Shown here one piece after another: positions 1 through 64,000 of a stretch of 64,000 bases of DNA (position 1 is its first letter; each line of letters starts with the position of its first letter). Made by a program: the position numbers and the translations under genes. The stretch is from Acidimicrobiales bacterium (GTDB lineage: Bacteria > Actinomycetota > Acidimicrobiia > Acidimicrobiales > SZUA-35). The stretch lies in NCBI GenBank assembly GCA_024638815.1, contig JAHEJM010000011.1, forward strand, positions 1 through 64,000. Direction: 5' to 3'. The notes beneath the pieces are model-generated. The model saw nothing but the letters and a program-made list of their open reading frames with translations. It was not told the origin of the DNA and searched no databases.

Positions 1-393
1 CTGTTCACCTTCCCCATGACGGGAGCACAGATCCAGTCAGTGCTGGAAGAACAGTGTCAGCCGGCAGGCTCCAGTCGACCGTTCCTCCACCTCGGTGTGT
101 CGCAGGGCTTCACCTATGACCTGGCCTTCACCGTCGACGGCACCGGCAGCTGCAGCAGTGTTTCGATCACGAACATGCTGCTCAACGGAGTGCCCATCGA
201 TGCGGCGACGACCTATCAGGTGACGGCCAACAACTTCATCGCCGATGGTGGCGACAACTTCGTCACCTTCGCCGACATCGACCCGTCGCTGCGGCTTGAC
301 GGCGGCAACGACCTGGAGGCGCTGATCAACTACCTCGGCACCTTCAGCCCGGTCGAGCCCCCGTCGACCGATCGGGTCAACGAGATCGGCTGA
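1..393 (+). CDS. 5'-nucleotidase / cyclic phosphodiesterase family, C-terminal fragment
   Basis: Only the last 130 residues are present; the frame is open through the left edge. They match the C-terminal substrate-binding domain of the UshA/5'-nucleotidase family, normally a secreted or wall-attached enzyme that strips phosphate from extracellular nucleotides. Visible family features are the GVSQGF segment and NNFIADGGDNF, the region that supplies the aromatic residues stacking on the base. The metallophosphatase domain must lie upstream. The protein ends shortly after the domain with no sorting signal. A strong terminator-like hairpin follows the stop codon. Exact substrate cannot be told from this part. 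Confidence 0.8.
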   Translation: MFTFPMTGAQIQSVLEEQCQPAGSSRPFLHLGVSQGFTYDLAFTVDGTGSCSSVSITNMLLNGVPIDAATTYQVTANNFIADGGDNFVTFADIDPSLRLDGGNDLEALINYLGTFSPVEPPSTDRVNEIG

Positions 394-418
394 TCACCAA
401 CCCTTTCAAATGGGGACA

Positions 419-466
419 CGTCCCCCGGTATCGGCCCACACGCCGAGCCGGGGGACGCCCCGTTTT
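419..466 (+). terminator. Intrinsic terminator after the 5'-nucleotidase gene
   Basis: A 10-bp perfect stem (CGTCCCCCGG at 419-428 with CCGGGGGACG at 448-457) carries an inner 5-bp stem (TCGGC 431-435 with GCCGA 442-446). It is followed by CCCCGTTTT. It starts 26 nt after the stop codon. Confidence 0.75.
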
Positions 467-586
467 CGCCATCCGGCCGTCCTGACCTGATCGGCCGTTA
501 CCCGGTCCCGGTGTGCGCCAAAGGGGTCGCCCGCCATAGGACGTTTGGCTCTGGTCGGCAGTCGGCCAATCTGGTGGCGTGTCGAT

Positions 587-1228
587 ATGGGCTGGAATTC
601 CCTCTTCGGCCGAATCCTGGTGGCTGCGGCGTGTTGTGTCATGGCGACAGCGTGTGGTGCCGAGCCGGAGTCGGTCCCCGACGAACCCAGCGAAACGAGC
701 ACGATCGATTCGGCTTCGGGATCGACCGACGGGGATGGCGCGACGACCGGAGAGACGGAGCTGACCGTCGAGAAGGTGGTGGCGTGGATCGATGCGAACT
801 ATCCCGGCTCCGCCCCGGTATGCGACGACACCGGTCGTGTCGACGTCGGCGGTGTCTTCGCCTGTGATGGACCCCCTTCGACCGCCGACGAAGAGCGGGG
901 GGCAATGGTGATCTACGTCCTCGACGAATCAGGTCGATCGGCCTGGTCAGGGGGAACCGACATCCCAAACTCGACCGACAGTCTTCTCGCCGACTACGAC
1001 CGCGTCCCCAAGGGCCTCTTCTGTCGGGATCTCCTCGATCCCGAGGTCGACGCCTATCCGTTCCGGCAACTCAGCACACCGGCGACCGACTTCTTCTGGT
1101 CGCTCGTCTACTGGTCGCTCGAGGGTGAACCGGACCGCATGGATGCCGACCGCAACGGCGTCCCCTGTGAGACCCTCTATGACACCGCCGTAGTCGGCAA
1201 CGTACTCGCCGGCGGGCCGGTGTCCTGA
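587..1228 (+). CDS. Excalibur-like lipoprotein
   Basis: A 213-residue predicted lipoprotein. The start is taken at the ATG giving MGWNSLFGRI, because it places a hydrophobic signal peptide just before a lipobox-like VMATAC with Cys23 as the lipidated residue; a TTG 42 nt upstream is the alternative. A Ser/Thr/Asp/Glu-rich linker (about 24-60) follows. The C-terminus has YWSLEGEPDRMDADRNGVPCE, read here as the Excalibur-type calcium-binding signature (DxDxNGxxCE), common in secreted actinobacterial proteins. The role is unknown; surface attachment and calcium binding are inferences from the motif. Confidence 0.7.
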   Translation: MGWNSLFGRILVAAACCVMATACGAEPESVPDEPSETSTIDSASGSTDGDGATTGETELTVEKVVAWIDANYPGSAPVCDDTGRVDVGGVFACDGPPSTADEERGAMVIYVLDESGRSAWSGGTDIPNSTDSLLADYDRVPKGLFCRDLLDPEVDAYPFRQLSTPATDFFWSLVYWSLEGEPDRMDADRNGVPCETLYDTAVVGNVLAGGPVS

Positions 1229-1262
1229 CCGCCGGCAACGGTACTATGCGCCAGATCAGGAC

Positions 1263-1341
1263 GACCGATGTTTGTCGGAGGCAACTCGCTACACGAAGAC
1301 GCCGGGCCGAATGACCGACATTTGCCGTAGGCAAACTCGCT
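1263..1341. repeat. Imperfect direct repeat pair between convergent genes
   Basis: Two about 28-nt copies (1263-1290 and 1313-1341) share GACCGA--TTTG-CG-AGGCAA and end in CTCGCT. Their starts are 50 nt apart. The second copy contains the perfect hairpin TTTGCC-GTA-GGCAAA (1321-1335), which may serve as a terminator for the flanking convergent genes. Confidence 0.5.
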
Positions 1342-1368
1342 GAATGAGGCCGAAGTCCCCATGGCGGC

Positions 1369-3222
1369 TTACCAGTACTCCTCGTAGTGCACGTTGCCCG
1401 GCTGGTCCCGTCGATTCAGGGTGAAGCCCCGGTTCACCAGGATCTCGATGACACCCTCGGGCTCGGGGTATCGCAACTCGCCGTCCTCTTCCTCCGGCAG
1501 CCCGATCATGGCCGGGTTCCCGCAGAGATAGACATGCGAGGAGCCAGGGTCGAGCGGCACCCCGACCTCCGAGTCGAACGTGTCACCCCGCAGAAGGTCC
1601 TGGATGTAGCGTTTCGGAACGTCGGATTCCCGGGTCGGCAACGGCAGGTAGTGGTAGTTGCGGTATCGCTCCTCCAGGGTGCGATGCTTGTCCAGGTAAC
1701 CCAGGTCGGCCCATCGACGAACCGTGACCGCGGAGACGATGGGGCCGTAGTGACCCTTGCGCAGCAGCTCGGTGATCATGGCGTTGTGGGGTGCCTCGCC
1801 GGTGCCGGTGGCCAGGAAGACCACGGTGGACCCCGGATGGTTGACCGGGGCCAGGGTGTAGCGGCCCGTGACCTTGGGTCCGAGATAGATACGATCGCCG
1901 GGGTGTTTCAGCGCCAATCGGGGTGTGAGCGCCGGTACGTGACCGTTGGTGGGAGGGACGAGTACGATGTAGAACTCGAGTTCCTCACCTCCGGTGTCGG
2001 ACACCAGATAGCTCTGGTCATCGAAGATACGGCTGGAGATGGAGTACGAGCGGCGGATGACTTTGAACCATCGGGAGTCGAGATCGTGGTCGACCGCATC
2101 GTCGATGCGCTGTTCCCAGAATCCCAGACCGAGAGACGCGTACTGTCCCGGCAGGTGGGAGGTGCGACCACCGTCGGGACGGACCCGCAGTACCCAAAGA
2201 TCGGAGTGGGTGGGCTCGAACCGGGTGATGGTGGCGTTGTAGTGCTCGACCCGAAGTTCGTCGATCACCCCCGGCAATCGTTGCCGGACCGCGATGTCAT
2301 CGGGTTCGGGGGTCAGTTCGACGTCAGGAAAGCAGGCTTCGGCCATCCGGCGGCCCAGGTCGTGGCCGTAGCCGGTGGGGAAACGCCCGGCGGCCTCCTC
2401 CTCGGTGCCGTGGAACCACACTCGTCCCGAGGCGGCGGCGGCATCGGTCAGACCCACCACCGCCGGATCGACCAGGGCTCGGACCGGGGCGAACACCACC
2501 TGATCGAACTCGAGATCAGGGGTGTGGCGATCGGCGAAGTAGACCACGGGAAAGCCGTCCACCGTCGACACCGCATCCAGCATGGCCCGGTAGAGAATGG
2601 TGGCCTGACGCTCCCGTTCCAGCCGGCGGAGCACATTGTCACCGGCGGGCGACAATCGCTTGGGATCCATGCCTCCGGCGGCCAGCACCACCCGGGCCCC
2701 ACCGGAGGCCAGTTGGGCCGTGAACTCGACGGCCTGGTCGGTTCGGCCCACCACCAAGACGTCCTGGTCATCGAAGTGGTCGGGAAGGGCTCCGACGTGG
2801 ATTCGATCACGGTCGGCCGGCAGTGCGATCGGTGGCGACCACGACGGTTGAGGATCACGCAGGGTGACGGCCACCGCCCGAGCGTGATAGCGGGCCCGAT
2901 TGGTGGTCACCACGACAATGGGAGCGAAGGCGTCGGCAAGCTCACCGTTTTCGGTGCGGTCGGCGTCGGCACCGCCGGGACCGCTCCCGGGGTCGATATC
3001 GATGGCGGTCACGGTCTCGTCGAAGCCGACGTCCATGGCCTCCCGGCCGACCAGATCGGCGAACACCACCGATGTTCGCGACTCCACCACGCGAACCCGA
3101 AGCCCCGACCGTTGCGACGACACCGCCACCGACAGCCCGCAGGCCGTCCCACCCACGACCACCAGGTCGTACACGGTGTCGACCATCGACCCTGCCTGGT
3201 GCTGACCCGGCTGTTCAACCAT
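1369..3222 (-). CDS. Two-module flavoprotein: disulfide-reductase-like domain fused to ferredoxin-NADP reductase
   Basis: A 617-residue protein. The start at MVEQPGQHQ is chosen because AGGGGA lies 7 nt upstream. Residues about 15-290 resemble the FAD-binding fold of thioredoxin-reductase-like proteins, with VVVGGTACGL in place of a canonical GxGxxG and no CxxC pair, so this half may be structural or degenerate. Residues about 300-617 are a bacterial ferredoxin-NADP+ reductase: RRSYSISS for FAD, FLATGTGEAPH for NADPH, YLCGNPAMI, and an aromatic C-terminal EEYW that would stack on the flavin. It would move electrons between NADPH and ferredoxin or flavodoxin in the cytoplasm. It is divergent from the DUF2797 gene. 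The C-terminal call is firm, the N-terminal one moderate. Confidence 0.8.
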   Translation of the reverse strand: MVEQPGQHQAGSMVDTVYDLVVVGGTACGLSVAVSSQRSGLRVRVVESRTSVVFADLVGREAMDVGFDETVTAIDIDPGSGPGGADADRTENGELADAFAPIVVVTTNRARYHARAVAVTLRDPQPSWSPPIALPADRDRIHVGALPDHFDDQDVLVVGRTDQAVEFTAQLASGGARVVLAAGGMDPKRLSPAGDNVLRRLERERQATILYRAMLDAVSTVDGFPVVYFADRHTPDLEFDQVVFAPVRALVDPAVVGLTDAAAASGRVWFHGTEEEAAGRFPTGYGHDLGRRMAEACFPDVELTPEPDDIAVRQRLPGVIDELRVEHYNATITRFEPTHSDLWVLRVRPDGGRTSHLPGQYASLGLGFWEQRIDDAVDHDLDSRWFKVIRRSYSISSRIFDDQSYLVSDTGGEELEFYIVLVPPTNGHVPALTPRLALKHPGDRIYLGPKVTGRYTLAPVNHPGSTVVFLATGTGEAPHNAMITELLRKGHYGPIVSAVTVRRWADLGYLDKHRTLEERYRNYHYLPLPTRESDVPKRYIQDLLRGDTFDSEVGVPLDPGSSHVYLCGNPAMIGLPEEEDGELRYPEPEGVIEILVNRGFTLNRRDQPGNVHYEEYW

Positions 3223-3299
3223 TGGCTTCCCCTGTCCGCTGTGGTGTACCTCTGTGCCGGCGACTCGATGCCGGGCGGCTCCGTGCATAGTATGGCCGG

Positions 3300-4283
3300 G
3301 TGGGAGCCGGTGACGAGAAACCATTGACCATCACCGGGTTGACCTGGGCCGACATCAATCCCCGATTGAGACTCCGACATCTCGACGAAGCGGCATCACG
3401 GCTCGTCCCGGCCGTCGGTTTCGGCCTCGCCTACCGGGCCGATTCCGGTGCCGAGCGGTGGTGCATAGGCCGGCCGGCATCGAGCGATCCGGCCGACAGT
3501 GGTGACCCCACCGATTGCCTGAACCGGGCCAAGTCCACCGAGTACAACCCGAACTCCCGGTTTTGCGTGTCGTGCGCAGTGGACGAGGCCATGGCGGCCT
3601 CCAGCCTCCACCACGCCCACACTCGAGACCAGGACGACCTCGATCCGACGATTCGAGACCACCTGGCCCGGCCCAGTGTGCTGTACCTCGCCGGATTCCG
3701 GGACGGTTCGATCAAGGTCGGGACCAGCACGGCCCACCGCATCGATGTCCGACTGGCCGAGCAGGGGGCATGGTCGGCCAGGCTGGTCGGTGGTGCGGCC
3801 AACGGCATCATCGTTCGTCACCTGGAAGACGATGTCACGACCGAATTGCAGATCCCCCAATCGGTGGCGGTGTCGCGGAAGCGGTCGGGACTGGCCCGAC
3901 CGGTCGCCGATGACCATCTGGATCGACTTCTCGATGAGGCACTCAACTCGGTTCGATCCCTTGATTCCATCACCAGGGAGACCGCGGGCCACGGCTTTCA
4001 TCTCGAGGTCCACGTCGACGGTCGGCTCTTGCCCCAGTCCTGGCGTAATCCAGGATTCGACGAGGCGCTGTGGCGCGACCGGCCCCTCTACCCCTACCCG
4101 GCGCCGCTGGACGACGGGGCTCATGACGTGACCATCATCGGCCTGTGCGGTCGGGTTGCCGCCATCACCCGGCCCGACTCCGACGACCGGTTCCTGGCCG
4201 ATGTCGGCCGGTGGTACGGCATCGAACTCCATCCCGGCCACGTCGAGCCGGCGGCTATCACCGTCCAGGGCGCCCTGTTCTAG
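3300..4283 (+). CDS. DUF2797 family protein
   Basis: A 327-residue soluble protein starting at GTG. The centre carries the DUF2797 pattern: YLAGFRDGSIKVGTST, a conserved Arg, then RLAEQGAW (about residues 125-160). Upstream is a Cys pair (CVSC) and a His cluster (LHHAH), consistent with a metal-binding N-terminal part. The family has no established function that I know of. The C-terminal 100 residues look like a compact beta-rich domain. It is divergent from the reductase gene, with only 77 nt between the starts. Confidence 0.7.
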   Translation: MGAGDEKPLTITGLTWADINPRLRLRHLDEAASRLVPAVGFGLAYRADSGAERWCIGRPASSDPADSGDPTDCLNRAKSTEYNPNSRFCVSCAVDEAMAASSLHHAHTRDQDDLDPTIRDHLARPSVLYLAGFRDGSIKVGTSTAHRIDVRLAEQGAWSARLVGGAANGIIVRHLEDDVTTELQIPQSVAVSRKRSGLARPVADDHLDRLLDEALNSVRSLDSITRETAGHGFHLEVHVDGRLLPQSWRNPGFDEALWRDRPLYPYPAPLDDGAHDVTIIGLCGRVAAITRPDSDDRFLADVGRWYGIELHPGHVEPAAITVQGALF

Positions 4284-4365
4284 CCCACTCCGATGATCCC
4301 GTCCCCATGGAACTGGGCGCCGCCGGTGGTCCGTTTTGTGTCGACGACCCCCATATGCTGCGTGC

Positions 4366-5337
4366 ATGAAGCTGACGAGATCACTATTTGCACTCCTGGC
4401 CGCGCTGGCCCTGCTGGTCGCAGCCTGCGGCGACGGCGATGACGAGGAAACCGATGCCGGCTCCGACACCGAGGAGGCAGCCGACACCGAGGACACGGCG
4501 CCCGAGGATGATGGCGACGCCGACGAGACCCAATCCGACGACGATGCCGACACCGCTGACGGTGCGACCGATGACGGGGCCGATGGCGCAGGGGCCTCAT
4601 GTGTCACCGGCTTGACCAAGGTCGAGGGCACGTTGACCGTGGCCACCGGCGAGCCGGTCTTCCCGCCGTGGATGATCGACGACGACCCGAGCAACGGTGA
4701 GGGCTTCGAGAGCGCCGTGGTCTACGCCCTGGCCGAACAATTGGGCATCGCCAACGTGGAATGGGTCCGCACCGGATTCGACGAGGCCGTCGCCCCGGGC
4801 GAGAAGGACTACGACTTCAACATCCAGCAGTATTCGATCACCGAGGCCCGTGACGAGGTCGTGGACTTCTCCGACGGTTACTACCAGGTCGAGCAGGCCA
4901 TCATCGGTGCCGCCGACAGCCCGGCCGCGGTCGCCACCTCGCTGGCCGAGCTCAAGGAACTGCGACTCGGCGCCGCCGTGGGTACCACCAGCCTGGCCTA
5001 CATCGACGATGTGATCCAACCCGGCGATGACGCCGCGGTCTATGACGACAATGCGGCGGCCAAGGCCGCCTTCGACGCCGGCCAGGTCGACGCCATCGTC
5101 TTCGATCTGCCCACCGCCTACTACATCACCGGAGTGGAGATTCCCGAGGCCTCCATCATCGGTGTGTTGCCTCGAAGCGGAAGTCCCGAGGAGCTGGGCA
5201 TGCTGTTCGAGGAAGGCAGCGAACTGGTCCCGTGTATCAACGAGGCGTTGGCCGAGTTGGTGGCCGACGGCACCATCGAGGAGCTCGAGGACACCTGGCT
5301 CAATCAGGGCGGCGAAATCCCGTCACTGAACGAGTGA
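4366..5337 (+). CDS. Amino-acid ABC transporter substrate-binding lipoprotein
   Basis: A 323-residue family-3 solute-binding protein (polar amino acids). The signal peptide ends in the lipobox LVAAC (Cys21). A strongly acidic, low-complexity tether (about 25-78) leads into the two-lobed binding domain: LTVATGEPVFPPW at its start, then FNIQQYSITEAR and VDFSDGYYQ, and a late EGSELVPCINEAL segment. The ATG giving MKLTRS is preferred to one 30 nt upstream because it opens a clean signal peptide. The permease and ATPase genes follow in the same direction. Ligand is not determinable, but Glu/Gln/Arg/His-type ligands are usual in the family. Confidence 0.88.
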   Translation: MKLTRSLFALLAALALLVAACGDGDDEETDAGSDTEEAADTEDTAPEDDGDADETQSDDDADTADGATDDGADGAGASCVTGLTKVEGTLTVATGEPVFPPWMIDDDPSNGEGFESAVVYALAEQLGIANVEWVRTGFDEAVAPGEKDYDFNIQQYSITEARDEVVDFSDGYYQVEQAIIGAADSPAAVATSLAELKELRLGAAVGTTSLAYIDDVIQPGDDAAVYDDNAAAKAAFDAGQVDAIVFDLPTAYYITGVEIPEASIIGVLPRSGSPEELGMLFEEGSELVPCINEALAELVADGTIEELEDTWLNQGGEIPSLNE

Positions 5338-5424
5338 CCGCCGTGCGAACTCGAGCCGGGGGAAGGGGACGAGGAGGGGCAGAAGCTCGAGATAGGTCGG
5401 GATAGGTGAGGTAGGGACGCTCTC

Positions 5425-6249
5425 GTGCGGGAACGACTGGCCCGGACATTCGATGAGGAGGGGGCAAAGGCGGCGCTGCTGGCCGCAGTGTCGACCGTCG
5501 TCGTGTTCGGACTGCTGTGGTGGGCCGTCACCCGCAGCCCGTCGTGGCCCGCTGTGCGCAACCAGTTCTTCAGCGGGGACGACTTCGCCGCATCCTGGCC
5601 CCGGGTGGTCAAAGGCTTCTGGCTCAATGTCAGGTTGTTCCTCATCTCCATGTTGACCATTCCGGTCGCCGCCCTGTTCGTGGCCCTGATGCGTAGCTTC
5701 CGCGGCCCCGGGTTCTTCCCCCTCCGGCTCCTGGCTGTGATCTACACCGATCTGTTCCGGGGTATCCCACTGTTCCTCCTGATCGTGCTGATGGGCTTCG
5801 GCATGCCGGCGCTGCAGATCCGAGGGTTGCCGTCTTCGGCCACATTCTGGGCCGTTACCGCCCTGACCCTGTCCTACGCCGCCTACACGGCCGAGATCTA
5901 TCGCTCCGGCATCGATGCCGTTCCCGAGTCCCAGCGGGCCTCGGCCCGGGCCCTGGGCCTGACCCAGTGGCAGTCGATGCGGTTCGCCATCCTTCCTCAG
6001 GCCGTTCGCAACGTCGTCCCGGCCCTGATGAACACCGTCGTCAGCCTGCAGAAGGACGTGGCCCTGGTGTCGGTGGTCGGGGTGCGGGATGCCGTCCGCG
6101 AGGCCGAGATCTACACCTCTCGAACCTTCAACTACACCTCGTATGTGGTGGCCACCCTGCTGTTCCTGGCCATCAGCGTGCCCCTGACCCGGTCCGTCGA
6201 CTGGTACACCGAACGGGACCGAGCCCAGCGATCGCAGGCCGTGTCATGA
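5425..6249 (+). CDS. Amino-acid ABC transporter permease
   Basis: A 274-residue inner-membrane permease of the His/Glu/Gln/Arg/opine family, starting at GTG. Hydrophobic segments lie near 20-40, 75-95, 110-135, 145-165 and 245-262. The cytoplasmic EAA loop reads SQRASARALGLTQWQSM, the contact site for the ATPase. An N-terminal soluble stretch of about 60 residues precedes the core permease. It sits 87 nt after the binding-protein gene and 9 nt before the ATPase gene, completing an importer. Confidence 0.88.
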   Translation: MRERLARTFDEEGAKAALLAAVSTVVVFGLLWWAVTRSPSWPAVRNQFFSGDDFAASWPRVVKGFWLNVRLFLISMLTIPVAALFVALMRSFRGPGFFPLRLLAVIYTDLFRGIPLFLLIVLMGFGMPALQIRGLPSSATFWAVTALTLSYAAYTAEIYRSGIDAVPESQRASARALGLTQWQSMRFAILPQAVRNVVPALMNTVVSLQKDVALVSVVGVRDAVREAEIYTSRTFNYTSYVVATLLFLAISVPLTRSVDWYTERDRAQRSQAVS

Positions 6250-6258
6250 GGCGTTGCC

Positions 6259-7023
6259 ATGGCTGACCAGTCCACCGACACGCCGAAGCTGGAGCTGCGA
6301 GATGTGCACAAGTCGTTCGGGGACAAGCCGGTGCTCCAGGGTCTCGACCTGACCGTGAAGGAACATGAGGTGGTGTGCCTGATCGGGCCCAGCGGCTGCG
6401 GCAAGTCGACCATCCTCCGTTGCATCGATCTGCTTGATCCCATCAACGCGGGCTCGATCCTGCTCGACGGCCAGAACATCACCGGACCCAGGGTCAACGC
6501 CAACCAAATCCGCCGCCGCATCGGGATCGTGTTCCAGTCCTTCAACCTGTTCCCCCACATGAATGTCCTGGACAACGTGACCCTGGGACCCCGTCGGGCC
6601 CACGGTACACCCCGGCGGGAGGCCGAGGCCCGGGCGGTCGAGCTGCTGGAGCGGTTCGGCCTCGGCGACAAGGCCGACGCCTACCCCAACCGCATGAGCG
6701 GGGGCCAGAACCAGCGGGCCGCCATCGTCCGCGCCCTCATGGTCGAACCCGAGGTGCTGCTGCTGGACGAAGTCACCTCGGCCCTCGATCCGGAACTGGT
6801 GGGCGAGGTCCTGGGTGTCATCCGGGAGTTGCGGGACGAGGGCCTGACCATGGTGCTGGCCACCCACGAGATGGGGTTCGCCCGGGACGTGGCCAACCAG
6901 GTGGTGTTCCTCCACGAGGGCCGGGTGCTGGAGGCGGCACCGCCGTCGGAGCTGTTCGACCATCCTCGGCACCCCCGTACCCAGCAGTTCCTTCATCGGG
7001 TTACGGAGGCCGGTCGACTGTAG
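6259..7023 (+). CDS. Amino-acid ABC transporter ATP-binding protein (GlnQ type)
   Basis: A 254-residue ATPase of normal family length. Walker A is GPSGCGKST (43-51), the signature is MSGGQNQR (Asn where Gln is usual), Walker B is VLLLDEVTSALD and the switch His lies in LATHEMGFA. It energises the permease encoded immediately upstream. The intact motif set and operon context make the role firm, while ligand specificity remains open. Confidence 0.92.
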   Translation: MADQSTDTPKLELRDVHKSFGDKPVLQGLDLTVKEHEVVCLIGPSGCGKSTILRCIDLLDPINAGSILLDGQNITGPRVNANQIRRRIGIVFQSFNLFPHMNVLDNVTLGPRRAHGTPRREAEARAVELLERFGLGDKADAYPNRMSGGQNQRAAIVRALMVEPEVLLLDEVTSALDPELVGEVLGVIRELRDEGLTMVLATHEMGFARDVANQVVFLHEGRVLEAAPPSELFDHPRHPRTQQFLHRVTEAGRL

Positions 7024-7111
7024 CCGGCAACGAATCGCCCGAACCGGCCCTGGCCGGGTGGGCTGGTGGCCATGGGATGGTTTGCCGCCGTCTGAGCTGT
7101 AGGTTCCAGTC

Positions 7112-8251
7112 ATGCGGCTGATCCCACGCACTCTGGACGTCCCCACCTCCCCCATCGCCGACGCCCATCGGTGGGTGGGGCAGCGGCGCCTCGACCTACG
7201 GTTGCTCGACATGTCCCAGGCCGCCCCGTCGTATCCCACGGCTCCCGTGATCGCCGAGCACATCGCTGCGGTGGCGGCGTCCCCCGACGGTGGCCGCTAC
7301 GCTCCCCCGCCCGGGTTGCCGGTCCTGCTCGAAGCCTTCTCCCGGGATCTCCACCGCTGCTACGGAGCCGACATCGACGGTGGCAGAATCCTGCCCACCG
7401 GGGGCTGCAACCAGGCGTTCTGTGTGGTCACATCCACCCTGACCCGGCCCGGCGACGAGGTCATCCTTCCCGTGCCCTACTACTTCAACCACGACATGTG
7501 GCTGAAGCTCGACGGCATCGTTCCCCGCTACCTGGATCGTCCCGACCCCGAACAGGCTCGGGGCCTGATCGGCCCCCTGACCCGGGCCATCGTGCTGGTG
7601 ACCCCGGGGAATCCGACGGGGGTCACCCTCGAGCCCGACCTGATCGAGCGGTTCTACCAGTTGGCGAGGGACCACGACCTGGCTCTGATCGTCGACGAGA
7701 CCTATCGAAACTTCCGCACCACGGCCGAGCCGGCCCATCGCCTGTTCGATCATGCCGACTGGGACCGCACCCTCGTCAGTCTCCACAGCTTCTCCAAGGA
7801 TCTGGCCATTCCCGGCTATCGGGTCGGAGCGGTTGTCGGCAGTCCCGAACTGAAGCACGAGGCGTTGAAGCTGGTCGACTGTGTACAGATCTGCGCTCCC
7901 CGTATCGGACAGGAGGCGGCCGCCATCGGACTGGACCGCGCCACCGACTGGCGCCGGGACCAGGTCGATCGCATCAACAATGCGCTGGCCCACTTCCAGG
8001 CGGTGATGGCCGACGAACCGGGCGGCTTCCGGCTGGCCAGTGCCGGGGCCTTCTTCGGTTGGGTCCGACACCCCTTCGGCAACACCGCGGTGCTCGACGT
8101 CATCCGCCGCCTGATCGTCGAACAAGCCGTGGTGGCCATTCCCGGCACCGCCTTCACCCCCGACGACCAGGGGTGGATCCGGTTCAGCTACGCCAACCTG
8201 ACCAGCGACGAACTCGATGATTTCGCCCACCGCGTCGGGCGGCTAGGCTGA
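7112..8251 (+). CDS. PLP-dependent class I/II aminotransferase
   Basis: A 379-residue fold-type I aminotransferase. Visible active-site elements are NPTG (167-170), Asp195 in VDETY (pyridine nitrogen contact) and Lys229 in SLHSFSKD, the Schiff-base lysine, followed by PGYRVG. It would move an amino group between an amino acid and a 2-oxoacid in the cytoplasm. It lies 88 nt after the amino-acid transporter ATPase and may process the imported amino acid (inference). The ArsC-like gene starts 5 nt after its stop, so the two are probably co-transcribed and translationally coupled. Confidence 0.85.
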   Translation: MRLIPRTLDVPTSPIADAHRWVGQRRLDLRLLDMSQAAPSYPTAPVIAEHIAAVAASPDGGRYAPPPGLPVLLEAFSRDLHRCYGADIDGGRILPTGGCNQAFCVVTSTLTRPGDEVILPVPYYFNHDMWLKLDGIVPRYLDRPDPEQARGLIGPLTRAIVLVTPGNPTGVTLEPDLIERFYQLARDHDLALIVDETYRNFRTTAEPAHRLFDHADWDRTLVSLHSFSKDLAIPGYRVGAVVGSPELKHEALKLVDCVQICAPRIGQEAAAIGLDRATDWRRDQVDRINNALAHFQAVMADEPGGFRLASAGAFFGWVRHPFGNTAVLDVIRRLIVEQAVVAIPGTAFTPDDQGWIRFSYANLTSDELDDFAHRVGRLG

Positions 8252-8256
8252 GCCGA

Positions 8257-8613
8257 ATGGCGAAGGTAACCATCTATCACAATCCCCATTGAGGCTCGTC
8301 CCGCAACGCCTTGGCGGTCGCCGAGGAGCTGGGAGTCGACTACGACGTCGTGCTGTACATGAAGGAACCACCGGACCGGGACATCTTGACCATGCTGGTC
8401 AAGATGCTGAAGGACCCGGTCGAGGATCTGGTACGCAAGGACTCGAAATTCAAGAAGCTCGAACTGAATCCCGATGACTACGTCGACAATCCCGACGCCG
8501 TCGTCGACATTCTGGCCCAACACAAGGCTTTGCTGCAGCGACCAGTCGTGGTCAAGGGCCGCACGGCCATCATCGGCCGACCCAAGGATCGGGTGGCCGA
8601 CTTCCTGTCCTGA
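8257..8613 (+). CDS. ArsC-family reductase, selenoprotein (TGA-encoded Sec12)
   Basis: Read straight from the ATG, codon 12 is TGA (8290-8292). The frame then stays open to the TGA at 8611-8613, giving 118 residues. The start reads YHNPH-U-GSSRNAL, which lines up with the ArsC active site YHNPACGTSRN, so the TGA replaces the catalytic cysteine. The C-terminal half has LQRPVVVKGRTAIIGRP, the conserved RP-x-x-V region of glutaredoxin-type arsenate reductases. A SECIS-like hairpin follows the TGA. Substrate could be arsenate or another thiol/selenol partner. A nonsense mutation is the alternative, but the exact position, the conserved downstream frame and a second selenoprotein in the window argue against it. 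Confidence 0.87.
8309..8326 (+). promoter_or_regulatory. SECIS-like hairpin of the ArsC-family selenoprotein gene
   Basis: CCTTGGC (8309-8315) pairs with GCCGAGG (8320-8326), 7 bp including one G-U, closing a 4-nt loop GGTC. The loop begins 24 nt after the UGA. Bacterial SECIS elements recognised by SelB lie just downstream of UGA and have a G at the start of a small apical loop, as here. It lies inside the coding region. Confidence 0.65.
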
Positions 8614-8698
8614 GCCCGGGCCGCGCCCCGACATGGGCCGCCCGGTCAATCGGTGGTGAAGGCTAAGGTGACCGCCGTCAGTCGTCGATGACCCGGGC

Positions 8699-10249
8699 AT
8701 GCGGCTGGGTTTTCTCCGTGCCACAACAACGACAACGGCCCGGCCCGGGCGCGGCCGTCTTGTGGTGTTTGCCGTCACCGCAGCCTGCGGGGTTCTCGCC
8801 ACCGTGCTCGCCGCCCATCTGCAGGTTCAAGCCGACGAGCAGGCCCGCCGAGGGGCCTTCGGTCGCGATGCCGAGGCCACCCAGCAGCGGCTGGGGGCCA
8901 TGACCGACGATCTGGTGGCCGAGTTCCAGGCCGGGCTGGACTACATCGGTGCCACCCATCCCCAACCACCGGGACAGTACGCCGACTATTTCCGACGTCA
9001 ACTGGAATTCAAGAACGAGTACGATCCCGGCATTTTCTTCGTGGAGAAGGTGGCGCGGGCCGACATCGAAGCCCTGGAGCGCCGCGAGCGGGCATTCGGG
9101 GTCGATGGCTTCCAGGTCATCTCCGTGGCCCTGGGGCCGACGACGGAGGAGGCCTTCATCATCACTCGAAGCGGGCAGGAGGTCACCGGCCAGTATCCAC
9201 TGAACGGCTTCGATGTGACCCCGGGAGCGGGCTTCCTCTTCATCGACGAGCTGCCGGAGGACCGTCCGGCGCTGCGGGTCAGCGAGTCCGAGGCCCTCCT
9301 CGCCCTTGGCACCATGTCCCAAACTCAGAGCGACCTGGCCCTCGACGCCGGGGCCATTCCCAGCATCGTCGTCTTTCTCGGCGGTGAGGTCCGCGATTCC
9401 GACGGCGTACTGGTCGGGTGGGCGTTCCGATTCCTCGGACCGACCGAACTGACGGAGCGAGTCGGCGATCGTGACATCCCCGCCGGACTCAACCTGCGAT
9501 TCACCGTCGAAGAGACGAGTGAGCCACTGCTGGTGATCGGGGATCAGAACGCCGAGATCGTCCCCGTGGACGGCCTCTACGAACTCCGCAGCTTCGAGAC
9601 GGCCACCCAGTACTGGACCCTCGAGGTATGGGCCGCCGACGACTACTGGCCCGTCGCCGGCCTGTTCGATCGAACCCGGGCCTTGCTGGTCGGCCTCGGT
9701 CTGTCGCTGGTGGCGGCAACCCTGGCCGCCGCCTGGTGGACGTATCGCCATCGGCTCAAAGACAAGGACTTCGAACTGGAGCACGCACGAACCCTGGCCA
9801 CGACCGACGGTTTGACCGGGCTGCTCAACCGGCAGGGCTTCATCGACACCGCACGAGCCCGGCCCGTCGGTGCAGCGGCCACCCTGCTGTTCATCGACCT
9901 GGACGGCTTCAAGGCCATCAACGATCGTAGCGGTCATGATGCCGGCGATCGGCTCCTGGTCGAGGTCGCCGGGCAACTACGAGGGGTGTGCCGGACCGGT
10001 GACCTCATCGCTCGACTGGGAGGGGACGAGTTCGTCATCCTCACCGATTCGGTGGCAGCCGATCCCAGTGAGCTGGCGTCGCGAATCGTGCATCGGGTGT
10101 CGGCCGTGGACACCGCCGTCGGGTGCAGTGTCGGGGTCGCCGCCAGCGCGCTCGGCGAGGAGACCGATGTCAAGGTCCTCATCCGGCTTGCCGACCAACG
10201 CATGTACACGGCCAAACGGCAGGGCGGGAATCGGTTCACCCTGGCCTGA
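8699..10249 (+). CDS. Membrane diguanylate cyclase with CHASE-like sensor
   Basis: 516 residues. One transmembrane helix at about 20-40, an extracytoplasmic region at about 41-320 resembling a CHASE sensor (PGIFFVEKV near its centre), a second helix at about 327-347, then a GGDEF domain. The catalytic motif GGDEF is intact at 441-445, and the inhibitory site RTGD lies exactly five residues before it, so product inhibition by c-di-GMP is likely. It would make c-di-GMP from two GTP in response to an external ligand. There is no EAL domain. The GGDEF call is firm; the CHASE call is moderate. Confidence 0.85.
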   Translation: MRLGFLRATTTTTARPGRGRLVVFAVTAACGVLATVLAAHLQVQADEQARRGAFGRDAEATQQRLGAMTDDLVAEFQAGLDYIGATHPQPPGQYADYFRRQLEFKNEYDPGIFFVEKVARADIEALERRERAFGVDGFQVISVALGPTTEEAFIITRSGQEVTGQYPLNGFDVTPGAGFLFIDELPEDRPALRVSESEALLALGTMSQTQSDLALDAGAIPSIVVFLGGEVRDSDGVLVGWAFRFLGPTELTERVGDRDIPAGLNLRFTVEETSEPLLVIGDQNAEIVPVDGLYELRSFETATQYWTLEVWAADDYWPVAGLFDRTRALLVGLGLSLVAATLAAAWWTYRHRLKDKDFELEHARTLATTDGLTGLLNRQGFIDTARARPVGAAATLLFIDLDGFKAINDRSGHDAGDRLLVEVAGQLRGVCRTGDLIARLGGDEFVILTDSVAADPSELASRIVHRVSAVDTAVGCSVGVAASALGEETDVKVLIRLADQRMYTAKRQGGNRFTLA

Positions 10250-10256
10250 CGGTCCC

Positions 10257-10288
10257 GGCTCGGACACCTCCGCCGGTCGAGGTGAGCC
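10257..10288. terminator. Hairpin between convergent genes, possible bidirectional terminator
   Basis: CACCTC (10265-10270) pairs with GAGGTG (10279-10284), with an outer GGCT/AGCC extension. It fills the 42-nt gap between the GGDEF gene and the glycosyltransferase gene. There is no T-run. Confidence 0.4.
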
Positions 10289-10291
10289 CGC

Positions 10292-11395
10292 TTACAGGGA
10301 TTCGAGCCGGTCGGCTTCCTCGGCCAATGAGTCGATGCGGCGATCGAGGGCATCCGGAATGGGCAAACCGATATGGTTGAGAATGACCCTCCACCGATGA
10401 CTCCAGTCATGACCTCGGCAGGCCAGCGCCATGTTGCGAATGCGGATGGGGCGGGCCGCGGCCGGATCGCGATATTTGTCGAGCAGCGTGACGAGATCGG
10501 TGGTCTCGGTTGATTCGACGATATCCACACCGAGTAGGCGGCGCTGCTCCTCGACACTGGGGGGCATGCCGATCATGACGGCCCCGGCCGCCATACCCTC
10601 GAAGAACCGACCGGGTAGGACCCGGAGGCCGCCGATCAGGTTCGGTTGATCATGCTTGCCGTAGTTGCAGATGGCGATGTTGGCGTGGCGATACCAGTCG
10701 GCCAGGGCACGACGATGCGCCTTCCAATCGTGGGCCTTGCCCGACACCGTGTCGTAGAGGTACAGCTCGTTGTTCTTGGCCGCCCAGTCCAGAATCTGAT
10801 TGTGCTGCTCGGGGTGGCGGCGGCCGATACCGAGCACGGCGAGACTGCGACGACCGTCGATTGCACCACCTCCGAAGGCCACGACATCGGTGGCCGGCGG
10901 AACATAGTGCACCTCGGTGGTGGGGGCGATGGTCCGAAAGGGCTCCAGCGTCTCGGGTACACCGAGGAACAAATGGTCGATCATGGCGTAGCCCTCGTAG
11001 CGGATCCGGGGATCAGCCAGCTGGGTGGGCCAGACCTCGGGCAGCCAGAGCGAGATGGTTTTGGCTCGGCGACGGAGTACCCGTAGCCGCTCGAGCAGCG
11101 GAACATCCCACGGACCGTGACCGGCGAACAGGAGATGATCGCCATCGTCGACGCCGGCCGAGACACCTCGTTGGGCGGCCGGCAGCAGTATCGTCCGTCC
11201 GGCCAGACGGCGGACCGCTCGACCGGCGATCCGGCGAGCCCGGATCCTGGGGCTCTTGCCGTGCCGGTTGAGCAGAGCCAGTGACGCGCCATCACAGCCG
11301 ACGAGCACGTCTTCAGCCTCATGCCAAGCGCTGAAGGCCAGCTGGTCGGCGAGACCACCCGAAGTGCCCCGTTGTGACAGAACTACAATGCCCAC
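10292..11395 (-). CDS. Glycosyltransferase-like protein (CgeB/family 1 type)
   Basis: About 367 residues. GGAGG lies 4 nt before the GTG chosen as the start (MGIVVLSQRG); a TTG 27 nt upstream is the alternative. The C-terminal half has a GT-B nucleotide-sugar-binding look: NIAICNYGKHDQ, then GRFFEGMAAGAVMIG, the E-x-x-A-x-G-x motif typical of CgeB and related family-1 transferases. No transmembrane helix is visible. It would transfer a sugar to an unknown acceptor. It is a single-gene unit facing the GGDEF gene, and no other polysaccharide genes are nearby. Confidence 0.65.
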   Translation of the reverse strand: MGIVVLSQRGTSGGLADQLAFSAWHEAEDVLVGCDGASLALLNRHGKSPRIRARRIAGRAVRRLAGRTILLPAAQRGVSAGVDDGDHLLFAGHGPWDVPLLERLRVLRRRAKTISLWLPEVWPTQLADPRIRYEGYAMIDHLFLGVPETLEPFRTIAPTTEVHYVPPATDVVAFGGGAIDGRRSLAVLGIGRRHPEQHNQILDWAAKNNELYLYDTVSGKAHDWKAHRRALADWYRHANIAICNYGKHDQPNLIGGLRVLPGRFFEGMAAGAVMIGMPPSVEEQRRLLGVDIVESTETTDLVTLLDKYRDPAAARPIRIRNMALACRGHDWSHRWRVILNHIGLPIPDALDRRIDSLAEEADRLESL

Positions 11396-11626
11396 ATTGC
11401 CTCCGCACCCTCGGTCGCTCAATGTACCGCCGTGAAAGGTGCCGTCAACAAACCGCCATCGGCACGGCGCCTACGGGTGCTTTTGGTCAGACTGTACTGG
11501 TGACAGGGTAATCGGTGTCGGAATCCTTCACCTCGATCCGCATCGATCTTCCTACCATCGTCGACGGTGATGGATCGGTGTGTCGCCGAGGCACGGGCAG
11601 CGCCATGCATCGACGTGGCTGACCGA

Positions 11627-12568
11627 TCAGTGGGTCTGCACCAGCCACGACAGCAGGTTCTCGGCGTCGGGCCGCAACCCGACGCCGACACGATGAAGAA
11701 TGGGAAACGGCTGTCCGGTGTCAGCCGCCTCTCCCAGAGCAACCAGACGTCCGTCTTCCAGTAGCCGGGTCACGATGTGAACCCACCCCAGGGCCACCCC
11801 CTGGCCCTCCAGCGCCGCTTGAAGAACCAACGAATAGTCATTGGATCGATAGCCGGGCAGGGATCCGGGCACCTCGACACCATGGTGGGCGAACCACTTC
11901 CACCAGTCGTAGCGGGACCGGTACCGCTCCTCGAGATGGAGCAGTGGTGCCGTCGCCAGAACAGCGGGGGGCACGGTACCTGACATCACGTCGCGGCCCG
12001 AGGCCCGAGGGTCGGCGACGAAACCGGGAAGGCGTCGAGCCAGCTCCGGAGCGGCCACCGGCAGAAGGCGTTCGGGTCGGAACACGGTCGACTCGAGCCC
12101 GGCATAGGGGCCGAGCCCGAGCGGAATCCACAGGTCGGCGTCATCCCGCCCGACCTGGTCATCGCTGTCGGTGGTGATGACCCGCAGCTCGACCGAGGGG
12201 TGGTGGCGTTTGAAATCGGGAAGTCGAGGTAGCAGCCAGAAGTTGGCCAACGATGTCGACACCGAGAGATTCACCACCCGGCTCCGAGGCGATCGCGCCG
12301 CCTCGACGGCCCGATCGATTCTGGAGAAGGCCGGTTCGACCTCCCCCATCAGGCGCTCGCCTTCGGTGGTGAGGGTCTGATGTCGGGAGTGGCGTTCGAA
12401 CAGCCGCACTCCGAGCTCCTGCTCGAGGCGGGCCACGGCGTGAGAGACCGCCGGCTGACCAACACCCAGATCACGGGCGGCCGCCGTGAAGTTGCCGGCT
12501 CGAGCCACGGCCAAGGCCGTTCTCAACCAGCGATCGGAAATCCGTCCCGCCCCTGGCACCGGCCCCAT
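11627..12568 (-). CDS. LysR-family transcriptional regulator
   Basis: 313 residues. The N-terminal winged helix-turn-helix is clear: AVARAGNFTAAARDLGVGQP, then VSHAVARLEQELGVRLFER. The remainder is a periplasmic-binding-like effector domain. The start at MGPVPGAGR is preferred because an upstream ATG would place the likely operator inside the gene. It is divergent from a dehydrogenase and dioxygenase pair, the standard LysR layout, so it probably controls them in response to their substrate (inference). Confidence 0.85.
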   Translation of the reverse strand: MGPVPGAGRISDRWLRTALAVARAGNFTAAARDLGVGQPAVSHAVARLEQELGVRLFERHSRHQTLTTEGERLMGEVEPAFSRIDRAVEAARSPRSRVVNLSVSTSLANFWLLPRLPDFKRHHPSVELRVITTDSDDQVGRDDADLWIPLGLGPYAGLESTVFRPERLLPVAAPELARRLPGFVADPRASGRDVMSGTVPPAVLATAPLLHLEERYRSRYDWWKWFAHHGVEVPGSLPGYRSNDYSLVLQAALEGQGVALGWVHIVTRLLEDGRLVALGEAADTGQPFPILHRVGVGLRPDAENLLSWLVQTH

Positions 12569-12605
12569 CCTAGCGACGGGTTGCGGCCGGCGCCCGGCCC
12601 CAACT

Positions 12606-12623
12606 ATCAAAAATATCGATGAT
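12606..12623. promoter_or_regulatory. Candidate LysR operator between divergent genes
   Basis: An AT-rich island in GC-rich DNA containing ATCA-N10-TGAT and fitting the T-N11-A rule of LysR boxes. It lies between the lysR start and the dehydrogenase start. Confidence 0.45.
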
Positions 12624-12679
12624 GGAATGACGCTGGTCGGCAATTGACCATCGGTACGCAGCGGTTTACCGTCACTGCA

Positions 12680-13609
12680 ATGAACGAGCGCACGACGATG
12701 GCCTCAATCGGGTTCATAGGTCTGGGAACCATGGGTGGCCCGATGGCCCGACGTCTGTTGGCCGCCGGTTATCCGGTGACGGTCTACGATCTAGTGGCCG
12801 AGCGGTGCCACGAGGCGGCCGCAGCCGGGGCCACTCCGGCGGCGTCGGCCCGGGACTGCGCCCAAGCGAGCGAGATACTGATGACATCCCTGCCCCGGCC
12901 CGACCATGTCGAATCGGTCATGGCCGGTCCCACCGGGGCTCTGGCCACAATGGGCACCGGCTCGGTCTGGATCGATCTGACCACGAACCGCAAGGAGCTC
13001 ATCGCCCGGCTCGCCACCGAGGCCCCCGAAGGGGTCGACGTGGTCGAGTCACCGGTCACCGGCGCCGTGGACGGGGCGCGGACGGGAACGCTCACCTTGT
13101 TCCTCGGCGGCGCCGAACCGGCGGCCGACCGGGTCCAGCCCATCCTCGAAACGCTGGGAACGGTCATTCGGTGCGGCCCGCTCGGGACCGGCAATGTGGT
13201 CAAGCTGGTGACCAACCAGCTCTGGTTCGTAGCCGCCGCCGCCCTGGGCGAGGGCTTCGCCGTAGGGCTGGCCAACGGCGTGGAGCTGGGGACGTTGTGG
13301 CATGCCATCCTCAACAGCGTCGGCGACAGCTTCGTGGCCCGCCACGATGCCCCGTCGATCTTCGCCGGCCACTACGACCCGTCGTTCAGCCTCGATCTGT
13401 GCCTGAAGGATCTCGGTCTGCTCGACGAGCTGTCGGCGCACATCGGCGCCGACCTGCCTCTGACCAGGGCCGCCCAGCAGGCCTTCTCCGCGGCGGGCGA
13501 GCGATACGGGCGTGATGTGGGTGAGCTCCATGTGGCCAAGAGAATCGAAGACGACGCCGGCCTGTGCATGCGCCTGGACGGTGACTGGACACCCCACTGG
13601 GAGAAATGA
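12680..13609 (+). CDS. NAD(P)-dependent beta-hydroxyacid dehydrogenase (3-hydroxyisobutyrate dehydrogenase family)
   Basis: 309 residues. The Rossmann motif IGFIGLGTMGGPMA lies near the N-terminus, SPVTGAVDGARTGTL forms the substrate-binding strand, and Lys175 in NVVKLVTNQ is the family's catalytic lysine. It oxidises a beta-hydroxyacid to the semialdehyde or oxoacid, or runs in reverse. The start is taken at MNERTTMAS; ATGs 36 nt upstream and 18 nt downstream are alternatives. A 2OG oxygenase gene starts 9 nt after its stop and a LysR gene diverges from it, suggesting a small inducible catabolic operon. Confidence 0.85.
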   Translation: MNERTTMASIGFIGLGTMGGPMARRLLAAGYPVTVYDLVAERCHEAAAAGATPAASARDCAQASEILMTSLPRPDHVESVMAGPTGALATMGTGSVWIDLTTNRKELIARLATEAPEGVDVVESPVTGAVDGARTGTLTLFLGGAEPAADRVQPILETLGTVIRCGPLGTGNVVKLVTNQLWFVAAAALGEGFAVGLANGVELGTLWHAILNSVGDSFVARHDAPSIFAGHYDPSFSLDLCLKDLGLLDELSAHIGADLPLTRAAQQAFSAAGERYGRDVGELHVAKRIEDDAGLCMRLDGDWTPHWEK

Positions 13610-13618
13610 CGAACAACA

Positions 13619-14542
13619 ATGACCGCTACTTCGAATCCCCTTTCACCCGACCGCCCCACGTCGTCGGCCATCACCGGTTCCAACTCACCGAGCCTGGCTC
13701 AGCTTCTCGATCTCGACCGCTATGCCCTCGATCAACCGTCGTCGCCGGGCTACCGGGCCGCCGTCGACCAGGCCCGACGGGAGCTCCGGGCCGACGGTTG
13801 TGCGGTGATCAAGGATTTGGTGTGGTCACCGGCCCTGGCCGTGCTGTCGACTGAGATCCGCAACCGCAAGCACCAGACGCACTACTCGTCCCAGACCATC
13901 AACCCCTATTTCCATACCGAACCCGATCCCGACTATCCCGACGATCATCCCGTCAACACCTTCCTCGAACGATCCAGCGGTTTCATCCCCGGCGACGCCT
14001 GGGAGCGGGGCTGTGCCACCGACGTGATCTTTCGAGCCCCGGAGTTGTCCCACTTCCTGGCCGACTGTCTGGAGATTCCGGAGCTTCATTGCTACGCCGA
14101 CCCCTTGGCCGGACTGACCAGCAACATCCTCGATCCGGGCCAGCAGTTCACCTGGCACTTCGACACCAACGACTTTGCCGTCACCGTCCTGGTCGACGAG
14201 GCCGACGAGGGCGGGCTGTTCGAATACGTGCCCGACATCCGCTCGGCCGGTGATGAGGGTTTCGAACACATCGCCGAGGTGCTGGCCGGCGGGCGTGACG
14301 GTGTGGTCACCCTCGATCTTCGACCGGGCGACATGCAGATCTTCCGGGGTCGCCATTCGCTGCACCGGGTGAGTAGGGTCGGGGCCGGTTCACGACCCCG
14401 ACATGCCGCGATCCTCGCCTATACCGAGAAGCCGGGGGTGATCGGACGGGTGGCCCGAACTCGCCAGCTGTTCGGACGTGTGCTGCCCGAGCACGAGGCG
14501 GCCGAACGGGAGCGGGTTCGCTCCGACCGGCTGCTCGACTGA
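13619..14542 (+). CDS. Fe(II)/2-oxoglutarate-dependent oxygenase
   Basis: 307 residues. The facial triad is visible: His180 and Asp182 in WHFDTND, and a distal His in GRHSLHRV (246 or 249), followed by an Arg (SRPRH) positioned to bind 2-oxoglutarate. The layout resembles the ArpA/HalD group, which acts on free amino acids, but the substrate here is unknown. It probably hydroxylates or halogenates a small carboxylate. The Asp in HxD is present, so hydroxylation is expected rather than halogenation. It is co-oriented with the dehydrogenase just upstream and may act on the same pathway. Confidence 0.75.
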   Translation: MTATSNPLSPDRPTSSAITGSNSPSLAQLLDLDRYALDQPSSPGYRAAVDQARRELRADGCAVIKDLVWSPALAVLSTEIRNRKHQTHYSSQTINPYFHTEPDPDYPDDHPVNTFLERSSGFIPGDAWERGCATDVIFRAPELSHFLADCLEIPELHCYADPLAGLTSNILDPGQQFTWHFDTNDFAVTVLVDEADEGGLFEYVPDIRSAGDEGFEHIAEVLAGGRDGVVTLDLRPGDMQIFRGRHSLHRVSRVGAGSRPRHAAILAYTEKPGVIGRVARTRQLFGRVLPEHEAAERERVRSDRLLD

Positions 14543-14575
14543 TCGAGGTTCCGTTCCGGTGGCCGACCGGTCGAC

Positions 14576-15817
14576 TCAGGCTGCGGCCGCTTCCTCCGAC
14601 GGCGGCCGGAAACGGGGACGGGCCGAATCCGAGGATGAAGACCGACCGGAGCCGATCATGGTCGACAGCTGCTCGGCATAGCGTGTGGCCAGCGGACCTC
14701 CGATGGCGGTGAGCAGAACATAGCCGGCGGCCAGGGCTCCCAGCTGGGGCCCCTCGGCCAGGCCACTCCCAAGGGCGGCGATGACAATGGAGAACTCACC
14801 TCGGGCGATCAAGACCGTACCGGCCCGAAGCCGGCCCCGGGATCCGGAGCCGATTCGGCCGGCGGCGTATGCCCCGGTCACCGTCTTGGTCACCGCCGTC
14901 ACCACCGCCAACAGAACAGCCCAACCGGCGGTGGCCACCAGATCGGCGGGGTCGATCTGAAACGAGAAGAACACGAAGAAGGTTGCGGCGAAGAGATCCC
15001 GCAGGGGCGAGATCAGCTCCATGGTACGTTCCTCGGCCTTTCCCGAGAGAGCCAGACCGACCAGGAAGGCGCCGATGGCTCCCGAGACGTCGAAGCTCTG
15101 GGCCACACCGGCCACCAGGAGGACCAGCCCGAACACAGCCAGCAACAGTGATTCGTCGGAGCCGGTGGCAAGTCGGTCGCTCAGATGCCCGCCGTAGCGG
15201 AGCGCGGCCATGAGGATGACGGCCACCACAACCAGGGCGATCACCACGCTGGTCATGGTCTCGACCATTGTTCCCCCCACGATGAGAGCGGCCACCACCG
15301 GAAGGTAGACGGCCATGGCCAGGTCTTCGATCACCAGCAGATTGAGCACCGAGGGGGTTTCCCGGTAGCCGATACGGCCGAGATCACCGAGAACCTTGGA
15401 CACCACACCCGAGGACGAGATCCAGGTGACGCCGGCCAGCAAGGCGGCGGCCAGTGGCGACCAGCCGAGAGCCAGTCCGACGATGAAGCCGGGCCCGGCG
15501 TTGAGGACCATGTCGAGCGTTCCCGGTGGCAGACCGGTGCGCAGCCCGTCCCGGAGTTCGGTGTCGCTGTACTCCAGCCCGAGCGAGAACAGCAACAGCA
15601 GGACCCCGATCTCGGCCGCCAACGACACGAACTCGGCGCTGACGTCGAGGCGGAGAATGCCGCCCTCGCCGAAAGCCAGGCCGGCCACCAGGTAAAACGG
15701 CACCGCGGTGACCCCGAGCCGGCTGGCGAACCGGGACAGCAGGCCCAGACCGAAGACCAATGCCCCGACCTCGATGAAGGCCAGGGCCGTCTCCACCGAT
15801 CCGGCTGCCAGGATCAT
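14576..15817 (-). CDS. Cation:proton antiporter, CPA2 type (KhtU-like)
   Basis: A 413-residue polytopic membrane protein with about 12 hydrophobic segments and CPA2 hallmarks: FSLGLEYSD near residue 78, ISSSGVVSKVL with an intact polar bend, and RGEFSIVIAALG near 335. It exchanges K+ (or NH4+) for H+. Unlike KefB/KefC it has no C-terminal TrkA-N domain; that role is taken by the separate KhtT-like gene upstream. The C-terminus is a short Ser/Arg-rich tail. Same strand and 61 nt spacing support an operon. Confidence 0.8.
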   Translation of the reverse strand: MILAAGSVETALAFIEVGALVFGLGLLSRFASRLGVTAVPFYLVAGLAFGEGGILRLDVSAEFVSLAAEIGVLLLLFSLGLEYSDTELRDGLRTGLPPGTLDMVLNAGPGFIVGLALGWSPLAAALLAGVTWISSSGVVSKVLGDLGRIGYRETPSVLNLLVIEDLAMAVYLPVVAALIVGGTMVETMTSVVIALVVVAVILMAALRYGGHLSDRLATGSDESLLLAVFGLVLLVAGVAQSFDVSGAIGAFLVGLALSGKAEERTMELISPLRDLFAATFFVFFSFQIDPADLVATAGWAVLLAVVTAVTKTVTGAYAAGRIGSGSRGRLRAGTVLIARGEFSIVIAALGSGLAEGPQLGALAAGYVLLTAIGGPLATRYAEQLSTMIGSGRSSSSDSARPRFRPPSEEAAAA

Positions 15818-15878
15818 CGACCGATCACCGTCACCGAGTCCGGGCTGATCTCCACATCCAACAAGTCAACCATGGCGG

Positions 15879-16361
15879 TCAGGAACTGAGCATGCGGCGC
15901 ACGGCCAGCAGACCGTCGTGGGTGCCGACGGCCACCACCACGTCGCCGGCCTCGAACACGAACTCCGGACCGGGCGCCGGCACCGACCGGTTACCCCGCA
16001 TCACCGCCACCACTGACGCCCCGGTCTCGGAACGGAAAGCGCCGTCACCGATGCTGGTTCCCACCGCCGACGAATCGTCATCGATGTCGACCCACTCGAT
16101 GGCCAGTCCCTCGATGTCATGACGCACGGCGGCCACCGTTTCGGTGACATGGCTCACGCCCAGGATCTCCCCCAGCGTCTGGCTGTCGCCCTCGGTCAAC
16201 GAGACCATTGATGTGCAGGAATCGGGGTCAACCTGGTCGTAGACGAGCACCTCGCGCCGACCATCGTGGTGAACGACGACCCCCATGTCCTGGCCACTGC
16301 TGGTGGTGAACTCGTAGCGAACGCCGACACCGGGAAGGCGCGTTTCCCGGACCTCGGTCAT
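15879..16361 (-). CDS. Antiporter regulatory subunit (KhtT-like, TrkA-C domain)
   Basis: 160 residues. The start is taken at MTEVRETRLPG, since upstream residues lack the family pattern. Residues about 1-75 match the KhtT-specific N-terminal domain (LPGVGVRYEF, YDQVDPDS), and about 80-158 form a TrkA-C (RCK_C) domain ending GDVVVAVGTHDGLLAVR. In characterised systems this subunit gates the partner antiporter in response to ligand or pH. It precedes the khtU-like gene on the same strand. Confidence 0.82.
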   Translation of the reverse strand: MTEVRETRLPGVGVRYEFTTSSGQDMGVVVHHDGRREVLVYDQVDPDSCTSMVSLTEGDSQTLGEILGVSHVTETVAAVRHDIEGLAIEWVDIDDDSSAVGTSIGDGAFRSETGASVVAVMRGNRSVPAPGPEFVFEAGDVVVAVGTHDGLLAVRRMLSS

Positions 16362-16512
16362 TGCTCTGCTTCCGGAAACGACCACCCCATGGCTCGTAGT
16401 GTAGGCGAGAACGAAGATTCGACTCCGCAGTGACCCGGGCACCGTCGGCCGGATCCACACATGACAGGGTGGTCGAAAGACTTTAGACGGGGGGATCACC
16501 TGCCGAAGGACA

Positions 16513-16540
16513 AGGCGTGGAGATCTCCTGGACCACGCCT
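16513..16540 (+). promoter_or_regulatory. 5' leader hairpin upstream of cpaB
   Basis: AGGCGTGG (16513-16520) pairs perfectly with CCACGCCT (16533-16540) around a 12-nt loop, 38 nt before the cpaB ATG. No riboswitch class is recognised. It could be a leader structure at the head of the Tad operon. Confidence 0.4.
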
Positions 16541-16578
16541 CACCCAACCCATGCACGACCTCGAGGAGCACGCCGCTG

Positions 16579-17559
16579 ATGGGCCGCTCCCCCCGGCTTC
16601 GCACCATCGTCGGCGTTCTCGCCGTGCTCCTTGGGGCGGGCGGCGTCCTAAGCCTGGTCCGCTACGTGCAGACCAGCGAGGAACGGGCATTGGCCGGTCA
16701 GGAATTGGTGTCGGTGTACGTGGTCAGGAATCCGGTCCCCGCCGGCACTCCGGTGGGTGAGCTGGCCAACGATCTGGCATTGGAGCAGGTCCCGGCCAAG
16801 GTCCGGGCCGCCGAGGCGGTTACCGAACTGGACGCCCTGGACCCGTCTCTTGTCACCACCACCAACCTCGTTCCCGGCGAGCAGCTGGTCACCGCCCGCC
16901 TCGGTTCGGCCAAGTCCCGGGTCCTGGCTGCCGGATTGGATGCCATCCCCGATGGCCTGGTCGAGGTCACCGTGTCCCTGACCGCCCAGAAAGCGCTGGG
17001 GGGTCAGCTGGTGCCCGGCGACTACGTCGCCGTGCTCGCCTCGTTCGACCTTTTCAACTTCGACCCCGAGGTGACGGCCGAAGACGGTGTGGTGACCCAA
17101 ACCGAGGTCTCCATCGAGGGAGGGCCGGCGACGGCCATCTTGATGCGACAGGCCCTGGTTACCAACGTCCAGGCCAATCTTCCCCCCACCTTCAACGCCG
17201 TCGACGAGAACGGCGGAGTTGGCCAGGTGCCCAATTCGGAACTGTTCGTCACCTTCGCTGTTGTCCCCGACCAGGCCGAACGACTTATCTTCGCCGCCGA
17301 ATACGGTCGCATCTGGCTGCTCAGGGACAGTGAACTGGCTCCTGGAAGTAGCCCCGACCTGGTTCGGCTCTCCACCATCTACTTCGATGGCGCTCTCAAG
17401 GCCGACGTCGATCAACAGAGCTTCTCGGCCGACGATGAACCGGACGAACTGGCAAATCGGGATGATGGCGCCGACGCCATCGAGGAAGGTTCGCTCGTGG
17501 CCGAGACGGCCGAGGAGTCGGAGGACGAGCCCACCCCGTCGGGACCGGGCGGCGGGTAG
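16579..17559 (+). CDS. cpaB: Flp/Tad pilus assembly protein CpaB
   Basis: 326 residues. One N-terminal transmembrane helix (about 9-28), then a SAF domain (about 42-110; VYVVRNPVPAGTPVGE) and an RcpC/CpaB region, ending in an acidic, Ser/Gly-rich tail. CpaB proteins act at the cell surface in Flp pilus assembly. The start has GAGGAG 10 nt upstream. It opens a run of five tightly spaced tad genes, with tadZ 8 nt downstream. In the absence of a secretin gene, a wall-spanning rather than outer-membrane role is expected. Confidence 0.85.
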   Translation: MGRSPRLRTIVGVLAVLLGAGGVLSLVRYVQTSEERALAGQELVSVYVVRNPVPAGTPVGELANDLALEQVPAKVRAAEAVTELDALDPSLVTTTNLVPGEQLVTARLGSAKSRVLAAGLDAIPDGLVEVTVSLTAQKALGGQLVPGDYVAVLASFDLFNFDPEVTAEDGVVTQTEVSIEGGPATAILMRQALVTNVQANLPPTFNAVDENGGVGQVPNSELFVTFAVVPDQAERLIFAAEYGRIWLLRDSELAPGSSPDLVRLSTIYFDGALKADVDQQSFSADDEPDELANRDDGADAIEEGSLVAETAEESEDEPTPSGPGGG

Positions 17560-17567
17560 GTGACGCC

Positions 17568-18752
17568 GTGAATGTCGTGGTCATAAGCGAACACGAGTCA
17601 CTCGTGGCCTACCGCGGTACGGCCCTACCCGACGGGATTCGTGTCATCGACGTGCCCGAGGTTTCTCCTCGCGCCCCGGTCGACCAGCTGATCGCGGCGT
17701 TGGACGACAGTGTGGTCGATGTCGTGGTCCTCGGTGGAGATCTGGAGGATCAGTACATCCTGGGGGCGGCCGAGGCATTGGCCATTGGCCATCCCGAGAT
17801 GGATGTCATCGCCTATCGCCTTCCCGACACCGAGTTTCTGGCCGCAGCCATGAAGACCCGGGTTCGCGACGTCGTCACTCCGGTGGAGGACCACTCCACG
17901 CTCGACCAGGCTCTGATCCGCCTCCACGAGGCGGCCACCGTTCGCCGGGAGCTGATTCTGGCCCGGGAGCGGAACCAGGAACCGACCGGTGCCATCACCG
18001 TCTTCGGCCCGAAAGGCGGTGTGGGCAAGTCGACCATCGCCGTCAACCTGGCCCAGGCTCTGGCCGCCGACGCCCCCAACGAGGTGCTGCTCATCGATCT
18101 CGACCTGGTGGGAGGAGATGTGGCCGACATGCTTCAGATCGACACCGACTTCACCGTGGCCCGGGCCATCAACAACGACTCGCCGTTCGACCCCGCCAAC
18201 CTCAAGTTGAGCCTCGCCGCCCTGCCCAATGGCCCGCTGGTGCTGCCGGCTCCGGCATCGTTGGTGGAGGCCGATCATCTCGATTTCGAATCGATGGAAC
18301 TGCTGCTCAAGCGGGTTGTCGAGATGTTCACCTATGTCGTGGTCGACACCGGACCCGGCTCGACCGAGGCGTCGCTGGCCGCCATCAGCGTGGCCCGGCA
18401 GATGGTCATCACCACCAACCCCGATATCGGTGCCGTACGCACCCTGGTTCGCCACATAGACGCCCTGGACAGCCTCGGTCTACTTCCCCCCGACCGCCAC
18501 GTCGTGCTCAACCAGTACGACCGCCGCAGCGGTATCGGGACGTCCGACATCGAGGCGGCTCTGGGCCGCCCCATCAACTTCACCCTGCCTCCCGACCGCA
18601 CCGTGCAGGCTGCGGCCAACGAGGGGGTGCCCTATCTGCAGAATCGATCCCGAGGCGCGGTGGCCGCCGCCCTCTACGAACTGGCCAATGCGGTCAGGGG
18701 TGAGGTCGACGCCACCGAAGAGCCGGTGCGGTCGAAAGGATGGTTCAGGTAG
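17568..18752 (+). CDS. Pilus assembly ATPase TadZ/CpaE-like (MinD superfamily)
   Basis: 394 residues from a GTG start. Residues about 1-130 form a receiver-like domain without an obvious phospho-acceptor set. From about 140 follows a MinD/ParA ATPase with a deviant Walker A GPKGGVGKST and a Walker A' strand VLLIDLDLVGGD. TadZ proteins localise the Tad machine in the cell. The tadA start lies 2 nt after the stop, implying translational coupling. Confidence 0.85.
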   Translation: MNVVVISEHESLVAYRGTALPDGIRVIDVPEVSPRAPVDQLIAALDDSVVDVVVLGGDLEDQYILGAAEALAIGHPEMDVIAYRLPDTEFLAAAMKTRVRDVVTPVEDHSTLDQALIRLHEAATVRRELILARERNQEPTGAITVFGPKGGVGKSTIAVNLAQALAADAPNEVLLIDLDLVGGDVADMLQIDTDFTVARAINNDSPFDPANLKLSLAALPNGPLVLPAPASLVEADHLDFESMELLLKRVVEMFTYVVVDTGPGSTEASLAAISVARQMVITTNPDIGAVRTLVRHIDALDSLGLLPPDRHVVLNQYDRRSGIGTSDIEAALGRPINFTLPPDRTVQAAANEGVPYLQNRSRGAVAAALYELANAVRGEVDATEEPVRSKGWFR

Positions 18753-18754
18753 CC

Positions 18755-20101
18755 ATGGGTCTTGGTCGTCTGCTGGCGGAAGCCGACGCCCCCGGAGGTC
18801 GCCGCTCCGGATCCACCGCCTCGTCCTCACCGCCGGAGAACAAGGTTCAGAGTCCGAGCACATCGACGGCGGCCGACAATCTCGGAGAACGGGTCAGAAT
18901 CAAGCTCATCGACAGCATCGGGGCCACGCTCTCCGACTCCAACATGAGCCAGGACGAGCTTCGGCGCCAAGTCAGCGATGAGCTGGAACGGCTGATCGCT
19001 CAGGAGAACCTGCCGCTGACCGATATCGAGCGCAACAAGCTGGTCGGAGCGGTGGCCAGCGACGTGCTCGGGTTTGGCCCCATCGAGCCGCTGCTGGAGG
19101 ACGACGACGTCAGCGAGATCATGGTCAACGGTACCGACGCCATCTATGTGGAGCGGGCGGGCAAGATCGAGATGACCGATATCCGATTCCGGACCGAGGC
19201 CCACCTCCGCCAGGTCATCAACCGGATCGTTGCCGCCATCGGACGCCGTGTCGACGAATCCTCACCCATGGTCGACGCCCGTTTGGCCGACGGGTCCCGG
19301 GTCAATGCCGTGGTCCCGCCGCTGGCGGTCGACGGATCGTCACTGACCATCCGAAAGTTCGCCAAGCAGGCGCTGCAGGCCGGCGATCTGGTCCGAATCG
19401 GGGCCATCACCCAGCAGTCACTGACCGTGATGCGGGCCTGCGTGCTGGCCCATCTCAATGTTGTGGTCTCGGGTGGCACCGGTAGCGGTAAGACCACGTT
19501 TCTCAACATGCTGTCCAGTTTCATCGGCGCCGACGAGCGAATCGTCACCATCGAGGACGCCGTCGAGCTGAAGCTGATGCAGCGTCATGTGATCCGCCTC
19601 GAGTGTCGCCCACCCAACGTCGAGGGAAAGGGTGCGGTCACCACCCGTGATCTGCTCAAGAACACCCTGCGCATGCGCCCCGACCGCATCATCGTGGGTG
19701 AGTGTCGTGGCGGTGAGGCCCTGGACATGCTCCAGGCCATGAACACCGGGCACGACGGATCCCTGACAACCCTGCATGCCAACAGTCCCCGCGATGCCAC
19801 CCGCCGGTTGGAGACGATGGTCCTCTACGCCGGTTTCGAGATACCGCAGCGAGCCATCCGGGAACAGATCTCGGGTGCGGTCGACATCATCTGCCAGCTG
19901 GAACGGCTTCGCAACGGGCGAAGGGTGGTGACCAGCATCACCGAGGTAGTGGGCATGGAGGGTGAACACATCACCCTCAACGAGCTGTTCGCCTTCGACC
20001 ACGAAGAAGGGGTGTTGAAGGCCACCGGAGTTCGGCCCCAGTGCGCCGACAAGTTGGCAAAGCACGGTGTCGTCATCGATGCCGAAGCCCTCGAGAACTG
20101 A
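18755..20101 (+). CDS. tadA: Tad pilus secretion ATPase TadA/CpaF
   Basis: 448 residues. It contains a secretion-ATPase N-terminal domain ([20 protein letters not shown]), Walker [13 protein letters not shown], the Asp box [12 protein letters not shown], Walker [17 protein letters not shown] and the His box [12 protein letters not shown]. It hydrolyses ATP to drive pilin polymerisation through TadB/TadC. The ATG just after the tadZ stop is chosen; an earlier in-frame ATG lies inside tadZ. All catalytic motifs are intact. Confidence 0.93.
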
Positions 20102-20117
20102 GGAGGTCGGTCCGGCG

Positions 20118-22010
20118 GTGGCACGACCCGATCTGGAGCTGCAGTCCCGAGCCATCGTCCCGGCCCAGGACGGTGACTTCGGCGTCGGCTCGGCCGACAC
20201 ATCGGCCGGCCTCGAGGTGCTGTCACTCGACACCGCGACGCCGGGCGCCGTCACGCTCCAGGTCACCGTACCCCACCAGGAGACCGTGCTCTTCTCCAGC
20301 CAGTCGGTCGATGTGCGGCTCAACGGTCAGAGCGTCGAGGGCGTCACGGTTCGACCGGTCAAGATCGACTCGCTTCATGCCACGCTCATCATCGACGTGT
20401 CCCAGTCGATGTCCGGGCAACCGATCGAGGCGGCCAAGAGCTCGGCCGTGGCCTTCGTCGAAGCCCTACCACCGCAGGCCGAGATCACCGTGATCGGCTT
20501 CGGATCATCGGCCCGGGTCGAGATTGCGGCAACACCCGATCACGGCGATGCCATCGCCACCATCGAGGAGCTGGAACTCCGGGGGGAGACCGCCCTGTAT
20601 GATGCCATCGAGCTTGGCCTGCAGTCCACGGCCAGCGCCAGCCGCGACGCCATGGTCGTGCTGAGCGATGGTGGGGACACCGCCAGCTCGGCCACCGAGG
20701 GCGACGTGATCTCCGACCTCGGCCAAAGCGGTGTCGACTTCTACGCCATCGCCCTTACCACCGACGAATCGGACGGCAGCGCCCTGCGGTCACTGTCCGA
20801 CGCCGCCGAAGGGGAGTTGATCACCACCGGCGACCTGGCCGGCCTGCAATCGATCTACCAGTCACTGGCCAGCAGTCTGGCCGAGGTCTACGAAATCGGC
20901 TTCCCGGTGGACCGGGGCGGCACCTATGGGCTGGAGATCGAGCTGATCGGCAGCGACACCGCGGGCTGGGAACGAATCGTCAATCTTCCGGGACCACGGT
21001 CCTCGGGCCAGGTCGCCATCGAGCAGCCCGTGGCCGAACCGTTCACCGCGCCCCCGCCGCCGTTCTCGGCCAGCGGGGCGCTGCTGTGGGCGGGAACCGC
21101 CCTGGTGGTGATCGGCGTCCTGGCCGCCGCGGCCTATGTGATCGCACGACCGGCCAAGGAACGATCCCGGCGCCGACCCCGACTCAGGGGCGGCCGAAGC
21201 GCTCAGGTCCAGACGCTGAAGGAGATCCGTCGGGATGCGTCCTCGGTGGTGGAGGTCGTGGTCAACCGCTCCGTGCGTGACCGAATTGCCGGTGCCGCCG
21301 ATCGTGCCGGGCTGAAATGGCGGGTCGGCGAGATCGTCCTCGGTACTGTCGCCCTGGCCCTGGTCCTGGCCATCATCGTGGCCGTGACCGTGATTCCGCT
21401 GGCCGCCCCGGTGGGATTGCTGCTTGGCGTGGTGCTGCCCAAGTTCTACCTCGGATTCCGGTTCAAGCAGCGGGCAAAACGGTTCTCCAACCAGTTGCCC
21501 GACATCCTGGGAGCCCTGGCCAATGTCATGCGAGCCGGCTATTCGCTCAACCGAGCCGTCGATGCCGTGGCTCAGGAGGCGGAGGAGCCGTCCCGGGGTG
21601 AGTTCACCCGGGCCCTGGTCGAATCCCGTATCGGCGGGGACTTCGTGGCGTCGTTACGAGCCATGTCGGAACGTACCGGCAGCGTCGATCTGAGGTGGAC
21701 GGCGGACGCGGTCGAGATCAACACCACCGTGGGTGGGGATCTGACCGAGGTGCTGGACAATGTGGCCGAGACGATTCGGGGCCGTATCAGGCTGAAAGCC
21801 CAGGTCGATGCACTCACGGCCGAAGGTCGATTGTCGGCCATTATCCTCTTCATCCTGCCCCCGGCCATCACGACGTTCATCGCCATCGTCAACCCCGAGT
21901 ACTTCTCCGGAATCTGGGATGGCTTCACCGCCTATGCCCTCGTCGGCGGAGTCGTGCTCATGATGGGTATCGGTGGCTTGTGGCTCCGGAAGATGATCAA
22001 CGCGGTATGA
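20118..22010 (+). CDS. VWA domain fused to TadB pilus inner-membrane protein
   Basis: 630 residues from a GTG that follows AGGAGG at 20101-20106; an ATG inside tadA is less likely. Residues about 80-270 are a von Willebrand A domain with a full MIDAS set: DVSQS (93-97), the Thr in GETALYDAI, and the Asp in LSDGGD. A transmembrane helix near 323-345 leads to a basic linker, then the TadB/T2SF core (about 400-630; QLPDILGALANVMRAGYSL) with two or three further helices. The VWA part should be extracytoplasmic and bind a metal-dependent partner. It may couple pilus assembly to an external ligand or pilin (inference). Confidence 0.85.
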   Translation: MARPDLELQSRAIVPAQDGDFGVGSADTSAGLEVLSLDTATPGAVTLQVTVPHQETVLFSSQSVDVRLNGQSVEGVTVRPVKIDSLHATLIIDVSQSMSGQPIEAAKSSAVAFVEALPPQAEITVIGFGSSARVEIAATPDHGDAIATIEELELRGETALYDAIELGLQSTASASRDAMVVLSDGGDTASSATEGDVISDLGQSGVDFYAIALTTDESDGSALRSLSDAAEGELITTGDLAGLQSIYQSLASSLAEVYEIGFPVDRGGTYGLEIELIGSDTAGWERIVNLPGPRSSGQVAIEQPVAEPFTAPPPPFSASGALLWAGTALVVIGVLAAAAYVIARPAKERSRRRPRLRGGRSAQVQTLKEIRRDASSVVEVVVNRSVRDRIAGAADRAGLKWRVGEIVLGTVALALVLAIIVAVTVIPLAAPVGLLLGVVLPKFYLGFRFKQRAKRFSNQLPDILGALANVMRAGYSLNRAVDAVAQEAEEPSRGEFTRALVESRIGGDFVASLRAMSERTGSVDLRWTADAVEINTTVGGDLTEVLDNVAETIRGRIRLKAQVDALTAEGRLSAIILFILPPAITTFIAIVNPEYFSGIWDGFTAYALVGGVVLMMGIGGLWLRKMINAV

Positions 22011-22038
22011 ACTGGTCGTCTGATCCGAGGAGGTCGTT

Positions 22039-22941
22039 GTGATGCTGATCATCGGCGCAAGCCTGGCCACGGTACTGGCCATCCCCCTGCTGGTCTTCGC
22101 CCTTTTCCCCGACCGCCGGCCCGCCGCCTCCAACAGCCGCCAGCTCTCCGGATCAGCCCGGTTCCGTGAGCGTCAGCTCAGCGCCTCGGTCACCGATCGT
22201 CTGGTGGCACCGCTCATTCACCGGGCGGCTCGCCAAGCCCGCCGTATCACGCCGACCGGCACCATCGACGCCACGGCGACCAAGCTCATCACCTCCGGTC
22301 TCGGCAACAAGGTCTCGTTGGAGATGATGCTGGGGCTCAAGGTGGTGCTGGGTACGGTTCTCCTGGCCGTGTCCTATCTGCTGACCGGAGGTTGGGGACT
22401 CGGCCTGCGTCTGACGGCGGTCGGCGTATCGACGGTCTTCGGTTTCTATCTGCCCGAGATCTATGTCGGCCGGAAGGCCGAGGAACGCCAGGCCCAGATC
22501 AAGTCCGATCTGCCCGACGTGCTCGATCAGCTGACGGTCATCGTGGAGGCCGGGCTGGGTTTCGACAGTGCACTGGCCCGTCTGGTCGAGACCGGTGACG
22601 GCCCGTTGGTCGAGGAATTCGGGCGGGTACTCCGGGGGGTCCGGCTCGGTCAGACCCGGGCCGAAGCCCTGGAAGGCCTGGCCGACCGAACCAATGTGGC
22701 CGAGGTCCGGCAGTTCGTGGCCGCCATCAAACAGACCGAACAGATCGGCGTGCCCATTGCCCGGATCCTGCGCACCCAAAGCCATCACATGCGGGAGTTG
22801 AAGCGGCTGGCGGCCGAGGAGCGGGCCATGAAGTTGCCGGTCAAGCTGGTACTGCCCATGGTGTTGTGCATGCTGCCCGCCCTGTTCGTGGTGCTCATCG
22901 GCCCGGTCATCATCCGGGTCATGAACGGCGGTCTCGGGTAG
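22039..22941 (+). CDS. tadC: Tad pilus inner-membrane protein TadC
   Basis: 300 residues with a T2SF domain in the C-terminal half (LPDVLDQLTVIVEAGLGFDS) and four hydrophobic segments, two near the N-terminus and two near the ends of the T2SF repeat. It pairs with TadB to form the membrane platform. GAGGAGG lies 5-8 nt before the two possible starts (GTG at 22039, ATG at 22042). It is the last gene of the forward tad run, with a hairpin after the stop. Confidence 0.88.
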   Translation: MMLIIGASLATVLAIPLLVFALFPDRRPAASNSRQLSGSARFRERQLSASVTDRLVAPLIHRAARQARRITPTGTIDATATKLITSGLGNKVSLEMMLGLKVVLGTVLLAVSYLLTGGWGLGLRLTAVGVSTVFGFYLPEIYVGRKAEERQAQIKSDLPDVLDQLTVIVEAGLGFDSALARLVETGDGPLVEEFGRVLRGVRLGQTRAEALEGLADRTNVAEVRQFVAAIKQTEQIGVPIARILRTQSHHMRELKRLAAEERAMKLPVKLVLPMVLCMLPALFVVLIGPVIIRVMNGGLG

Positions 22942-22955
22942 CGCTGCTTCCTGGT

Positions 22956-22971
22956 CGACTCCTGCGAGTCG
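22956..22971 (+). terminator. Hairpin after tadC
   Basis: CGACTC-CTGC-GAGTCG, a perfect 6-bp stem 14 nt after the tadC stop. There is no T-run, so termination is only a possibility. Confidence 0.35.
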
Positions 22972-23031
22972 AAACCACGGGCCAGGTTCCCCATCACCGC
23001 GAACGTCCGTCCCGATGGCCAGGCCCCGAAG

Positions 23032-24057
23032 TCAGGGCACGTAGGGAACGTTGCAGTCGGCGGCCACCTCGCCACAGATCTCGGTGTCATCCGGCGGTTC
23101 ACCATCGCGGAGTAGGCCGGGTTCGAACTCGACCTTGATAAACCGAGTCTGGTTATTGCCCGTCACCCGGTAGTCGGTGACCCGGCCCGAGGCCACCTTG
23201 GAGAAACGGAACAGCAGGTTCGAACCGTTGCTCTCGGCCGAACGATAGAGGGCGATGGGCACGTACTGGCCCGAGTCAAACAGCGGGTCAAGACCGGGTT
23301 TGATGTTGTTTGAGATCGCCCCCGGCGAGCCCGGGTAGCAGCCGCTGGGGACCACGAGGCAGGATCCGGTGGCGTCAGATGTGTAGATACCCGGGGTATA
23401 GCCGTTCTCCAGCCAATCGTTGATTTCACCGGTGCTGTTGTTCCCGCCGTCAAAGTCGATGATCCCCCAGTTGCCGGGAGCCAAACCGTCAGCCGAGCAG
23501 ATCGCCACCGAATGTACCGATGCCATGTAGAGCGTGATGGTCAAGGTGTCGGAGTCGGGATCGGCCAGCCAGTCAACCAGCTCCGGGGCGGCCTGCTCAC
23601 AGATGGCGAACGGGCGTGCTCCGATGAGTGGCTCGGGGGTCCAGATCGCCGCCGTCGACGCCCGAGCTGTGCCACTGTCGATCCCGAGCAGGGATCCGAA
23701 GGTGTAGCCGACATCGCGTTCGCCCGAGACCTCGACCACACCGGCCCTCCCGCTCGGGGTCTGGACACAATTCGGGTTGGAGATGGTCGGCGCGTTGACG
23801 TGGAGGTACGCGAGGGCCTCGGTACAGGGGTCCAGCCCGTAGGCCCCGTCCCACGATCCGGCCAGTGCGGCGGCGTCGGTTGCCACGACCAGGGCCCGAC
23901 GCTGGTTCCACAACCGCCCGCCGTCGACAACAAACCCGGAGACTCCGAGCAGCACGGCCATGATCAGGGCGAAGTAGGCGATGACCGCACCCGACTCGTC
24001 GGCCGGGCGTTCAACCCCATCGTGGTCGTTCTCCTGCTTTGGGTGACGGGTACTCAT
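23032..24057 (-). CDS. TadG-like pilus assembly protein (TadE/G-like domain)
   Basis: 341 residues. A basic N-terminus leads to one transmembrane helix (about 25-47) within GAVIAYFALIMAVLLG, followed by FVVDGGRLWNQRRALVVATD and AAALAG, the signature of the Flp-assembly TadE/G-like domain. The remaining about 270 residues are extracytoplasmic, with several Cys that could form disulfides and no recognised fold. It is likely a pseudopilin or surface component of the Tad pilus. It is convergent with the tadC run and follows the tadE-like gene by 39 nt. Confidence 0.75.
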   Translation of the reverse strand: MSTRHPKQENDHDGVERPADESGAVIAYFALIMAVLLGVSGFVVDGGRLWNQRRALVVATDAAALAGSWDGAYGLDPCTEALAYLHVNAPTISNPNCVQTPSGRAGVVEVSGERDVGYTFGSLLGIDSGTARASTAAIWTPEPLIGARPFAICEQAAPELVDWLADPDSDTLTITLYMASVHSVAICSADGLAPGNWGIIDFDGGNNSTGEINDWLENGYTPGIYTSDATGSCLVVPSGCYPGSPGAISNNIKPGLDPLFDSGQYVPIALYRSAESNGSNLLFRFSKVASGRVTDYRVTGNNQTRFIKVEFEPGLLRDGEPPDDTEICGEVAADCNVPYVP

Positions 24058-24096
24058 CGCAACCGGCCGTTCTTGTCGAGCGTGGATGTCATCTGG

Positions 24097-24570
24097 CTAC
24101 TCACAGCGGAAGGTGGCGGTGGAGCTGAGGTTCACGGTCTGACCGGCGAGGAACGGGATGTCGAGTGTGGCCGTGGCCGACAGCTGCACCGTCACCGCCT
24201 CCCCGGTGCGTTCGAGGCAAGGCGGATCCACCGACGGGGTGATGACCACGGTCGGGGTCGTGCCGAAACTGGTGCCGACCAGGGCGTCATTGGCCGCCTG
24301 GTTGATGTCGGCCGCCGTGTTCTCGGGAATGGCCGCTTCCCGGGCGCCCTCCCGGGCCGCCGAGTGCAGAGCCTGCTGCTGGAAGAGAATGAGCCCGGTC
24401 TGGAAGATACCCATGGTCATGATCATGAGCAGGGGCATGAGGGTTGCGAATTCGATCAACACCGCACCTCGCTCGACGCCAGTCGAACCAGTGCGATGGG
24501 CCGATCCCGACCGCCGCCGAGGGTCGCCGGAGCGTGGGGATTCCAATTGTGACTGCGTCCGTGCCTTCAC
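24097..24570 (-). CDS. TadE-like pseudopilin
   Basis: 157 residues from a GTG start (start uncertain). After a basic leader comes GAVLIEFATLMPLLMIMTMG, the hydrophobic segment with a Glu five residues from its start that marks TadE-family pseudopilins processed by a prepilin peptidase. The surface part holds a Cys pair (PPCLE and FRCE) likely to form a disulfide. It is co-transcribed with the TadG-like gene downstream on the minus strand. Confidence 0.78.
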   Translation of the reverse strand: MKARTQSQLESPRSGDPRRRSGSAHRTGSTGVERGAVLIEFATLMPLLMIMTMGIFQTGLILFQQQALHSAAREGAREAAIPENTAADINQAANDALVGTSFGTTPTVVITPSVDPPCLERTGEAVTVQLSATATLDIPFLAGQTVNLSSTATFRCE

Positions 24571-24750
24571 GTGTCTGCATCCTTGCCTTCACGTCGATCG
24601 CCGTGTGACGCGGAACGCGAAGTGGGTTTGTCGCCGCCGTCTGCCTGGCTGCTTCCTTGGGCTCATCGACACGGTCGCTTGGCTTCTTGAGTGGGCGTTT
24701 TGCCCAAATTCGTCTCAATAGGCGGGCATTTCGTGCCGAAGACATGAGTC

Positions 24751-26073
24751 ATGGATCGGAAGTACTGGGAGGCCGCCCATCTGTTCCGGCGTGCCGGTTT
24801 CGGCGCCACCCATTCGGAGATCATGGCCCACAAGGCCAAATCGTGGTCGGCTCTGGTCGAGATGGTCATGGACACCTCTCGAGTCCCCCGGCTCGCTCCC
24901 GCCCCCGATCTTTCGCCGGGACGGGATTGGTATGACAAATACGTCGACATGACGTGGTACTGGCTGGACCGTGCTCGTCGGCCGGTGACCGAGGCGCCCA
25001 TCACCGAGAAGATGACCCTCTTCTGGCACGGCTTCCTGTGCAGCTCGCTGGAGAAGGTCAACGATCACAAGATGATGTTCGACCAGAACCAGCTGTTTCG
25101 GGCCAAGGGCCTCGGCGGCTATCAGCGACTGCTGTGGGAGACATCCATCGGTCCGGCCATGCTCCGTTATCTGGACAACGACCGCAACTCGGTGGGCAAC
25201 GTCAACGAGAACTTCGCTCGGGAACTCATGGAGCTGTTCGTGACCGGCGTCGGGCACTACACCGAAGCCGATGTGCGGGAATCGGCTCGAGCCTGGACCG
25301 GTCACGGGCTGGCTGACAACGGCCGTTACCGGTTCTCATCGGCCGACCACGATCACGGATCCAAGACATTCCTCGGCCAGCGGGGCAACTGGGGCGGCGA
25401 CGACATCATCAGGCTGTTGTTGACCAGGCGCCGGGATGCCCACGCCCGATTCCTGTGCCAACGGCTGTGGTCGTTCTTCGCCTACCCGGTCCGGATCGGG
25501 GATTCCGAGGTGACCGACATCGCCCGGGTCTACAAACAGAACCTCCACATCGGAGCGACGGTCCGAGCCATCTTCCTCCACCCCAACTTCCGGACCGACC
25601 GAGCCCGGCAGGGGCTGCTTCGCAGCCCCATCGAGTACGCGGTGGCCTGCATGCGCCACACGAGGACGGACTGCGCCACCGTCCACCCCGAGTGGTACCT
25701 GCCGGAGATGGGCCAACAACCGTTCCACCCACCCAATGTGAGCGGCTGGCGGCAGAACGAGTACTGGGTCTCCGAGTCGGCGGTGTGGGCCAAGGGACAG
25801 CTGGCCAGTCATCTCCGATGGCGCCTGTACGATCGGGGGGACATCACCGACGTTCACAAGGTCATCGACTGGAACCCGGTCACCTACAAACTGTCGCCGA
25901 CCCAGTCGGTGGATCGTGCCCTGGCCAACCTGAACCTACGATTGCAGACCGCCCGGTCCCGCCAACTGCTGGTCGACTATGTCGAATCGGAGCGGGCCTC
26001 GGACCAGGCCTGGGGCCAGCGAGCCGGCCTGCTCATGCTGCCCCTCCTCACCCCGGAGATGCAGCTGGCATGA
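24751..26073 (+). CDS. DUF1800 family protein
   Basis: 440 residues, slightly short for the family. Visible features are HLFRRAGFGAT at the N-terminus, MTLFWHGFLCSS (about 87-98), NENFARELMELFVTGVGHYT, DHDHGSKTFLGQRG and FHPPNVSGW. No clear signal peptide is present, although the partner protein has a Tat-like one. The function is unknown; DUF1800 genes usually sit beside DUF1501 genes, as here. The stop overlaps the next start by 4 nt, so the two are translationally coupled and probably form one complex. Confidence 0.87.
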   Translation: MDRKYWEAAHLFRRAGFGATHSEIMAHKAKSWSALVEMVMDTSRVPRLAPAPDLSPGRDWYDKYVDMTWYWLDRARRPVTEAPITEKMTLFWHGFLCSSLEKVNDHKMMFDQNQLFRAKGLGGYQRLLWETSIGPAMLRYLDNDRNSVGNVNENFARELMELFVTGVGHYTEADVRESARAWTGHGLADNGRYRFSSADHDHGSKTFLGQRGNWGGDDIIRLLLTRRRDAHARFLCQRLWSFFAYPVRIGDSEVTDIARVYKQNLHIGATVRAIFLHPNFRTDRARQGLLRSPIEYAVACMRHTRTDCATVHPEWYLPEMGQQPFHPPNVSGWRQNEYWVSESAVWAKGQLASHLRWRLYDRGDITDVHKVIDWNPVTYKLSPTQSVDRALANLNLRLQTARSRQLLVDYVESERASDQAWGQRAGLLMLPLLTPEMQLA

Positions 26074-28139
26074 TGGACGCCTTCTCCCCCACCTCATCTC
26101 GTTGCTCTTCGTCAACGCCGGCCACCACCAATCCCTACGGTTCCGATCCCTCAACCGGCGACGTGATGGCGGCCCTGAGTGACCCCCTGCCCACCGATCC
26201 CACGGCCATGAACCGCCGTCGCTTCCTCCAGGCACTGGCCGCCGGGGCCACGATGGCGGCCCTGCCGGCATGGCTGCAGGAACCGGCGTCCGCCGCCGGC
26301 GCTCTGGGTTCGCGGGACGGCGTGCTGGTGCTGATCACGATGGCCGGGGGCAACGACGGACTGAACACCTTCGTCCCCGTCTCCAGCGGTCGCTACTATG
26401 ACGCCCGAGGTCGAATGGCCATCCGCCCCGAGGACGCGCTGCCAATGGGTGGTGGCCGAGGGCTCAACCCCAACCTCCCCTTCCTCAAACACCTTTGGGA
26501 CACGGGCAACCTGGCCGTGATCGACGGTGTGGGCCACCCCGCCTCCACCCTCAGCCATTTCGTGTCCATGGGCGAGATCATGACGGCCCATGCCGGGACT
26601 GCCCCCATGGGAACCGGTTGGCTTGGCCGCTACATCGACGGGCTGGCCGACAATCCGTTCAACGGGGTCAGCCTCGGCACGTCGATCCCGCTGCTGGCCA
26701 AGGGCCGTCGCCGTCAGGCCATCGGGCTACCGCCCTACAGCGGTGGCATCTTCAAGACCCAAGGGGTGGAACCGACCTACGCCCGCCAGTATGCCACCCT
26801 GCGGGCGATGGGTGCCGGTCCCACCGGCCTCGGAGCGCTGGCCGACGCGGCCGCCGCAGCCGGGCGGAGGGCCGTCGACCTGTCCCGTCAGGTCCAGCCG
26901 CTCCTGGAGGATCGAAGCACCGAGCCCGATGTCATCACCCGCCTGCGCCTGGCCGCCCGGCTCATCAACGCCAACGTCGGTATTCGGTTCATTTCCATCG
27001 TCTTCGGCGACTTCGACAGCCATGCCAACCAGACTTCCATGCACCGCGATCGCATGCAGGAGCTGAATTCCGGACTCCAGACCTTCTTCGCCACTCTCAA
27101 CCACGACTTCGTCGACCGCACACTGATCGTCGGCACCTCGGAATTCGGTCGGCGGGTCGACTTCAACGGAAGCGGTACCGACCACGGGGCGGCCAACAGC
27201 CTCTTCGCCGTCGGGACCCAGGTGAACAGGGGATTCTTCGGCCGGCTGCCATCGCTCGATCGTCTCGATCGGTACGGGAATCCGATGCCGACCGTCGACT
27301 ACCGCCAGTTCTACGCCAACATCGTCACCACCTGGCTCGGAGCCGATGCCGCCGATGTCATGGGTCGAAACTACGGGGATCTCGGATTCTTGAACCGACC
27401 GGCGTCGAGGCGTACCCCGATCTCTTCGACCCCGAGCGGTCAGGTCTCGGTCCGGGCCCGGCGGGCCCAGGTTGCCCGGCTCTTCCTGGCCTTCTTCGGC
27501 CATGAGCCGGACGAGGAGACCTTCGAGGCCTTCGTCGACCAGTACCTGTCCGGGGCTCGTTCGCTACCCTCGGTGGCCAACGCCCTGGCCCAGTCTCCGG
27601 GCTTCGTCAACAAGTACGGGGCCCTTTCCGACCGTCAATTCGTTGAACTGGCCTACAGGAACGTGTTCGCCCGATCGGCCGACGCCGGTGGCCTCGGTCA
27701 CTGGACCCGTGCTTTGGGATCGGGTACAACTCGGGGCGGCATGATGTTGGCCTTCAGCGAATCGACCGAGTTCGCCACCAAGACCGCCGACCGTGTGCTC
27801 CGCATGGAGCTGACCGGCCGGATCGGTCGCCTCTACCGGGCCTACTTCCTCCGCAAGCCCGATCTGACCGGCCTCGATCACTGGATCAACACCCGGCTCG
27901 ACCTGGCCGCCATCTCCAACAGCTTCGCCGAGTCCCAGGAATTCAAGCAGCGCTATGGCTCACTCGACAACGCCCGATTCATCGAACTCATCTACCGCAA
28001 TGTGCTGGGCCGGGCGGCCGAGGCATCGGGACGCCGTTACTGGATCGGCCAGCTGGGGGCCGGTCGCAGCCGAGGCGAGATCATGATCGGCTTCTCCAAC
28101 TCCGACGAGTTCCGAGCCAAGGTGAAGCGTCTCACCTGA
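26070..28139 (+). CDS. DUF1501 protein with Tat-like signal and C-terminal DUF4214 repeats
   Basis: 689 residues from the ATG that overlaps the DUF1800 stop. After a 45-residue Ser/Thr-rich lead comes NRRRFLQALAAGATMAALPA, a Tat-type signal. The DUF1501 domain (sulfatase-like fold, about 85-450) has MAGGNDGLNTFVP, GDFDSHANQ and TSEFGRRVD. The C-terminal 220 residues carry DUF4214-type repeats (FVELAYRNVFARSADAGGL and FIELIYRNVLGRAAE), found in S-layer and other surface proteins. It is likely exported folded and displayed on the envelope. The DUF1800/DUF1501 pair is common, but its role is not established. Confidence 0.87.
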   Translation: MMDAFSPTSSRCSSSTPATTNPYGSDPSTGDVMAALSDPLPTDPTAMNRRRFLQALAAGATMAALPAWLQEPASAAGALGSRDGVLVLITMAGGNDGLNTFVPVSSGRYYDARGRMAIRPEDALPMGGGRGLNPNLPFLKHLWDTGNLAVIDGVGHPASTLSHFVSMGEIMTAHAGTAPMGTGWLGRYIDGLADNPFNGVSLGTSIPLLAKGRRRQAIGLPPYSGGIFKTQGVEPTYARQYATLRAMGAGPTGLGALADAAAAAGRRAVDLSRQVQPLLEDRSTEPDVITRLRLAARLINANVGIRFISIVFGDFDSHANQTSMHRDRMQELNSGLQTFFATLNHDFVDRTLIVGTSEFGRRVDFNGSGTDHGAANSLFAVGTQVNRGFFGRLPSLDRLDRYGNPMPTVDYRQFYANIVTTWLGADAADVMGRNYGDLGFLNRPASRRTPISSTPSGQVSVRARRAQVARLFLAFFGHEPDEETFEAFVDQYLSGARSLPSVANALAQSPGFVNKYGALSDRQFVELAYRNVFARSADAGGLGHWTRALGSGTTRGGMMLAFSESTEFATKTADRVLRMELTGRIGRLYRAYFLRKPDLTGLDHWINTRLDLAAISNSFAESQEFKQRYGSLDNARFIELIYRNVLGRAAEASGRRYWIGQLGAGRSRGEIMIGFSNSDEFRAKVKRLT

Positions 28140-30456
28140 CCGGGCCGAAACCGGCCCGGCTCAGCCCCTCCAGCACTCGCCACGGGGTGAGAGGGAATCG
28201 GTCGAACCAGACGCCGGTGGCATCGTGAAGGGCGGCGACGACCGCCGGTGCATAGGGCAGGAACGGCATCTCGGCCATGCCTCGGACCCCGAACGGGCCG
28301 ATGGGATCCGGCACCTCCAACAGCACGGCTCGGACTCGTCGGGGGATGTCGCCGATGCCGGGAATGAGATAGCCGCTGAACCGGGGATTGACCACCCTGG
28401 CGTCAACCACCTGCAGGTTCTCCGACAGGACATAGCCGTGGGCCTGCACCACGGCCCCCTCGACCTGCCCCTCGGCCAGTTGCCGATTGATGATTCGACC
28501 GACGTCGACGGCGCACACCACATCATGAACCGTGATGTGTCCGGTGCTGACGTCGACGGAAAGATCCACCGCCTCGGCCGCGTACCCGTAGGCGAAGTTG
28601 GGCACGGTCGGTGCACCGGCCGGGTCCAGGGCCTCGGTGGGGGGCGGCACGTAGCGAAAGAACCCCACGGCCGGTCGGTCTCCCTCCCGCCACGCCTTCT
28701 CCGCCTCTTCGGCCGCCCCCAGGAGGGCATTGCCGGTCATGAACGACAGCCGTGACGCCGAGGACGAACCGGAGTCCCCGGCGGACGCCGTGTCGGAGAA
28801 GTGGCCCCGAACAACCGAGGCATCGAGATCCAGTGCCTCAGCCGCCAGCTGGACAAAGGCGGTGTGGGCGCCCTGGCCCACATCGGCTCCGGCCAGGTAC
28901 ACATCGGCCCGAACCGGAACGTCGTCGCCATTGTCGGATCCATCGGCGCCGGTACCGGCATCGTGGTCGCCGTGAAGCACGATCCCGGCCTCCGACCGTT
29001 CGGGGAAGCCGAAGGAGAACCCCACGTTCTTGTAGGCGCAGGCGAAGCCTCGCCCTCGACGTATCGAACCGTCGAACGCCGGCAGCGTGGCGAATGGACG
29101 GACCGGCGGTGCCGGTGCCGGTTCCCGACCCCACTCCGCGTGGTGGGCGCAGGCTTCGATCACCTGGGGCAGACTCACGGCGGCCGGCAGCCGGGTACCG
29201 GTGATGCCGATCGAGCCGTCGCGAACCATGTTGCGGCGTCGAACCTCGACCGCGTCGAGGCCACAGGCCTCGGCCAGCCGATTCATCTGGGACTCGGCCA
29301 CGAAACATCCCTGAGGCCCCCCGAAGCCGCGGAAGGCTCCGCCGGGCACGGCATTGGTGTACACGGCCCAGCTGTCGATGCGGGCGGCCGGGATCTCGTA
29401 GGGTCCGGCCACGGTGAGATGGAGGTTGCCCAGCACCTTGTTGGAGGTGTAGTTGTAGGCACCGGCGTCGAGGAAGCCCTCGGCCTCGACGGCCAGGATC
29501 CGCCCGTCGGAGCCGGCCCCCCACCGGGTGTGGATGCGGCCCCGGTGGCGCTTGTGGTGACCGACGATGGACTCCTCACGGCTCCAGTCACATCGCACCG
29601 CACGATCGACACCGAGATCGGCAACCTTGCGGGCGGCCAGCGCCAACACGATCTGGAGGCTCATGTCCTCCTTGCCCCCGAACGCACCCCCGATGGCCCG
29701 GTAGATGATCCGGACCTGCTCCGGCGGAAGGTCGAGGGCGTGGGCCACCTGCTCCCGATCTTCGTGGGCCCATTGGCCACCGGTCTCGACCGTGACCCGG
29801 CCCTCGTCGTCGATGTAGGCCAGGGCCGCCTCGGTCTGGAGGAAGACGTGTTCCTGGTGGGGAACGTGGTAGGTCTGCTCGATGACGATGTCGGCCTCGG
29901 CCATGGCCGCCTCCACATCCCCATGGCGAATCACGTAATGGTGATAGGCATTGGGGTGCCGGGGTGGATCGCCCGGCGGAGTCGGCCCCGGATGCTCGGG
30001 GTGGAGCACGGGGGCCTCGGCGGCCAGCGCAGCGTCGATGTCGGCCACCACCGGTAGTTGCTGCCATGTCGGGTCGAGCAGGGCGGCCGCAGCGTCAGCC
30101 TGGGCCGAGGTCTCGGCCACGATCACGGCCAGATGATCGGCCTCCCATCGGGACACATCGCCGGGCACCGCCCCCGGCCGGTCTCGCAGACGGTCGGACG
30201 ATCCGATCAGGACCGGCTGATCGAACATGGTCAGGCCGTACTCGTTCACCGGCACATCGGTCGCCGTCACCACGGTCAGAACCCCAGGGGCCCGCTCGGC
30301 GGCACTGATGTCAAGCGACAGCAGGCGGGCGTGGGGCTGATTGGTGAACACCACCTTGGCCACCAACGCATCGGCCGCCACATCACCGACATAGGGGGTG
30401 TGACCGGTGGTCTTCCCCACCGCATCGATACGGGAAATGGAGTCGCCGAGGGTCAT
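28132..30456 (-). CDS. Xanthine dehydrogenase family, molybdopterin-binding subunit
   Basis: 774 residues, the normal length of a Mo-hydroxylase large subunit. It starts DSISRIDAVGKTTGHTPYVGD, then has AIGGAFGGKED for the cofactor, GAFRGFGGPQGCF around the substrate pocket and RGMAEMPFLPYAP near the C-terminus, where the catalytic Glu of the family lies. It hydroxylates a purine or related heterocycle, passing electrons to the FeS/FAD protein. The gene overlaps the FAD-FeS gene by 4 nt, with guanine deaminase upstream, so xanthine is the best-supported substrate (inference). Its 3' end overlaps the convergent DUF1501 gene by 8 nt. Confidence 0.87.
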   Translation of the reverse strand: MTLGDSISRIDAVGKTTGHTPYVGDVAADALVAKVVFTNQPHARLLSLDISAAERAPGVLTVVTATDVPVNEYGLTMFDQPVLIGSSDRLRDRPGAVPGDVSRWEADHLAVIVAETSAQADAAAALLDPTWQQLPVVADIDAALAAEAPVLHPEHPGPTPPGDPPRHPNAYHHYVIRHGDVEAAMAEADIVIEQTYHVPHQEHVFLQTEAALAYIDDEGRVTVETGGQWAHEDREQVAHALDLPPEQVRIIYRAIGGAFGGKEDMSLQIVLALAARKVADLGVDRAVRCDWSREESIVGHHKRHRGRIHTRWGAGSDGRILAVEAEGFLDAGAYNYTSNKVLGNLHLTVAGPYEIPAARIDSWAVYTNAVPGGAFRGFGGPQGCFVAESQMNRLAEACGLDAVEVRRRNMVRDGSIGITGTRLPAAVSLPQVIEACAHHAEWGREPAPAPPVRPFATLPAFDGSIRRGRGFACAYKNVGFSFGFPERSEAGIVLHGDHDAGTGADGSDNGDDVPVRADVYLAGADVGQGAHTAFVQLAAEALDLDASVVRGHFSDTASAGDSGSSSASRLSFMTGNALLGAAEEAEKAWREGDRPAVGFFRYVPPPTEALDPAGAPTVPNFAYGYAAEAVDLSVDVSTGHITVHDVVCAVDVGRIINRQLAEGQVEGAVVQAHGYVLSENLQVVDARVVNPRFSGYLIPGIGDIPRRVRAVLLEVPDPIGPFGVRGMAEMPFLPYAPAVVAALHDATGVWFDRFPLTPWRVLEGLSRAGFGPVR

Positions 30457-32072
30457 GGGCGGTCGCCGGGAGAGGGCGGGACCTGGGATGCGAGACGTCG
30501 AGCCGCCTCGATCACCGCGGTCTCGATCCGGTAGTAGCCGGTGCAACGGCAGAGGTTGCCGCCCAGACCGGCCTTGATCTCGTCGTCGGTTGGGTGTGGC
30601 GACTCCTCCAGCAGCTTCACGCCGGACATGAGAAAGCCGGGAATGCAGTAGCCGCATTGCACGGCACCGCACTCGACAAACGTCTGTTGAAGGGGATGGA
30701 GTGCATCGGTTTGATCGGCGTCGGACCCGGCATCATCGGGACCGGTGCCGGCCACACCCTCGATGGTGGTCACCTGCGATCCGTTGACCCTGGTCGCCGG
30801 GACCAGGCAACTGAGTACGGTCATGCCGTCGAGGTGGACGGTGCAGGCTCCGCATTCACCCTCGGCACAACCTTCCTTGGTGCCGACAAAGCCGTTGGCC
30901 CGCAGCCAGTCGAGCAGGGTGACCCCGGCATTTCCCGATGTCGGGCCGTCGCCGACCGTCTCGTTCGGGGCCGACCGGGCGCCGGCTTCGCCGTCGGCCG
31001 GTGCCGACACGGACCGGCCGTTGACGACACAGACGATCGGATCGGATCCGGTGTGGTGAGCGGCGAAGTCCCGACCGGTGATGGCACGACCTCCGGTCGA
31101 TCCGGCCAGGGTCACGGGCCGAGACGGCGGCGATGTGGTGGGTTCGGGGGCGGCCAGCGACCACAGGGCCCGCTTCGTCATCTCCTCGACCTGGGCCGAG
31201 CGGTACCAGGCCGGCGAACGAAGGTCATCGATGGGGCGGACCGACGAAGCCGCCGAGGCTGCGACCCGGGCCACGACCGTCGTGAACGTCACCTCGTCAT
31301 CGATGTCGGTCCCGATCAATTCGGCCTCGGCCCGGGCGGCCCGAACAATGACCGGGGCCACGCTGCCGAGGGCCAGACGGGCGTCGGTCACCGTCGATCG
31401 ACCGTCCAATCGTCGAACATGGAGGGCGAGGGCGAGGTGCACGACCGAGATGGCCTGGGCCTTCCGCAACCCGAGCTTCACGTAGACCGTCTTCCAGTCC
31501 GGGCCCAGGGCGTCGAACGTGATGCCGGTCACCAGCTCGTTGGGTTCGAGCACCGTCTTGCGCACGCCGGTATGGAACTCGGCCAGCGACACGGTACGTC
31601 GACCGTCGACCGATTCCAGGGTCAGCTCGGCGTTCAGCACGGCCAGGGCCGATATCGAGTCATTGGCCGGACTGGCCGTCACCACGTTGCCGACCACGGT
31701 GGCCCGGTTGCGAAGTTGGGGTGAGCCGACCTCCCAGCACGCCTGGGCCAGGGGCAGGGCACCGGCACGGATCACCTCCGAGACCGCACACTGGTTGTGG
31801 GTGACCAGAGGGCCGATCCCGATCCGGCCGCCGTCGATCTGGGCGATGGTGTCCAGGCCCTCGATCCTGGTGAGGTCGACCAGGGCCCGAAGACCGGTGT
31901 GCTCGGCCCGGTCCAGCTCGATCAGGAGATCGGTACCGCCGGCGATGGGTTTGGCCCGGTCTCGGTAGCGATCGAGCACGGCCAGAGCCTCATCGACCGT
32001 GCCCGGGGTGAAGACTTCGGCCACGGCTGTCGCCGGGCGTTGAATGGGGTGGAGATGGGGCGACACGGTCAT
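30453..32072 (-). CDS. Xanthine dehydrogenase FAD-binding subunit fused to [2Fe-2S] subunit
   Basis: 539 residues. Residues about 15-290 are a CoxM/XdhB FAD-binding domain (KPIAGGTDLL, LRNRATVVGNV). An Ala/Pro/Ser-rich linker joins it to a CoxS/XdhC-type module at about 375-525, with CAEGECGACTVHLDG for the plant-type [2Fe-2S] and QCGYCIPGF plus LCRCTGY for the second cluster. The order FAD then FeS is the reverse of eukaryotic XDH. A single chain here would hand electrons from the Mo site to FAD. Both ends overlap neighbours by 4 nt. Confidence 0.88.
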   Translation of the reverse strand: MTVSPHLHPIQRPATAVAEVFTPGTVDEALAVLDRYRDRAKPIAGGTDLLIELDRAEHTGLRALVDLTRIEGLDTIAQIDGGRIGIGPLVTHNQCAVSEVIRAGALPLAQACWEVGSPQLRNRATVVGNVVTASPANDSISALAVLNAELTLESVDGRRTVSLAEFHTGVRKTVLEPNELVTGITFDALGPDWKTVYVKLGLRKAQAISVVHLALALHVRRLDGRSTVTDARLALGSVAPVIVRAARAEAELIGTDIDDEVTFTTVVARVAASAASSVRPIDDLRSPAWYRSAQVEEMTKRALWSLAAPEPTTSPPSRPVTLAGSTGGRAITGRDFAAHHTGSDPIVCVVNGRSVSAPADGEAGARSAPNETVGDGPTSGNAGVTLLDWLRANGFVGTKEGCAEGECGACTVHLDGMTVLSCLVPATRVNGSQVTTIEGVAGTGPDDAGSDADQTDALHPLQQTFVECGAVQCGYCIPGFLMSGVKLLEESPHPTDDEIKAGLGGNLCRCTGYYRIETAVIEAARRLASQVPPSPGDRP

Positions 32073-32704
32073 CGGCGCGTGCTCGAAGCCGATGTGGGAT
32101 CGGCCGATCGCTTGGGCTCGGCTCCGATCCCGGCGTTGTCGACGGCCCCGTTGTACAGGCTGCCGCCGGCCTCGACGTAGGCTCGAAGCAGGGCCGAGGC
32201 CTCGGCCCGGGCCACGTCACGGTGCACCGAGATGCCCAGCCGGGTCAGGTGATCGACCCAGTCCGCAGGTTTGTGGCCCTCGTCGAATCCGACGGCTCTT
32301 GCGTCCTCATCCCGGGCCCCGACGGCCAGGGTGGAGACCCCGGACCACGGCACGGCGCCAAGACACATGGCACACGGTTCGGTCGAGGAAACCAGGGAGA
32401 ACCGCCCGACCGAGGCCAAATCCCAGGTTCCCAACCGCTGACCGGCGGCGGCAATGGCCAGGATCTCGGCGTGGGCGATGGGGGCCGAATCGGGAACCAC
32501 GCGGTTGACCCCTACCGCCACCACTCGGCCTTCGTGGTCGAAAACGGCGGCCCCGAACGGCCCGCCGCCGCGGTCGATGTTCTCCTGCGTGACCTTCAAC
32601 ACCAGCGCCATCTGTTGGTCGATTGATCGGTATCGAACATCTTCCTCGACCAGGGACAGCACCGAGGCGGGCAGGCTGAGATGAATGGAGGAAACCAGCT
32701 GCAC
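32069..32704 (-). CDS. Guanine deaminase-like nucleoside/base deaminase
   Basis: 211 residues of the zinc cytidine-deaminase superfamily: HAEILAI supplies the zinc His and catalytic Glu, and STEPCAMCLGA supplies the two Cys ligands. GGGPFGAAVFDHEGRVV and MCLGAVPWSGV resemble bacterial guanine deaminases more than tRNA adenosine deaminase. It would convert guanine to xanthine, the substrate of the dehydrogenase encoded next. The C-terminus carries a short Ser/Arg-rich extension beyond the usual length. It heads the three-gene operon. Confidence 0.8.
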   Translation of the reverse strand: MQLVSSIHLSLPASVLSLVEEDVRYRSIDQQMALVLKVTQENIDRGGGPFGAAVFDHEGRVVAVGVNRVVPDSAPIAHAEILAIAAAGQRLGTWDLASVGRFSLVSSTEPCAMCLGAVPWSGVSTLAVGARDEDARAVGFDEGHKPADWVDHLTRLGISVHRDVARAEASALLRAYVEAGGSLYNGAVDNAGIGAEPKRSADPTSASSTRR

Positions 32705-32766
32705 CGGGGAATCATAACATTTCGCAAAGTTGGCGAGCCTTCGTTGCCGGCCGTGGCTAACGTGCC

Positions 32767-33240
32767 ATGGTGCGCAGCCGGTCCCTGTTGCCGATCCTCC
32801 TGGCCATCCTCACCGCCGTCGGCGGCTGCGGCACCGCAACACCGGCCAATGGCTCGGAACCGACCATCCCCGAGGGCTACCCGACGGTGGCATCCGAGCG
32901 GTTCCACGGGGCCTTCGAAGCAGTGTCGGTCCGGGCCGAGGGCGAAGCCCTGGCACTCGACGTCCCGCCCATGATGGTCATCGACGTCGTCACCGGCGGG
33001 GTGGAGGCCGGCTTCGGCTGCAACCAGTACCTGGGGTCCTACACGCTGGCCGACGACGAAGTGGCCTCGTTCACCTTCGCCGGCGGGACCTCGGAGCAGT
33101 GTCCGGACCGTCGGTTCGCCGAGCAGACCTTACTGGCCATGTTCGAGCGGGTGGATCGTTGGGAGGAAGCCGACGGTGGCTTCACCCTGACCTCACCGGT
33201 CGGTGACCGTGTCGAGCTGCGTCGTATCGAGGGAACCTGA
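32767..33240 (+). CDS. META-domain-like lipoprotein
   Basis: 157 residues. The signal peptide ends in VGGC (Cys21). The core resembles the META/HslJ domain: GCNQYLGSYTLADDEV followed by FAGGTSEQCPD. Such proteins are small envelope lipoproteins of unclear function. It is divergent from the guanine deaminase operon, and its last 48 nt overlap the 3' end of the convergent RNA methyltransferase gene. Confidence 0.62.
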   Translation: MVRSRSLLPILLAILTAVGGCGTATPANGSEPTIPEGYPTVASERFHGAFEAVSVRAEGEALALDVPPMMVIDVVTGGVEAGFGCNQYLGSYTLADDEVASFTFAGGTSEQCPDRRFAEQTLLAMFERVDRWEEADGGFTLTSPVGDRVELRRIEGT

Positions 33241-34425
33241 GGACTCCACCGACTGGTGGCCGGGAGGCTGGGCCGGACGGTGATGGAGCCGGACCGGTAA
33301 CCCGCCGTGGCGGAACGAGGCAATCGGCCGCAGATCCCCATCCGCGGTTCGGGCCAGTTTGCCCTCCGAGGTGATGAGGGCCAGGCCGTAGCCGGGCAGT
33401 CGTTCTCGGACCACGGCACCGAGACGGCGGTAGAGGCCGACCAGCCGGTTCGTCCCCAGCCGTCGACCGTACGGTGGGTTGGTCAGCACCAGCCCCTGAT
33501 CGCTTCGGGCCCGCAGGTGGGACACCACCCGGGCCTCGAAGTCGATCAGATCGGCCACCTCGGCCGCCTCGGCGTTGGCCCGGGCCGCGGCAATCATGGC
33601 ATCGTCCCGATCGGTGGCCACGATGCCGGGGCCGGCGTGTTCGTCGTCGGTGAGCACCGGAGCGGCTTCGTTGTCGGTCAGGGCCGACCGCCACGCCTGC
33701 TGGACCTCGCCGGCCACACTGGCCCACGCCCCGGGTTCGAAACACGGCCAATGGTGGAAGGCGAACTCCCGCTCACCGCCGGGAGGCAGCCGGCGCCGGA
33801 TCAGCGCCGCCTCGATGGGGATGGTGCCCGAACCGCAGAAGGGATCGACCAACGAGGTGGCCGGATCCCAGTCGCACAACAAAAGGGCGGCGGCGGCCAT
33901 GGTGGTGCGCAGGGGTGCCTCGCCCAGTTCGGTCCGCCACGGCCGATGATGCAGGCCCTGGCCCGACGAGTCGACCGAGATGGTGACCGTGTTGCGTTCG
34001 ATGCGGACGACGAACAACTGCTCCGGCTCGCCCAGGGAGGGCGGCATGCTGACCTGATGCAGCCGCTGGGCGATGGCCTTGGTGTGATAGAGCTTCGACT
34101 CGTGACTGGAGATCCGGAATCGGGGGGCGAACCCGTCCGGCAGCCAGTGCCGCCAGTCGATGTCCATGGCATGGTGCTGGAGGTGGCGGAAGTCAGTGGC
34201 GCGGAAGGTGGCGATGCGGACCACGATGCGGCTGGCGGTTCGCAGCCACACATTGGCGGCATACAGGTTCCGGGCGTTGACGGCGAACTCGACCACGCCG
34301 GGTCCGGCCTTCTTCGATCGGATCCCCATTTCCTCCAATTCCCGGTGGCAGACCGCCTCTAATCCGGGGGTGCACACGGCGGCGGCCTGGTACCGGTCGC
34401 GGTTTCGGGATGAAGAAGCAGCCAC
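33193..34425 (-). CDS. THUMP-domain class I RNA methyltransferase (RlmL/Trm14-like)
   Basis: About 410 residues. No ATG is well placed; GTG at 34425 (VAASSSRNRD) or 34431 fits best, since longer versions would run deep into the neighbouring gene. Residues about 8-165 contain the THUMP/ferredoxin-like RNA-binding region (CTPGLEAVCHRELEEMG). The catalytic part has DPFCGSGTIPIEAAL, the SAM-binding motif, and LTNPPYGRRLG, the NPPY motif of N2-guanine methyltransferases. It would modify rRNA or tRNA guanine. It lies 43 nt downstream of the NurA-like gene on the same strand. Confidence 0.83.
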   Translation of the reverse strand: MAASSSRNRDRYQAAAVCTPGLEAVCHRELEEMGIRSKKAGPGVVEFAVNARNLYAANVWLRTASRIVVRIATFRATDFRHLQHHAMDIDWRHWLPDGFAPRFRISSHESKLYHTKAIAQRLHQVSMPPSLGEPEQLFVVRIERNTVTISVDSSGQGLHHRPWRTELGEAPLRTTMAAAALLLCDWDPATSLVDPFCGSGTIPIEAALIRRRLPPGGEREFAFHHWPCFEPGAWASVAGEVQQAWRSALTDNEAAPVLTDDEHAGPGIVATDRDDAMIAAARANAEAAEVADLIDFEARVVSHLRARSDQGLVLTNPPYGRRLGTNRLVGLYRRLGAVVRERLPGYGLALITSEGKLARTADGDLRPIASFRHGGLPVRLHHRPAQPPGHQSVESSGSLDTTQLDTVTDR

Positions 34426-34468
34426 GGGCACAGGGTAGCCACCGGTCCCGGCCGGGCCTCGGGGGCGG

Positions 34469-35431
34469 TCAGGCGGCCGAACGGCGAAGCGCCCGCTCCA
34501 ACAGCCTGGCGTCGCCCAGGCGACGTCGTAGCTCGCGTTCGAGTCCGGCGATGGGATAGAGGTTCTGGGGAGCTCGGGCATCCTTGTGAGGCGCGCTGGC
34601 GAACCGGCCCAGCAGATTCGAGATCTCATCGGCCCGGCCGGCGGCTGAGTCGACCGGCCCGAGTTCGGGCAGTTCGAGTCGGACCACACCGCTCATGGAG
34701 TGGCCGATCGGGCCGGGCAGCCGCAGGTACCACGACCAGGTCGGAGACCGACCGGCAACGAAGAACAGTGGGGTGCGGTGGCCCACGGGAAGCGCACCGA
34801 CGGTGGGGCGCAGCTCCTCGGGCAGGTAGTGCACGTGCTGGGTCTTGACATAGCCGACGGCCGATGCATGATCCCGATCACCCAACGGCCCGTCGAAGAC
34901 CACTGGATCCCCGGCGGTGGTACTGCAAAGCCGCTGCGACAGCTCGGTTTCCAGCTCGGCCATGTGGGTGTGAACTCCGAAGTAGAGTGCTTCGTCGGTG
35001 TCATCGGCCACCGACCGCACCTCGTAGTCGGCCCCCAGCCCACCGGCGTCGGCGATGGCGTCGGCCCCGTGGGCTGCGGTGTAGATACCGCGAGCCACCA
35101 CCACCTCGGTGATGACGGCTCGATCCCGGCGGCAGCACACGGCGCCGGCGGCCACCGAGGCACACACCCCGGGGCGTGCCACGGCGTCGGGCTGCTCGAT
35201 CCAGATCCTGGCATCGATGCGGCGGACGCCGTCAACGAAGGTCACCGACTCCGGTTCGCCGTCACCGGAGGGGCCGGCATCGGTGAGCAGCGGTTCCCAT
35301 CGATCCGCCGGTCGCTCCACGCCGACATCGACGTCTCGGCTCGTCGTCTCCAACTCGCTGGCCCGCACCCCGGACCCGGTGGACGAGCCGTAACCGGGAT
35401 CCCAGGTCTCGACCGCAAACCTCATTCCCAC
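34469..35431 (-). CDS. NurA-like nuclease (HerA partner), putative
   Basis: About 320 residues. AAGGAGGT lies 7 nt before the GTG at 35431; GTG at 35449 and ATG at 35425 are alternatives. The pattern fits the NurA domain: an early acidic VDGVRRIDARI (Asp about 67), a mid-protein VVFDGPLGDRD and VGYVKTQHVHYLP. NurA is a 5'-3' nuclease that works with the HerA translocase during DNA-end resection. The call rests on these weak motifs and on the neighbours: sbcC abuts it, and sbcD and herA lie upstream on the same strand. Without the context it would be called hypothetical. Confidence 0.6.
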   Translation of the reverse strand: MGMRFAVETWDPGYGSSTGSGVRASELETTSRDVDVGVERPADRWEPLLTDAGPSGDGEPESVTFVDGVRRIDARIWIEQPDAVARPGVCASVAAGAVCCRRDRAVITEVVVARGIYTAAHGADAIADAGGLGADYEVRSVADDTDEALYFGVHTHMAELETELSQRLCSTTAGDPVVFDGPLGDRDHASAVGYVKTQHVHYLPEELRPTVGALPVGHRTPLFFVAGRSPTWSWYLRLPGPIGHSMSGVVRLELPELGPVDSAAGRADEISNLLGRFASAPHKDARAPQNLYPIAGLERELRRRLGDARLLERALRRSAA

Positions 35432-35445
35432 CGGATCGACCTCCT

Positions 35446-37833
35446 TCACGCCGTGACCAGTTCCACCACCGAGCCGGTGGGTGACTTCGTGACCTCGAAC
35501 CGGGCCGGCATCCGCTCGGCCAGGTCGCGGACATGGGTGACGATGCCGATCATGCGTCCGGTGGCGGCCAACTCCTCGATGGCCGACGCCACCACGTCCA
35601 GGGTGGCCGGATCAAGGGTGCCGAAACCCTCGTCGAGGAACATGGACTCCAGACGGGGGGCATCGACCGGGGCCAGCTCGGCAATCGAGTCGGCCAAGGC
35701 CAAGGCCAGCGCAAGCGAGGCCAGGAAGGTCTCGCCTCCGGACAGGGTGCGGACGTCGCGGCGCTGGTCGGCGTTGTTGTGGTCGACGATCGCGAACTCC
35801 CGATCATCGACGGCCAGCGAGTACTGCCGGCCCGACAATTCGAGCAGCCAGACGGTGGCTCGGGCCACGATATCGTCCAGCGCTTCGTTGAGCAGCCACG
35901 CCTCGAAGCCGGTGGCCGACAGATGGCGACCAAGGGTGGCGTTGAGTTCCCGTTCCGCTCCGAGCTCGGCCACCCGGTCGGTCAGCCGCAGGCGCTCCTT
36001 GGCCCGGTTCTCGGCCCGCTCCAGCTCGGCCCTGGTTTCCGCCTCGGCCACGGCCACGTTCTCCACCAGGGTGGTTGGATCGGGCGGCAACCCGAGCTCG
36101 CCGGTGGCGGCCTTGACCCCATCCACCACCAGGGTCCTCTGTTCCACCAGCCCCTTGCCCTCGGCCGCCAGGTTGGCCCGGCGGGTGCTCAGCTCGTCAT
36201 GGGTGGAGGCGGCCCAGTCCACCAGACCCTGCCAGTTCTCGATCAGCGAGTCTTGGTTCGACTCCGGAGGATCGAGGGAAGCCAACCGATCCCGGCATCG
36301 GCTGAGCTCGCGGGCCCTGGTCGTGAGATCCTCGCCCAATCCCTCCATCTGCCGGCGGGCCCGCCCGGCGGCTTCCTCCGCCGATTTCATGGTCTGCGCC
36401 GCCGCTCGCCGCTCGGCTTCGACTTGGTCGACTTCGGCCAGTCGCCGAGCGAGGGCTGCTCCGTCGGCCTCACCATGGTCGGCCTCCAGCCGGGTCCGCT
36501 CGGCTTCGAGCCGTCGCTGCTCCTGGTCGGTCGCCGCCAGTTCGCCGTCCAACCGGGCCAGTTCCCGCTCGGCCATGGCCAGGGAACGAGCAGCCGACGT
36601 CGACTCGGCCTCGGCCTCGGCCAACTCGGCGTCGGCGTCGTGGTCGGGCACGGAGTCGACGGTCCGGAGACAGACCGGGCATGGCTCCCCCACCGCCAGC
36701 GCCGCTCGCCATGAGCCGGCGTCGGCCGCAAGCCGGGCGGTGGAACGCGCTTTTCCGGCCGCTTCAGCCACCTCGGTGGCGGCGGCGAGGGCGGCGGCAG
36801 CATCCTGACGGCGGTCCTTCCGACCGGCGCTGTCAGCCATGAGTTCGTCCAGTCGCGTCCCTACCGACACCAGCTGCTCGGCCCCGGTGATGGCGGCCAG
36901 CAAGGCGGCCCGGTCGGGAAGGTCGGTCACCCGCTGCTCCCATTCGTCCCGGCGGTCACGGGCTTCGGACAGAGCCTTGGTGGCGTGATCGAGTTCGTCG
37001 GTGGCGGCGGTGAGGGCCTGCTCGGCCTCGGTCAGGCCGGCCGGTACGGCCACCGCCGCCAGCAGCGCCAGAGACTGGTCGATCGCCTTGACCTGGCTCC
37101 GCACCGGATCGAGGGACGAGTCGATTGCGGCCAGCTCGTCCCGCCAGGTGCGGGCCGACCGTTTCAGATCCTTCAGGGTGGCGATGCGGGATTGCAGCTG
37201 TTCGATCTCGTGCTCGGCGACCTCGGGCAGCCGTTGCAGCTCCTGGGCCAGCGCCTCGCCTCGCTGGGCCGCCTGTTTGGCCTCTTCCCGGGCCACCGTG
37301 CCCATACGGGCGTAGACCTCCAGGTCGAGCAGGCGCCGCAGCAGGCGCTGGCGGCTGGCCGGTTCGTCTTTGAGGAATTGAGCGAAGTCGCCTTGGGGCA
37401 GGACCACCGTCCGGGTGAATTGGGTGAAGTCCAGGCCCAGCAGCTCGATCACGGCGGTGTCCACATCCCGCACCGTGCCGGCCAGTACCTCGCCGCCTCG
37501 TTCGGGGTCGTCCCGCTCCAGGCGAGCCTCGGTTTTCACCCCACCGGAACGGCGGCGCACGACCCTTGTCACGGTGTGGGGCCGATTCGCAACCTCGAAG
37601 TCGAAGCGGACCTTGGCCTCGTTGGCCAGCTGATGGATGACCGGGGCCACCACATTGGCATTGTCGTAGCGGGATACCGAGCCGTAAAGGGCGAAGGTGA
37701 CGGCGTCGATCAAGGTTGACTTGCCGGCGCCGGTGGGACCGGTGAAGGCCACCAGATCCAGACCGTCGAAGTCGAGTTCGGTCCGCTGCCGGAATGTGGC
37801 GAACCCCTCCAGCTCCAGCCGCACCGGTCTCAT
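35446..37833 (-). CDS. sbcC: Exonuclease SbcC (Rad50-type ATPase)
   Basis: 795 residues. The start at MRPVRLELEGF is chosen as the family start. Walker A GPTGAGKST lies at 32-40, the Q-loop at VVLPQGDFAQFL, long coiled coils at about 170-370 and 400-630, and the zinc hook CPVC at 385-388. Near the C-terminus are the signature LSGGETFLASLALALA and Walker B MFLDEGFGTLD. It forms a complex with SbcD that binds and trims DNA ends and hairpins. Its stop overlaps the upstream-most NurA start codon. Confidence 0.93.
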   Translation of the reverse strand: MRPVRLELEGFATFRQRTELDFDGLDLVAFTGPTGAGKSTLIDAVTFALYGSVSRYDNANVVAPVIHQLANEAKVRFDFEVANRPHTVTRVVRRRSGGVKTEARLERDDPERGGEVLAGTVRDVDTAVIELLGLDFTQFTRTVVLPQGDFAQFLKDEPASRQRLLRRLLDLEVYARMGTVAREEAKQAAQRGEALAQELQRLPEVAEHEIEQLQSRIATLKDLKRSARTWRDELAAIDSSLDPVRSQVKAIDQSLALLAAVAVPAGLTEAEQALTAATDELDHATKALSEARDRRDEWEQRVTDLPDRAALLAAITGAEQLVSVGTRLDELMADSAGRKDRRQDAAAALAAATEVAEAAGKARSTARLAADAGSWRAALAVGEPCPVCLRTVDSVPDHDADAELAEAEAESTSAARSLAMAERELARLDGELAATDQEQRRLEAERTRLEADHGEADGAALARRLAEVDQVEAERRAAAQTMKSAEEAAGRARRQMEGLGEDLTTRARELSRCRDRLASLDPPESNQDSLIENWQGLVDWAASTHDELSTRRANLAAEGKGLVEQRTLVVDGVKAATGELGLPPDPTTLVENVAVAEAETRAELERAENRAKERLRLTDRVAELGAERELNATLGRHLSATGFEAWLLNEALDDIVARATVWLLELSGRQYSLAVDDREFAIVDHNNADQRRDVRTLSGGETFLASLALALALADSIAELAPVDAPRLESMFLDEGFGTLDPATLDVVASAIEELAATGRMIGIVTHVRDLAERMPARFEVTKSPTGSVVELVTA

Positions 37834-37960
37834 TGCCGACCCCGGTGGGAGATCGTCGACGCCGAGCCGGGACCCGGACACTCGCCAGTCGATCGAATCC
37901 CTTCCATCGTTCGCAGTCTACTACCGACCCACACCTCGAATCACAGGTCTGTAGTTCCCG

Positions 37961-38058
37961 GCCGTTCTCTTGCCCTTTGGCGGGCTGCGGTTCCCTCGCC
38001 GTTGTCTTGCCCTTTGGCGGGCTGCGGTTCCTCGCCGTTCTCTTGCCCTTTGGCGGGG
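37961..38058. repeat. 36-37-bp tandem repeat upstream of sbcC
   Basis: Two full copies (37961-37997 and 37998-38033) and one partial copy (38034-38058) of a unit beginning GCCGTTCTCTTGCCCTTTGG. Copies differ by one or two bases. The 336-nt gap 37834-38169, between sbcC and the methyltransferase gene, has no convincing coding region, and this repeat is its main structure. The array could continue weakly to about 38090. Confidence 0.8.
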
Positions 38059-38169
38059 CTGGCGTCCCCCTCAAAGGAGCTTTGGCCGGTTGACGACCCT
38101 GCGAACGGGTCGCCACCCCGCCAAAGTGCTGGGTTTGGGGGTGAGTCAGGCGGCGGGGTGGATCGGTGC

Positions 38170-38928
38170 TCAACGCTCGAGCCGGTAGACCGAGACGTGG
38201 GACGGGGAATCGGCGGTGAACTCGGCGCCGGACCAGTCGCTGTGGCGGCTCTCCAGACCGAAGCCGGCCAGCCGCGCCATCAGGTCGAGTTCGGCCGGCC
38301 AGATATAGCGATGGGGGGAACGGAACAAGACTGCTTCGGCCGAGCGGTCGTCGAATCGGAAGTGGTGTGACACGACCCGCTGTTTGAGGGTGTCGTAGGT
38401 GTCGAGTCCGACATAGCCCGGCTCGACGGCGAACACTGCGGCCGAACGACCGGGTGCCGGCTCCGGTAGCCGGGGCACCCACAGCTCGACCACGAACCTG
38501 CCACCGGGGGCCAGATGGCGAGCTGCGTTCTCGAAGCAGCGGATCTGCTCCTCCTGGGTCAGCAGGTTCGAAATGGTGTTGAAGACCAGGTAGACCAGGA
38601 AGAACCGGCCCTCGATCCGAGCCGAGGCCATGTCACCGATGACCACGGGAACGGTCGACTCGTCGACCTTGGTCCGAAGCCGGTCGACCATGGCCGGGGA
38701 CAGCTCGATCCCCGACACCGCAAGGCCCCGCCCGACCAGGGGCACCGCCACCCGACCGGTACCGATGGCAAACTCCAGCACCGGGCCGCCGACGGCCAGC
38801 TCCACCAGACGATCGACGGTGGGCCCCAGCACCTCGTCGGCGAACATGCCTTCTCCCGGTGTGTCGTACCGGGCCGCCACCTCGGGACCCCACAGCTCAT
38901 CTCTATTCATCGACCCATTGTCGACCAC
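38170..38928 (-). CDS. Class I SAM-dependent methyltransferase
   Basis: 252 residues from GTG; an ATG 18 nt downstream (MNRDELWGP) is an equally good start. The SAM-binding motif I is VLEFAIGTGRVAVPL, motif II is GIELSPAMVDRL, and GDMASARIEG supplies the adenine contact. It belongs to the Methyltransf_25/11 type, acting on small molecules as a rule; substrate unknown. It lies between sbcC and the HxlR gene on the same strand, but nothing links it to DNA repair. Confidence 0.8.
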   Translation of the reverse strand: MVDNGSMNRDELWGPEVAARYDTPGEGMFADEVLGPTVDRLVELAVGGPVLEFAIGTGRVAVPLVGRGLAVSGIELSPAMVDRLRTKVDESTVPVVIGDMASARIEGRFFLVYLVFNTISNLLTQEEQIRCFENAARHLAPGGRFVVELWVPRLPEPAPGRSAAVFAVEPGYVGLDTYDTLKQRVVSHHFRFDDRSAEAVLFRSPHRYIWPAELDLMARLAGFGLESRHSDWSGAEFTADSPSHVSVYRLER

Positions 38929-38988
38929 CGGGCCGCGAGCGGTATCGAATTACACGATGCCGGTAGGATCGGCACGATCCGGGTGCAC

Positions 38989-39645
38989 TCAGAATGCCGA
39001 ATGACGGCGCATCGACTGGGGCATGCCGACACTGATGAGCAAGGTTTCGGCCGCCGAGCCATCACCGGTGACGACAAGATTCCCGCCGGCCACGGCGGTT
39101 GCCAAAGCCTCCGATCCAAGGGCCAAGGCATACAGGGTGCGGGAATCGGTTACCACGGTGGCGTCGGGAGACGTCGCCACGCCCAGAAGACCGCGGGCCC
39201 CGTCGGCGTCGAGGACCACGTGACAGACAAGATCCTCCAGATGGAGTTCGATGGTCCTCGGCTGCCGAGACGGATCCGGCTCGGCGTGCAGGATCATGGC
39301 CTGGACGCCGAGGCGCGGATTCGGCCGGTCGGGAAGTTCGTCCGGGTTCAGGTACTGGCCACCCCATCGCAACATCTCTCGGAGAACCGGTCGCAGTGAG
39401 CCCCCGCTCTCGGTGAGCCGATAACGACCATCGGATTGATGTTCGACCAGCGCAATCGACACCAGGCGACCAAGCCGGTCGGCCAGGACATCGGTGCTGA
39501 TCCCGGGCAACGCCCGATGGAGATCGGTGTAGCGCAGGGGACCCAGGTGGAGCTCCCGCACAACGAGCAGCATCCAACGGTCTCCCACGAGATCCAGTGT
39601 GCGGGCGATGGGACAGAACTGTTTGTGGGGGATTCGTTTCGGCAT
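38989..39645 (-). CDS. HxlR-family transcriptional regulator with C-terminal effector-like domain
   Basis: 218 residues starting MPKRIPHKQF. The HxlR winged helix is clear: FCPIARTLDLVGDRWMLLV, then RYTDLHRALPGIST and LVSIALVEHQ. HxlR proteins are usually about 110 residues; here about 100 extra residues with an SCP2-like look (ending GDGSAAETLL) may bind a lipid or other ligand. It is divergent from a membrane-protein gene across a 17-bp palindrome, so it probably regulates itself and that gene. Confidence 0.83.
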   Translation of the reverse strand: MPKRIPHKQFCPIARTLDLVGDRWMLLVVRELHLGPLRYTDLHRALPGISTDVLADRLGRLVSIALVEHQSDGRYRLTESGGSLRPVLREMLRWGGQYLNPDELPDRPNPRLGVQAMILHAEPDPSRQPRTIELHLEDLVCHVVLDADGARGLLGVATSPDATVVTDSRTLYALALGSEALATAVAGGNLVVTGDGSAAETLLISVGMPQSMRRHSAF

Positions 39646-39667
39646 GTCGGGAATGTCGGGTAGATCT

Positions 39668-39684
39668 ACTTGGTTTAACCAAGT
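39668..39684. promoter_or_regulatory. Palindromic operator between hxlR-like gene and membrane-protein gene
   Basis: ACTTGGTT-T-AACCAAGT, 8-bp perfect arms around one central base, in an AT-rich island. It is centred 31 nt from the HxlR start and 39 nt from the membrane-protein start, the expected place for an HxlR operator. Confidence 0.75.
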
Positions 39685-39714
39685 TATCACGATCATCAAC
39701 ACAAGGGGCAGACC

Positions 39715-40488
39715 ATGACACCGATGACACCGATGACAACAACGCCAAGCATGACAACGACGTCCGACGATCCGGCGGCCATTGGATCCTCCCGAACCCG
39801 GTTCGACGCCCTTCCCGGGGCGGGCACCTATCTCGTTCTCGCGGTATGGATGGGGCTGGTATCGATGGCCGTGTCGGCCGGGCTGTTCGAGGCCACCGAT
39901 GGTCCGCCGCCGGCGCTTGTCGTTGCGGTGGCCGGGCCCATCACCGCATTCGCCATTGCCTCTTCGACTTCCTCCAAGGTGAGGCGCTACGGCAGATCCC
40001 TCGATCTGCGTCTCGTCCTTGCCGCTCAGCTGTGGCGGGTGGTGGGTGCCGGATTCCTGTTGGCATGGGCGTTCGACCGACTGCCCGGTGAGTTCGCGGT
40101 ACCGGCCGGGCTCGGTGACATGGCCACAGGGGTTGCGGCTCTGGCCGTCAGCCTCTCACTTCTGCGAGGAACACTGACCCGCAGGCGGCTGTACGCCTTC
40201 ACTGCGCTGGGGCTGGGCGACTTCGCTGTCGCCGTCGTCACCGGCCTCATCATCCGCCCCATCGAGATGGATCTCTGGCCTCTCATCGTGTTCCCGACCG
40301 TGGCGGTGCCCTTCTTCGCCATGCTTCAGATCGTCACCTTGGTTCAGGCTGGGCACGACTGGGACGAACGCCTGGCCGTCTTGTCGGCCAATGCGAACCG
40401 AGCCGGACGGCTTCAGCCGACGTCGTCGAGCAGCTGGGCGAACCGGGCCTCGAGCTTGGGATCGGCCACGTTGGACTCCTCCAGATAG
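39715..40488 (+). CDS. Hypothetical membrane protein
   Basis: 257 residues. A Met/Thr-rich N-terminus (MTPMTPMTTTPSMTTT) precedes six hydrophobic segments at about 40-60, 68-88, 105-122, 132-152, 162-182 and 190-212. The stretch LPGEFAVPAGLGDMATG resembles a recurring pattern in uncharacterised membrane proteins, but I cannot name a family. The tail is hydrophilic. It is divergent from the HxlR regulator, which probably controls it. Its 3' end overlaps the 3' end of sbcD by 76 nt, so a shorter real C-terminus through frame error is possible. Confidence 0.7.
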   Translation: MTPMTPMTTTPSMTTTSDDPAAIGSSRTRFDALPGAGTYLVLAVWMGLVSMAVSAGLFEATDGPPPALVVAVAGPITAFAIASSTSSKVRRYGRSLDLRLVLAAQLWRVVGAGFLLAWAFDRLPGEFAVPAGLGDMATGVAALAVSLSLLRGTLTRRRLYAFTALGLGDFAVAVVTGLIIRPIEMDLWPLIVFPTVAVPFFAMLQIVTLVQAGHDWDERLAVLSANANRAGRLQPTSSSSWANRASSLGSATLDSSR

Positions 40489-41561
40489 TCGGCGAACAGC
40501 TCCCGGGGTGAACGGCCGGCCCGGGGCTTGGCCGATACCCGGTCCCGGAGGTCGACGGCCTCGACCCGGATGTCGACCACACCCGAACCGAGCAGATCCC
40601 GAACCTCGTCGGCCAGCCCGGTGCGGGACGGTTCGGTGATACGGACCCGGATCCAGGCGTCGCCCGGATCCCAGCCCCCATCCACCCGGGATCGCAGATC
40701 GGCCACAGAGCCGATGACCGTGATCAGGGGCCGGCCTTTGGTCAGTGGCACGGCCCGGACTTTGGCCGGCAGACCGGGGGCCAGTTCGACAACATTGACC
40801 TGCTTGTGTTGCTCCCTCTCACCGAAGTCGAGAGCCAGGGGCGAGCCGCAGTAGTGGATGGCGGTGGCCCCCAGCATCTGCTGAGGCCGGTGGAGATGGC
40901 CGAGGGCCACGTAGGCGGCGGTGGCCGGGAAATCCACGGCTGATACCCCGTACTCGTCCGCCAGGTGGGCCGCACGCTCCCCTCCCCCGGCGTCGCCGCC
41001 GTGCACGAAGGCGTGGGCCACGATGATGTTGACCCGGTCCGGCCCGAAGTCGGCGCACAGGGCGGCCATGACCCGCTGAAGCCGATCGGCATAGGTCTGG
41101 GCGTTCTCGAACCCGGCCTGGCTCATCAGTTCGACCGAACGCACGATGGCCCGCTGTGACACGAACGGCAGCAAGGCGATGTCGGCTTCCTGCCCCGACT
41201 CGGCGGCGATCACCACCCGACCACCGTCAGCCGGGCTGCGAGGACGGGTGGCCATGGTGATGCGACCCAGGGCCATGAGCGGGGTGATCGCCTCCAGCCT
41301 CCGGGCATTGTCATGATTACCCGAGACCGCCACCACCGGGGCCACGTCGGCCAGATCGAGCAGGGCCCGGGTCACGATGGCCTCGCTCTCGGCCGACGGC
41401 GCCGCCGTTTCGTACAGATCGCCGGCCACGGCGATGAGGTCCACCGACTCGTCGGCGGCGATGGTGGCGATCTCGGCCAGCACGGCTCGATGCTCATCGG
41501 CCCGTGAGTGGCCTCGAATGGCCTTTCCCACATGCCAATCGGAAGTGTGCAACAGCTTCAT
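40413..41561 (-). CDS. sbcD: Exonuclease SbcD (Mre11-type nuclease)
   Basis: 382 residues. All metallophosphatase motifs are present: Asp8-His10 in TSDWH, GDLYE, SGNHDN, HAFVHG and GHLHRP. A capping domain and a C-terminal SbcC-binding region follow. It is the Mn-dependent nuclease subunit of SbcCD, cutting hairpins and DNA ends. herA ends 13 nt upstream on the same strand, so they are co-transcribed. sbcC lies 2.6 kb further on rather than adjacent, with three unrelated genes between. Confidence 0.93.
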   Translation of the reverse strand: MKLLHTSDWHVGKAIRGHSRADEHRAVLAEIATIAADESVDLIAVAGDLYETAAPSAESEAIVTRALLDLADVAPVVAVSGNHDNARRLEAITPLMALGRITMATRPRSPADGGRVVIAAESGQEADIALLPFVSQRAIVRSVELMSQAGFENAQTYADRLQRVMAALCADFGPDRVNIIVAHAFVHGGDAGGGERAAHLADEYGVSAVDFPATAAYVALGHLHRPQQMLGATAIHYCGSPLALDFGEREQHKQVNVVELAPGLPAKVRAVPLTKGRPLITVIGSVADLRSRVDGGWDPGDAWIRVRITEPSRTGLADEVRDLLGSGVVDIRVEAVDLRDRVSAKPRAGRSPRELFADYLEESNVADPKLEARFAQLLDDVG

Positions 41562-41574
41562 CGGGCCCGCCTGG

Positions 41575-43413
41575 TCAGGTCAAACCGGAAAACGGATCAT
41601 CGACCGCCGCGGTGTCGGGATGGCCCGAATCTCCGCCGGTGCCCGAACCACTCCCGGTGGCCGAGCCGGCCCGGGCCTCGGCCGGGCGAGTGGCCCACGA
41701 CGGGAACGGGAACTCCACCAGCAACGGCACCGGCAACCGGGGCTGGGCAAGATACATGGAGCCGGGCTTGAGGATCATCGAGCGTTGGCGGGCCACCGCA
41801 GGCAGGAAACCGTATTCGTCCCGGCGGGCCTCAGCCGGATCGAGCCGACCGACAACCCGGATTGCGCTGTTGGCCACCACCCGGCGCTCGACCTCGCTCG
41901 CCGTCTGCTGGGCTCCGACCAGGATGATGCCCAGTGACCGTCCCCGCTCGGCCACGTCCAGCAGGATCTCCTTGATCGGGCTGGAGGAATCCCGGGGAGC
42001 ATACTTGTTGAGCTCGTCGAGGACCACGAACTGCAGAGGCCGGGCCACCCCGCTGCGTTCCTTGGCGTCGAAGGCCTGGCGGAGCACCACACCGACCACG
42101 AACCGCTTGGCCCGGTCATGCAGCCCGTGGATATCGACCACGGTGACCTGGTGGGCGTGGAGATCGGCGGCCAGGGTGGACGACTGGGCCACATCGGCCC
42201 GGATCAGGTGCTCGACATGGCGCTGGGCCGAGTGCAGTCGGCGAATGAAGGCATTGATGGTGCCCGACCCCACGGCCCGGCCGGCCCAGCGAGGATCGAC
42301 CGGTTCGTCCGGATCCCGGGGTTGGAGCTTGTCCTCGACGGCCTCGATCAGCCGGCCGAAGGTGCGGATGAGGCGGCCATCGAGACTGACGGCACCGTCG
42401 CCGACCTCGTCCAGCTTCGCCAACTGGGCCGTGACGGCCTGGACCACGATGGTGTACTGCTGACGCTCGTCCTCGGCGTCGGCGAACAGGTAGGGCAGCA
42501 ACTGCTGGCGGCAGAAGTCGGCGATCGTCCAGAAGAAGGGTGCCACCCCGAGGTTGCGGGAGCCGGTGGCCGGCGTGGCGTTGGGATCACCCTTGCGGGG
42601 CGGGGCCAGGATGCCGACGTCCCGGAATGGGCCCGGGTTCAGCCCCAGCGGCTTGTACCGAGCCGCCTGATCGTCGTCGAGGGCGGTGTTGGCATGGTCA
42701 AGGAACAGCAGATCCTCGCCCTTGACGTTGAAGATCAGAGCTTTGGTGTTGGCGGCTTCGGCCCCCAGCGCCCCGGAGTTGAACATCGAATACAGCAGGA
42801 AGGTTGCATACGAGGTTTTGGTGGCGACACCGGAGATTCCGGAGATGTTGACATGCGCACCCTTGGTGCCGTCGATGAAATCGACGTCGAGGAACACCGG
42901 CTCGTTGTTGCGGGAAAGCCCGGCCGGCAGGCGCCGATCCCGTGCCACGGTGTCGAACGACAGGGCCACGTCACGCTCGACGTCGGTGGCCACCCGCACC
43001 GGTGTGCCCGGCAGGGGCGGCAGCAGAATCTCCGGTTCGAACCGGGTGGGCTGGATGAGGGCGGCCTCGCTGATCTGGGCCGGCAACACACCGTCGGAGA
43101 TCAGGAACACATCGCTTTGGAAACTTGCCCCCTCGTGGCGGGCCCGGAGCTGGCTGACCACCCCATAGATGTGCACGCTCTGGCCGTCGGGCAGGCGACG
43201 CTCCAGGGCCACGACGTCGTCCAGCTGCAACGTCTGGCCCTCGGCCACCGCAACCCAGAACTCCAGCGGAGTGGCATCGTCGACACCGATGACCAAGCCG
43301 GCAGTAGGTCGGCCGCTGACCGTAGGTCGGCCGCTCACCGTAGGCCGGTCACCGGCAACGGGCCGGTCACGGAGATCCGGGAACGAGGGAACGGCGTCCG
43401 CCATGGCTTCCAA
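41575..43413 (-). CDS. HerA-family ATP-binding translocase
   Basis: 612 residues. The N-terminal HAS-barrel-like region (about 38-130) follows a Pro/Thr/Ser-rich repeat leader. The RecA-like core has GISGVATKTSYA in place of the usual GxxGSGKS P-loop, Walker B QFVVLDELNKYAP, and VGAQQTASEVERRVVANSAI as sensor and arginine-finger region. The C-terminus is a Gly/Ser/Asp-rich tail. HerA hexamers translocate DNA and stimulate NurA. sbcD lies 13 nt downstream. The missing Gly before the P-loop Lys is unusual but may be normal for this bacterial subgroup. A start 9 nt downstream is possible. Confidence 0.8.
   Translation of the reverse strand: MEAMADAVPSFPDLRDRPVAGDRPTVSGRPTVSGRPTAGLVIGVDDATPLEFWVAVAEGQTLQLDDVVALERRLPDGQSVHIYGVVSQLRARHEGASFQSDVFLISDGVLPAQISEAALIQPTRFEPEILLPPLPGTPVRVATDVERDVALSFDTVARDRRLPAGLSRNNEPVFLDVDFIDGTKGAHVNISGISGVATKTSYATFLLYSMFNSGALGAEAANTKALIFNVKGEDLLFLDHANTALDDDQAARYKPLGLNPGPFRDVGILAPPRKGDPNATPATGSRNLGVAPFFWTIADFCRQQLLPYLFADAEDERQQYTIVVQAVTAQLAKLDEVGDGAVSLDGRLIRTFGRLIEAVEDKLQPRDPDEPVDPRWAGRAVGSGTINAFIRRLHSAQRHVEHLIRADVAQSSTLAADLHAHQVTVVDIHGLHDRAKRFVVGVVLRQAFDAKERSGVARPLQFVVLDELNKYAPRDSSSPIKEILLDVAERGRSLGIILVGAQQTASEVERRVVANSAIRVVGRLDPAEARRDEYGFLPAVARQRSMILKPGSMYLAQPRLPVPLLVEFPFPSWATRPAEARAGSATGSGSGTGGDSGHPDTAAVDDPFSGLT
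43304..43353. repeat. 18-bp tandem repeat in the herA N-terminus
   Basis: Two full units (43304-43321 and 43322-43339) of GTAGGTCGGCCGCTGACC, differing at one base, and a partial third. In the protein they read SGRPTV repeats. Unit length is a multiple of three, so copy-number changes keep the frame. Confidence 0.7.
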
Positions 43414-43494
43414 TCTAGTGTCCCCGGCCCGTTCGGCAGGTGATGTCGTCCAGACTCGAGCGGGAGCCGGGGATTTCCTCTAACGTTGTTGGAT

Positions 43495-43521
43495 CCGAAC
43501 GTCACATCCGACGACGTTCGG
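43495..43521. promoter_or_regulatory. Inverted repeat upstream of the small unknown gene
   Basis: CCGAACGTC (43495-43503) and GACGTTCGG (43513-43521) form 9-bp arms with a 9-nt spacer, in the divergent region between herA and the small gene. It could be an operator or a leader hairpin. Confidence 0.45.
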
Positions 43522-43555
43522 GGTTGAAAGCGGCAACTGACACTCGGAGGCGTTC

Positions 43556-44089
43556 GTGGGCTCCGCTCCCGACAACCCAATCAACCCGACCGGGCCGGAC
43601 ATCGGTTCCAATGCCGGTGGCAACACGGTTGCCGTGCCCGTCGACGAGCTGCAACGCCTGGCCCAGATCTTCGATGCCGCCGCCGACGACGTCGACGCCG
43701 CCGTCGACCGATTGCACCGCAGCCTCGAGTCAACGGTCCTGAACCGCGACGATCCCGAGTTCTCGCCTCGTTCCGTCGCCGACGGCACTGCGGCAATTCG
43801 GGGCGTGCTTCGCCCGGTCACGGCCCGACTTCGGGCCGACGCCGGCCTGATGGCCGCTACTGCGTTCGAGGTGGTGGAGGCCGACACCGTCTCGGCCGCA
43901 GTGGACGCCTTTGGCCCCCACGACCCGAGCCCGGCCCAGATCGACGACACAGCCGGATGGCTGGGTCGGGTGGCCGACGGCCTGCCCCCATCGGGAGGGG
44001 CGTCGACGGCCGCCGGGGTCGACGAACCCGGTACCGACCCCGTCTGGGACCGGGTGTCACGAGAAACCGGCGACGGATCGGGATACTGA
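43556..44089 (+). CDS. Hypothetical alpha-helical protein
   Basis: 177 residues from GTG with GGAG 8 nt upstream. I do not recognise a family. The N-terminus is Asn/Pro/Gly-rich. Residues about 27-60 are a strongly amphipathic helix (VDELQRLAQIFDAAADDVDA), and residues about 75-115 form a second. The C-terminus is acidic and disordered-looking. There is no signal peptide or transmembrane helix. The helix pair is reminiscent of WXG100-type secreted proteins, but no WxG is present. The next gene starts 42 nt downstream. Confidence 0.6.
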   Translation: MGSAPDNPINPTGPDIGSNAGGNTVAVPVDELQRLAQIFDAAADDVDAAVDRLHRSLESTVLNRDDPEFSPRSVADGTAAIRGVLRPVTARLRADAGLMAATAFEVVEADTVSAAVDAFGPHDPSPAQIDDTAGWLGRVADGLPPSGGASTAAGVDEPGTDPVWDRVSRETGDGSGY

Positions 44090-44131
44090 GCACCCGGGAT
44101 CCATCCAAAGCCGACAGGGAGCGAGGCCGCC

Positions 44132-45481
44132 ATGTCCAAGATCACCTTCATCGGGGCGGGCAGCACCGTCTTCGCCAAGAACCTACTGGGCGACATCCTG
44201 TCGCTGCCCGAGCTGGCCGGCTCCACCATCTCCCTCCACGACATCGACGAGGAGCGGCTTCGCACCTCCAAGATCGTGGCCGACAAGACGGCGTCCACCC
44301 TCCGGGCCACGCCCACCATCGAGGCCACCACCGATCGCCGGGCCGCGCTCGACGGCGCATCCTACGTCGTCACGATGTTCCAGGTCGGCGGCTACCGCCC
44401 GTCCACCGTCATCGACTTCGAGCTACCGAAGAAGCACGGCCTGCGCCAGACGATCGGCGACACGTTGGGTATCGGCGGCATCATGCGGGCGTTGCGCACC
44501 ATTCCCGTCCTGCTCGACGTCTGTCGCGACATCGAGCAGGTCTCGAACGACGCCGTCCTGCTGAACTATGTGAACCCGATGGCGATGTTGTGTTGGGCCG
44601 TGTCCCGATCGTGCTCGGTGCCCACCATCGGGCTCTGCCACAGCGTGCAACATACGGCGGCTCAGCTCGGCGACGACCTCGGGGTTCCCGAACACGAGCT
44701 TCGCTATCGGTGTGCCGGCATCAACCACATGGCCTTCTACCTGTCGTTCGAGCAACAGCGGGCCGACACCACCATCGATCTCTATCCTCTACTGGCCGAG
44801 CGGGCCGGACAGCCGGCACCCCATCGCGGTAACCGAAACCGCAGCGATGGCGGCTTCGAGGGGCTGTCGGACGAGGTCCGCTACGAGATGTTCCGCCGTC
44901 TCGGTTATTTCGTCACCGAGTCCAGCGAGCATTTCGCCGAATACGTGCCATGGTTCATCAAGCGGGACCGACCCGACCTGATCGAGCGGTTCGGCATCCC
45001 TCTCGATGAATACCCGCGCCGTTGTGAGAACCAGATCGCCGAATGGGAGAGCCTGCGGGAGAGGCTCACCGGCAACCGCTCGGAGCTGGAGGTCACACCG
45101 AGCGCCGAATACGGGGCGGGCATCATCCACTCCATGGAAACGGGGACACCTCGTGTGGTCTACGGCAACGTACCCAACCACGGGCTCATCGACAATCTCC
45201 CCGACGGTTGTTGTGTCGAGGTCCCGTGCCTGATCGATCACAACGGGGTGCAAGCAACACCTATCGGCTCACTGCCGCCCCATTTGGCGGCCCTGATGCA
45301 GACCAACATCAATGTCCAGGCCCTGACTGTGGAGGCGGCCCTGAGCGGGCGGCGCGACCACGTCTACCACGCCGCCATGCTCGACCCCCACACCGGGGCC
45401 GAGCTGGATCTCGACCGCATCTGGACCCTGGTCGACGAGCTCCTGGACGCTCACGGTGACATGATGCCGCCGCTGAGTTGA
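44132..45481 (+). CDS. GH4 alpha-galactosidase/alpha-glucosidase
   Basis: 449 residues, the full family length. The NAD-binding N-terminus reads ITFIGAGSTVFAKNLLGD. The metal-binding and active-site motifs NYVNPMAM, GLCHSVQHT and CAGINHMAFYL are intact, with Cys and His metal ligands visible. GH4 enzymes hydrolyse glycosides by an NAD+ and Mn2+ dependent redox mechanism in the cytoplasm. CHS points to the alpha-galactosidase/alpha-glucosidase side rather than phospho-glucosidase. No sugar transporter lies nearby. Confidence 0.9.
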   Translation: MSKITFIGAGSTVFAKNLLGDILSLPELAGSTISLHDIDEERLRTSKIVADKTASTLRATPTIEATTDRRAALDGASYVVTMFQVGGYRPSTVIDFELPKKHGLRQTIGDTLGIGGIMRALRTIPVLLDVCRDIEQVSNDAVLLNYVNPMAMLCWAVSRSCSVPTIGLCHSVQHTAAQLGDDLGVPEHELRYRCAGINHMAFYLSFEQQRADTTIDLYPLLAERAGQPAPHRGNRNRSDGGFEGLSDEVRYEMFRRLGYFVTESSEHFAEYVPWFIKRDRPDLIERFGIPLDEYPRRCENQIAEWESLRERLTGNRSELEVTPSAEYGAGIIHSMETGTPRVVYGNVPNHGLIDNLPDGCCVEVPCLIDHNGVQATPIGSLPPHLAALMQTNINVQALTVEAALSGRRDHVYHAAMLDPHTGAELDLDRIWTLVDELLDAHGDMMPPLS

Positions 45482-45498
45482 CGGCGCAGATAGAGGAT

Positions 45499-45518
45499 GC
45501 GTCGCGGGGGCGCGACGC
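45499..45518 (+). terminator. Hairpin after the GH4 gene
   Basis: GCGTCGCG-GGGG-CGCGACGC, a perfect 8-bp stem starting 18 nt after the stop codon. There is no T-run. It sits in the 184-nt gap before the convergent PhzF gene. Confidence 0.5.
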
Positions 45519-45665
45519 CGTCCCAACAGCAGTGCGGAGATGTCCGCTTGAAGGTGTCGACCAGGAAGGCCGGTGGGGCGTCGTGATCGTCCGAGGACGC
45601 TCAGCCGCGGCTTACAGTCGGTCAAACGCACAGGGTCGAGGTTCGGCCCAGGTGCCGGTTGTCGG

Positions 45666-46565
45666 CTACAGGGCCACGGTGCCCGAGACGCATCGCGCCA
45701 CGTGCCCACCGATCCAGATCTCACCGTCAGGTTCCTGGGTGACGAACACTCGCCCCGAACGACCAAGGGCCGTGCCCTGCGACACCAGATACGGGGGTGT
45801 GGCCCGACCGGTACCGATCAGCCATTGAGCCATTGAGGCGTTGAGGCTCCCTGTCACCGGATCTTCGATGGTGGCGCCCTTCGACGGGAAGAAGGCCCGG
45901 ATCTCGAAAGCCGGGTTCTCGGAATCGACGCCGACCCGTTCCCTCACCGTCGGGTACGGTCCGACGACGCCGAGATAGGACCCGACGACACCGATTCCGT
46001 CATCGACCGAGGCACCGTCGATGGCCAGCACCGTGTCGGCGTCGGACAGCAGCAGCCCGACCCAGCCCGGCCCGTTGTCGACCCAGGCGGCATCGACCAC
46101 CCGGCTCGGATCGAGCCCGAGCCGCCGAGCCAACCGTTCCACGTCAGGTGACGGTAGCGGGCCGGACCGAACCAGAGGCGGGGCCCGAAACGACAAGCGG
46201 TCACCGCCAATCCGTATCGGGACCAGACCGACCTCGCACTCCTGGATGATGACCTCACCATCGTCACGACCACCGTCGTCGCTGTGACCGATGTCGAGCC
46301 ACACCCGACAGGTTCCCAAGGTGGGATGGCCGGCGAACGGCAACTCGACCGACGGGGTGAAGATGCGAACCCGATAGTGGGCTCCGTTGGCTGCGCCCTG
46401 GGCCGACGGGGGCAGAAGAAAGGTGGTTTCGGACAGGTTCATCCAGTTGGCGAACCGCTGCATCTGTTCGGTGGTGGCGTGGTCGGCCCCCACCACCACC
46501 GCCAGAGGGTTGCCGTAGTAGGCGCGATCGGTGAACACGTCGACCAGTTGGAGGTGATGGTTCAT
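45666..46565 (-). CDS. PhzF-family isomerase/epimerase
   Basis: 299 residues starting MNHHLQLVDVFTD. The typical opening VDVFTDRAYYGNPLAVV is followed by NLSETTFLLPP with the catalytic Glu, then FTPSVELPFAGHPTLG and, in the second half, DPVTGSLNASMAQWL. The family is built of two diaminopimelate-epimerase-like lobes and isomerises small acids without cofactor. The real substrate is unknown, and no phenazine genes are present. It is divergent from the SDR gene. Confidence 0.87.
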   Translation of the reverse strand: MNHHLQLVDVFTDRAYYGNPLAVVVGADHATTEQMQRFANWMNLSETTFLLPPSAQGAANGAHYRVRIFTPSVELPFAGHPTLGTCRVWLDIGHSDDGGRDDGEVIIQECEVGLVPIRIGGDRLSFRAPPLVRSGPLPSPDVERLARRLGLDPSRVVDAAWVDNGPGWVGLLLSDADTVLAIDGASVDDGIGVVGSYLGVVGPYPTVRERVGVDSENPAFEIRAFFPSKGATIEDPVTGSLNASMAQWLIGTGRATPPYLVSQGTALGRSGRVFVTQEPDGEIWIGGHVARCVSGTVAL

Positions 46566-46631
46566 GGCGGCAACCGTATCCCACGGGCGACGGCCGGACG
46601 GGCGCAAACTAGCTCCGGTACCGTGGGCACG

Positions 46632-47450
46632 GTGACCACGACTCCCCAGCCGGCGCACCACTCGACCTGGAGCCAGCCCCTCACCGGACACAGGGAATTC
46701 GAATCCCATGTCACCGTGATCACCGGGGCCGGCCGGGGGATCGGGGCGGCAACGGCCATCTCCCTGGCCCGCCGAAACCCGGCCGGGCATATCGTCATCA
46801 ACTACACGTCCAACAGGGAAGCCGCACGTTCCGTGGCGGACCAGGTGACACAGCTGGGATCGCTAGCCTCCATCGTCCGAGCCGACATCGGCCGAGAGGG
46901 CGACGTGGTCGGGCTGTTCGATCAGGTCGACCGGATCGGCACCGTGACCGGCCTGGTCAACAACGCCGGCATCCTCTTCGAGTCGACGCCGTTACGGGAG
47001 TTCACCGTCGCCCGGCTCGAGGAGGTGTGGCGGGTCAACATCACCGGCTCGTTCCTCTGCGCCCGCGAAGCGGTACGGCGTATGGCGACGTCAACCGGAG
47101 GCCACGGCGGATCGATCGTGAACGTGTCGTCCCGAGCCAGTACGTTCGGCAGCCCCAACGAGTACATCGACTACGCGGCATCGAAGGGGGCGGTCGACAC
47201 CATGACCATCGGGCTGGCGACCGAGGTCGCGACCGAGGGGATTCGGGTCAATGCCGTGCGCCCCGGACTCATCCACACCGACATTCACGCCTCCGGGGGT
47301 CGACCCACCAGGGTCGATGATCTGGCCGCCGGTGTGCCGATGAAGCGGGGCGGCCGACCGGAGGAGGTGGCCAATCTCATCGTCTGGCTACTATCCGAGG
47401 AGGCATCGTATGTGACCGGAGCCCTGATCGACGTCGGAGGTGGTCGATGA
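46632..47450 (+). CDS. Short-chain dehydrogenase/reductase
   Basis: 272 residues from GTG (46632; another GTG at 46623). The cofactor motif is TGAGRGIG, the structural motif NNAG, and the catalytic Ser plus YAASK are present, with the Ser in NVSSRAS. The C-terminal GGRPEEVANLIVWLLS and YVTGALIDVGGGR are typical of FabG-like SDRs. It reduces or oxidises a carbonyl/alcohol with NAD(P)(H). Its stop overlaps the ABC ATPase start by 4 nt, tying it to the following two genes. Confidence 0.85.
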   Translation: MTTTPQPAHHSTWSQPLTGHREFESHVTVITGAGRGIGAATAISLARRNPAGHIVINYTSNREAARSVADQVTQLGSLASIVRADIGREGDVVGLFDQVDRIGTVTGLVNNAGILFESTPLREFTVARLEEVWRVNITGSFLCAREAVRRMATSTGGHGGSIVNVSSRASTFGSPNEYIDYAASKGAVDTMTIGLATEVATEGIRVNAVRPGLIHTDIHASGGRPTRVDDLAAGVPMKRGGRPEEVANLIVWLLSEEASYVTGALIDVGGGR

Positions 47451-48244
47451 CACAGCCTCTCAATGCCGCCATCGCCTTCGATGACGCCACCGTACGGTTC
47501 GATTCGGTGGTCGCCCTCGACCACATCACCAGCCAGGTGCAACCCGGCCGGTCGGTGGCTCTGATCGGGCCCAACGGATCGGGAAAGACCACCCTGCTCC
47601 GCCTGGTGGCCGGGCTGCTGGCCCCGTCCTCGGGGACGGTCTCGGTGCCGGCCAATGCCGTGGTCGGCTACGTGTCCCAGCACGCCAGCCAGCCGGCCTG
47701 GCTCCCCCTGACCGGGGCCGACGTCGTCCGCATGGGCCGTTACCGGGAACGGGGCCTACTCGGCCGGCTGACCGGCGACGACATGCGGGTCGTGGTCGAT
47801 GCCGCTCGGCGACTCGATGTCGAAGCGCTGCTCGATCGCCCCTACGGCGATCTGTCGGGAGGCCAGCGACAGCGGATCCGCCTGGCTCAAGCTCTGGCCC
47901 AGCAGCCCAACGTGCTGGCCCTGGACGAGCCGATCACCGGCCTCGACCTGCCCAGCCAGCAGATCATTCTTGATCTGATCGACGAGGAGACGAACCGGGG
48001 AACGACCGTCATCATCACCACCCACCACCTGGACGAGGCCCGGCACTGCGACCAGGTGCTGATGCTGGCCGGGCGGCTGGTGGCCGACGGTTCACCCGAT
48101 GACGTCCTGGTTCCGGCCCTACTACGGGCCACCTTCGGCGAACGACTTCTCGGCGATCATCGGGATCATGACCACGCCCACGCCATGCTTCTGGTTGATG
48201 ATCACGCCCATACCCACGCTCACAACCGACAAGGAGACCAATGA
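47447..48244 (+). CDS. Metal-type ABC transporter ATP-binding protein with His-rich tail
   Basis: 265 residues. Walker A GPNGSGKTT lies at 41-49, the Q-loop is YVSQHASQPAWLP, the signature LSGGQRQR, Walker B VLALDEPITGLD and the switch TTHHLDEA. The sequence type is that of Zn/Mn (ZnuC-like) ATPases, and the last 25 residues are rich in His (DHDHAHAM and DDHAHTHAH), which could bind zinc. No permease or binding-protein gene is adjacent. The start and stop both overlap neighbours by 4 nt; the downstream gene is a zinc enzyme. Confidence 0.83.
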   Translation: MTQPLNAAIAFDDATVRFDSVVALDHITSQVQPGRSVALIGPNGSGKTTLLRLVAGLLAPSSGTVSVPANAVVGYVSQHASQPAWLPLTGADVVRMGRYRERGLLGRLTGDDMRVVVDAARRLDVEALLDRPYGDLSGGQRQRIRLAQALAQQPNVLALDEPITGLDLPSQQIILDLIDEETNRGTTVIITTHHLDEARHCDQVLMLAGRLVADGSPDDVLVPALLRATFGERLLGDHRDHDHAHAMLLVDDHAHTHAHNRQGDQ

Positions 48245-48729
48245 GCGCCACGTCCGAGTTCGACGCCCACAATGCCACCTATGTCGACGGCTTCTCCCAT
48301 GGCGGTCTTCCTGCCGCCCCGTCCCGACAAGTCGCCGTCGTCACCTGCATGGATGCCCGAGTCGACATCTACCGCGCTCTCGGCCTGGAACCCGGCCAGG
48401 CCCACGTGATCCGCAACGCCGGCGGGGTGATCACCGATGACGTCATCCGATCGCTGGCCATCTCCCAGCAGAAGCTGGGTACTCGGGAGATCGTGGTCAT
48501 CCACCATACGAAGTGCGGCATGGAGAACATGGACGAGGCCGGTTTCGCCGACGAGCTGTCGGCCAAAACCGGCGTGCAACCTCCGTGGCCCGGGCTCGCC
48601 TTCGCCGATGTCTTCGAGGACACCCGTCAGTCGGTGGCCAGGCTGGCGGCCAGCGCCTTCATCGAGTACGACGGCGCCATCACCGGCTACGTCTACGATG
48701 TCGACACCGGCATGCTGGAGAAGGTCTGA
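48241..48729 (+). CDS. Beta-carbonic anhydrase
   Basis: 162 residues. The zinc ligands are Cys36 and the pair His89-Cys92 (CMDARVD and HHTKCGM), with the Asp38-Arg40 dyad between. It interconverts CO2 and bicarbonate. It is the short form typical of actinobacterial beta-CAs. Its start overlaps the His-rich ABC ATPase stop by 4 nt. A link to zinc supply is plausible. A PEP carboxylase gene, a bicarbonate user, lies 3.5 kb downstream. Confidence 0.9.
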   Translation: MSATSEFDAHNATYVDGFSHGGLPAAPSRQVAVVTCMDARVDIYRALGLEPGQAHVIRNAGGVITDDVIRSLAISQQKLGTREIVVIHHTKCGMENMDEAGFADELSAKTGVQPPWPGLAFADVFEDTRQSVARLAASAFIEYDGAITGYVYDVDTGMLEKV

Positions 48730-48776
48730 CACCGGCGCTTCGACCCACCTTCCCCGCCGGCCGTGACCAACGATCA

Positions 48777-49577
48777 CTACTGCTGGGCGACCTGAAGCGC
48801 CACCTTCATCCGCTCGTCCCCCTCGCCGTAGCGCACGCCGGCAACGGGCGCGGCCTCGTTGTAGTCGAGTCCGACCGCGACCCGGATGTAGCGTTCATCG
48901 GCCGAGATGCCGTTGGCCACGTCGAAACCGACCCAGCCCAGGGCGTCGACATGAGCCTCGGCCCAGGCATGGCCTGCAGACTGATCGGGGCCGTCGTCGA
49001 GCAGCAGGTAGCCGCTGACGTAGCGGGCCGGGATGTCCATGGCCCGGGCCGCAGCGACGAAGATATGGGTGTGATCCTGGCAGACTCCTCGCCCCGCGGC
49101 CATGGCCTGCTCGGCCGTGGTCGTGGTCTCGGTCTCGCCTTGCTCGTAGTCGACCATGGCCCGGATGGTGAGCGACAGCTGATGCAGGCACTCCAGTGCG
49201 TCGTCATAGAGTCCGATCTGGCTGACCACACCCCTGATGACCGGTCCGGGCGCGGTCAGGTCGGTCGAGCGAAGGAAATACCAGAGCGGCAGCGGACCCC
49301 GATGGGGGCCGATGATGCCGTCGGGCCGGTGGGTCTCGATGACACCCGAGGCCTCGATCACCACTTCCTCGGCCCCCCGTTCGGTCCGAGCCAGGGTCAC
49401 GTGGTTGCCCAGATAGTCGACGTAGGAGAGCTGGGGCACACAGCCGCCATAGTCGATGCTCCACTCGATCACGGTCTGGGTCGGGCCCGGTATCGGAGTC
49501 AGCCGTAAACGTTGCAAACCGTAGCGGGGGGCCCGTTCGAAGCGGTACGACGTGTGATGTTCGACCCGGAGTCTCAC
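48777..49577 (-). CDS. Transglutaminase-like protein
   Basis: 266 residues. The bacterial transglutaminase N-terminal region (about 1-80; LRVEHHTSYRFE) is followed by the Cys/His/Asp core: GRGVCQDHTHIFVAAARA with the catalytic Cys, AGHAWAEAHV with the His, and WVGFDVANG with the Asp. No signal peptide is visible. It is the third gene of a conserved trio with the alpha-E and permuted ATP-grasp proteins. The trio is thought to build or process a peptide or protein amide bond, but its product is not established. Confidence 0.88.
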   Translation of the reverse strand: MRLRVEHHTSYRFERAPRYGLQRLRLTPIPGPTQTVIEWSIDYGGCVPQLSYVDYLGNHVTLARTERGAEEVVIEASGVIETHRPDGIIGPHRGPLPLWYFLRSTDLTAPGPVIRGVVSQIGLYDDALECLHQLSLTIRAMVDYEQGETETTTTAEQAMAAGRGVCQDHTHIFVAAARAMDIPARYVSGYLLLDDGPDQSAGHAWAEAHVDALGWVGFDVANGISADERYIRVAVGLDYNEAAPVAGVRYGEGDERMKVALQVAQQ

Positions 49578-49610
49578 CGTCGGGGACCTCCGGGCAGGCG
49601 ACGAGTGGAG

Positions 49611-50552
49611 CTAGACATGGAACCGGTAGTCCTTTTCGATCTGGGTGCCCAACGCCGAGTTCAGGGACGTGAAGTCCATGAGGAACTCGTGCAAACCGTG
49701 GTTGATGACGATGTCGACCGAGGCGGCGTCGATATCGGCTGTCAGTTTGTCGATCAGGTCGTGACACGGCATGCGCCGGCCGTAGTCGTCGGCGAGATAG
49801 CCGAGACTGGATCGGACCCGATCGACGCAGAAGGCGATGGAGCGCGGCATCCTGCGATCGAAGATCAGGAAGTCGATGATGCCCGACGGTTGGATGTCGC
49901 CCTGTTTCAGCCACAGATAGGACTGTCGGGCCGACACCGATCGAAGGATGACCTCCCATTGGACGTTGTCGAGCGGGCTACCGACATGGAACGCCGACGG
50001 CAGCAGCACGTAGTACTTGACGTCGAGGATACGGGCGGTCGAACCGGCCCGCTCGATGGAGGTACCGAGCCGGGTGAATGCGAAGGTGTCGTTGCGGAGC
50101 ATGGTGCCATGGAGCGAGCCGTGGACCAGGGCGCTCTGCCGGCGGATGAGTTCGAGCACATGCTGGATGTCCCGTTCCTTGACCGGCCGCTGGAGAACCG
50201 TTCCCAACTCGATCCAGGACTGGTTCATCGCCTCCCACACCTCACGGGTCAGAGCGGTGCGGACCATCCGAGCATTGTTGCGGGCCTGCTCGATCAGGGA
50301 CATGACGCTGTGGGAGTGATCGGGCTCGCGGAGCAGGAAGTTGACGACCTGGGCCGGTTCCAGCGTATTGTGGCGGTCCCGATAGGTCTCGAGTGCGCCG
50401 GCGGTGGCCAGAACCGACTGCCAGACGTCATCGCCGTCGGCCGACGGTGTCAGCGCAATGTTGAGACCGGCGTCGATGAGCCGACCGACATTGTCACTTC
50501 GCTCCAGGTACCGGAACATCCAGAAGAGGCCACCGGCCGTCTTGCCAAGCAT
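49611..50552 (-). CDS. Alpha-E domain protein (DUF403)
   Basis: 313 residues, almost entirely alpha-helical, starting MLGKTAGGLFWMFRYLERSD, the family opening. The conserved FWMFRYLERS and later YVLLPSAFHV and YLWLKQGDI segments fit the alpha-E domain. The biochemical role is unknown. It lies between the ATP-grasp and transglutaminase genes with about 33-nt gaps, and is presumably co-transcribed. Confidence 0.88.
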   Translation of the reverse strand: MLGKTAGGLFWMFRYLERSDNVGRLIDAGLNIALTPSADGDDVWQSVLATAGALETYRDRHNTLEPAQVVNFLLREPDHSHSVMSLIEQARNNARMVRTALTREVWEAMNQSWIELGTVLQRPVKERDIQHVLELIRRQSALVHGSLHGTMLRNDTFAFTRLGTSIERAGSTARILDVKYYVLLPSAFHVGSPLDNVQWEVILRSVSARQSYLWLKQGDIQPSGIIDFLIFDRRMPRSIAFCVDRVRSSLGYLADDYGRRMPCHDLIDKLTADIDAASVDIVINHGLHEFLMDFTSLNSALGTQIEKDYRFHV

Positions 50553-50585
50553 TACCGGACCCTGCGGAGGTCGGGGGGTGCGGCG

Positions 50586-52061
50586 CTAGACATCGGCCAA
50601 AACCCACGTGTCCTTGGTCCCACCGCCCTGGGACGAGTTGACGACCAGCGAACCCTTCTTGAGAGCGACCCTGGTCAGACCGCCCGGTGTGACGTTCACA
50701 TGGCCGGGCGACATCAGCACGAAGGGACGGAGATCCACGTGCCGGGGAGTCAAACCCCGTCGGGTGAAGATGGGAACGGTGGACAGGGCCAGAGTCGGTT
50801 GGGCGATGTAGTTCTCCGGGTTGGTCTTGAGTTTGCGGGCGAACCGCTCCAGCTCACGTTTGCTCGAGGTGGGACCGACCAGCATGCCGTAGCCCCCCGA
50901 CCCGTGGACCTCCTTGACCACCAGTTCGTGGAGATGATCGAGCACATAGCCGAGGGCATCGGGCTCCGAACATCGCCAGGTGGGTACGTTGTCGAGAATC
51001 GCTTTCTCCCCTGAGTAGAACTCGATGATCTCCGGCATGTAGGAGTAGACGGCTTTGTCGTCGGCGATGCCGGTGCCGGGGGCATTGGCCAGGGTGAGCC
51101 GACCGGCCCGGTAGACGTCGAAGATGCCGGGTACGCCGAGCATGGAGTCGGGTCGGAACGACAGCGGGTCGAGAAAGTCGTCATCAACCCGGCGGTAGAG
51201 CACGTCGATGGGCTTGTAGCCCTGGGTGGTGCGCATGGCCAACCGTCCATCGACGATTCGGAGATCGTCGCCCTCCACCAACTCGGCCCCCATCTGGTCG
51301 GCCAGGAACGAATGCTCGAAGTAGGCCGAGTTGTGCAGGCCCGGGGTCAGAACGGCCACGGTCGGATGGCCCTCGCAGCCGTCGGGGGCCGACGCCTGCA
51401 GCGAGTGGCGCAGCCGGCGGGGATAGTTGCGGACCGGCTCGATCTGGATGCGGGAGAACAGCTCGGGAAACATCTTCTGCATGGTCTCCCGGTTCTCCAG
51501 CATGTACGACACCCCCGACGGTGTTCGGGCATTGTCCTCCAGCACGTGGAACTGGTCGGGCCCGGTACGAACGATGTCGACACCGACGATGTGGGTGTAG
51601 ATGCCCCCGGGAGGGGTGAACCCGGCCATCTGAGGCAGGTAGGCCGAATTGCGAGCGATGACCGACACCGGAACACGACCGGCCCGAAGGATCTCGCCCC
51701 GGTTGTAGATGTCGTTGAGGAAGGCGTTGATGGCCAGCACGCGCTGTTCGATGCCCTTGACCAACCGGGTCCACTCCCGGGCCGAGATGATCCGGGGGAC
51801 GATGTCGAACGGGATCAGGCGCTCGCTGGCGTCAGGGTCGCCGTAGACGTTGAAGGTGATGCCGGTCGTTCGGAATGTGGCTTCGGCCTCGGCCGCCTTG
51901 GTCCGCAGCCGCTTCGGGTCCTCACCGTCGAACCACTGGAAATAGGAGTCGTAGCACGAGCGAACCGAGGCACCTCGACCGAACATCTCGTCGAAGGTTC
52001 CCTTGCTGTCGGCGTGGCCTCCGGCCTCGGCGTCGTAGATGTTGTCTCCCGGTTCTGACAC
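50586..52061 (-). CDS. Circularly permuted type 2 ATP-grasp protein
   Basis: 491 residues, beginning MSEPGDNIYD. Features of the permuted ATP-grasp family are TFNVYGDPDASERLIPFD, HIVGVDIVRTGPDQF, LEDNARTPSGVSYMLEN, and VVKEVHGSGGYGML with QPTLALSTVP near the C-terminus. It would ligate a carboxylate to an amine using ATP. It leads the trio with alpha-E and transglutaminase. The 172-nt gap upstream, back to the ppc stop, holds no gene, so the promoter probably lies there. Confidence 0.9.
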   Translation of the reverse strand: MSEPGDNIYDAEAGGHADSKGTFDEMFGRGASVRSCYDSYFQWFDGEDPKRLRTKAAEAEATFRTTGITFNVYGDPDASERLIPFDIVPRIISAREWTRLVKGIEQRVLAINAFLNDIYNRGEILRAGRVPVSVIARNSAYLPQMAGFTPPGGIYTHIVGVDIVRTGPDQFHVLEDNARTPSGVSYMLENRETMQKMFPELFSRIQIEPVRNYPRRLRHSLQASAPDGCEGHPTVAVLTPGLHNSAYFEHSFLADQMGAELVEGDDLRIVDGRLAMRTTQGYKPIDVLYRRVDDDFLDPLSFRPDSMLGVPGIFDVYRAGRLTLANAPGTGIADDKAVYSYMPEIIEFYSGEKAILDNVPTWRCSEPDALGYVLDHLHELVVKEVHGSGGYGMLVGPTSSKRELERFARKLKTNPENYIAQPTLALSTVPIFTRRGLTPRHVDLRPFVLMSPGHVNVTPGGLTRVALKKGSLVVNSSQGGGTKDTWVLADV

Positions 52062-52233
52062 GTCAATCCCGCCCTGGTCCAGTTGGATCGGCTAACGCCG
52101 GTACGGGCTGGTGGGAGCAAGACTACCCGGGCTCCCGGACGCAGGCACAGCCGACGGTGTTAAGGAGCCGTAAACTCCGGCGTCGGCCGCAGCTTGCCCC
52201 GATGACGTGACCCGACTCGCCGGTGCCATGGGA

Positions 52234-55026
52234 TCAGCCCGTGTTGCGCATACCGGCGGCGATGCCGTTGACGCTGAGCAACAGAGCCCGTCGAACCAGA
52301 CGGTCGCCACCGTCACCGGCCCGGGACCGAGCCAGCAGGTCGATCTGAAGGACATGGAGCGGATCCATGTACACCGCCCGGGTCTGAAGGGTACGACGGA
52401 GCACCGGTAGGTTGCCGAGAAGATCCCGACCGGTCACCGCCTTCAGCTCACTCAGTGTTCTGGCATGCTCATCGGAGATCACGTCGAACAGATGACGATG
52501 CTCGATCGGTACCAGCCGATCCACATAGCGGGCGGCGATGCCGAGATCCGTCTTGGCCAGGGTCATCTCCACGTTGCCGACAAAGGTGGCGAAAAACGTC
52601 CACCGGGCGAACATCTCGGCCAGTTCATCGCCCCGTCCGGACCGACGAACCGCCTCCAGGCCGCTACCCACGCCGAACCATCCGGGCACGATCTGGCGGC
52701 TCTGGGTCCAGCCGAACACCCAGGGGATGGCTCGAAGATCGTCCAGCCTCTTGCCGGCGCCGGATCGACGGGCCGGTCGGGATCCGATGTTGAGCTCCCC
52801 CAGCTCCTCAACCGGGGTCGAGGTCTCGAAGTAGGCCGGGAGCGACGGGTCCTCGACGAACCGGCGATAAGCCTGGTAGGAAGCGGATGACAGTTCCTCC
52901 ACCACCGCACTCCACCGGGAGATGACACCGGGCTCGTACCGGGGCTTGGTCTGGGCCACCGTGGCCTCCAACACTGCGGCCAGCGCCAGATCGAGGTTGC
53001 GACGGGCGATCTCGGGCTGTCCGTATTTGTCGGATATCACCTCCCCTTGCTCGGTGATCTTCACTTCGCCGTCGATCACGCCCGAAGGCTGGGACAGGAT
53101 CGACTGGTTGGTGGGACCGCCACCCCGACCGACGGTGCCTCCTCGCCCGTGGAACACCCGAATGTGAAGCTGGTGGCGGGCGGCCACGGCACGGATCGAG
53201 CGCAACGCCTTGTGGATCTCCCATTGGGAGGTGGCGATACCTCCATCCTTGTTGGAGTCGGAGTAGCCGACCATGACCTCCTGAACCCCGCCTCGCAACT
53301 CGACCAGATGACGGTACTGGGGGATCGAGAGCAGCCGGTCCAAGGTGGGCTCGATCGAGCGCAGATCGGCGATGGTCTCGAACAGAGGTACGAAACCGAT
53401 CCGGGCCAACCCGGCCGACAGATCGATCAGGCCGACCTCCCGAGCCAGCAGAACCGGGGCCAGGATGTCATCCACCCCCTCGGTCATCGAGACGATGTAG
53501 CTCTCGATGATACGATCGCCGAAGCCGTCGAGCTGCTCCCGCAGGGTCCTGAACAACACCAGGGCATCGGTACCGGAATCGTCGAACGTCGGGTCGGCCA
53601 TGAGGCCGAAGATGGGCGGGCCCGGAGGGGCCAGCGGTCGTCGCGATGCCAACTCACCGATCAGCAGCTCGGTTCGGGCCTTCCGGTCCTCGGGGTAGTG
53701 GATGCCGACGCCGGCGAACAGCCGATGCAGCGACTCGTGGTGAACCCGGGCATGTTGACGAATGTCGAGTGTCGCCAGATGGAAGCCGAAGGTGGCCACC
53801 ATGCGCTCGAGCCGAGCCAGGCGGCCCCTGGCCACCAGAGCCGCATCCTGGGCCAGCAGGGCGACCCGCAACTGCTCCAGCTCGTCGCCGAACTCGTCGG
53901 CCGAGCGGTATCGGTCGGGACCGTCGATTGCGGTCTGGTTGAGTCGGTGGGCCATGACCGCCAGCCTCAGCCGATACCACTCGCCCTCATTGATCCGACC
54001 GACCCGGGCGAACACTTCGGGGTAGCGATCCCGGTCGACCTCGACCGTCTGCTTCAGATCCGGTGGGGGCTGGCGAATGCGATCCGACATCGACAGCTCC
54101 CCCCGCAGGTCTTGCAGTTCGGCCTCCAGCAGGCGGAGCACCCGCCGACGCTGAAGTTCGAGCACGGCCACCGTGGTGGCCGGAGTGACATTGGGGTTGC
54201 CGTCGCGATCGCCACCGACCCAACTCCCGAAAACCACCGGCGCCGCCCGGGGACCAAGGGTGACACCGGCCTCCTCCAGCTCGGCCTCGAGATCGGACCA
54301 CAGGTCGGGAAGACCATGCCGGGCCAACTGCTCGAGGTAGTAGAGCACGCTGCGGGCTTCAGCCACCGGCTCCGGGCGCTCGCGACGGAGTTCGTCGGTG
54401 TGCCACATGGCGTCGATCAACTCGTCGATACGACGGTCCACCCGACGGGTGTCGATCGCCGTGCAGTGGGGCGATGACCGGAACTCGATCAGGCTGCTGA
54501 CCTCGGCGAGCTTGTCCAGTATCGAACGACGCGATGCCTCGGTGGGGTGGGCGGTGAAGACCGGCTGCAATCGGAGCCGATCCACGGCGTTTGTCAGATC
54601 CTTGCTGTCGAAGCCCCGTTCCAAGAGACGGCCGATGGTGTCGGACAGGCGCCCGGCCTCGGCCCGGGTCAGGTTCAGCTCCTCGATACGGTGAACCTGT
54701 TCGGTGACATTGGCCAGATGAAAATACAGCGTGAAGGCCCGGACCAGACGAATCACGTCCAGATCGTCGACCCTGGCCAGGGTGTCGGCCAGCTCGGCCC
54801 CGGCGGCATCGCCGTCCTCCTTTCGCAGTCTCCGAGCCAGGACTCGAACCCGCTCCACCAGATCCAGTAGCTCCGGGCTCTCCTGCCGAGCAACGGACCG
54901 ACCCAACTGGCGACCCAGTCGGCGGATGTCATTGCGAAGCTGCTGGTCCCGCATCTCGGCCGTGGACTCAGCGCCGGCCGACTCCGGAGGAGGTGCCGAG
55001 GAGTCGGCGGTAGGCGGAACACTCAT
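52234..55026 (-). CDS. ppc: Phosphoenolpyruvate carboxylase
   Basis: 930 residues, the full bacterial length. The start at MSVPPTADSS has GGAG about 9 nt upstream. The catalytic His160 sits in VFTAHPTEASRRS, the second active-site segment reads VFHGRGGTVGRGGGPT, and the C-terminus ends MRNTG, close to the usual QNTG that contributes to the active and aspartate sites. It adds bicarbonate to PEP to make oxaloacetate, replenishing the TCA cycle. The extended N-terminal 25 residues are Ser/Pro/Ala-rich and probably disordered. Confidence 0.95.
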   Translation of the reverse strand: MSVPPTADSSAPPPESAGAESTAEMRDQQLRNDIRRLGRQLGRSVARQESPELLDLVERVRVLARRLRKEDGDAAGAELADTLARVDDLDVIRLVRAFTLYFHLANVTEQVHRIEELNLTRAEAGRLSDTIGRLLERGFDSKDLTNAVDRLRLQPVFTAHPTEASRRSILDKLAEVSSLIEFRSSPHCTAIDTRRVDRRIDELIDAMWHTDELRRERPEPVAEARSVLYYLEQLARHGLPDLWSDLEAELEEAGVTLGPRAAPVVFGSWVGGDRDGNPNVTPATTVAVLELQRRRVLRLLEAELQDLRGELSMSDRIRQPPPDLKQTVEVDRDRYPEVFARVGRINEGEWYRLRLAVMAHRLNQTAIDGPDRYRSADEFGDELEQLRVALLAQDAALVARGRLARLERMVATFGFHLATLDIRQHARVHHESLHRLFAGVGIHYPEDRKARTELLIGELASRRPLAPPGPPIFGLMADPTFDDSGTDALVLFRTLREQLDGFGDRIIESYIVSMTEGVDDILAPVLLAREVGLIDLSAGLARIGFVPLFETIADLRSIEPTLDRLLSIPQYRHLVELRGGVQEVMVGYSDSNKDGGIATSQWEIHKALRSIRAVAARHQLHIRVFHGRGGTVGRGGGPTNQSILSQPSGVIDGEVKITEQGEVISDKYGQPEIARRNLDLALAAVLEATVAQTKPRYEPGVISRWSAVVEELSSASYQAYRRFVEDPSLPAYFETSTPVEELGELNIGSRPARRSGAGKRLDDLRAIPWVFGWTQSRQIVPGWFGVGSGLEAVRRSGRGDELAEMFARWTFFATFVGNVEMTLAKTDLGIAARYVDRLVPIEHRHLFDVISDEHARTLSELKAVTGRDLLGNLPVLRRTLQTRAVYMDPLHVLQIDLLARSRAGDGGDRLVRRALLLSVNGIAAGMRNTG

Positions 55027-55275
55027 GATCGAATCTCCAATCATCGGCTTCGGATCGGACACGATCGACGTTGACCGCACATGAAAGGCCGTGAACGATG
55101 CCGGTTCTGCGCCCCATTCGGCTCGGGGCCGGGGGCCACCGAGCCCATACCTCACAGTATCGCAAGCCGGTCTGAGCCGAACCGATGATGGGGCACCGTG
55201 GCGGGGCCGGCACAGTTGATCGACCACCGGCTGTGGCCTCCCGATGAGGGGTGCGCCGGATACAGTGAACGAGCG

Positions 55276-55303
55276 CATCGGAGACCGGGGCACCACTCCG
55301 ATG
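55276..55303 (+). promoter_or_regulatory. Leader hairpin upstream of the OmpA-like gene
   Basis: CATCGGAG (55276-55283) pairs perfectly with CTCCGATG (55296-55303) around a 12-nt loop. It lies in the 310-nt divergent gap between ppc and the OmpA-like gene; otherwise I see no gene there. An alternative upstream ATG (55301) would lie in its 3' arm. Confidence 0.45.
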
Positions 55304-55336
55304 GCTTGTCATCTGACCATACACGGAAGCACTGCC

Positions 55337-57736
55337 ATGAGCTGGACCTCCGAGTCTGAGCCACAAGTACATACCGCTGAAGAGGGCGATGCCCCGGCTG
55401 CCGACACCAACGATACCGACAACGGTTCATCCCCGCCGGTTGACGGTGCGCATGTCTCCGACGGTGATGGTCGGCCGGCCTCCGCCCATCCTCGGACCGG
55501 TGGCGATGACGACGACATCGATGACGACGGCCCTCTGGATCCATCGCTGTTCTTCGATCTGTTCGACGATCTCCGCGGCCACGAAGAGACCGAGAGCGCC
55601 GCCGCTACGGGGCCGGCCCATGCCGTCGACTCGGGTGGCGGGAACGACATCGAGGTCGATGAGTCCGCTCAGGACGGTGAGAGCACATCGGGAATCGACG
55701 ACGCCACCCCGCTGGAACCGGATTCCACCCCCACCCTCGATGACCCCGGCATCGCCGAATCGCAGCCGGGGGGTGAGACCCTCGACCATGCGGGTGTCGA
55801 GAAAGCCGACGGCGAGGCAAGCGACGCCCTGTTCGGGGTCCTGGAGGAACTGCTGGAGTCCGAGCCATCGGGCGACGGTGAGAACGACAGGTCCGCCACC
55901 GACGATGACGAGGGCGAGCACGGGCCACCCATCGCCGACGACGAGGACGAGACCCCCATCGCCGACGACGAGCACGCGCCACCCATCGCCGACGACGAGG
56001 ACGAGGCGCCCATCGCCGACGAGGAGGACGAGACACCCATCGCCGACGACGACGGCGAGAATGATGTCGTCATACTCGGCGGCGCCCTCCCACTGGGGAC
56101 CAGAACCGACGTTGACACCGAGAGCGGGTCGGCAGGCCGTGAGTTGTTCGACGATGGACTGCTCGAGGAAATCGGATTCGACGACTCGGCTCCGGAACCG
56201 GCCGATGGCGGGATCCAGGTCAACGACATCGCGGTAACCGTCGAACCCATGGTCGAATCCGGAATTCGACAGCCGGTGATTTCACCCCCCAAGTTGTTCT
56301 CACCTGCCGCTGACGACCGTCCGTCGACCCGTCCACCGGTCGACGAGCCACGACCACCGGCCGGGACTCCGGACAGCGTGGCCGGACCCGGCCTGGGAGT
56401 GGTGCTGGCCGCCGTGTTGCTGACGTTGGTGGTGGCTCTGATTGCCGCCGTCGCCGTGCTGAGCGGCAATGGTGGATCGGGAACCGAGGCCGCCGAGGGC
56501 ACACAGCCGGCACCCCCGGCCGATGGCTCCGACACCGCAGTCGATCAGGACGTGCTGCAGGCGGGGGACGACGACCCCGTCACCGGTCAAGGCGCCGGGG
56601 CCCAGGAGACGGCCTCGGCCCAGGACAGCGCCTCGGCCCAGGAAGCCGCCCCGGCCCGGGAAGCCGCCTCACCGGCCGTGGCCGCCCTTGGCCGGGAACT
56701 GGCCGATGGGCGAGTCGATCTCACATCGATTCGTTTCGTGCCGGGCACGGTGGAGCCGACCGAGGCCGGCCGGCGACTCATCGAGGAACTGGCCGAAGCG
56801 GTGCTGGTGTCGGGAGGCCAGCCGGTGTCCGTGGTGGTTCGGACCTATTCCGAGGCCGGCTCGGCCGACAACCAAGCTCTGAGTGATGTCCAGGCCGAGA
56901 CGCTGGTCCAGCTGTTGGTTGCCGAAGGAGTACCTGCCGATCAGCTGGTGGCGGTCGGGCAGGGATCGGGCCCGCTCAGCCTTCAGCAGCCCGTACCCGA
57001 CTTCGTCGTGGTCAACCCGGAGTTGGGTGACGCCGTGTTCAAGAGGGTCATCGCCGAGATCGGTACGTTCACCCTCGGGTCCCGACCGGACGGGACCGAG
57101 TCGGGCCAGTCCTCCAGCGAGCTCCGGCTCGAGAGTCTGGCCGTGGTCGACGGGGTGGGCCAGGCATTGGTCAACTTCGAGGACTCGTCGATCGGGTTGG
57201 CCGGCTACTCCTATTTCGAGGCCGACAACGAATCCAACCGGGCCCAGGCCGGTAAGGCCTCCGACGCCGTCGCCCGGCGCCTGGCCGAGGTTCACGGCAT
57301 CGGTCCCGACCGGGTCACGGTCATCACGCCGGGTGCCGCACCCTATGTGGTCAGGCCCGAGGTCGGCAATCACATCTGGATCCGAGCCGGGGCCCGAACC
57401 ATCACCGCTTTCGAGGTGGCCGGCATCGACGCCGCGGCCATCGACTTCGACCCCGGTTCGCCCGCACCGTCGGCTGCGTCCGGCGCCCTACTCGACCAGC
57501 TGGCGGCGGCCCTGGCCGCTTCGACCGACACCCTCGTCATCGATGTCCGAACCTACAGCGAGGCGACGGGCGCAGCCAACATGGAGTTGAGCCAGGCCCG
57601 GGCCGACGCCATCGCCGCCTACCTGGTGGAGAACGGAGGGATCGAGGCCGGTCGGATACGGGCCTTCGGAAGCGGCGCCAGCAGCTACTTCACCGACGAT
57701 GGCGGCTCCCACGTCACCCTCACCGTCATCCCCTGA
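55337..57736 (+). CDS. Acidic-repeat membrane protein with OmpA-like C-terminal domains
   Basis: 799 residues starting MSWTSESEP, with GGAAG upstream. Residues about 1-340 are extremely acidic and carry five PIADDEDET-type repeats. A single transmembrane helix (about 355-378, LGVVLAAVLLTLVVALIAAV) leads to an Ala/Gln/Ser repeat linker, then an OmpA-like peptidoglycan-binding domain (about 455-550), a middle domain of unclear type, and a second OmpA-like domain (about 690-799). The acidic part should be cytoplasmic and the OmpA-like part outside, tethering the wall. The gene has no adjacent partner. Confidence 0.72.
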   Translation: MSWTSESEPQVHTAEEGDAPAADTNDTDNGSSPPVDGAHVSDGDGRPASAHPRTGGDDDDIDDDGPLDPSLFFDLFDDLRGHEETESAAATGPAHAVDSGGGNDIEVDESAQDGESTSGIDDATPLEPDSTPTLDDPGIAESQPGGETLDHAGVEKADGEASDALFGVLEELLESEPSGDGENDRSATDDDEGEHGPPIADDEDETPIADDEHAPPIADDEDEAPIADEEDETPIADDDGENDVVILGGALPLGTRTDVDTESGSAGRELFDDGLLEEIGFDDSAPEPADGGIQVNDIAVTVEPMVESGIRQPVISPPKLFSPAADDRPSTRPPVDEPRPPAGTPDSVAGPGLGVVLAAVLLTLVVALIAAVAVLSGNGGSGTEAAEGTQPAPPADGSDTAVDQDVLQAGDDDPVTGQGAGAQETASAQDSASAQEAAPAREAASPAVAALGRELADGRVDLTSIRFVPGTVEPTEAGRRLIEELAEAVLVSGGQPVSVVVRTYSEAGSADNQALSDVQAETLVQLLVAEGVPADQLVAVGQGSGPLSLQQPVPDFVVVNPELGDAVFKRVIAEIGTFTLGSRPDGTESGQSSSELRLESLAVVDGVGQALVNFEDSSIGLAGYSYFEADNESNRAQAGKASDAVARRLAEVHGIGPDRVTVITPGAAPYVVRPEVGNHIWIRAGARTITAFEVAGIDAAAIDFDPGSPAPSAASGALLDQLAAALAASTDTLVIDVRTYSEATGAANMELSQARADAIAAYLVENGGIEAGRIRAFGSGASSYFTDDGGSHVTLTVIP
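55928..56062 (+). repeat. Acidic 27-bp repeats in the OmpA-like gene
   Basis: Five consecutive in-frame units encoding PIADDEDET, PIADDEHAP, PIADDEDEA, PIADEEDET and PIADDDGEN. The unit length keeps the frame, so copy number could vary between strains. Confidence 0.85.
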
Positions 57737-57753
57737 TCCGCCACTTGTGCGCT

Positions 57754-57778
57754 CCAGCCCCTCGCATTCGAGGGCTGG
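57754..57778. terminator. Hairpin between convergent genes
   Basis: A 10-bp stem with one bulged C (CCAGCCCCTCG with CGAGGGCTGG) around the loop CATT, in the gap between the OmpA-like gene and the formate dehydrogenase Fe-S gene. It could stop transcription from both sides. Confidence 0.5.
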
Positions 57779-57807
57779 GACGCTCAGATCGCCGAGAGGG
57801 TGGACAC

Positions 57808-58692
57808 CTAGCGGCCGTGGACGTAGGACCAGCCGAAACGACCCTTGATACAGAGGTGTCCGGAGGTCACGCTGTGATCGGCCGGCGACGTGACTTTGAC
57901 GATGGTCTCGTCCTGCACATGAAGCTCGAGATTGCAGCCCACGCCGCAGTAGGAACACACCGTCCGGGTGACGGTGTGATCCCCGGGCCGCCAGTTGTCG
58001 GCCTGACGAAGATCGAATTCGGTCTTGAACTGGAGCGCATTGGTGGGACATACGGCCACACAGTTGCCGCAGTAGACGCAAGCCGAGTCCGGGAGCGAGA
58101 CGTCGAACTCGGTGCGGATGCGGGCGTCGAATCCCCTACCGGCCACGGCGATGGCGAAGGTGTGCTGGGCATCGTCACCGCAGGCCTCCACGCACTTGTA
58201 GCACAGCACACACTTGTCGTAGTCACGGATGTACAGCTCGTCCTGAATGCGGACCGGCTCGTCGATGACCTGGGGCGCCGGGTAACGATCGGGATCGGCC
58301 CCGTACCGCTCGGCCCACCGATTCAGATCGTCGGCCTGGGACAAGTCGACGCCGGTGGCCAGGAACTCCAACACCATCTTACGGCTGTGGCGGACCCGCT
58401 CGGTGTCGGTCTTGATGTCCATACCGCCCTCGACCCGGCGGGAGCACGACGGAATCAGGGTGCGGGAGCCGTCCTGTTCCACCACGCAGACCCGGCAGGC
58501 GTTGACCGGGGTCAGGTTCTCGGCATAGCACAACGTGGGGGTGTCGACCCCCGCCGCATCGCAGGCGTCCAACACGGTTGACCCGACCGGCACGGACACG
58601 GAACGGCCGTCGACGGTGAGTTCCACCGCCGTTTCCGAACCGGCACCGGTGCCCACACCGCCGGGGCCGGGGGCGGAGTCGGTTGTCGTCAT
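57808..58692 (-). CDS. Formate dehydrogenase Fe-S subunit carrying the Mo-site cluster domain
   Basis: 294 residues starting MTTTDSAPG. The order is: plant-type [2Fe-2S] domain (CYAENLTPVNACRVC with a fourth Cys in IPSC), two [4Fe-4S] sites (CVLCYKCVEAC and CVYCGNCVAVC), then CSYCGVGCN with GHLCIKGRFGW, the [4Fe-4S] domain that normally begins the molybdopterin subunit. The protein ends right there. The HxxxCxxCx5C cluster found between the first two domains in many FDH/NuoG proteins is absent. It would relay electrons from the Mo site to the NADH module. It is the last gene of the operon, overlapping the NuoEF gene by 4 nt. Confidence 0.83.
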   Translation of the reverse strand: MTTTDSAPGPGGVGTGAGSETAVELTVDGRSVSVPVGSTVLDACDAAGVDTPTLCYAENLTPVNACRVCVVEQDGSRTLIPSCSRRVEGGMDIKTDTERVRHSRKMVLEFLATGVDLSQADDLNRWAERYGADPDRYPAPQVIDEPVRIQDELYIRDYDKCVLCYKCVEACGDDAQHTFAIAVAGRGFDARIRTEFDVSLPDSACVYCGNCVAVCPTNALQFKTEFDLRQADNWRPGDHTVTRTVCSYCGVGCNLELHVQDETIVKVTSPADHSVTSGHLCIKGRFGWSYVHGR

Positions 58693-60452
58693 GATTGACC
58701 TCCGGTCAGGCCCAGGCTGATTCCCGATCGCACGGCGGTCGCCGCGGTATGGCCCAGCCCGCAGATCGATGCGTCTTTCATGGCCAGGTCGATCTCCTCC
58801 AGCAGTGCCACGTGCTCGTCCGTCGGTCGGCCGTTGCAGACCACGAGCACCTCGTGCTGGCGGACGGTGCCGACCCGGCAGGGCACACACTGACCACAGG
58901 ATTCGTTGCGGAAGAACTCGGCCAGGCGGGTCAGCACCGGGCCGAAGTCGACCCCGGCGTTGAAGGCCATGACCACGCCCGAGCCCAGCGACACACCGGC
59001 GTTGCGGGCCGCTTCGAACGACAACGGGAGATCGAGCATGTCGGGGCCGACGAAGCTACCGGCGGCACCGCCCAGCATGATGGCGGCCAGCTCACCGTCC
59101 ACTCCCCCGGCCATGTCGATCAACCGTCCCAGGGTGGTGCCGAACTCGACCTCGTACACACCGGGCCGCTTCACATGACCACTGAGACAGAACAGCTTGG
59201 TGCCCGCCGACTTCTCGGTGCCGAGGGCGGCATAGGCCGCTCCCCCGTCGATGACGATGTCGAGCACATTGACCAGGGTCTCGGGGTTGTTGATGGCGGT
59301 GGGACAGTCGAACAGCCCGTTGGTGGTTGGAAACGGCGGCTTCTGGCGGGGTTCGCCTCGGAAGCCCTCGAGCGAGTTGAACAGGGCCGTCTCCTCACCG
59401 CAGATGTAGGCTCCGGCCCCCCGCCTCACCTCGAGATCGAAACCGAAACTGGATCGGGCGATGCGGTCACCCAGGAATCCCGCCTCCCGGGCCTGGGCGA
59501 TTGCACCCTCCAGGCGGGAGGTGGCCAGCGGATACTCGCCCCTGATATAGATGTAGCCGGTGTCGGCCCCGGTGGCGAAGCCGGCAATGGTGGCGGCCTC
59601 GATCACGGCGAACGGATCGTTTTCGATCAGCACCCGATCCTTGAACGTGCCGGGCTCGGATTCGTCGGCGTTGACCACGACGTACTTCTGATCCCCGGCC
59701 GCCTCGGCCACCGACTTCCACTTGAAGCCGGTCGGGAAGGCGGCGCCGCCCCGACCCATCAAACCTGCGGTCTCGACCTCGGCCACAACCCCGGCCGGAC
59801 CCCGGCGAAATGCCTCGGTCAGTGCCTTGTAGCCCCCGGCCCCGATATAGCTGTCCAACCTGGTGGGATCGGCACGGCCGACTCGGCGCAGTAGTCGCAG
59901 CGACATGGCATGGGCCGGATCGGTGGCCTGGGGCACAGCGGCCGACGGGGCCACCACCTCGTCGGCCGGTACCGAATCGGGCTTGGCCCGACCCTGGACG
60001 AACCGGGCAACCGGTCGCTCGCATTGGCCCAGGCACGGACTGCGATGCACATGCTCACCCCCGGCCTCGAGGGCGGCGATGACGGCCTCGGCATCGGCGA
60101 TCTGGCAGGCGGCGTCGACGCAGACGTGAACGACATCATCGTCATGGCCGGGGTCGTCGACTCGGAACATCTCGTAGAACGTGGCTACGCCGTAGGCCTC
60201 GGCCGGTGGTACCTGTAACTGCTCGCAGGCGTAGTTCAATCCGCCGGGGCTGATCCAACCCGCCTGGTTCTGCAGGGCGTGAAGCACCGGCAACAACAGG
60301 TGCCGGCGGCGGCTGCGGCGTTCGGTGCCACCCCGGACAAGGCGCTCGGCCTCCCTGACCACGGCCGGTCCCATGGTGGCCGAGACCACCCGGTCGACTG
60401 CAGCTCGTTCGGTCTCGGTGGCGGTCGCCGGTCCGATGTGCAGATCAGCCAC
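58689..60452 (-). CDS. NAD-linked formate dehydrogenase beta subunit, NuoE-NuoF fusion
   Basis: 587 residues. Residues about 30-160 are a NuoE-like thioredoxin-fold [2Fe-2S] domain (CVDAAC and SPCLGQC). Residues about 190-585 are NuoF-like: AGLMGRGGAAFPTGFKWKS for FMN, ICGEETALFNSLEG for NADH, and SCGQCVPCRVGT plus a later Cys in SICGLG for [4Fe-4S]. It transfers electrons from formate oxidation to NAD+, or in reverse. It overlaps the catalytic gene by 8 nt and the Fe-S gene by 4 nt. Two normally separate subunits (FdsG and FdsB type) are fused here. Confidence 0.87.
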   Translation of the reverse strand: MADLHIGPATATETERAAVDRVVSATMGPAVVREAERLVRGGTERRSRRRHLLLPVLHALQNQAGWISPGGLNYACEQLQVPPAEAYGVATFYEMFRVDDPGHDDDVVHVCVDAACQIADAEAVIAALEAGGEHVHRSPCLGQCERPVARFVQGRAKPDSVPADEVVAPSAAVPQATDPAHAMSLRLLRRVGRADPTRLDSYIGAGGYKALTEAFRRGPAGVVAEVETAGLMGRGGAAFPTGFKWKSVAEAAGDQKYVVVNADESEPGTFKDRVLIENDPFAVIEAATIAGFATGADTGYIYIRGEYPLATSRLEGAIAQAREAGFLGDRIARSSFGFDLEVRRGAGAYICGEETALFNSLEGFRGEPRQKPPFPTTNGLFDCPTAINNPETLVNVLDIVIDGGAAYAALGTEKSAGTKLFCLSGHVKRPGVYEVEFGTTLGRLIDMAGGVDGELAAIMLGGAAGSFVGPDMLDLPLSFEAARNAGVSLGSGVVMAFNAGVDFGPVLTRLAEFFRNESCGQCVPCRVGTVRQHEVLVVCNGRPTDEHVALLEEIDLAMKDASICGLGHTAATAVRSGISLGLTGGQS

Positions 60453-62424
60453 TCCCGGGCTCCGATGTCGTCGTGTCAGAGTCGATCGACGGTTCCGCCA
60501 GCTTCTCGACGCGGATCGAAGCCGCCTTGAATTCAGCGGTGCCTGATCGCTTGTCCCAGGCGTCGTTGGTCAACACGTTCACGTCGACCAGCTCGGGGAA
60601 ATGGAAGGTGGTAAAGGTCAGACCGTCGGGCAGGTCGTCGAGCACCCGGACCGGCATCTCGACCGAACCCCGGGGTGACACCACGCGAACAGTCTCGCCG
60701 TCCTCGATGCCCAATCGGGCTGCGTCGGTGGTGGCCAGGTCGATGGTGTTGCCGTAGCGAATAGGCGAATCGATCGACCCGGACTGGACGCCGGTGTTGT
60801 AGGAATCCAGGGCCCGCCCGGTGGTGAGACGTAAAGGAAACTCGTCGGTCAGTTCCTCGGCCGGTCCCGCATGTTCGACCACGCTGAACGGGGCCGGATC
60901 CCGGCCCTCGAGGTCGTCGGCCCAAAGCCAACCGTGAAGGAACGGGCTACCGGGATGGTTCTCATCCGGGCACGGCCACTGCAGACCACCCTCGGATTCC
61001 AGACGCTCATAGGTCATGCCCCGATGCAGCGGCGACAGCGAGCGCAGCTCGTCCCACAGTTCACGGGCCGTGGGGTTGCCCCAGTCGACCCCCATACGGC
61101 GGGCCAGCTCACCGATGATCTCGATGTCGTCCCTGGCCTCACCAGGTGGGGGCACGGCGGCTCGTACCCGCTGGACCCGACGCTCGCTGGAGGTAACCGT
61201 GCCGTCGGCCTCGGCCCAGGCCACCGAGGCCGGGAAGACGACGTCGGCAAGCTCGGCCGTGCGGGTCAGGAAGATGTCCTGGACCACCAGCAGATCCAGG
61301 TCCCGCAGCAGGGCCCGGGCGTGTTCGACGTCGGCCTCGGAGTCGGCCGGGTTCTCGCCGATGCAGTAGATGGCCCGCAGGTCCTTGGTTTTCATGGCCT
61401 CGAACATCAGCGTGAGGTGCAGGCCTGGCTTGGGTGGAACCGGGAATCCCCACACCGCCTCGAACCGGGCTCGGGCATCGGGGTCGGTGATGTCCTGGAA
61501 GCCGGGCAGCTTGTCGGGCAGGGCCCCCATGTCGCCGCCACCCTGGACATTGTTCTGACCTCGCAGCGGGACCAGACCCGAACCCCACCGGCCGACGTGG
61601 CCGGTGAGCAGGGCGAGGTTGCACAGCGACACCACATTGTCAACGGCGTTGTGGTGCTCGGTGATGCCCAGGGTCCAGAGGATCTGGGCCGTCTCCGCCG
61701 TGGCATAGGCCTCGGCCAGTTCGGCGATGGCACTGCCGGGAACCCCGGTGATCTCGGCCGCCCGGTCCAAGGTGTAGGCGTCGACGACCTCGGCGAAAGC
61801 GTCGAATCCCGAGGTGGCGTGTTCGATGAAGGCCTTGTTGTGCAGGTCGTTGCTGATGATGTGGCGGGCCACCGCATTGGCCAGGGCGATGTCGGTACCG
61901 ACGTTCAGGCCGAGCCAGGCGTCGGCGAACTTGGCCGACGAGGTCCGCCGAGGATCGACGCAGTACATGCGGGCCCCGTTGTCGAGACCCTTCAGCAGAT
62001 GATGGAAGAAGATGGGGTGGGCCTCACGGGCATTTGAGCCCCACAGCACAATCAGATCGGCTTGCTCGATCTCGGTGTAGGACGAGGTTCCCCCACCGGC
62101 TCCGAAGACTGTCGCCAGACCGACGACGCTGGGAGCGTGTCAAGTTCGATTGCAGGAATCGATGTTGTTGGTTCCCAGAACTGCCCGGGCGAACTTCTGG
62201 GCCACATAGTTCATCTCGTTGGTCGATTTGGAGCAACTGAACATGCCGACCGCACCGGGGCCATGGTCGGACAGGGCGGCTGCCAACCCGGTGGCGGCCC
62301 GATCAAGGGCTTCGTCCCATGTTGCCGGCCGGAGTTCACCGTTGTCCCGCACCAGCGGCGTCGTGAGCCGTTCACGGGGCCGGGCGAGGTCCGACCGGGG
62401 ACGGGTGGGGCTGACGCTGGCCAT
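60445..62424 (-). CDS. Formate dehydrogenase catalytic subunit, selenoprotein (TGA-encoded Sec95)
   Basis: The frame from MASVSPTRPR runs to 60445 with one internal TGA at complement 62140-62142, giving 659 residues. Around it the protein reads DSCNRT-U-HAPSVVGLATV, which aligns with the E. coli FdhF active site CCARV-U-HGPSVAGL. The rest is a normal molybdopterin oxidoreductase: LVVQDIFLTRT, then a MopB-type C-terminal domain (FPLRLTTGRALDSYNTGVQ). The usual N-terminal [4Fe-4S] domain is missing and lies on the last gene of the operon. AAGAGGTG precedes the start. It oxidises formate to CO2 at a Mo/W-bis-MGD site. Confidence 0.92.
62111..62127 (-). promoter_or_regulatory. SECIS-like hairpin of the formate dehydrogenase gene
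   Basis: On the coding strand GTCGTC pairs with GGCGAC (6 bp including one U-G) around the loop GGTCT, beginning 12 nt after the UGA with the loop at 19-23 nt. The loop resembles the GGUCU core of the E. coli fdhF SECIS. Confidence 0.75.
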
Positions 62425-62610
62425 TTGGGGGCACCTCTTCACGTGGTCGTGTCTGTTCTCGGCCTTTGACTCAAGCCTAATCGGCTGTCCGCAGACCTGC
62501 GCAAAACCCCTCTTCGCACTCCGCCTCATTCCTTGAGGTGGCTTCAGGGTAGTGCGTGATTGGGGGGAAACACCCGCCGGGCCACGTCGGTTTTCGGTTA
62601 GGTTTGGCCC

Positions 62611-64000
62611 ATGCGTTGGTCCAACCTGTTCATTCCGACCCTGCGAGACGCCCCCGCCGACGCCGAGGCCGCCAGCCACGCACTCCTGGTCAAGGGTGGG
62701 TTCATCCGTCAGCTCCATTCCGGTCACTACTCGCTCCTACCCCTGGGGTGGCGGGTCCACCAGAAGGTCGAGAACATCGTCCGGGAGGAGATGGACAACA
62801 TCGGTGGCCAGGAGTTCCTGCTACCGACCATGCACCCGGCCGGGGTATGGAAACGGTCGGGGCGGTGGGAAACGATGGGTGAGATCATGTTCCGACTCAC
62901 CGACCGCCGGCACAACGAGCTGGCCCTGGGCATCACCCACGAGGAGATATTCGCCACCGTGGCCGCCGAGCTGTCGTCCTACAAGGAGCTTCCCCAGCTC
63001 TGGTATCAGATCCAGACCAAGTTCCGGGACGAGGCCCGACCCAAGAGCGGGCTGCTGCGGGTTCGGGAGTTCGCCATGAAGGACTCCTACAGCTTCGATA
63101 TCGACTGGGACGGTCTGGACAAACAGTTCGAGACCCACCGGGTGGCCTACACCCGAATCTTCGAGCGCCTCGGCCTACCGGCATTCCCGGTCGAAGCCAG
63201 CAGCGGGGCCATGGGGGGCAAGGACTCGGTCGAGTTCATGGTGCCCTGTCCGGCCGGCGAGGACGATGTGATCATCTGCCCCAACTGCGACTACGCCGCC
63301 AACGTGGAGAAGGCCACCGCCCGCCTGGAGTCGGTGGACGACGGCCCACCGGCGGACACCCCCGAGCGCTTCCCCACCCCCGGGATCCGTACCATCGCCG
63401 CCCTGGAGGAGGCCGGGGCCCCCGCCGCCAGTCAGATCAAGACCATGGTCATGGTGGCCGACGGTCGGATCACCCTGGCTCTGGTCAGGGGCGATCATCA
63501 GCTCAACACCCAGAAGTTCATCGACGCCACCGGAACCATCGAGCTCCGACCGGCGACTCCGGAGGAGACCCAAACCCATCTCGGTGCCCTGCCCGGCAGC
63601 CTGGGGGCGGTGGGCGTGATCGACCTGCCCGTCATCGCCGACGAGGCCTTGCGAGGCCGAACCAACATGACCACCGGGGCCAACGAGGACGACTGGCACT
63701 ACCGGGGTGTCGACATCGGTCGTGACATCGCCGTGGGCCAATGGGCCGATCTGCGGGAGGTGTCGGCCGGTGAGGCCTGCATCAACTGCGGTGCCGCCCT
63801 GGACACCGTTCGCTGCGTTGAAGCGGGCCATATCTTCAAGCTGGGCAGCGGGTACGCCGAGACATTCGGGGTCACCGTGTCCGATGCCGATGGTGTACAA
63901 CGACCGGTGGTCATGGGGAGCTACGGCATCGGCATCGGCCGCAACATGGCCACCGTTGCCGAGACCCACCATGACGAGAAGGGGCTGTGTTGGCCGGTGT
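62611..64000 (+). CDS. proS: Prolyl-tRNA synthetase, N-terminal part
   Basis: 463 residues before the window ends, so the C-terminal anticodon-binding domain is missing. It opens MRWSNLFIPTLRDAPADAEA, with class II motif 2 FRDEARPKSGLLRVREF and KDSYSFD. An inserted editing domain of the long bacterial form spans about 225-380 (TIAALEEAGAP, then QIKTMVM and ALVRGDHQLN). A Cys pair (CPNC and CINC) flanks the insertion. It charges tRNA-Pro. It is divergent from the formate dehydrogenase operon with 186 nt between the starts; no T-box is seen there. Confidence 0.94.
   Translation, partial: MRWSNLFIPTLRDAPADAEAASHALLVKGGFIRQLHSGHYSLLPLGWRVHQKVENIVREEMDNIGGQEFLLPTMHPAGVWKRSGRWETMGEIMFRLTDRRHNELALGITHEEIFATVAAELSSYKELPQLWYQIQTKFRDEARPKSGLLRVREFAMKDSYSFDIDWDGLDKQFETHRVAYTRIFERLGLPAFPVEASSGAMGGKDSVEFMVPCPAGEDDVIICPNCDYAANVEKATARLESVDDGPPADTPERFPTPGIRTIAALEEAGAPAASQIKTMVMVADGRITLALVRGDHQLNTQKFIDATGTIELRPATPEETQTHLGALPGSLGAVGVIDLPVIADEALRGRTNMTTGANEDDWHYRGVDIGRDIAVGQWADLREVSAGEACINCGAALDTVRCVEAGHIFKLGSGYAETFGVTVSDADGVQRPVVMGSYGIGIGRNMATVAETHHDEKGLCWPV

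Follow-up and report, generated by a model that had tools for sequence, protein, structure and literature searches.

Does the frame at positions 8257-8613 (+ strand) of the window, the 64-kb (64,000-nucleotide) stretch of Acidimicrobiales DNA analyzed here, encode a working selenoprotein in spite of its in-frame TGA? The frame begins with ATG at 8257, contains one in-frame TGA, its codon 12 (8290-8292), and, as the preliminary description had claimed, stays open past it to a normal stop, TGA, at 8611-8613, giving a product of 118 aa with U12. The ordinary open reading frame call starts only at TTG 8311, so that the first 18 codons and the active site are lost, just as had been foreseen for an annotation pipeline, and the gene is an example of one cut short by automatic annotation. 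Our answer is that 8257-8613 very probably encodes a selenoprotein that is functional and belongs to the glutaredoxin-coupled ArsC family, in which we infer insertion of selenocysteine (Sec) at codon 12.

The product matched the glutaredoxin-type ArsC family of Pfam (PF03960) with 53.6 bits over residues 7-116 (gathering cut-off 24) and NCBIfam TIGR00014 with 94.5 bits over residues 4-117, the latter below the curated cut-off of 106.05 with U entered as C. The alignment with E. coli R773 ArsC starts at residue 1 and places R773 Cys12 on the TGA, and this alignment, together with the pattern of TGA and Cys codons among homologues, bears out the earlier assignment of UGA 8290-8292 to the position of the ArsC catalytic Cys. 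The AlphaFold model, built with 40 aligned sequences, had a pLDDT of 94.8; the closest PDB structures identified with Foldseek were ArsC proteins (TM ~0.8), 1i9d among them, and U12 is found where helix 1 of the ArsC fold begins. H8, U12, R60, R95, and R108 were invariant among 22 aligned homologues, with His8, Arg60, Arg95, and Arg108 equivalent to R773 His8, Arg60, Arg94, and Arg107, and the list of residues required in R773 ArsC includes arginines and His8 (PMC5155266). The protein shares the fold, His8, position 12, and 3 arginines (R773 60, 94, and 107) with the glutaredoxin-dependent R773 enzyme but differs from it in having Sec rather than Cys, in its ~36% identity (structure match), in the lack of an ars operon, and in the absence of any other Cys, with 1 U and zero Cys among its 118 residues. 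The motif around U12 is UGSS, of the UxxS type. Foldseek also returned ArsC-like proteins of the Spx and YfgD type with the same fold (6gho, 1z3e), but the Sec-ArsC protein scored well below the cut-offs of these families. Spx is an RNA-polymerase-binding regulator with a CxxC motif.

Among 61 related genomes searched, each of the 12 that belong to the genus had TGA at codon 12; the 11 congeners searched all carried it in this position, with protein identities of 76-81%. A scan of public genomes yielded 80 retained loci, and these likewise all had TGA, nearly all of them in MAGs labelled Acidimicrobiia (or Actinomycetota) or Verrucomicrobiota, and the UxxS form of ArsC is now tied to definite lineages. 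Among 143 distinct genes, codon 12 was TGA in 116 and TGC or TGT in 27, with nothing else at this position. Relatives thus do have Cys in this column, as the preliminary description had proposed to check, while the codon is TGA and not TGC/TGT in the congeners too. Each of the checks proposed there favoured the Sec reading, and none of the three observations listed as refuting it was made. Viral contigs carried Cys ArsC only and no Sec form. Verrucomicrobiota genes (L100-L148, from Akkermansiaceae, Roseibacillus, and relatives) showed ~69-75% identity to the Sec-ArsC protein encoded in the window and the same SECIS letters.

A SECIS-like hairpin had been claimed 3' of the TGA, and within the suggested stretch 8290-8340 a hairpin fitting the bacterial SECIS (bSECIS) model lies at 8309-8326 (+), with a 7-bp stem (CCUUGGC/GCCGAGG) and the loop GGUC (8316-8319). 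The published model calls for a loop of 3-9 nt, a stem of 4-16 bp, and a G within the first 2 loop positions, with the loop 16-37 nt after the UGA and a minimum free energy of at most -7.5 (PMC13188914). The hairpin agrees with the model in every term: its 4-nt loop opens with GG and starts 23 nt after the UGA, its stem has 7 bp, and its 18 nt fold with an energy of -10.7 kcal/mol (z -3.4). When 48 nt of the region were folded, the result was no better than shuffles (z -0.7), so the support comes from the 18-nt hairpin, covariation, and codon constraint; an Rfam scan of the 64-kb window at gathering cut-offs gave no match. The bSECIS model was fitted by 116 of 146 Sec genes versus 3 of 33 Cys controls; of 438 stretches taken from other parts of the Sec genes, 10 fitted it. 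About one-fifth of the Sec homologues failed under strict application of the model, most of them members of subclades whose hairpins differ, and 2 other subclades have a different hairpin at the same site (CAAUGC-CGUGC-GCAUUG and GCAGCAC-UGGAC-GUGCUGC).

Across 80 distinct sequences, 99.3% of the stem cells were paired, which exceeded all 500 shuffles (maximum 96.4%) and all slid versions. Compensatory stem changes were found at several pairs, for example at G21-C30, to A-U (13), and at U19-A32, to C-G (5) or G-C (3). At codons 18, 20, 21, and 23, the same codon was used in 0.92, 0.98, 0.96, and 0.86 of comparable pairs of Sec genes, versus 0.48, 0.76, 0.46, and 0.62 in the Cys relatives and roughly 0.2-0.6 at most other codons of the Sec genes. 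The CGGUCG form occupies the hairpin site in 94 of 116 Sec genes, and the SECIS is nearly letter-for-letter the same in 2 phyla.

We searched the host genome (4.7 Mb, 91% complete, with the arsC window on contig C162) for the selenocysteine machinery and identified selA, selB, selC, and selD, all 4 of the genes whose presence had been named as a check and whose absence would have spoken against Sec. SelA (447 aa, 393.8-394.8 bits) and SelB (575 aa, 266.7 bits) are encoded end to end on contig C112, selA first, both above their curated cut-offs, and SelB has its C-terminal SECIS-binding winged helix (SelB-wing_3, 55.8 bits). The tRNA-Sec on C199 scored 66.5 bits against a gathering cut-off of 47, and ARAGORN agreed, with anticodon tca. 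The selD gene on C190 (351.6 bits) has a Sec TGA codon of its own (HGAGUACK). In this gene (L065, G000:C190:21053-21988), the N-terminal Sec codon is followed by a hairpin, AGCUCAG/CUGAGCU, whose loop, CCCUU, is without G, unlike the published SECIS model.

In a comparison across 296 genomes of the class, in which related species are not independent, SelA was identified in 37 of 37 Sec-ArsC genomes versus 33 of 63 genomes with a stop-free ArsC (p = 4e-8). In one genome, G078, SelA is missing and the ArsC is a Cys form that branches from within Sec sequences, and the congener G109 has both the Sec form and SelA; the G078 gene is a Sec-to-Cys reversion coinciding with selA loss. The 2 genomes form a natural Sec/Cys pair within one genus, including loss of the Sec machinery.

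The TGA is neither a pseudogene lesion nor a sequencing error, since it is conserved, the SECIS is constrained, and the Cys reversion parallels selA loss. A base-calling error (TGC/TGT to TGA), a frameshift, or a pseudogene, which would be expected to look like this TGA in a short metagenome-assembled gene, was rejected as of negligible probability, because the same TGA occurs in more than 100 independent genomes from many projects, the congeners included, with strongly constrained downstream residues and a conserved SECIS. That UGA might be read as Trp or Cys, through a reassigned code or general read-through, would also account for a frame open across the TGA, but it is scarcely credible given that arsC itself and the preceding gene both end in TGA, that the genome holds a complete Sec pathway with tRNA-Sec, and that the homologous residue is always Cys and never Trp.

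The automatic call at TTG 8311 raises a third reading, in which translation starts only there and gives a product without the active-site loop. We considered this, like reassignment of the code, and rejected it as highly improbable: strand 1 and the catalytic residue would be missing, codons 1-11 are conserved as protein across relatives, and a -10-like element lies 7 nt before the ATG, here and in most related genes. This probable -10 element, TAGGCT (8244-8249, +), was recognized by consensus match, and its position suggests a leaderless arsC mRNA. Of 122 Acidimicrobiia Sec-arsC genes, 67 have a TANNNT box 5-8 nt ahead of the start codon, as do 27 of the 33 Cys relatives, and the distances peak sharply at 6-7 nt. 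The Acidimicrobiia arsC genes with this box, Sec and Cys alike, usually have no Shine-Dalgarno sequence. Their mRNAs are probably leaderless, in which case just 33 nt precede the Sec codon.

The Sec genes of Verrucomicrobiota formed one group (99/93 support) within those of Acidimicrobiia, and this nesting points to transfer of Sec-arsC between the 2 phyla. A second Sec-ArsC clade, with the motif HNPGU, has Cys relatives of its own. This clade (L213-L226) mostly fails the strict bSECIS test and may use a different class of signal. Both kinds of Sec-ArsC occur in 4 genomes (G239, G222, G261, and G295); genes of the HNPHUHAS and HNPGUGKS types (L223, L225, L226, and L224 with L175) are separated by ~2-10 kb when on the same contig. 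For the changes between Sec and Cys, a second tree was made with codons 12-25 left out, because residues imposed by the hairpin could otherwise cluster the Sec sequences. The fewest changes on this tree numbered 7, of which at least 3 are forced by well-supported branches, although the small number of columns leaves the precise tally of gains and losses uncertain.

ArsC selenoproteins have precedents. Arsenate reductase selenoproteins with UxxS were reported in the 2005 Sargasso Sea survey (14 sequences; PMC1088965) and again in the 2008 GOS survey (77 sequences; PMC2398784), and reviews of 2022 and 2026 include UxxS proteins of COG1393/TIGR00014 in their lists (PMC9312934, PMC13188914), with the functions of such families described as largely uncharacterised (PMC13188914). 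The preliminary description had said that such proteins appear in metagenomic surveys and are uncharacterised, which stands; its impression of novelty was overstated, ArsC selenoproteins having been documented since 2005. Our literature search, for which subscription journals were mostly out of reach, found no paper on selenoproteins of Acidimicrobiia, and no biochemical test of any ArsC selenoprotein came up in the literature searched.

The gene described here belongs to the known UxxS group "Arsenate reductase (ArsC) 1", with which it shares the Pfam family, the U position, UxxS, a SECIS directly downstream, and Cys homologues. To the survey sequences, our analysis adds named lineages (Acidimicrobiia and Verrucomicrobiota), a complete Sec machinery alongside the gene in its genome, constraint on the SECIS at the level of codons, a Cys reversion placed on a tree, and the lack of arsenite pumps in most carriers. 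The arsenate reductase-like selenoprotein NF041106 (compare GOS "Arsenate reductase 2", UxxC) also belongs to the ArsC superfamily and has its Sec in the N-terminal redox site, but it has UxxC with a second Cys, whereas ours has UxxS and no Cys; NF041106 was not among the NCBIfam matches of the Sec-ArsC protein. ArsC selenoproteins have figured in lists for 20 years, and the lineages, the natural pair, and the conserved SECIS now make the contribution of selenium to an ArsC enzyme directly testable.

In the mechanism that we propose, SelA and SelD would charge tRNA-Sec (anticodon UCA), and SelB would bind the hairpin at 8309-8326 through its C-terminal winged helix and deliver tRNA-Sec at UGA12. 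Sec would thereby be placed where ArsC has its nucleophilic Cys12, an insertion that we infer from the machinery and the signal found. Because His8 and the active-site arginines (60, 95, and 108) are kept, the enzyme probably carries out oxyanion chemistry of the ArsC type with a selenolate: that of U12 would react as the nucleophile with a bound oxyanion, which in ArsC is arsenate, and a Sec-oxyanion adduct would form. As the protein has no second Cys, resolution of this adduct would have to rely on a thiol from another molecule, presumably with a glutaredoxin or mycoredoxin. The genome encodes a mycoredoxin-type glutaredoxin (80.5 bits) and an MshA-like protein (382.5 bits), which make mycothiol a candidate thiol donor, both matches lying below their cut-offs (89.5 and 462.5, respectively).

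Arsenate reduction is normally worthwhile only with arsenite export. The host genome encodes an Acr3 (395 bits) with no adjoining ArsC, and within the genus 2 of 12 genomes have Acr3 and none has ArsB above cut-off, so that 10 are without both. Among the 61 relatives, all counts being from draft genomes, Acr3 was identified in 6 of 36 Sec-ArsC genomes versus 4 of 25 others (p = 1), ArsB in none of the 36, and neither pump in 30 of the 36. With 30 of 36 carriers lacking Acr3 and ArsB, arsenate is a likely but unproven physiological substrate of Sec-ArsC, its role being weakly supported by the genomic evidence, and the missing exporters in most carriers fit a non-arsenate substrate.

An alternative to arsenate reduction is that of a real selenoprotein whose task is not arsenate detoxification, with the same selenolate and arginine pocket acting on another oxyanion or a mixed disulfide. 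We regard it as quite possible, if somewhat less probable than not. It would agree with the presence of Sec-ArsC in 12 of 12 genomes of the genus against Acr3 in 2 and ArsB in 0, with the 30 of 36 carriers without a pump (a count that covers Acr3 and ArsB, other exporters being ArsP, ArsJ, and aquaglyceroporins, alongside ArsM), with the lack of conserved ars neighbours, and with the host Acr3 gene standing apart from any ArsC; against it, the arginines and His8 of R773 arsenate chemistry are invariant (PMC5155266). A fuller version, which we hold to be rather unlikely, would make Sec-ArsC a housekeeping selenoenzyme of Acidimicrobiia that spread to Verrucomicrobiota and acts on another oxyanion or thiol substrate, its ALAVAE run being shaped by the RNA hairpin and not by protein function. 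If true, a non-arsenate substrate would explain the genus-wide presence despite the mostly missing arsenite pumps.

Around the ArsC-family selenoprotein gene, no ars operon was found, and no neighbourhood is conserved, the best family recurring in only 13 of 80 loci. An open reading frame at 3300-4283 (+), for which NCBIfam gave no match, encodes 327 aa, and its product is rich in Cys towards the N terminus (CIG...CLN...FCVSC). Genes for an amino-acid ABC transporter (binding protein, permease, and ATPase) and then an aminotransferase occupy 4336-8251 (+), just upstream of arsC. The latter, a PRK07550-type aminotransferase at 7112-8251 (+) (NCBIfam NF005732, 418.5 bits, cut-off 366), is a neighbour outside the proposed mechanism, and antisense readings suggest that an aminotransferase also lies 5' of arsC in some congeners (L020, L027).

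Follow-up and report, generated by a model that had tools for sequence, protein, structure and literature searches.

The 64,000-nucleotide stretch of DNA analysed here (the window; G+C content 66%, computed from the DNA) contains a row of three co-oriented genes coding for an SDR oxidoreductase, an ABC ATPase of the ZnuC/AztA type and a beta-carbonic anhydrase (CA). The coordinates of these genes, their junctions and their neighbours are listed in Table 1. The original prediction described them as an overlapping operon with no permease, and this description holds: both junctions (2/2) are four-nucleotide ATGA overlaps, and neither of the flanking minus-strand genes, PhzF and transglutaminase, is a permease gene. 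The ATPase is likely to be translated together with the CA, a zinc enzyme, from this operon. A later start for the SDR is possible, since most of the relatives' SDRs align only from about residue 24. The transglutaminase-like gene belongs to a consecutive row of transglutaminase, Alpha-E and circularly permuted ATP-grasp genes on the minus strand (48777-52061), which we take to be a known predicted peptide-modifying cluster.

Table 1. Features at and around the three-gene operon (positions in the window).
Feature	Coordinates	Strand	Remarks
PhzF-family gene, divergent neighbour	45666..46565	-	PF02567 7.8e-44; adjoins SDR gene in several congeners too
PhzF/SDR divergent intergenic stretch	46566..46631	.	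Without zinc-operator-like palindrome
SDR oxidoreductase gene, first of operon	46632..47450	+	GTG start; PF13561 1.2e-48; TGxxxGxG, NNAG, YxxxK; 4-nt overlap with ATPase gene
SDR/ATPase overlap ATGA	47447..47450	+	Read from sequence
ZnuC/AztA-type ABC ATPase gene, proposed znuC	47447..48244	+	NCBIfam AztA 5.5e-60
His-rich C-terminal tail of ATPase	48158..48244	+	8 His in residues 238-259
ATPase/CA overlap ATGA	48241..48244	+	Read from sequence
Beta-carbonic anhydrase (CA) gene, Rv1284-like	48241..48729	+	PF00484 3.4e-14; PDB 1ylk E 8.7e-49
Transglutaminase-like gene, convergent neighbour	48777..49577	-	PF01841 1.2e-20; adjoins CA gene in G007 too

The ATPase had been assigned to the zinc/manganese type, and its best family matches agree: among the NCBIfam models AztA ranks first (5.5e-60) and MntA next (4.5e-52), with the ZnuC model at 1.1e-35. 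The curated equivalog cut-offs are not reached (202 against 220 bits for AztA, 123 against 306 for ZnuC), and the name ZnuC is therefore used here on the grounds of clade and gene context. The ATPase motifs are intact, with Walker A GPNGSGKT at position 41, LSGGQ at 136, Walker B VLALDEP at 156 and the H-loop TTHH at 191. The His-rich tail noted previously is present, and 26 of 30 ATPase orthologues, including those encoded next to a permease, have at least four His among their 40 C-terminal residues. Judged from these sequences, the tail is a property of the ATPase clade with no sign of a special link to the CA; its role is perhaps to buffer cytosolic zinc at the importer.

The CA aligns over its full length (residues 3-161) with Mycobacterium tuberculosis Rv1284 (beta-CA 1), with the CxDxR motif at 36 and HxxC at 89. 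A CA of this kind and the G+C content of 66% suggest that the DNA comes from an actinobacterium. Its gene directly follows that of the SDR, with no ATPase gene in between, in three congeners (G006, G008 and G010), and in G007 it overlaps another gene, a shikimate kinase by eye. These arrangements bear on the earlier suggestion that the ATPase is, by way of its His-rich tail, a zinc store or metallochaperone for the CA encoded on the same message. The likely co-translation with a zinc enzyme and the eight His of the tail are in keeping with such a role, but the tail extends to orthologues encoded beside permeases, the ABC catalytic motifs are intact, and the CA gene changes partners among relatives. 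We consider this role very unlikely, and the clade-wide tail and the partner changes of the CA rule it out as a leading idea.

The complete gene order has no counterpart. Contiguous SDR-ATPase-CA genes are found in none of the other 98 related genomes (99 with its own), and a conserved three-gene unit was rejected for this reason; the nearest arrangement is that of G007, where the three genes lie on one contig and one strand with about 3.7 kb separating ATPase from CA. Parts of the order do recur, as SDR-znuC and SDR-CA pairs in congeners, and a four-base SDR-znuC overlap is common to the window (ATGA), G007 (ATGA) and G003 (GTGA). The arrangement in the window looks like a znuC inserted at an SDR/CA junction, a direction of change that we infer. 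SDR genes whose products are 56-58% identical to that of the window lie directly behind znuB in G028 and G020, which belong to another genus (L160 5171-5908, L162 1051-1779). The position in G028 and G020 would fit an SDR that is part of the zinc system, but most of the other best SDR matches in relatives are away from znu genes.

It had also been suggested that an ATPase with no membrane partner at its own locus could serve a remote permease, and a search for orphan ZnuB and ZnuA genes found a single pair of the kind expected. The whole genome contains one ZnuA (1.1e-65) and one strong ABC-3 permease (6.4e-65), and their genes are adjacent on contig C31 (C31:17287-19205). No ATPase gene was found between or beside them, and the pair is followed by an NAD-synthetase-like gene (by eye) on the opposite strand. 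The other ABC-3 match on C31 is weak (21.2 bits) and overlaps the reading frame of a FecCD-like permease, which is accompanied by ATPase and binding-protein genes of its own. No other ZnuC-like ATPase is encoded in the genome, the closest one besides that of the window being only 35% identical to it, and znuC, znuAB and a Zur-like gene lie on three different contigs. The genome thus has an importer without a motor and a motor without an importer, although the assembly (4.7 Mb, 227 contigs) is 90.8% complete and a second znuC could lie in a gap.

The number of candidate partners also bears on whether the ATPase serves a different transporter, or several, with ZnuAB not its chief client. Remote ATPases shared between transporters exist, FhuC of Staphylococcus aureus being described as the remote ATPase of iron siderophore and haem importers (PMC10147376), and ABC matches are numerous in this genome (106 rows). 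By analogy with the cross-use of ATPases described there, the C31 permease could itself be powered by another ATPase. However, there is only one strong ABC-3 permease in the genome, in 28 genomes a member of the ATPase's clade is encoded next to a permease of that type, and the FecCD-type system on C31 comes with a separate ATPase, so that a different chief client seems unlikely.

The distribution of the two genes among relatives ties the ATPase to this permease. The sample comprised 99 related genomes, its own included, with the ATPase counted at E <= 1e-45 and the permease at E <= 4e-64. The ATPase is present in 48 genomes, the permease in 52 and both in 46; that is, the permease accompanies the ATPase in 46 of 48 genomes and occurs in 6 of the 51 without it (Fisher p 4.6e-19, a figure inflated by shared ancestry, since kinship is uncorrected, and obtained with thresholds set after viewing the tables). 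G003 and G012 have the ATPase without that permease, and G027, G031, G036, G037, G049 and G077 have the permease without an ATPase at the threshold; in G027, a cut ATPase gene lies beside the permease gene at a contig end.

Of the 46 genomes with both, 28 have the two genes on a single contig and no more than 2.3 kb apart, and several of these 28 loci also include zur and znuA; in complete clusters (e.g. G019, G071, G079 and G096), zur (recognized by PF01475) and znuC adjoin znuA-znuB. In the other 18 genomes, its own included, the genes are on different contigs. A permease gene next to that of the ATPase in relatives had been named as evidence against the original prediction, and it is found in the 28 genomes. 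Together with the unmatched gene order, this refutes a conserved three-gene functional unit, but it does not refute the idea of a remote permease.

Four of the 18 were set aside: G015 and G016 because of contig breaks within the znu cluster, G020 because another copy of the ATPase gene adjoins its SDR-znuB genes, and G093 because both genes are near contig ends. The remaining 14 (its own genome, G001, G005, G007, G014, G017, G023, G034, G061, G072, G081, G090, G091 and G094) are firm separations, in which the ATPase gene, the permease gene or both lie 5 kb or more inside a contig that does not contain the partner gene. It is extremely unlikely that the separation is an artefact of assembly or binning. 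Most of the genomes are sets of contigs, G015, G016 and G020 reflect contig breaks or duplicates and G093 is undecided, but in the genome studied here no contig end comes closer than about 18 kb to either the ATPase or the ZnuB gene, and the ATPase or permease gene is at least 5 kb inside a contig in the 13 others. In G020, two similar but non-identical znuC 3′ ends occur on two contigs (L161 end, L162 start), each followed by a near-identical intergenic stretch with repeated ACCGGTGGA units, a case of duplication or of strain mixture.

The detached genes also differ in their upstream regions. Palindromes of the form TGAGAAnnnTTCTCA are present upstream of znu genes in relatives, and sites of this kind are putative targets of Zur, whose regulons and boxes have been reviewed (PMC6103462). 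Scanning the 4.7 Mb genome for TGAGAANNNTTCTCA with up to one mismatch yields a single site, which is a perfect palindrome located at the start of znuA on C31, and the reversed pattern, used as a control, has 0 matches in the genome. On an operator matrix built from nine sites at relatives' znu loci, with the window and the genome's own znuA left out, this site scores 25.4; high scores at the relatives' own znu loci are partly circular because the matrix was built from them. In contrast, there is no such operator at the SDR-znuC-CA operon, where the best score in 1.2 kb around the promoter is 6.7, nor elsewhere in the 64-kb window, where the best is 12.8 and shuffled 12-kb stretches reach up to 17.0. 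The search for Zur sites that had been proposed thus places a zinc-operator-like site at znuA and none at the three-gene operon. The Zur-like protein, encoded on contig C190, is 42% identical to the product of a relative's zur that adjoins znuC. At one locus (L003 7287-7302) the likely ATG of znuA shares bases with an operator-like palindrome, which means that either the transcript is leaderless or the true start is further in.

A similar difference is seen among the relatives. Sites scoring at least 17 within -300 to +60 of znuC are found at 11 of 14 attached genes and at 2 of 14 detached ones (p 0.0018, with the qualifications that the relatives are not independent, that some of the attached loci contributed to the matrix and that one low score is due to a run of N). 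The attached loci scanned are 14 of the 28: G071, G028, G018, G033, G035, G079, G004, G019, G096, G089, G027, G008, G015 and G016, the last two having been reassigned from separate to attached and the ATPase gene of G027 being cut by a contig end. Of the detached genes, those of G091 and G017 (L167 6192, L172 6382) each have a strong operator, and that of G081 is borderline with a score of 15.0. The promoter of an SDR-led operon falls outside the -300 limit, and the scan therefore covered whole loci in the case of G003, G007 and the window. A zinc operator seems to be missing at most detached znuC genes, while znuAB in several of the same genomes has one.

We propose that the ATPase is the ZnuC of the only ZnuABC-type importer found in this genome, its gene having moved to an unrelated operon, and we put the probability of this reading at roughly 85%. 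That the ATPase is a relocated ZnuC is very probable given the orphan znuAB pair, the co-occurrence in 46 genomes, the closeness of the genes in 28 and their firm separation in 14; the suggestion of a remote permease is therefore well supported, with the partner pair carrying a zinc-operator-like site. According to this proposal, znuC would have left the zinc-uptake locus and become translationally coupled behind an SDR gene and, in this genome, also ahead of a beta-carbonic anhydrase gene. ZnuC, made from the window, would join ZnuB in trans to form the importer, with ZnuA delivering Zn(II) to it. With znuA-znuB under a putative zinc-responsive (Zur) operator and znuC without one, regulation by zinc would extend to the permease and the binding protein and not to the motor. 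Control probably differs between these two parts; the assembly of ZnuB with ZnuC, zinc as the substrate, Zur binding and zinc-independent expression of znuC are all predicted from sequence.

Other detached znuC genes have various neighbours, among them SbcCD/HerA-like genes, an acyl-CoA-dehydrogenase-like gene (by eye) and a dioxygenase gene. HerA/SbcCD-like genes adjoin the detached znuC in G023 and G034 and lie further out from it, within the same region, in G005, G007 and the window (HerA and SbcC are names given here, the HerA-like protein having no Pfam match; SbcD was identified by Pfam). In the window the SbcC/SbcD-like and HerA-like cluster occupies 35455-43299 on the minus strand, and its relatives are found near detached znuC in other genera too. 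In the ATPase tree, the window's protein groups with those of G003, G007 and G005 (support 95/89), whereas ZnuB of the same genome groups with that of G001 (support 92/86). Both trees are poorly resolved and lend no support to the two genes having descended together. The ATPase tree does not support the detached state having arisen once, since it requires four changes, with G020, G093 and G003 coded as split (G020 is attached, and G093 and G003 are undecided).

This variety raises the question of whether the separation has any regulatory meaning. It may be that the ATPase is a detached ZnuC but that its separation is accidental, any promoter sufficing and the CA and SDR being bystanders, and to this we give slightly less than an even chance; it is compatible with the split importer proposed here except for its regulatory part. 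The differing neighbours of detached znuC genes are in keeping with such an accident, as are the strong operators retained in G017 and G091. On the other side, detachment recurs in 14 genomes that belong to several genera, G003 and G007 preserve the SDR-znuC overlap, and operators are present at 2 of 14 detached as compared with 11 of 14 attached genes. A more specific version of the split importer, which we regard as doubtful, is that the carbonic-anhydrase operon sets a zinc-independent level of motor production while the binding protein and permease are zinc-repressed; the supply of motor would then be matched to the need of a zinc enzyme, with zinc setting only the number of channels using the motor.

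A split importer accounts for the orphan ATPase and names its probable partner, and the case shows how the motor gene of an importer can come to lie away from its locus and without its zinc operator. Annotation based on operons would label the zinc importer of this genome incomplete. The 14 detached and 28 attached genes also offer a natural comparison for asking whether an importer ATPase must be regulated together with its permease. We found no description of a detached znuC or of a znuC-CA operon in the titles and abstract openings of the open-access literature.

Three known systems invite comparison. The CA itself resembles Rv1284-like beta-carbonic anhydrases in its full-length match to PDB 1ylk and its CxDxR and HxxC motifs, and is different only in having an unusual gene neighbour. 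The importer corresponds to ZnuABC/AztABC in that an ATPase, an ABC-3 permease and a ZnuA binding protein are all encoded in the genome and AztA is the curated family that the ATPase matches best. The classical cluster is kept in most of the relatives with both genes, in several of them with zur; here, in contrast, znuC is apart from znuA-znuB and zur, with no operator found at its operon. As described in PMC10147376, S. aureus FhuC is likewise an ATPase encoded away from permease genes that have no ATPase of their own, but it serves several permeases from a transporter operon of its own, whereas here there is one permease and the host operon is unrelated. What is less usual than a remote ATPase is its detachment in 14 genomes, the loss of the operator at most of the motor genes and the coupling to unrelated enzymes.
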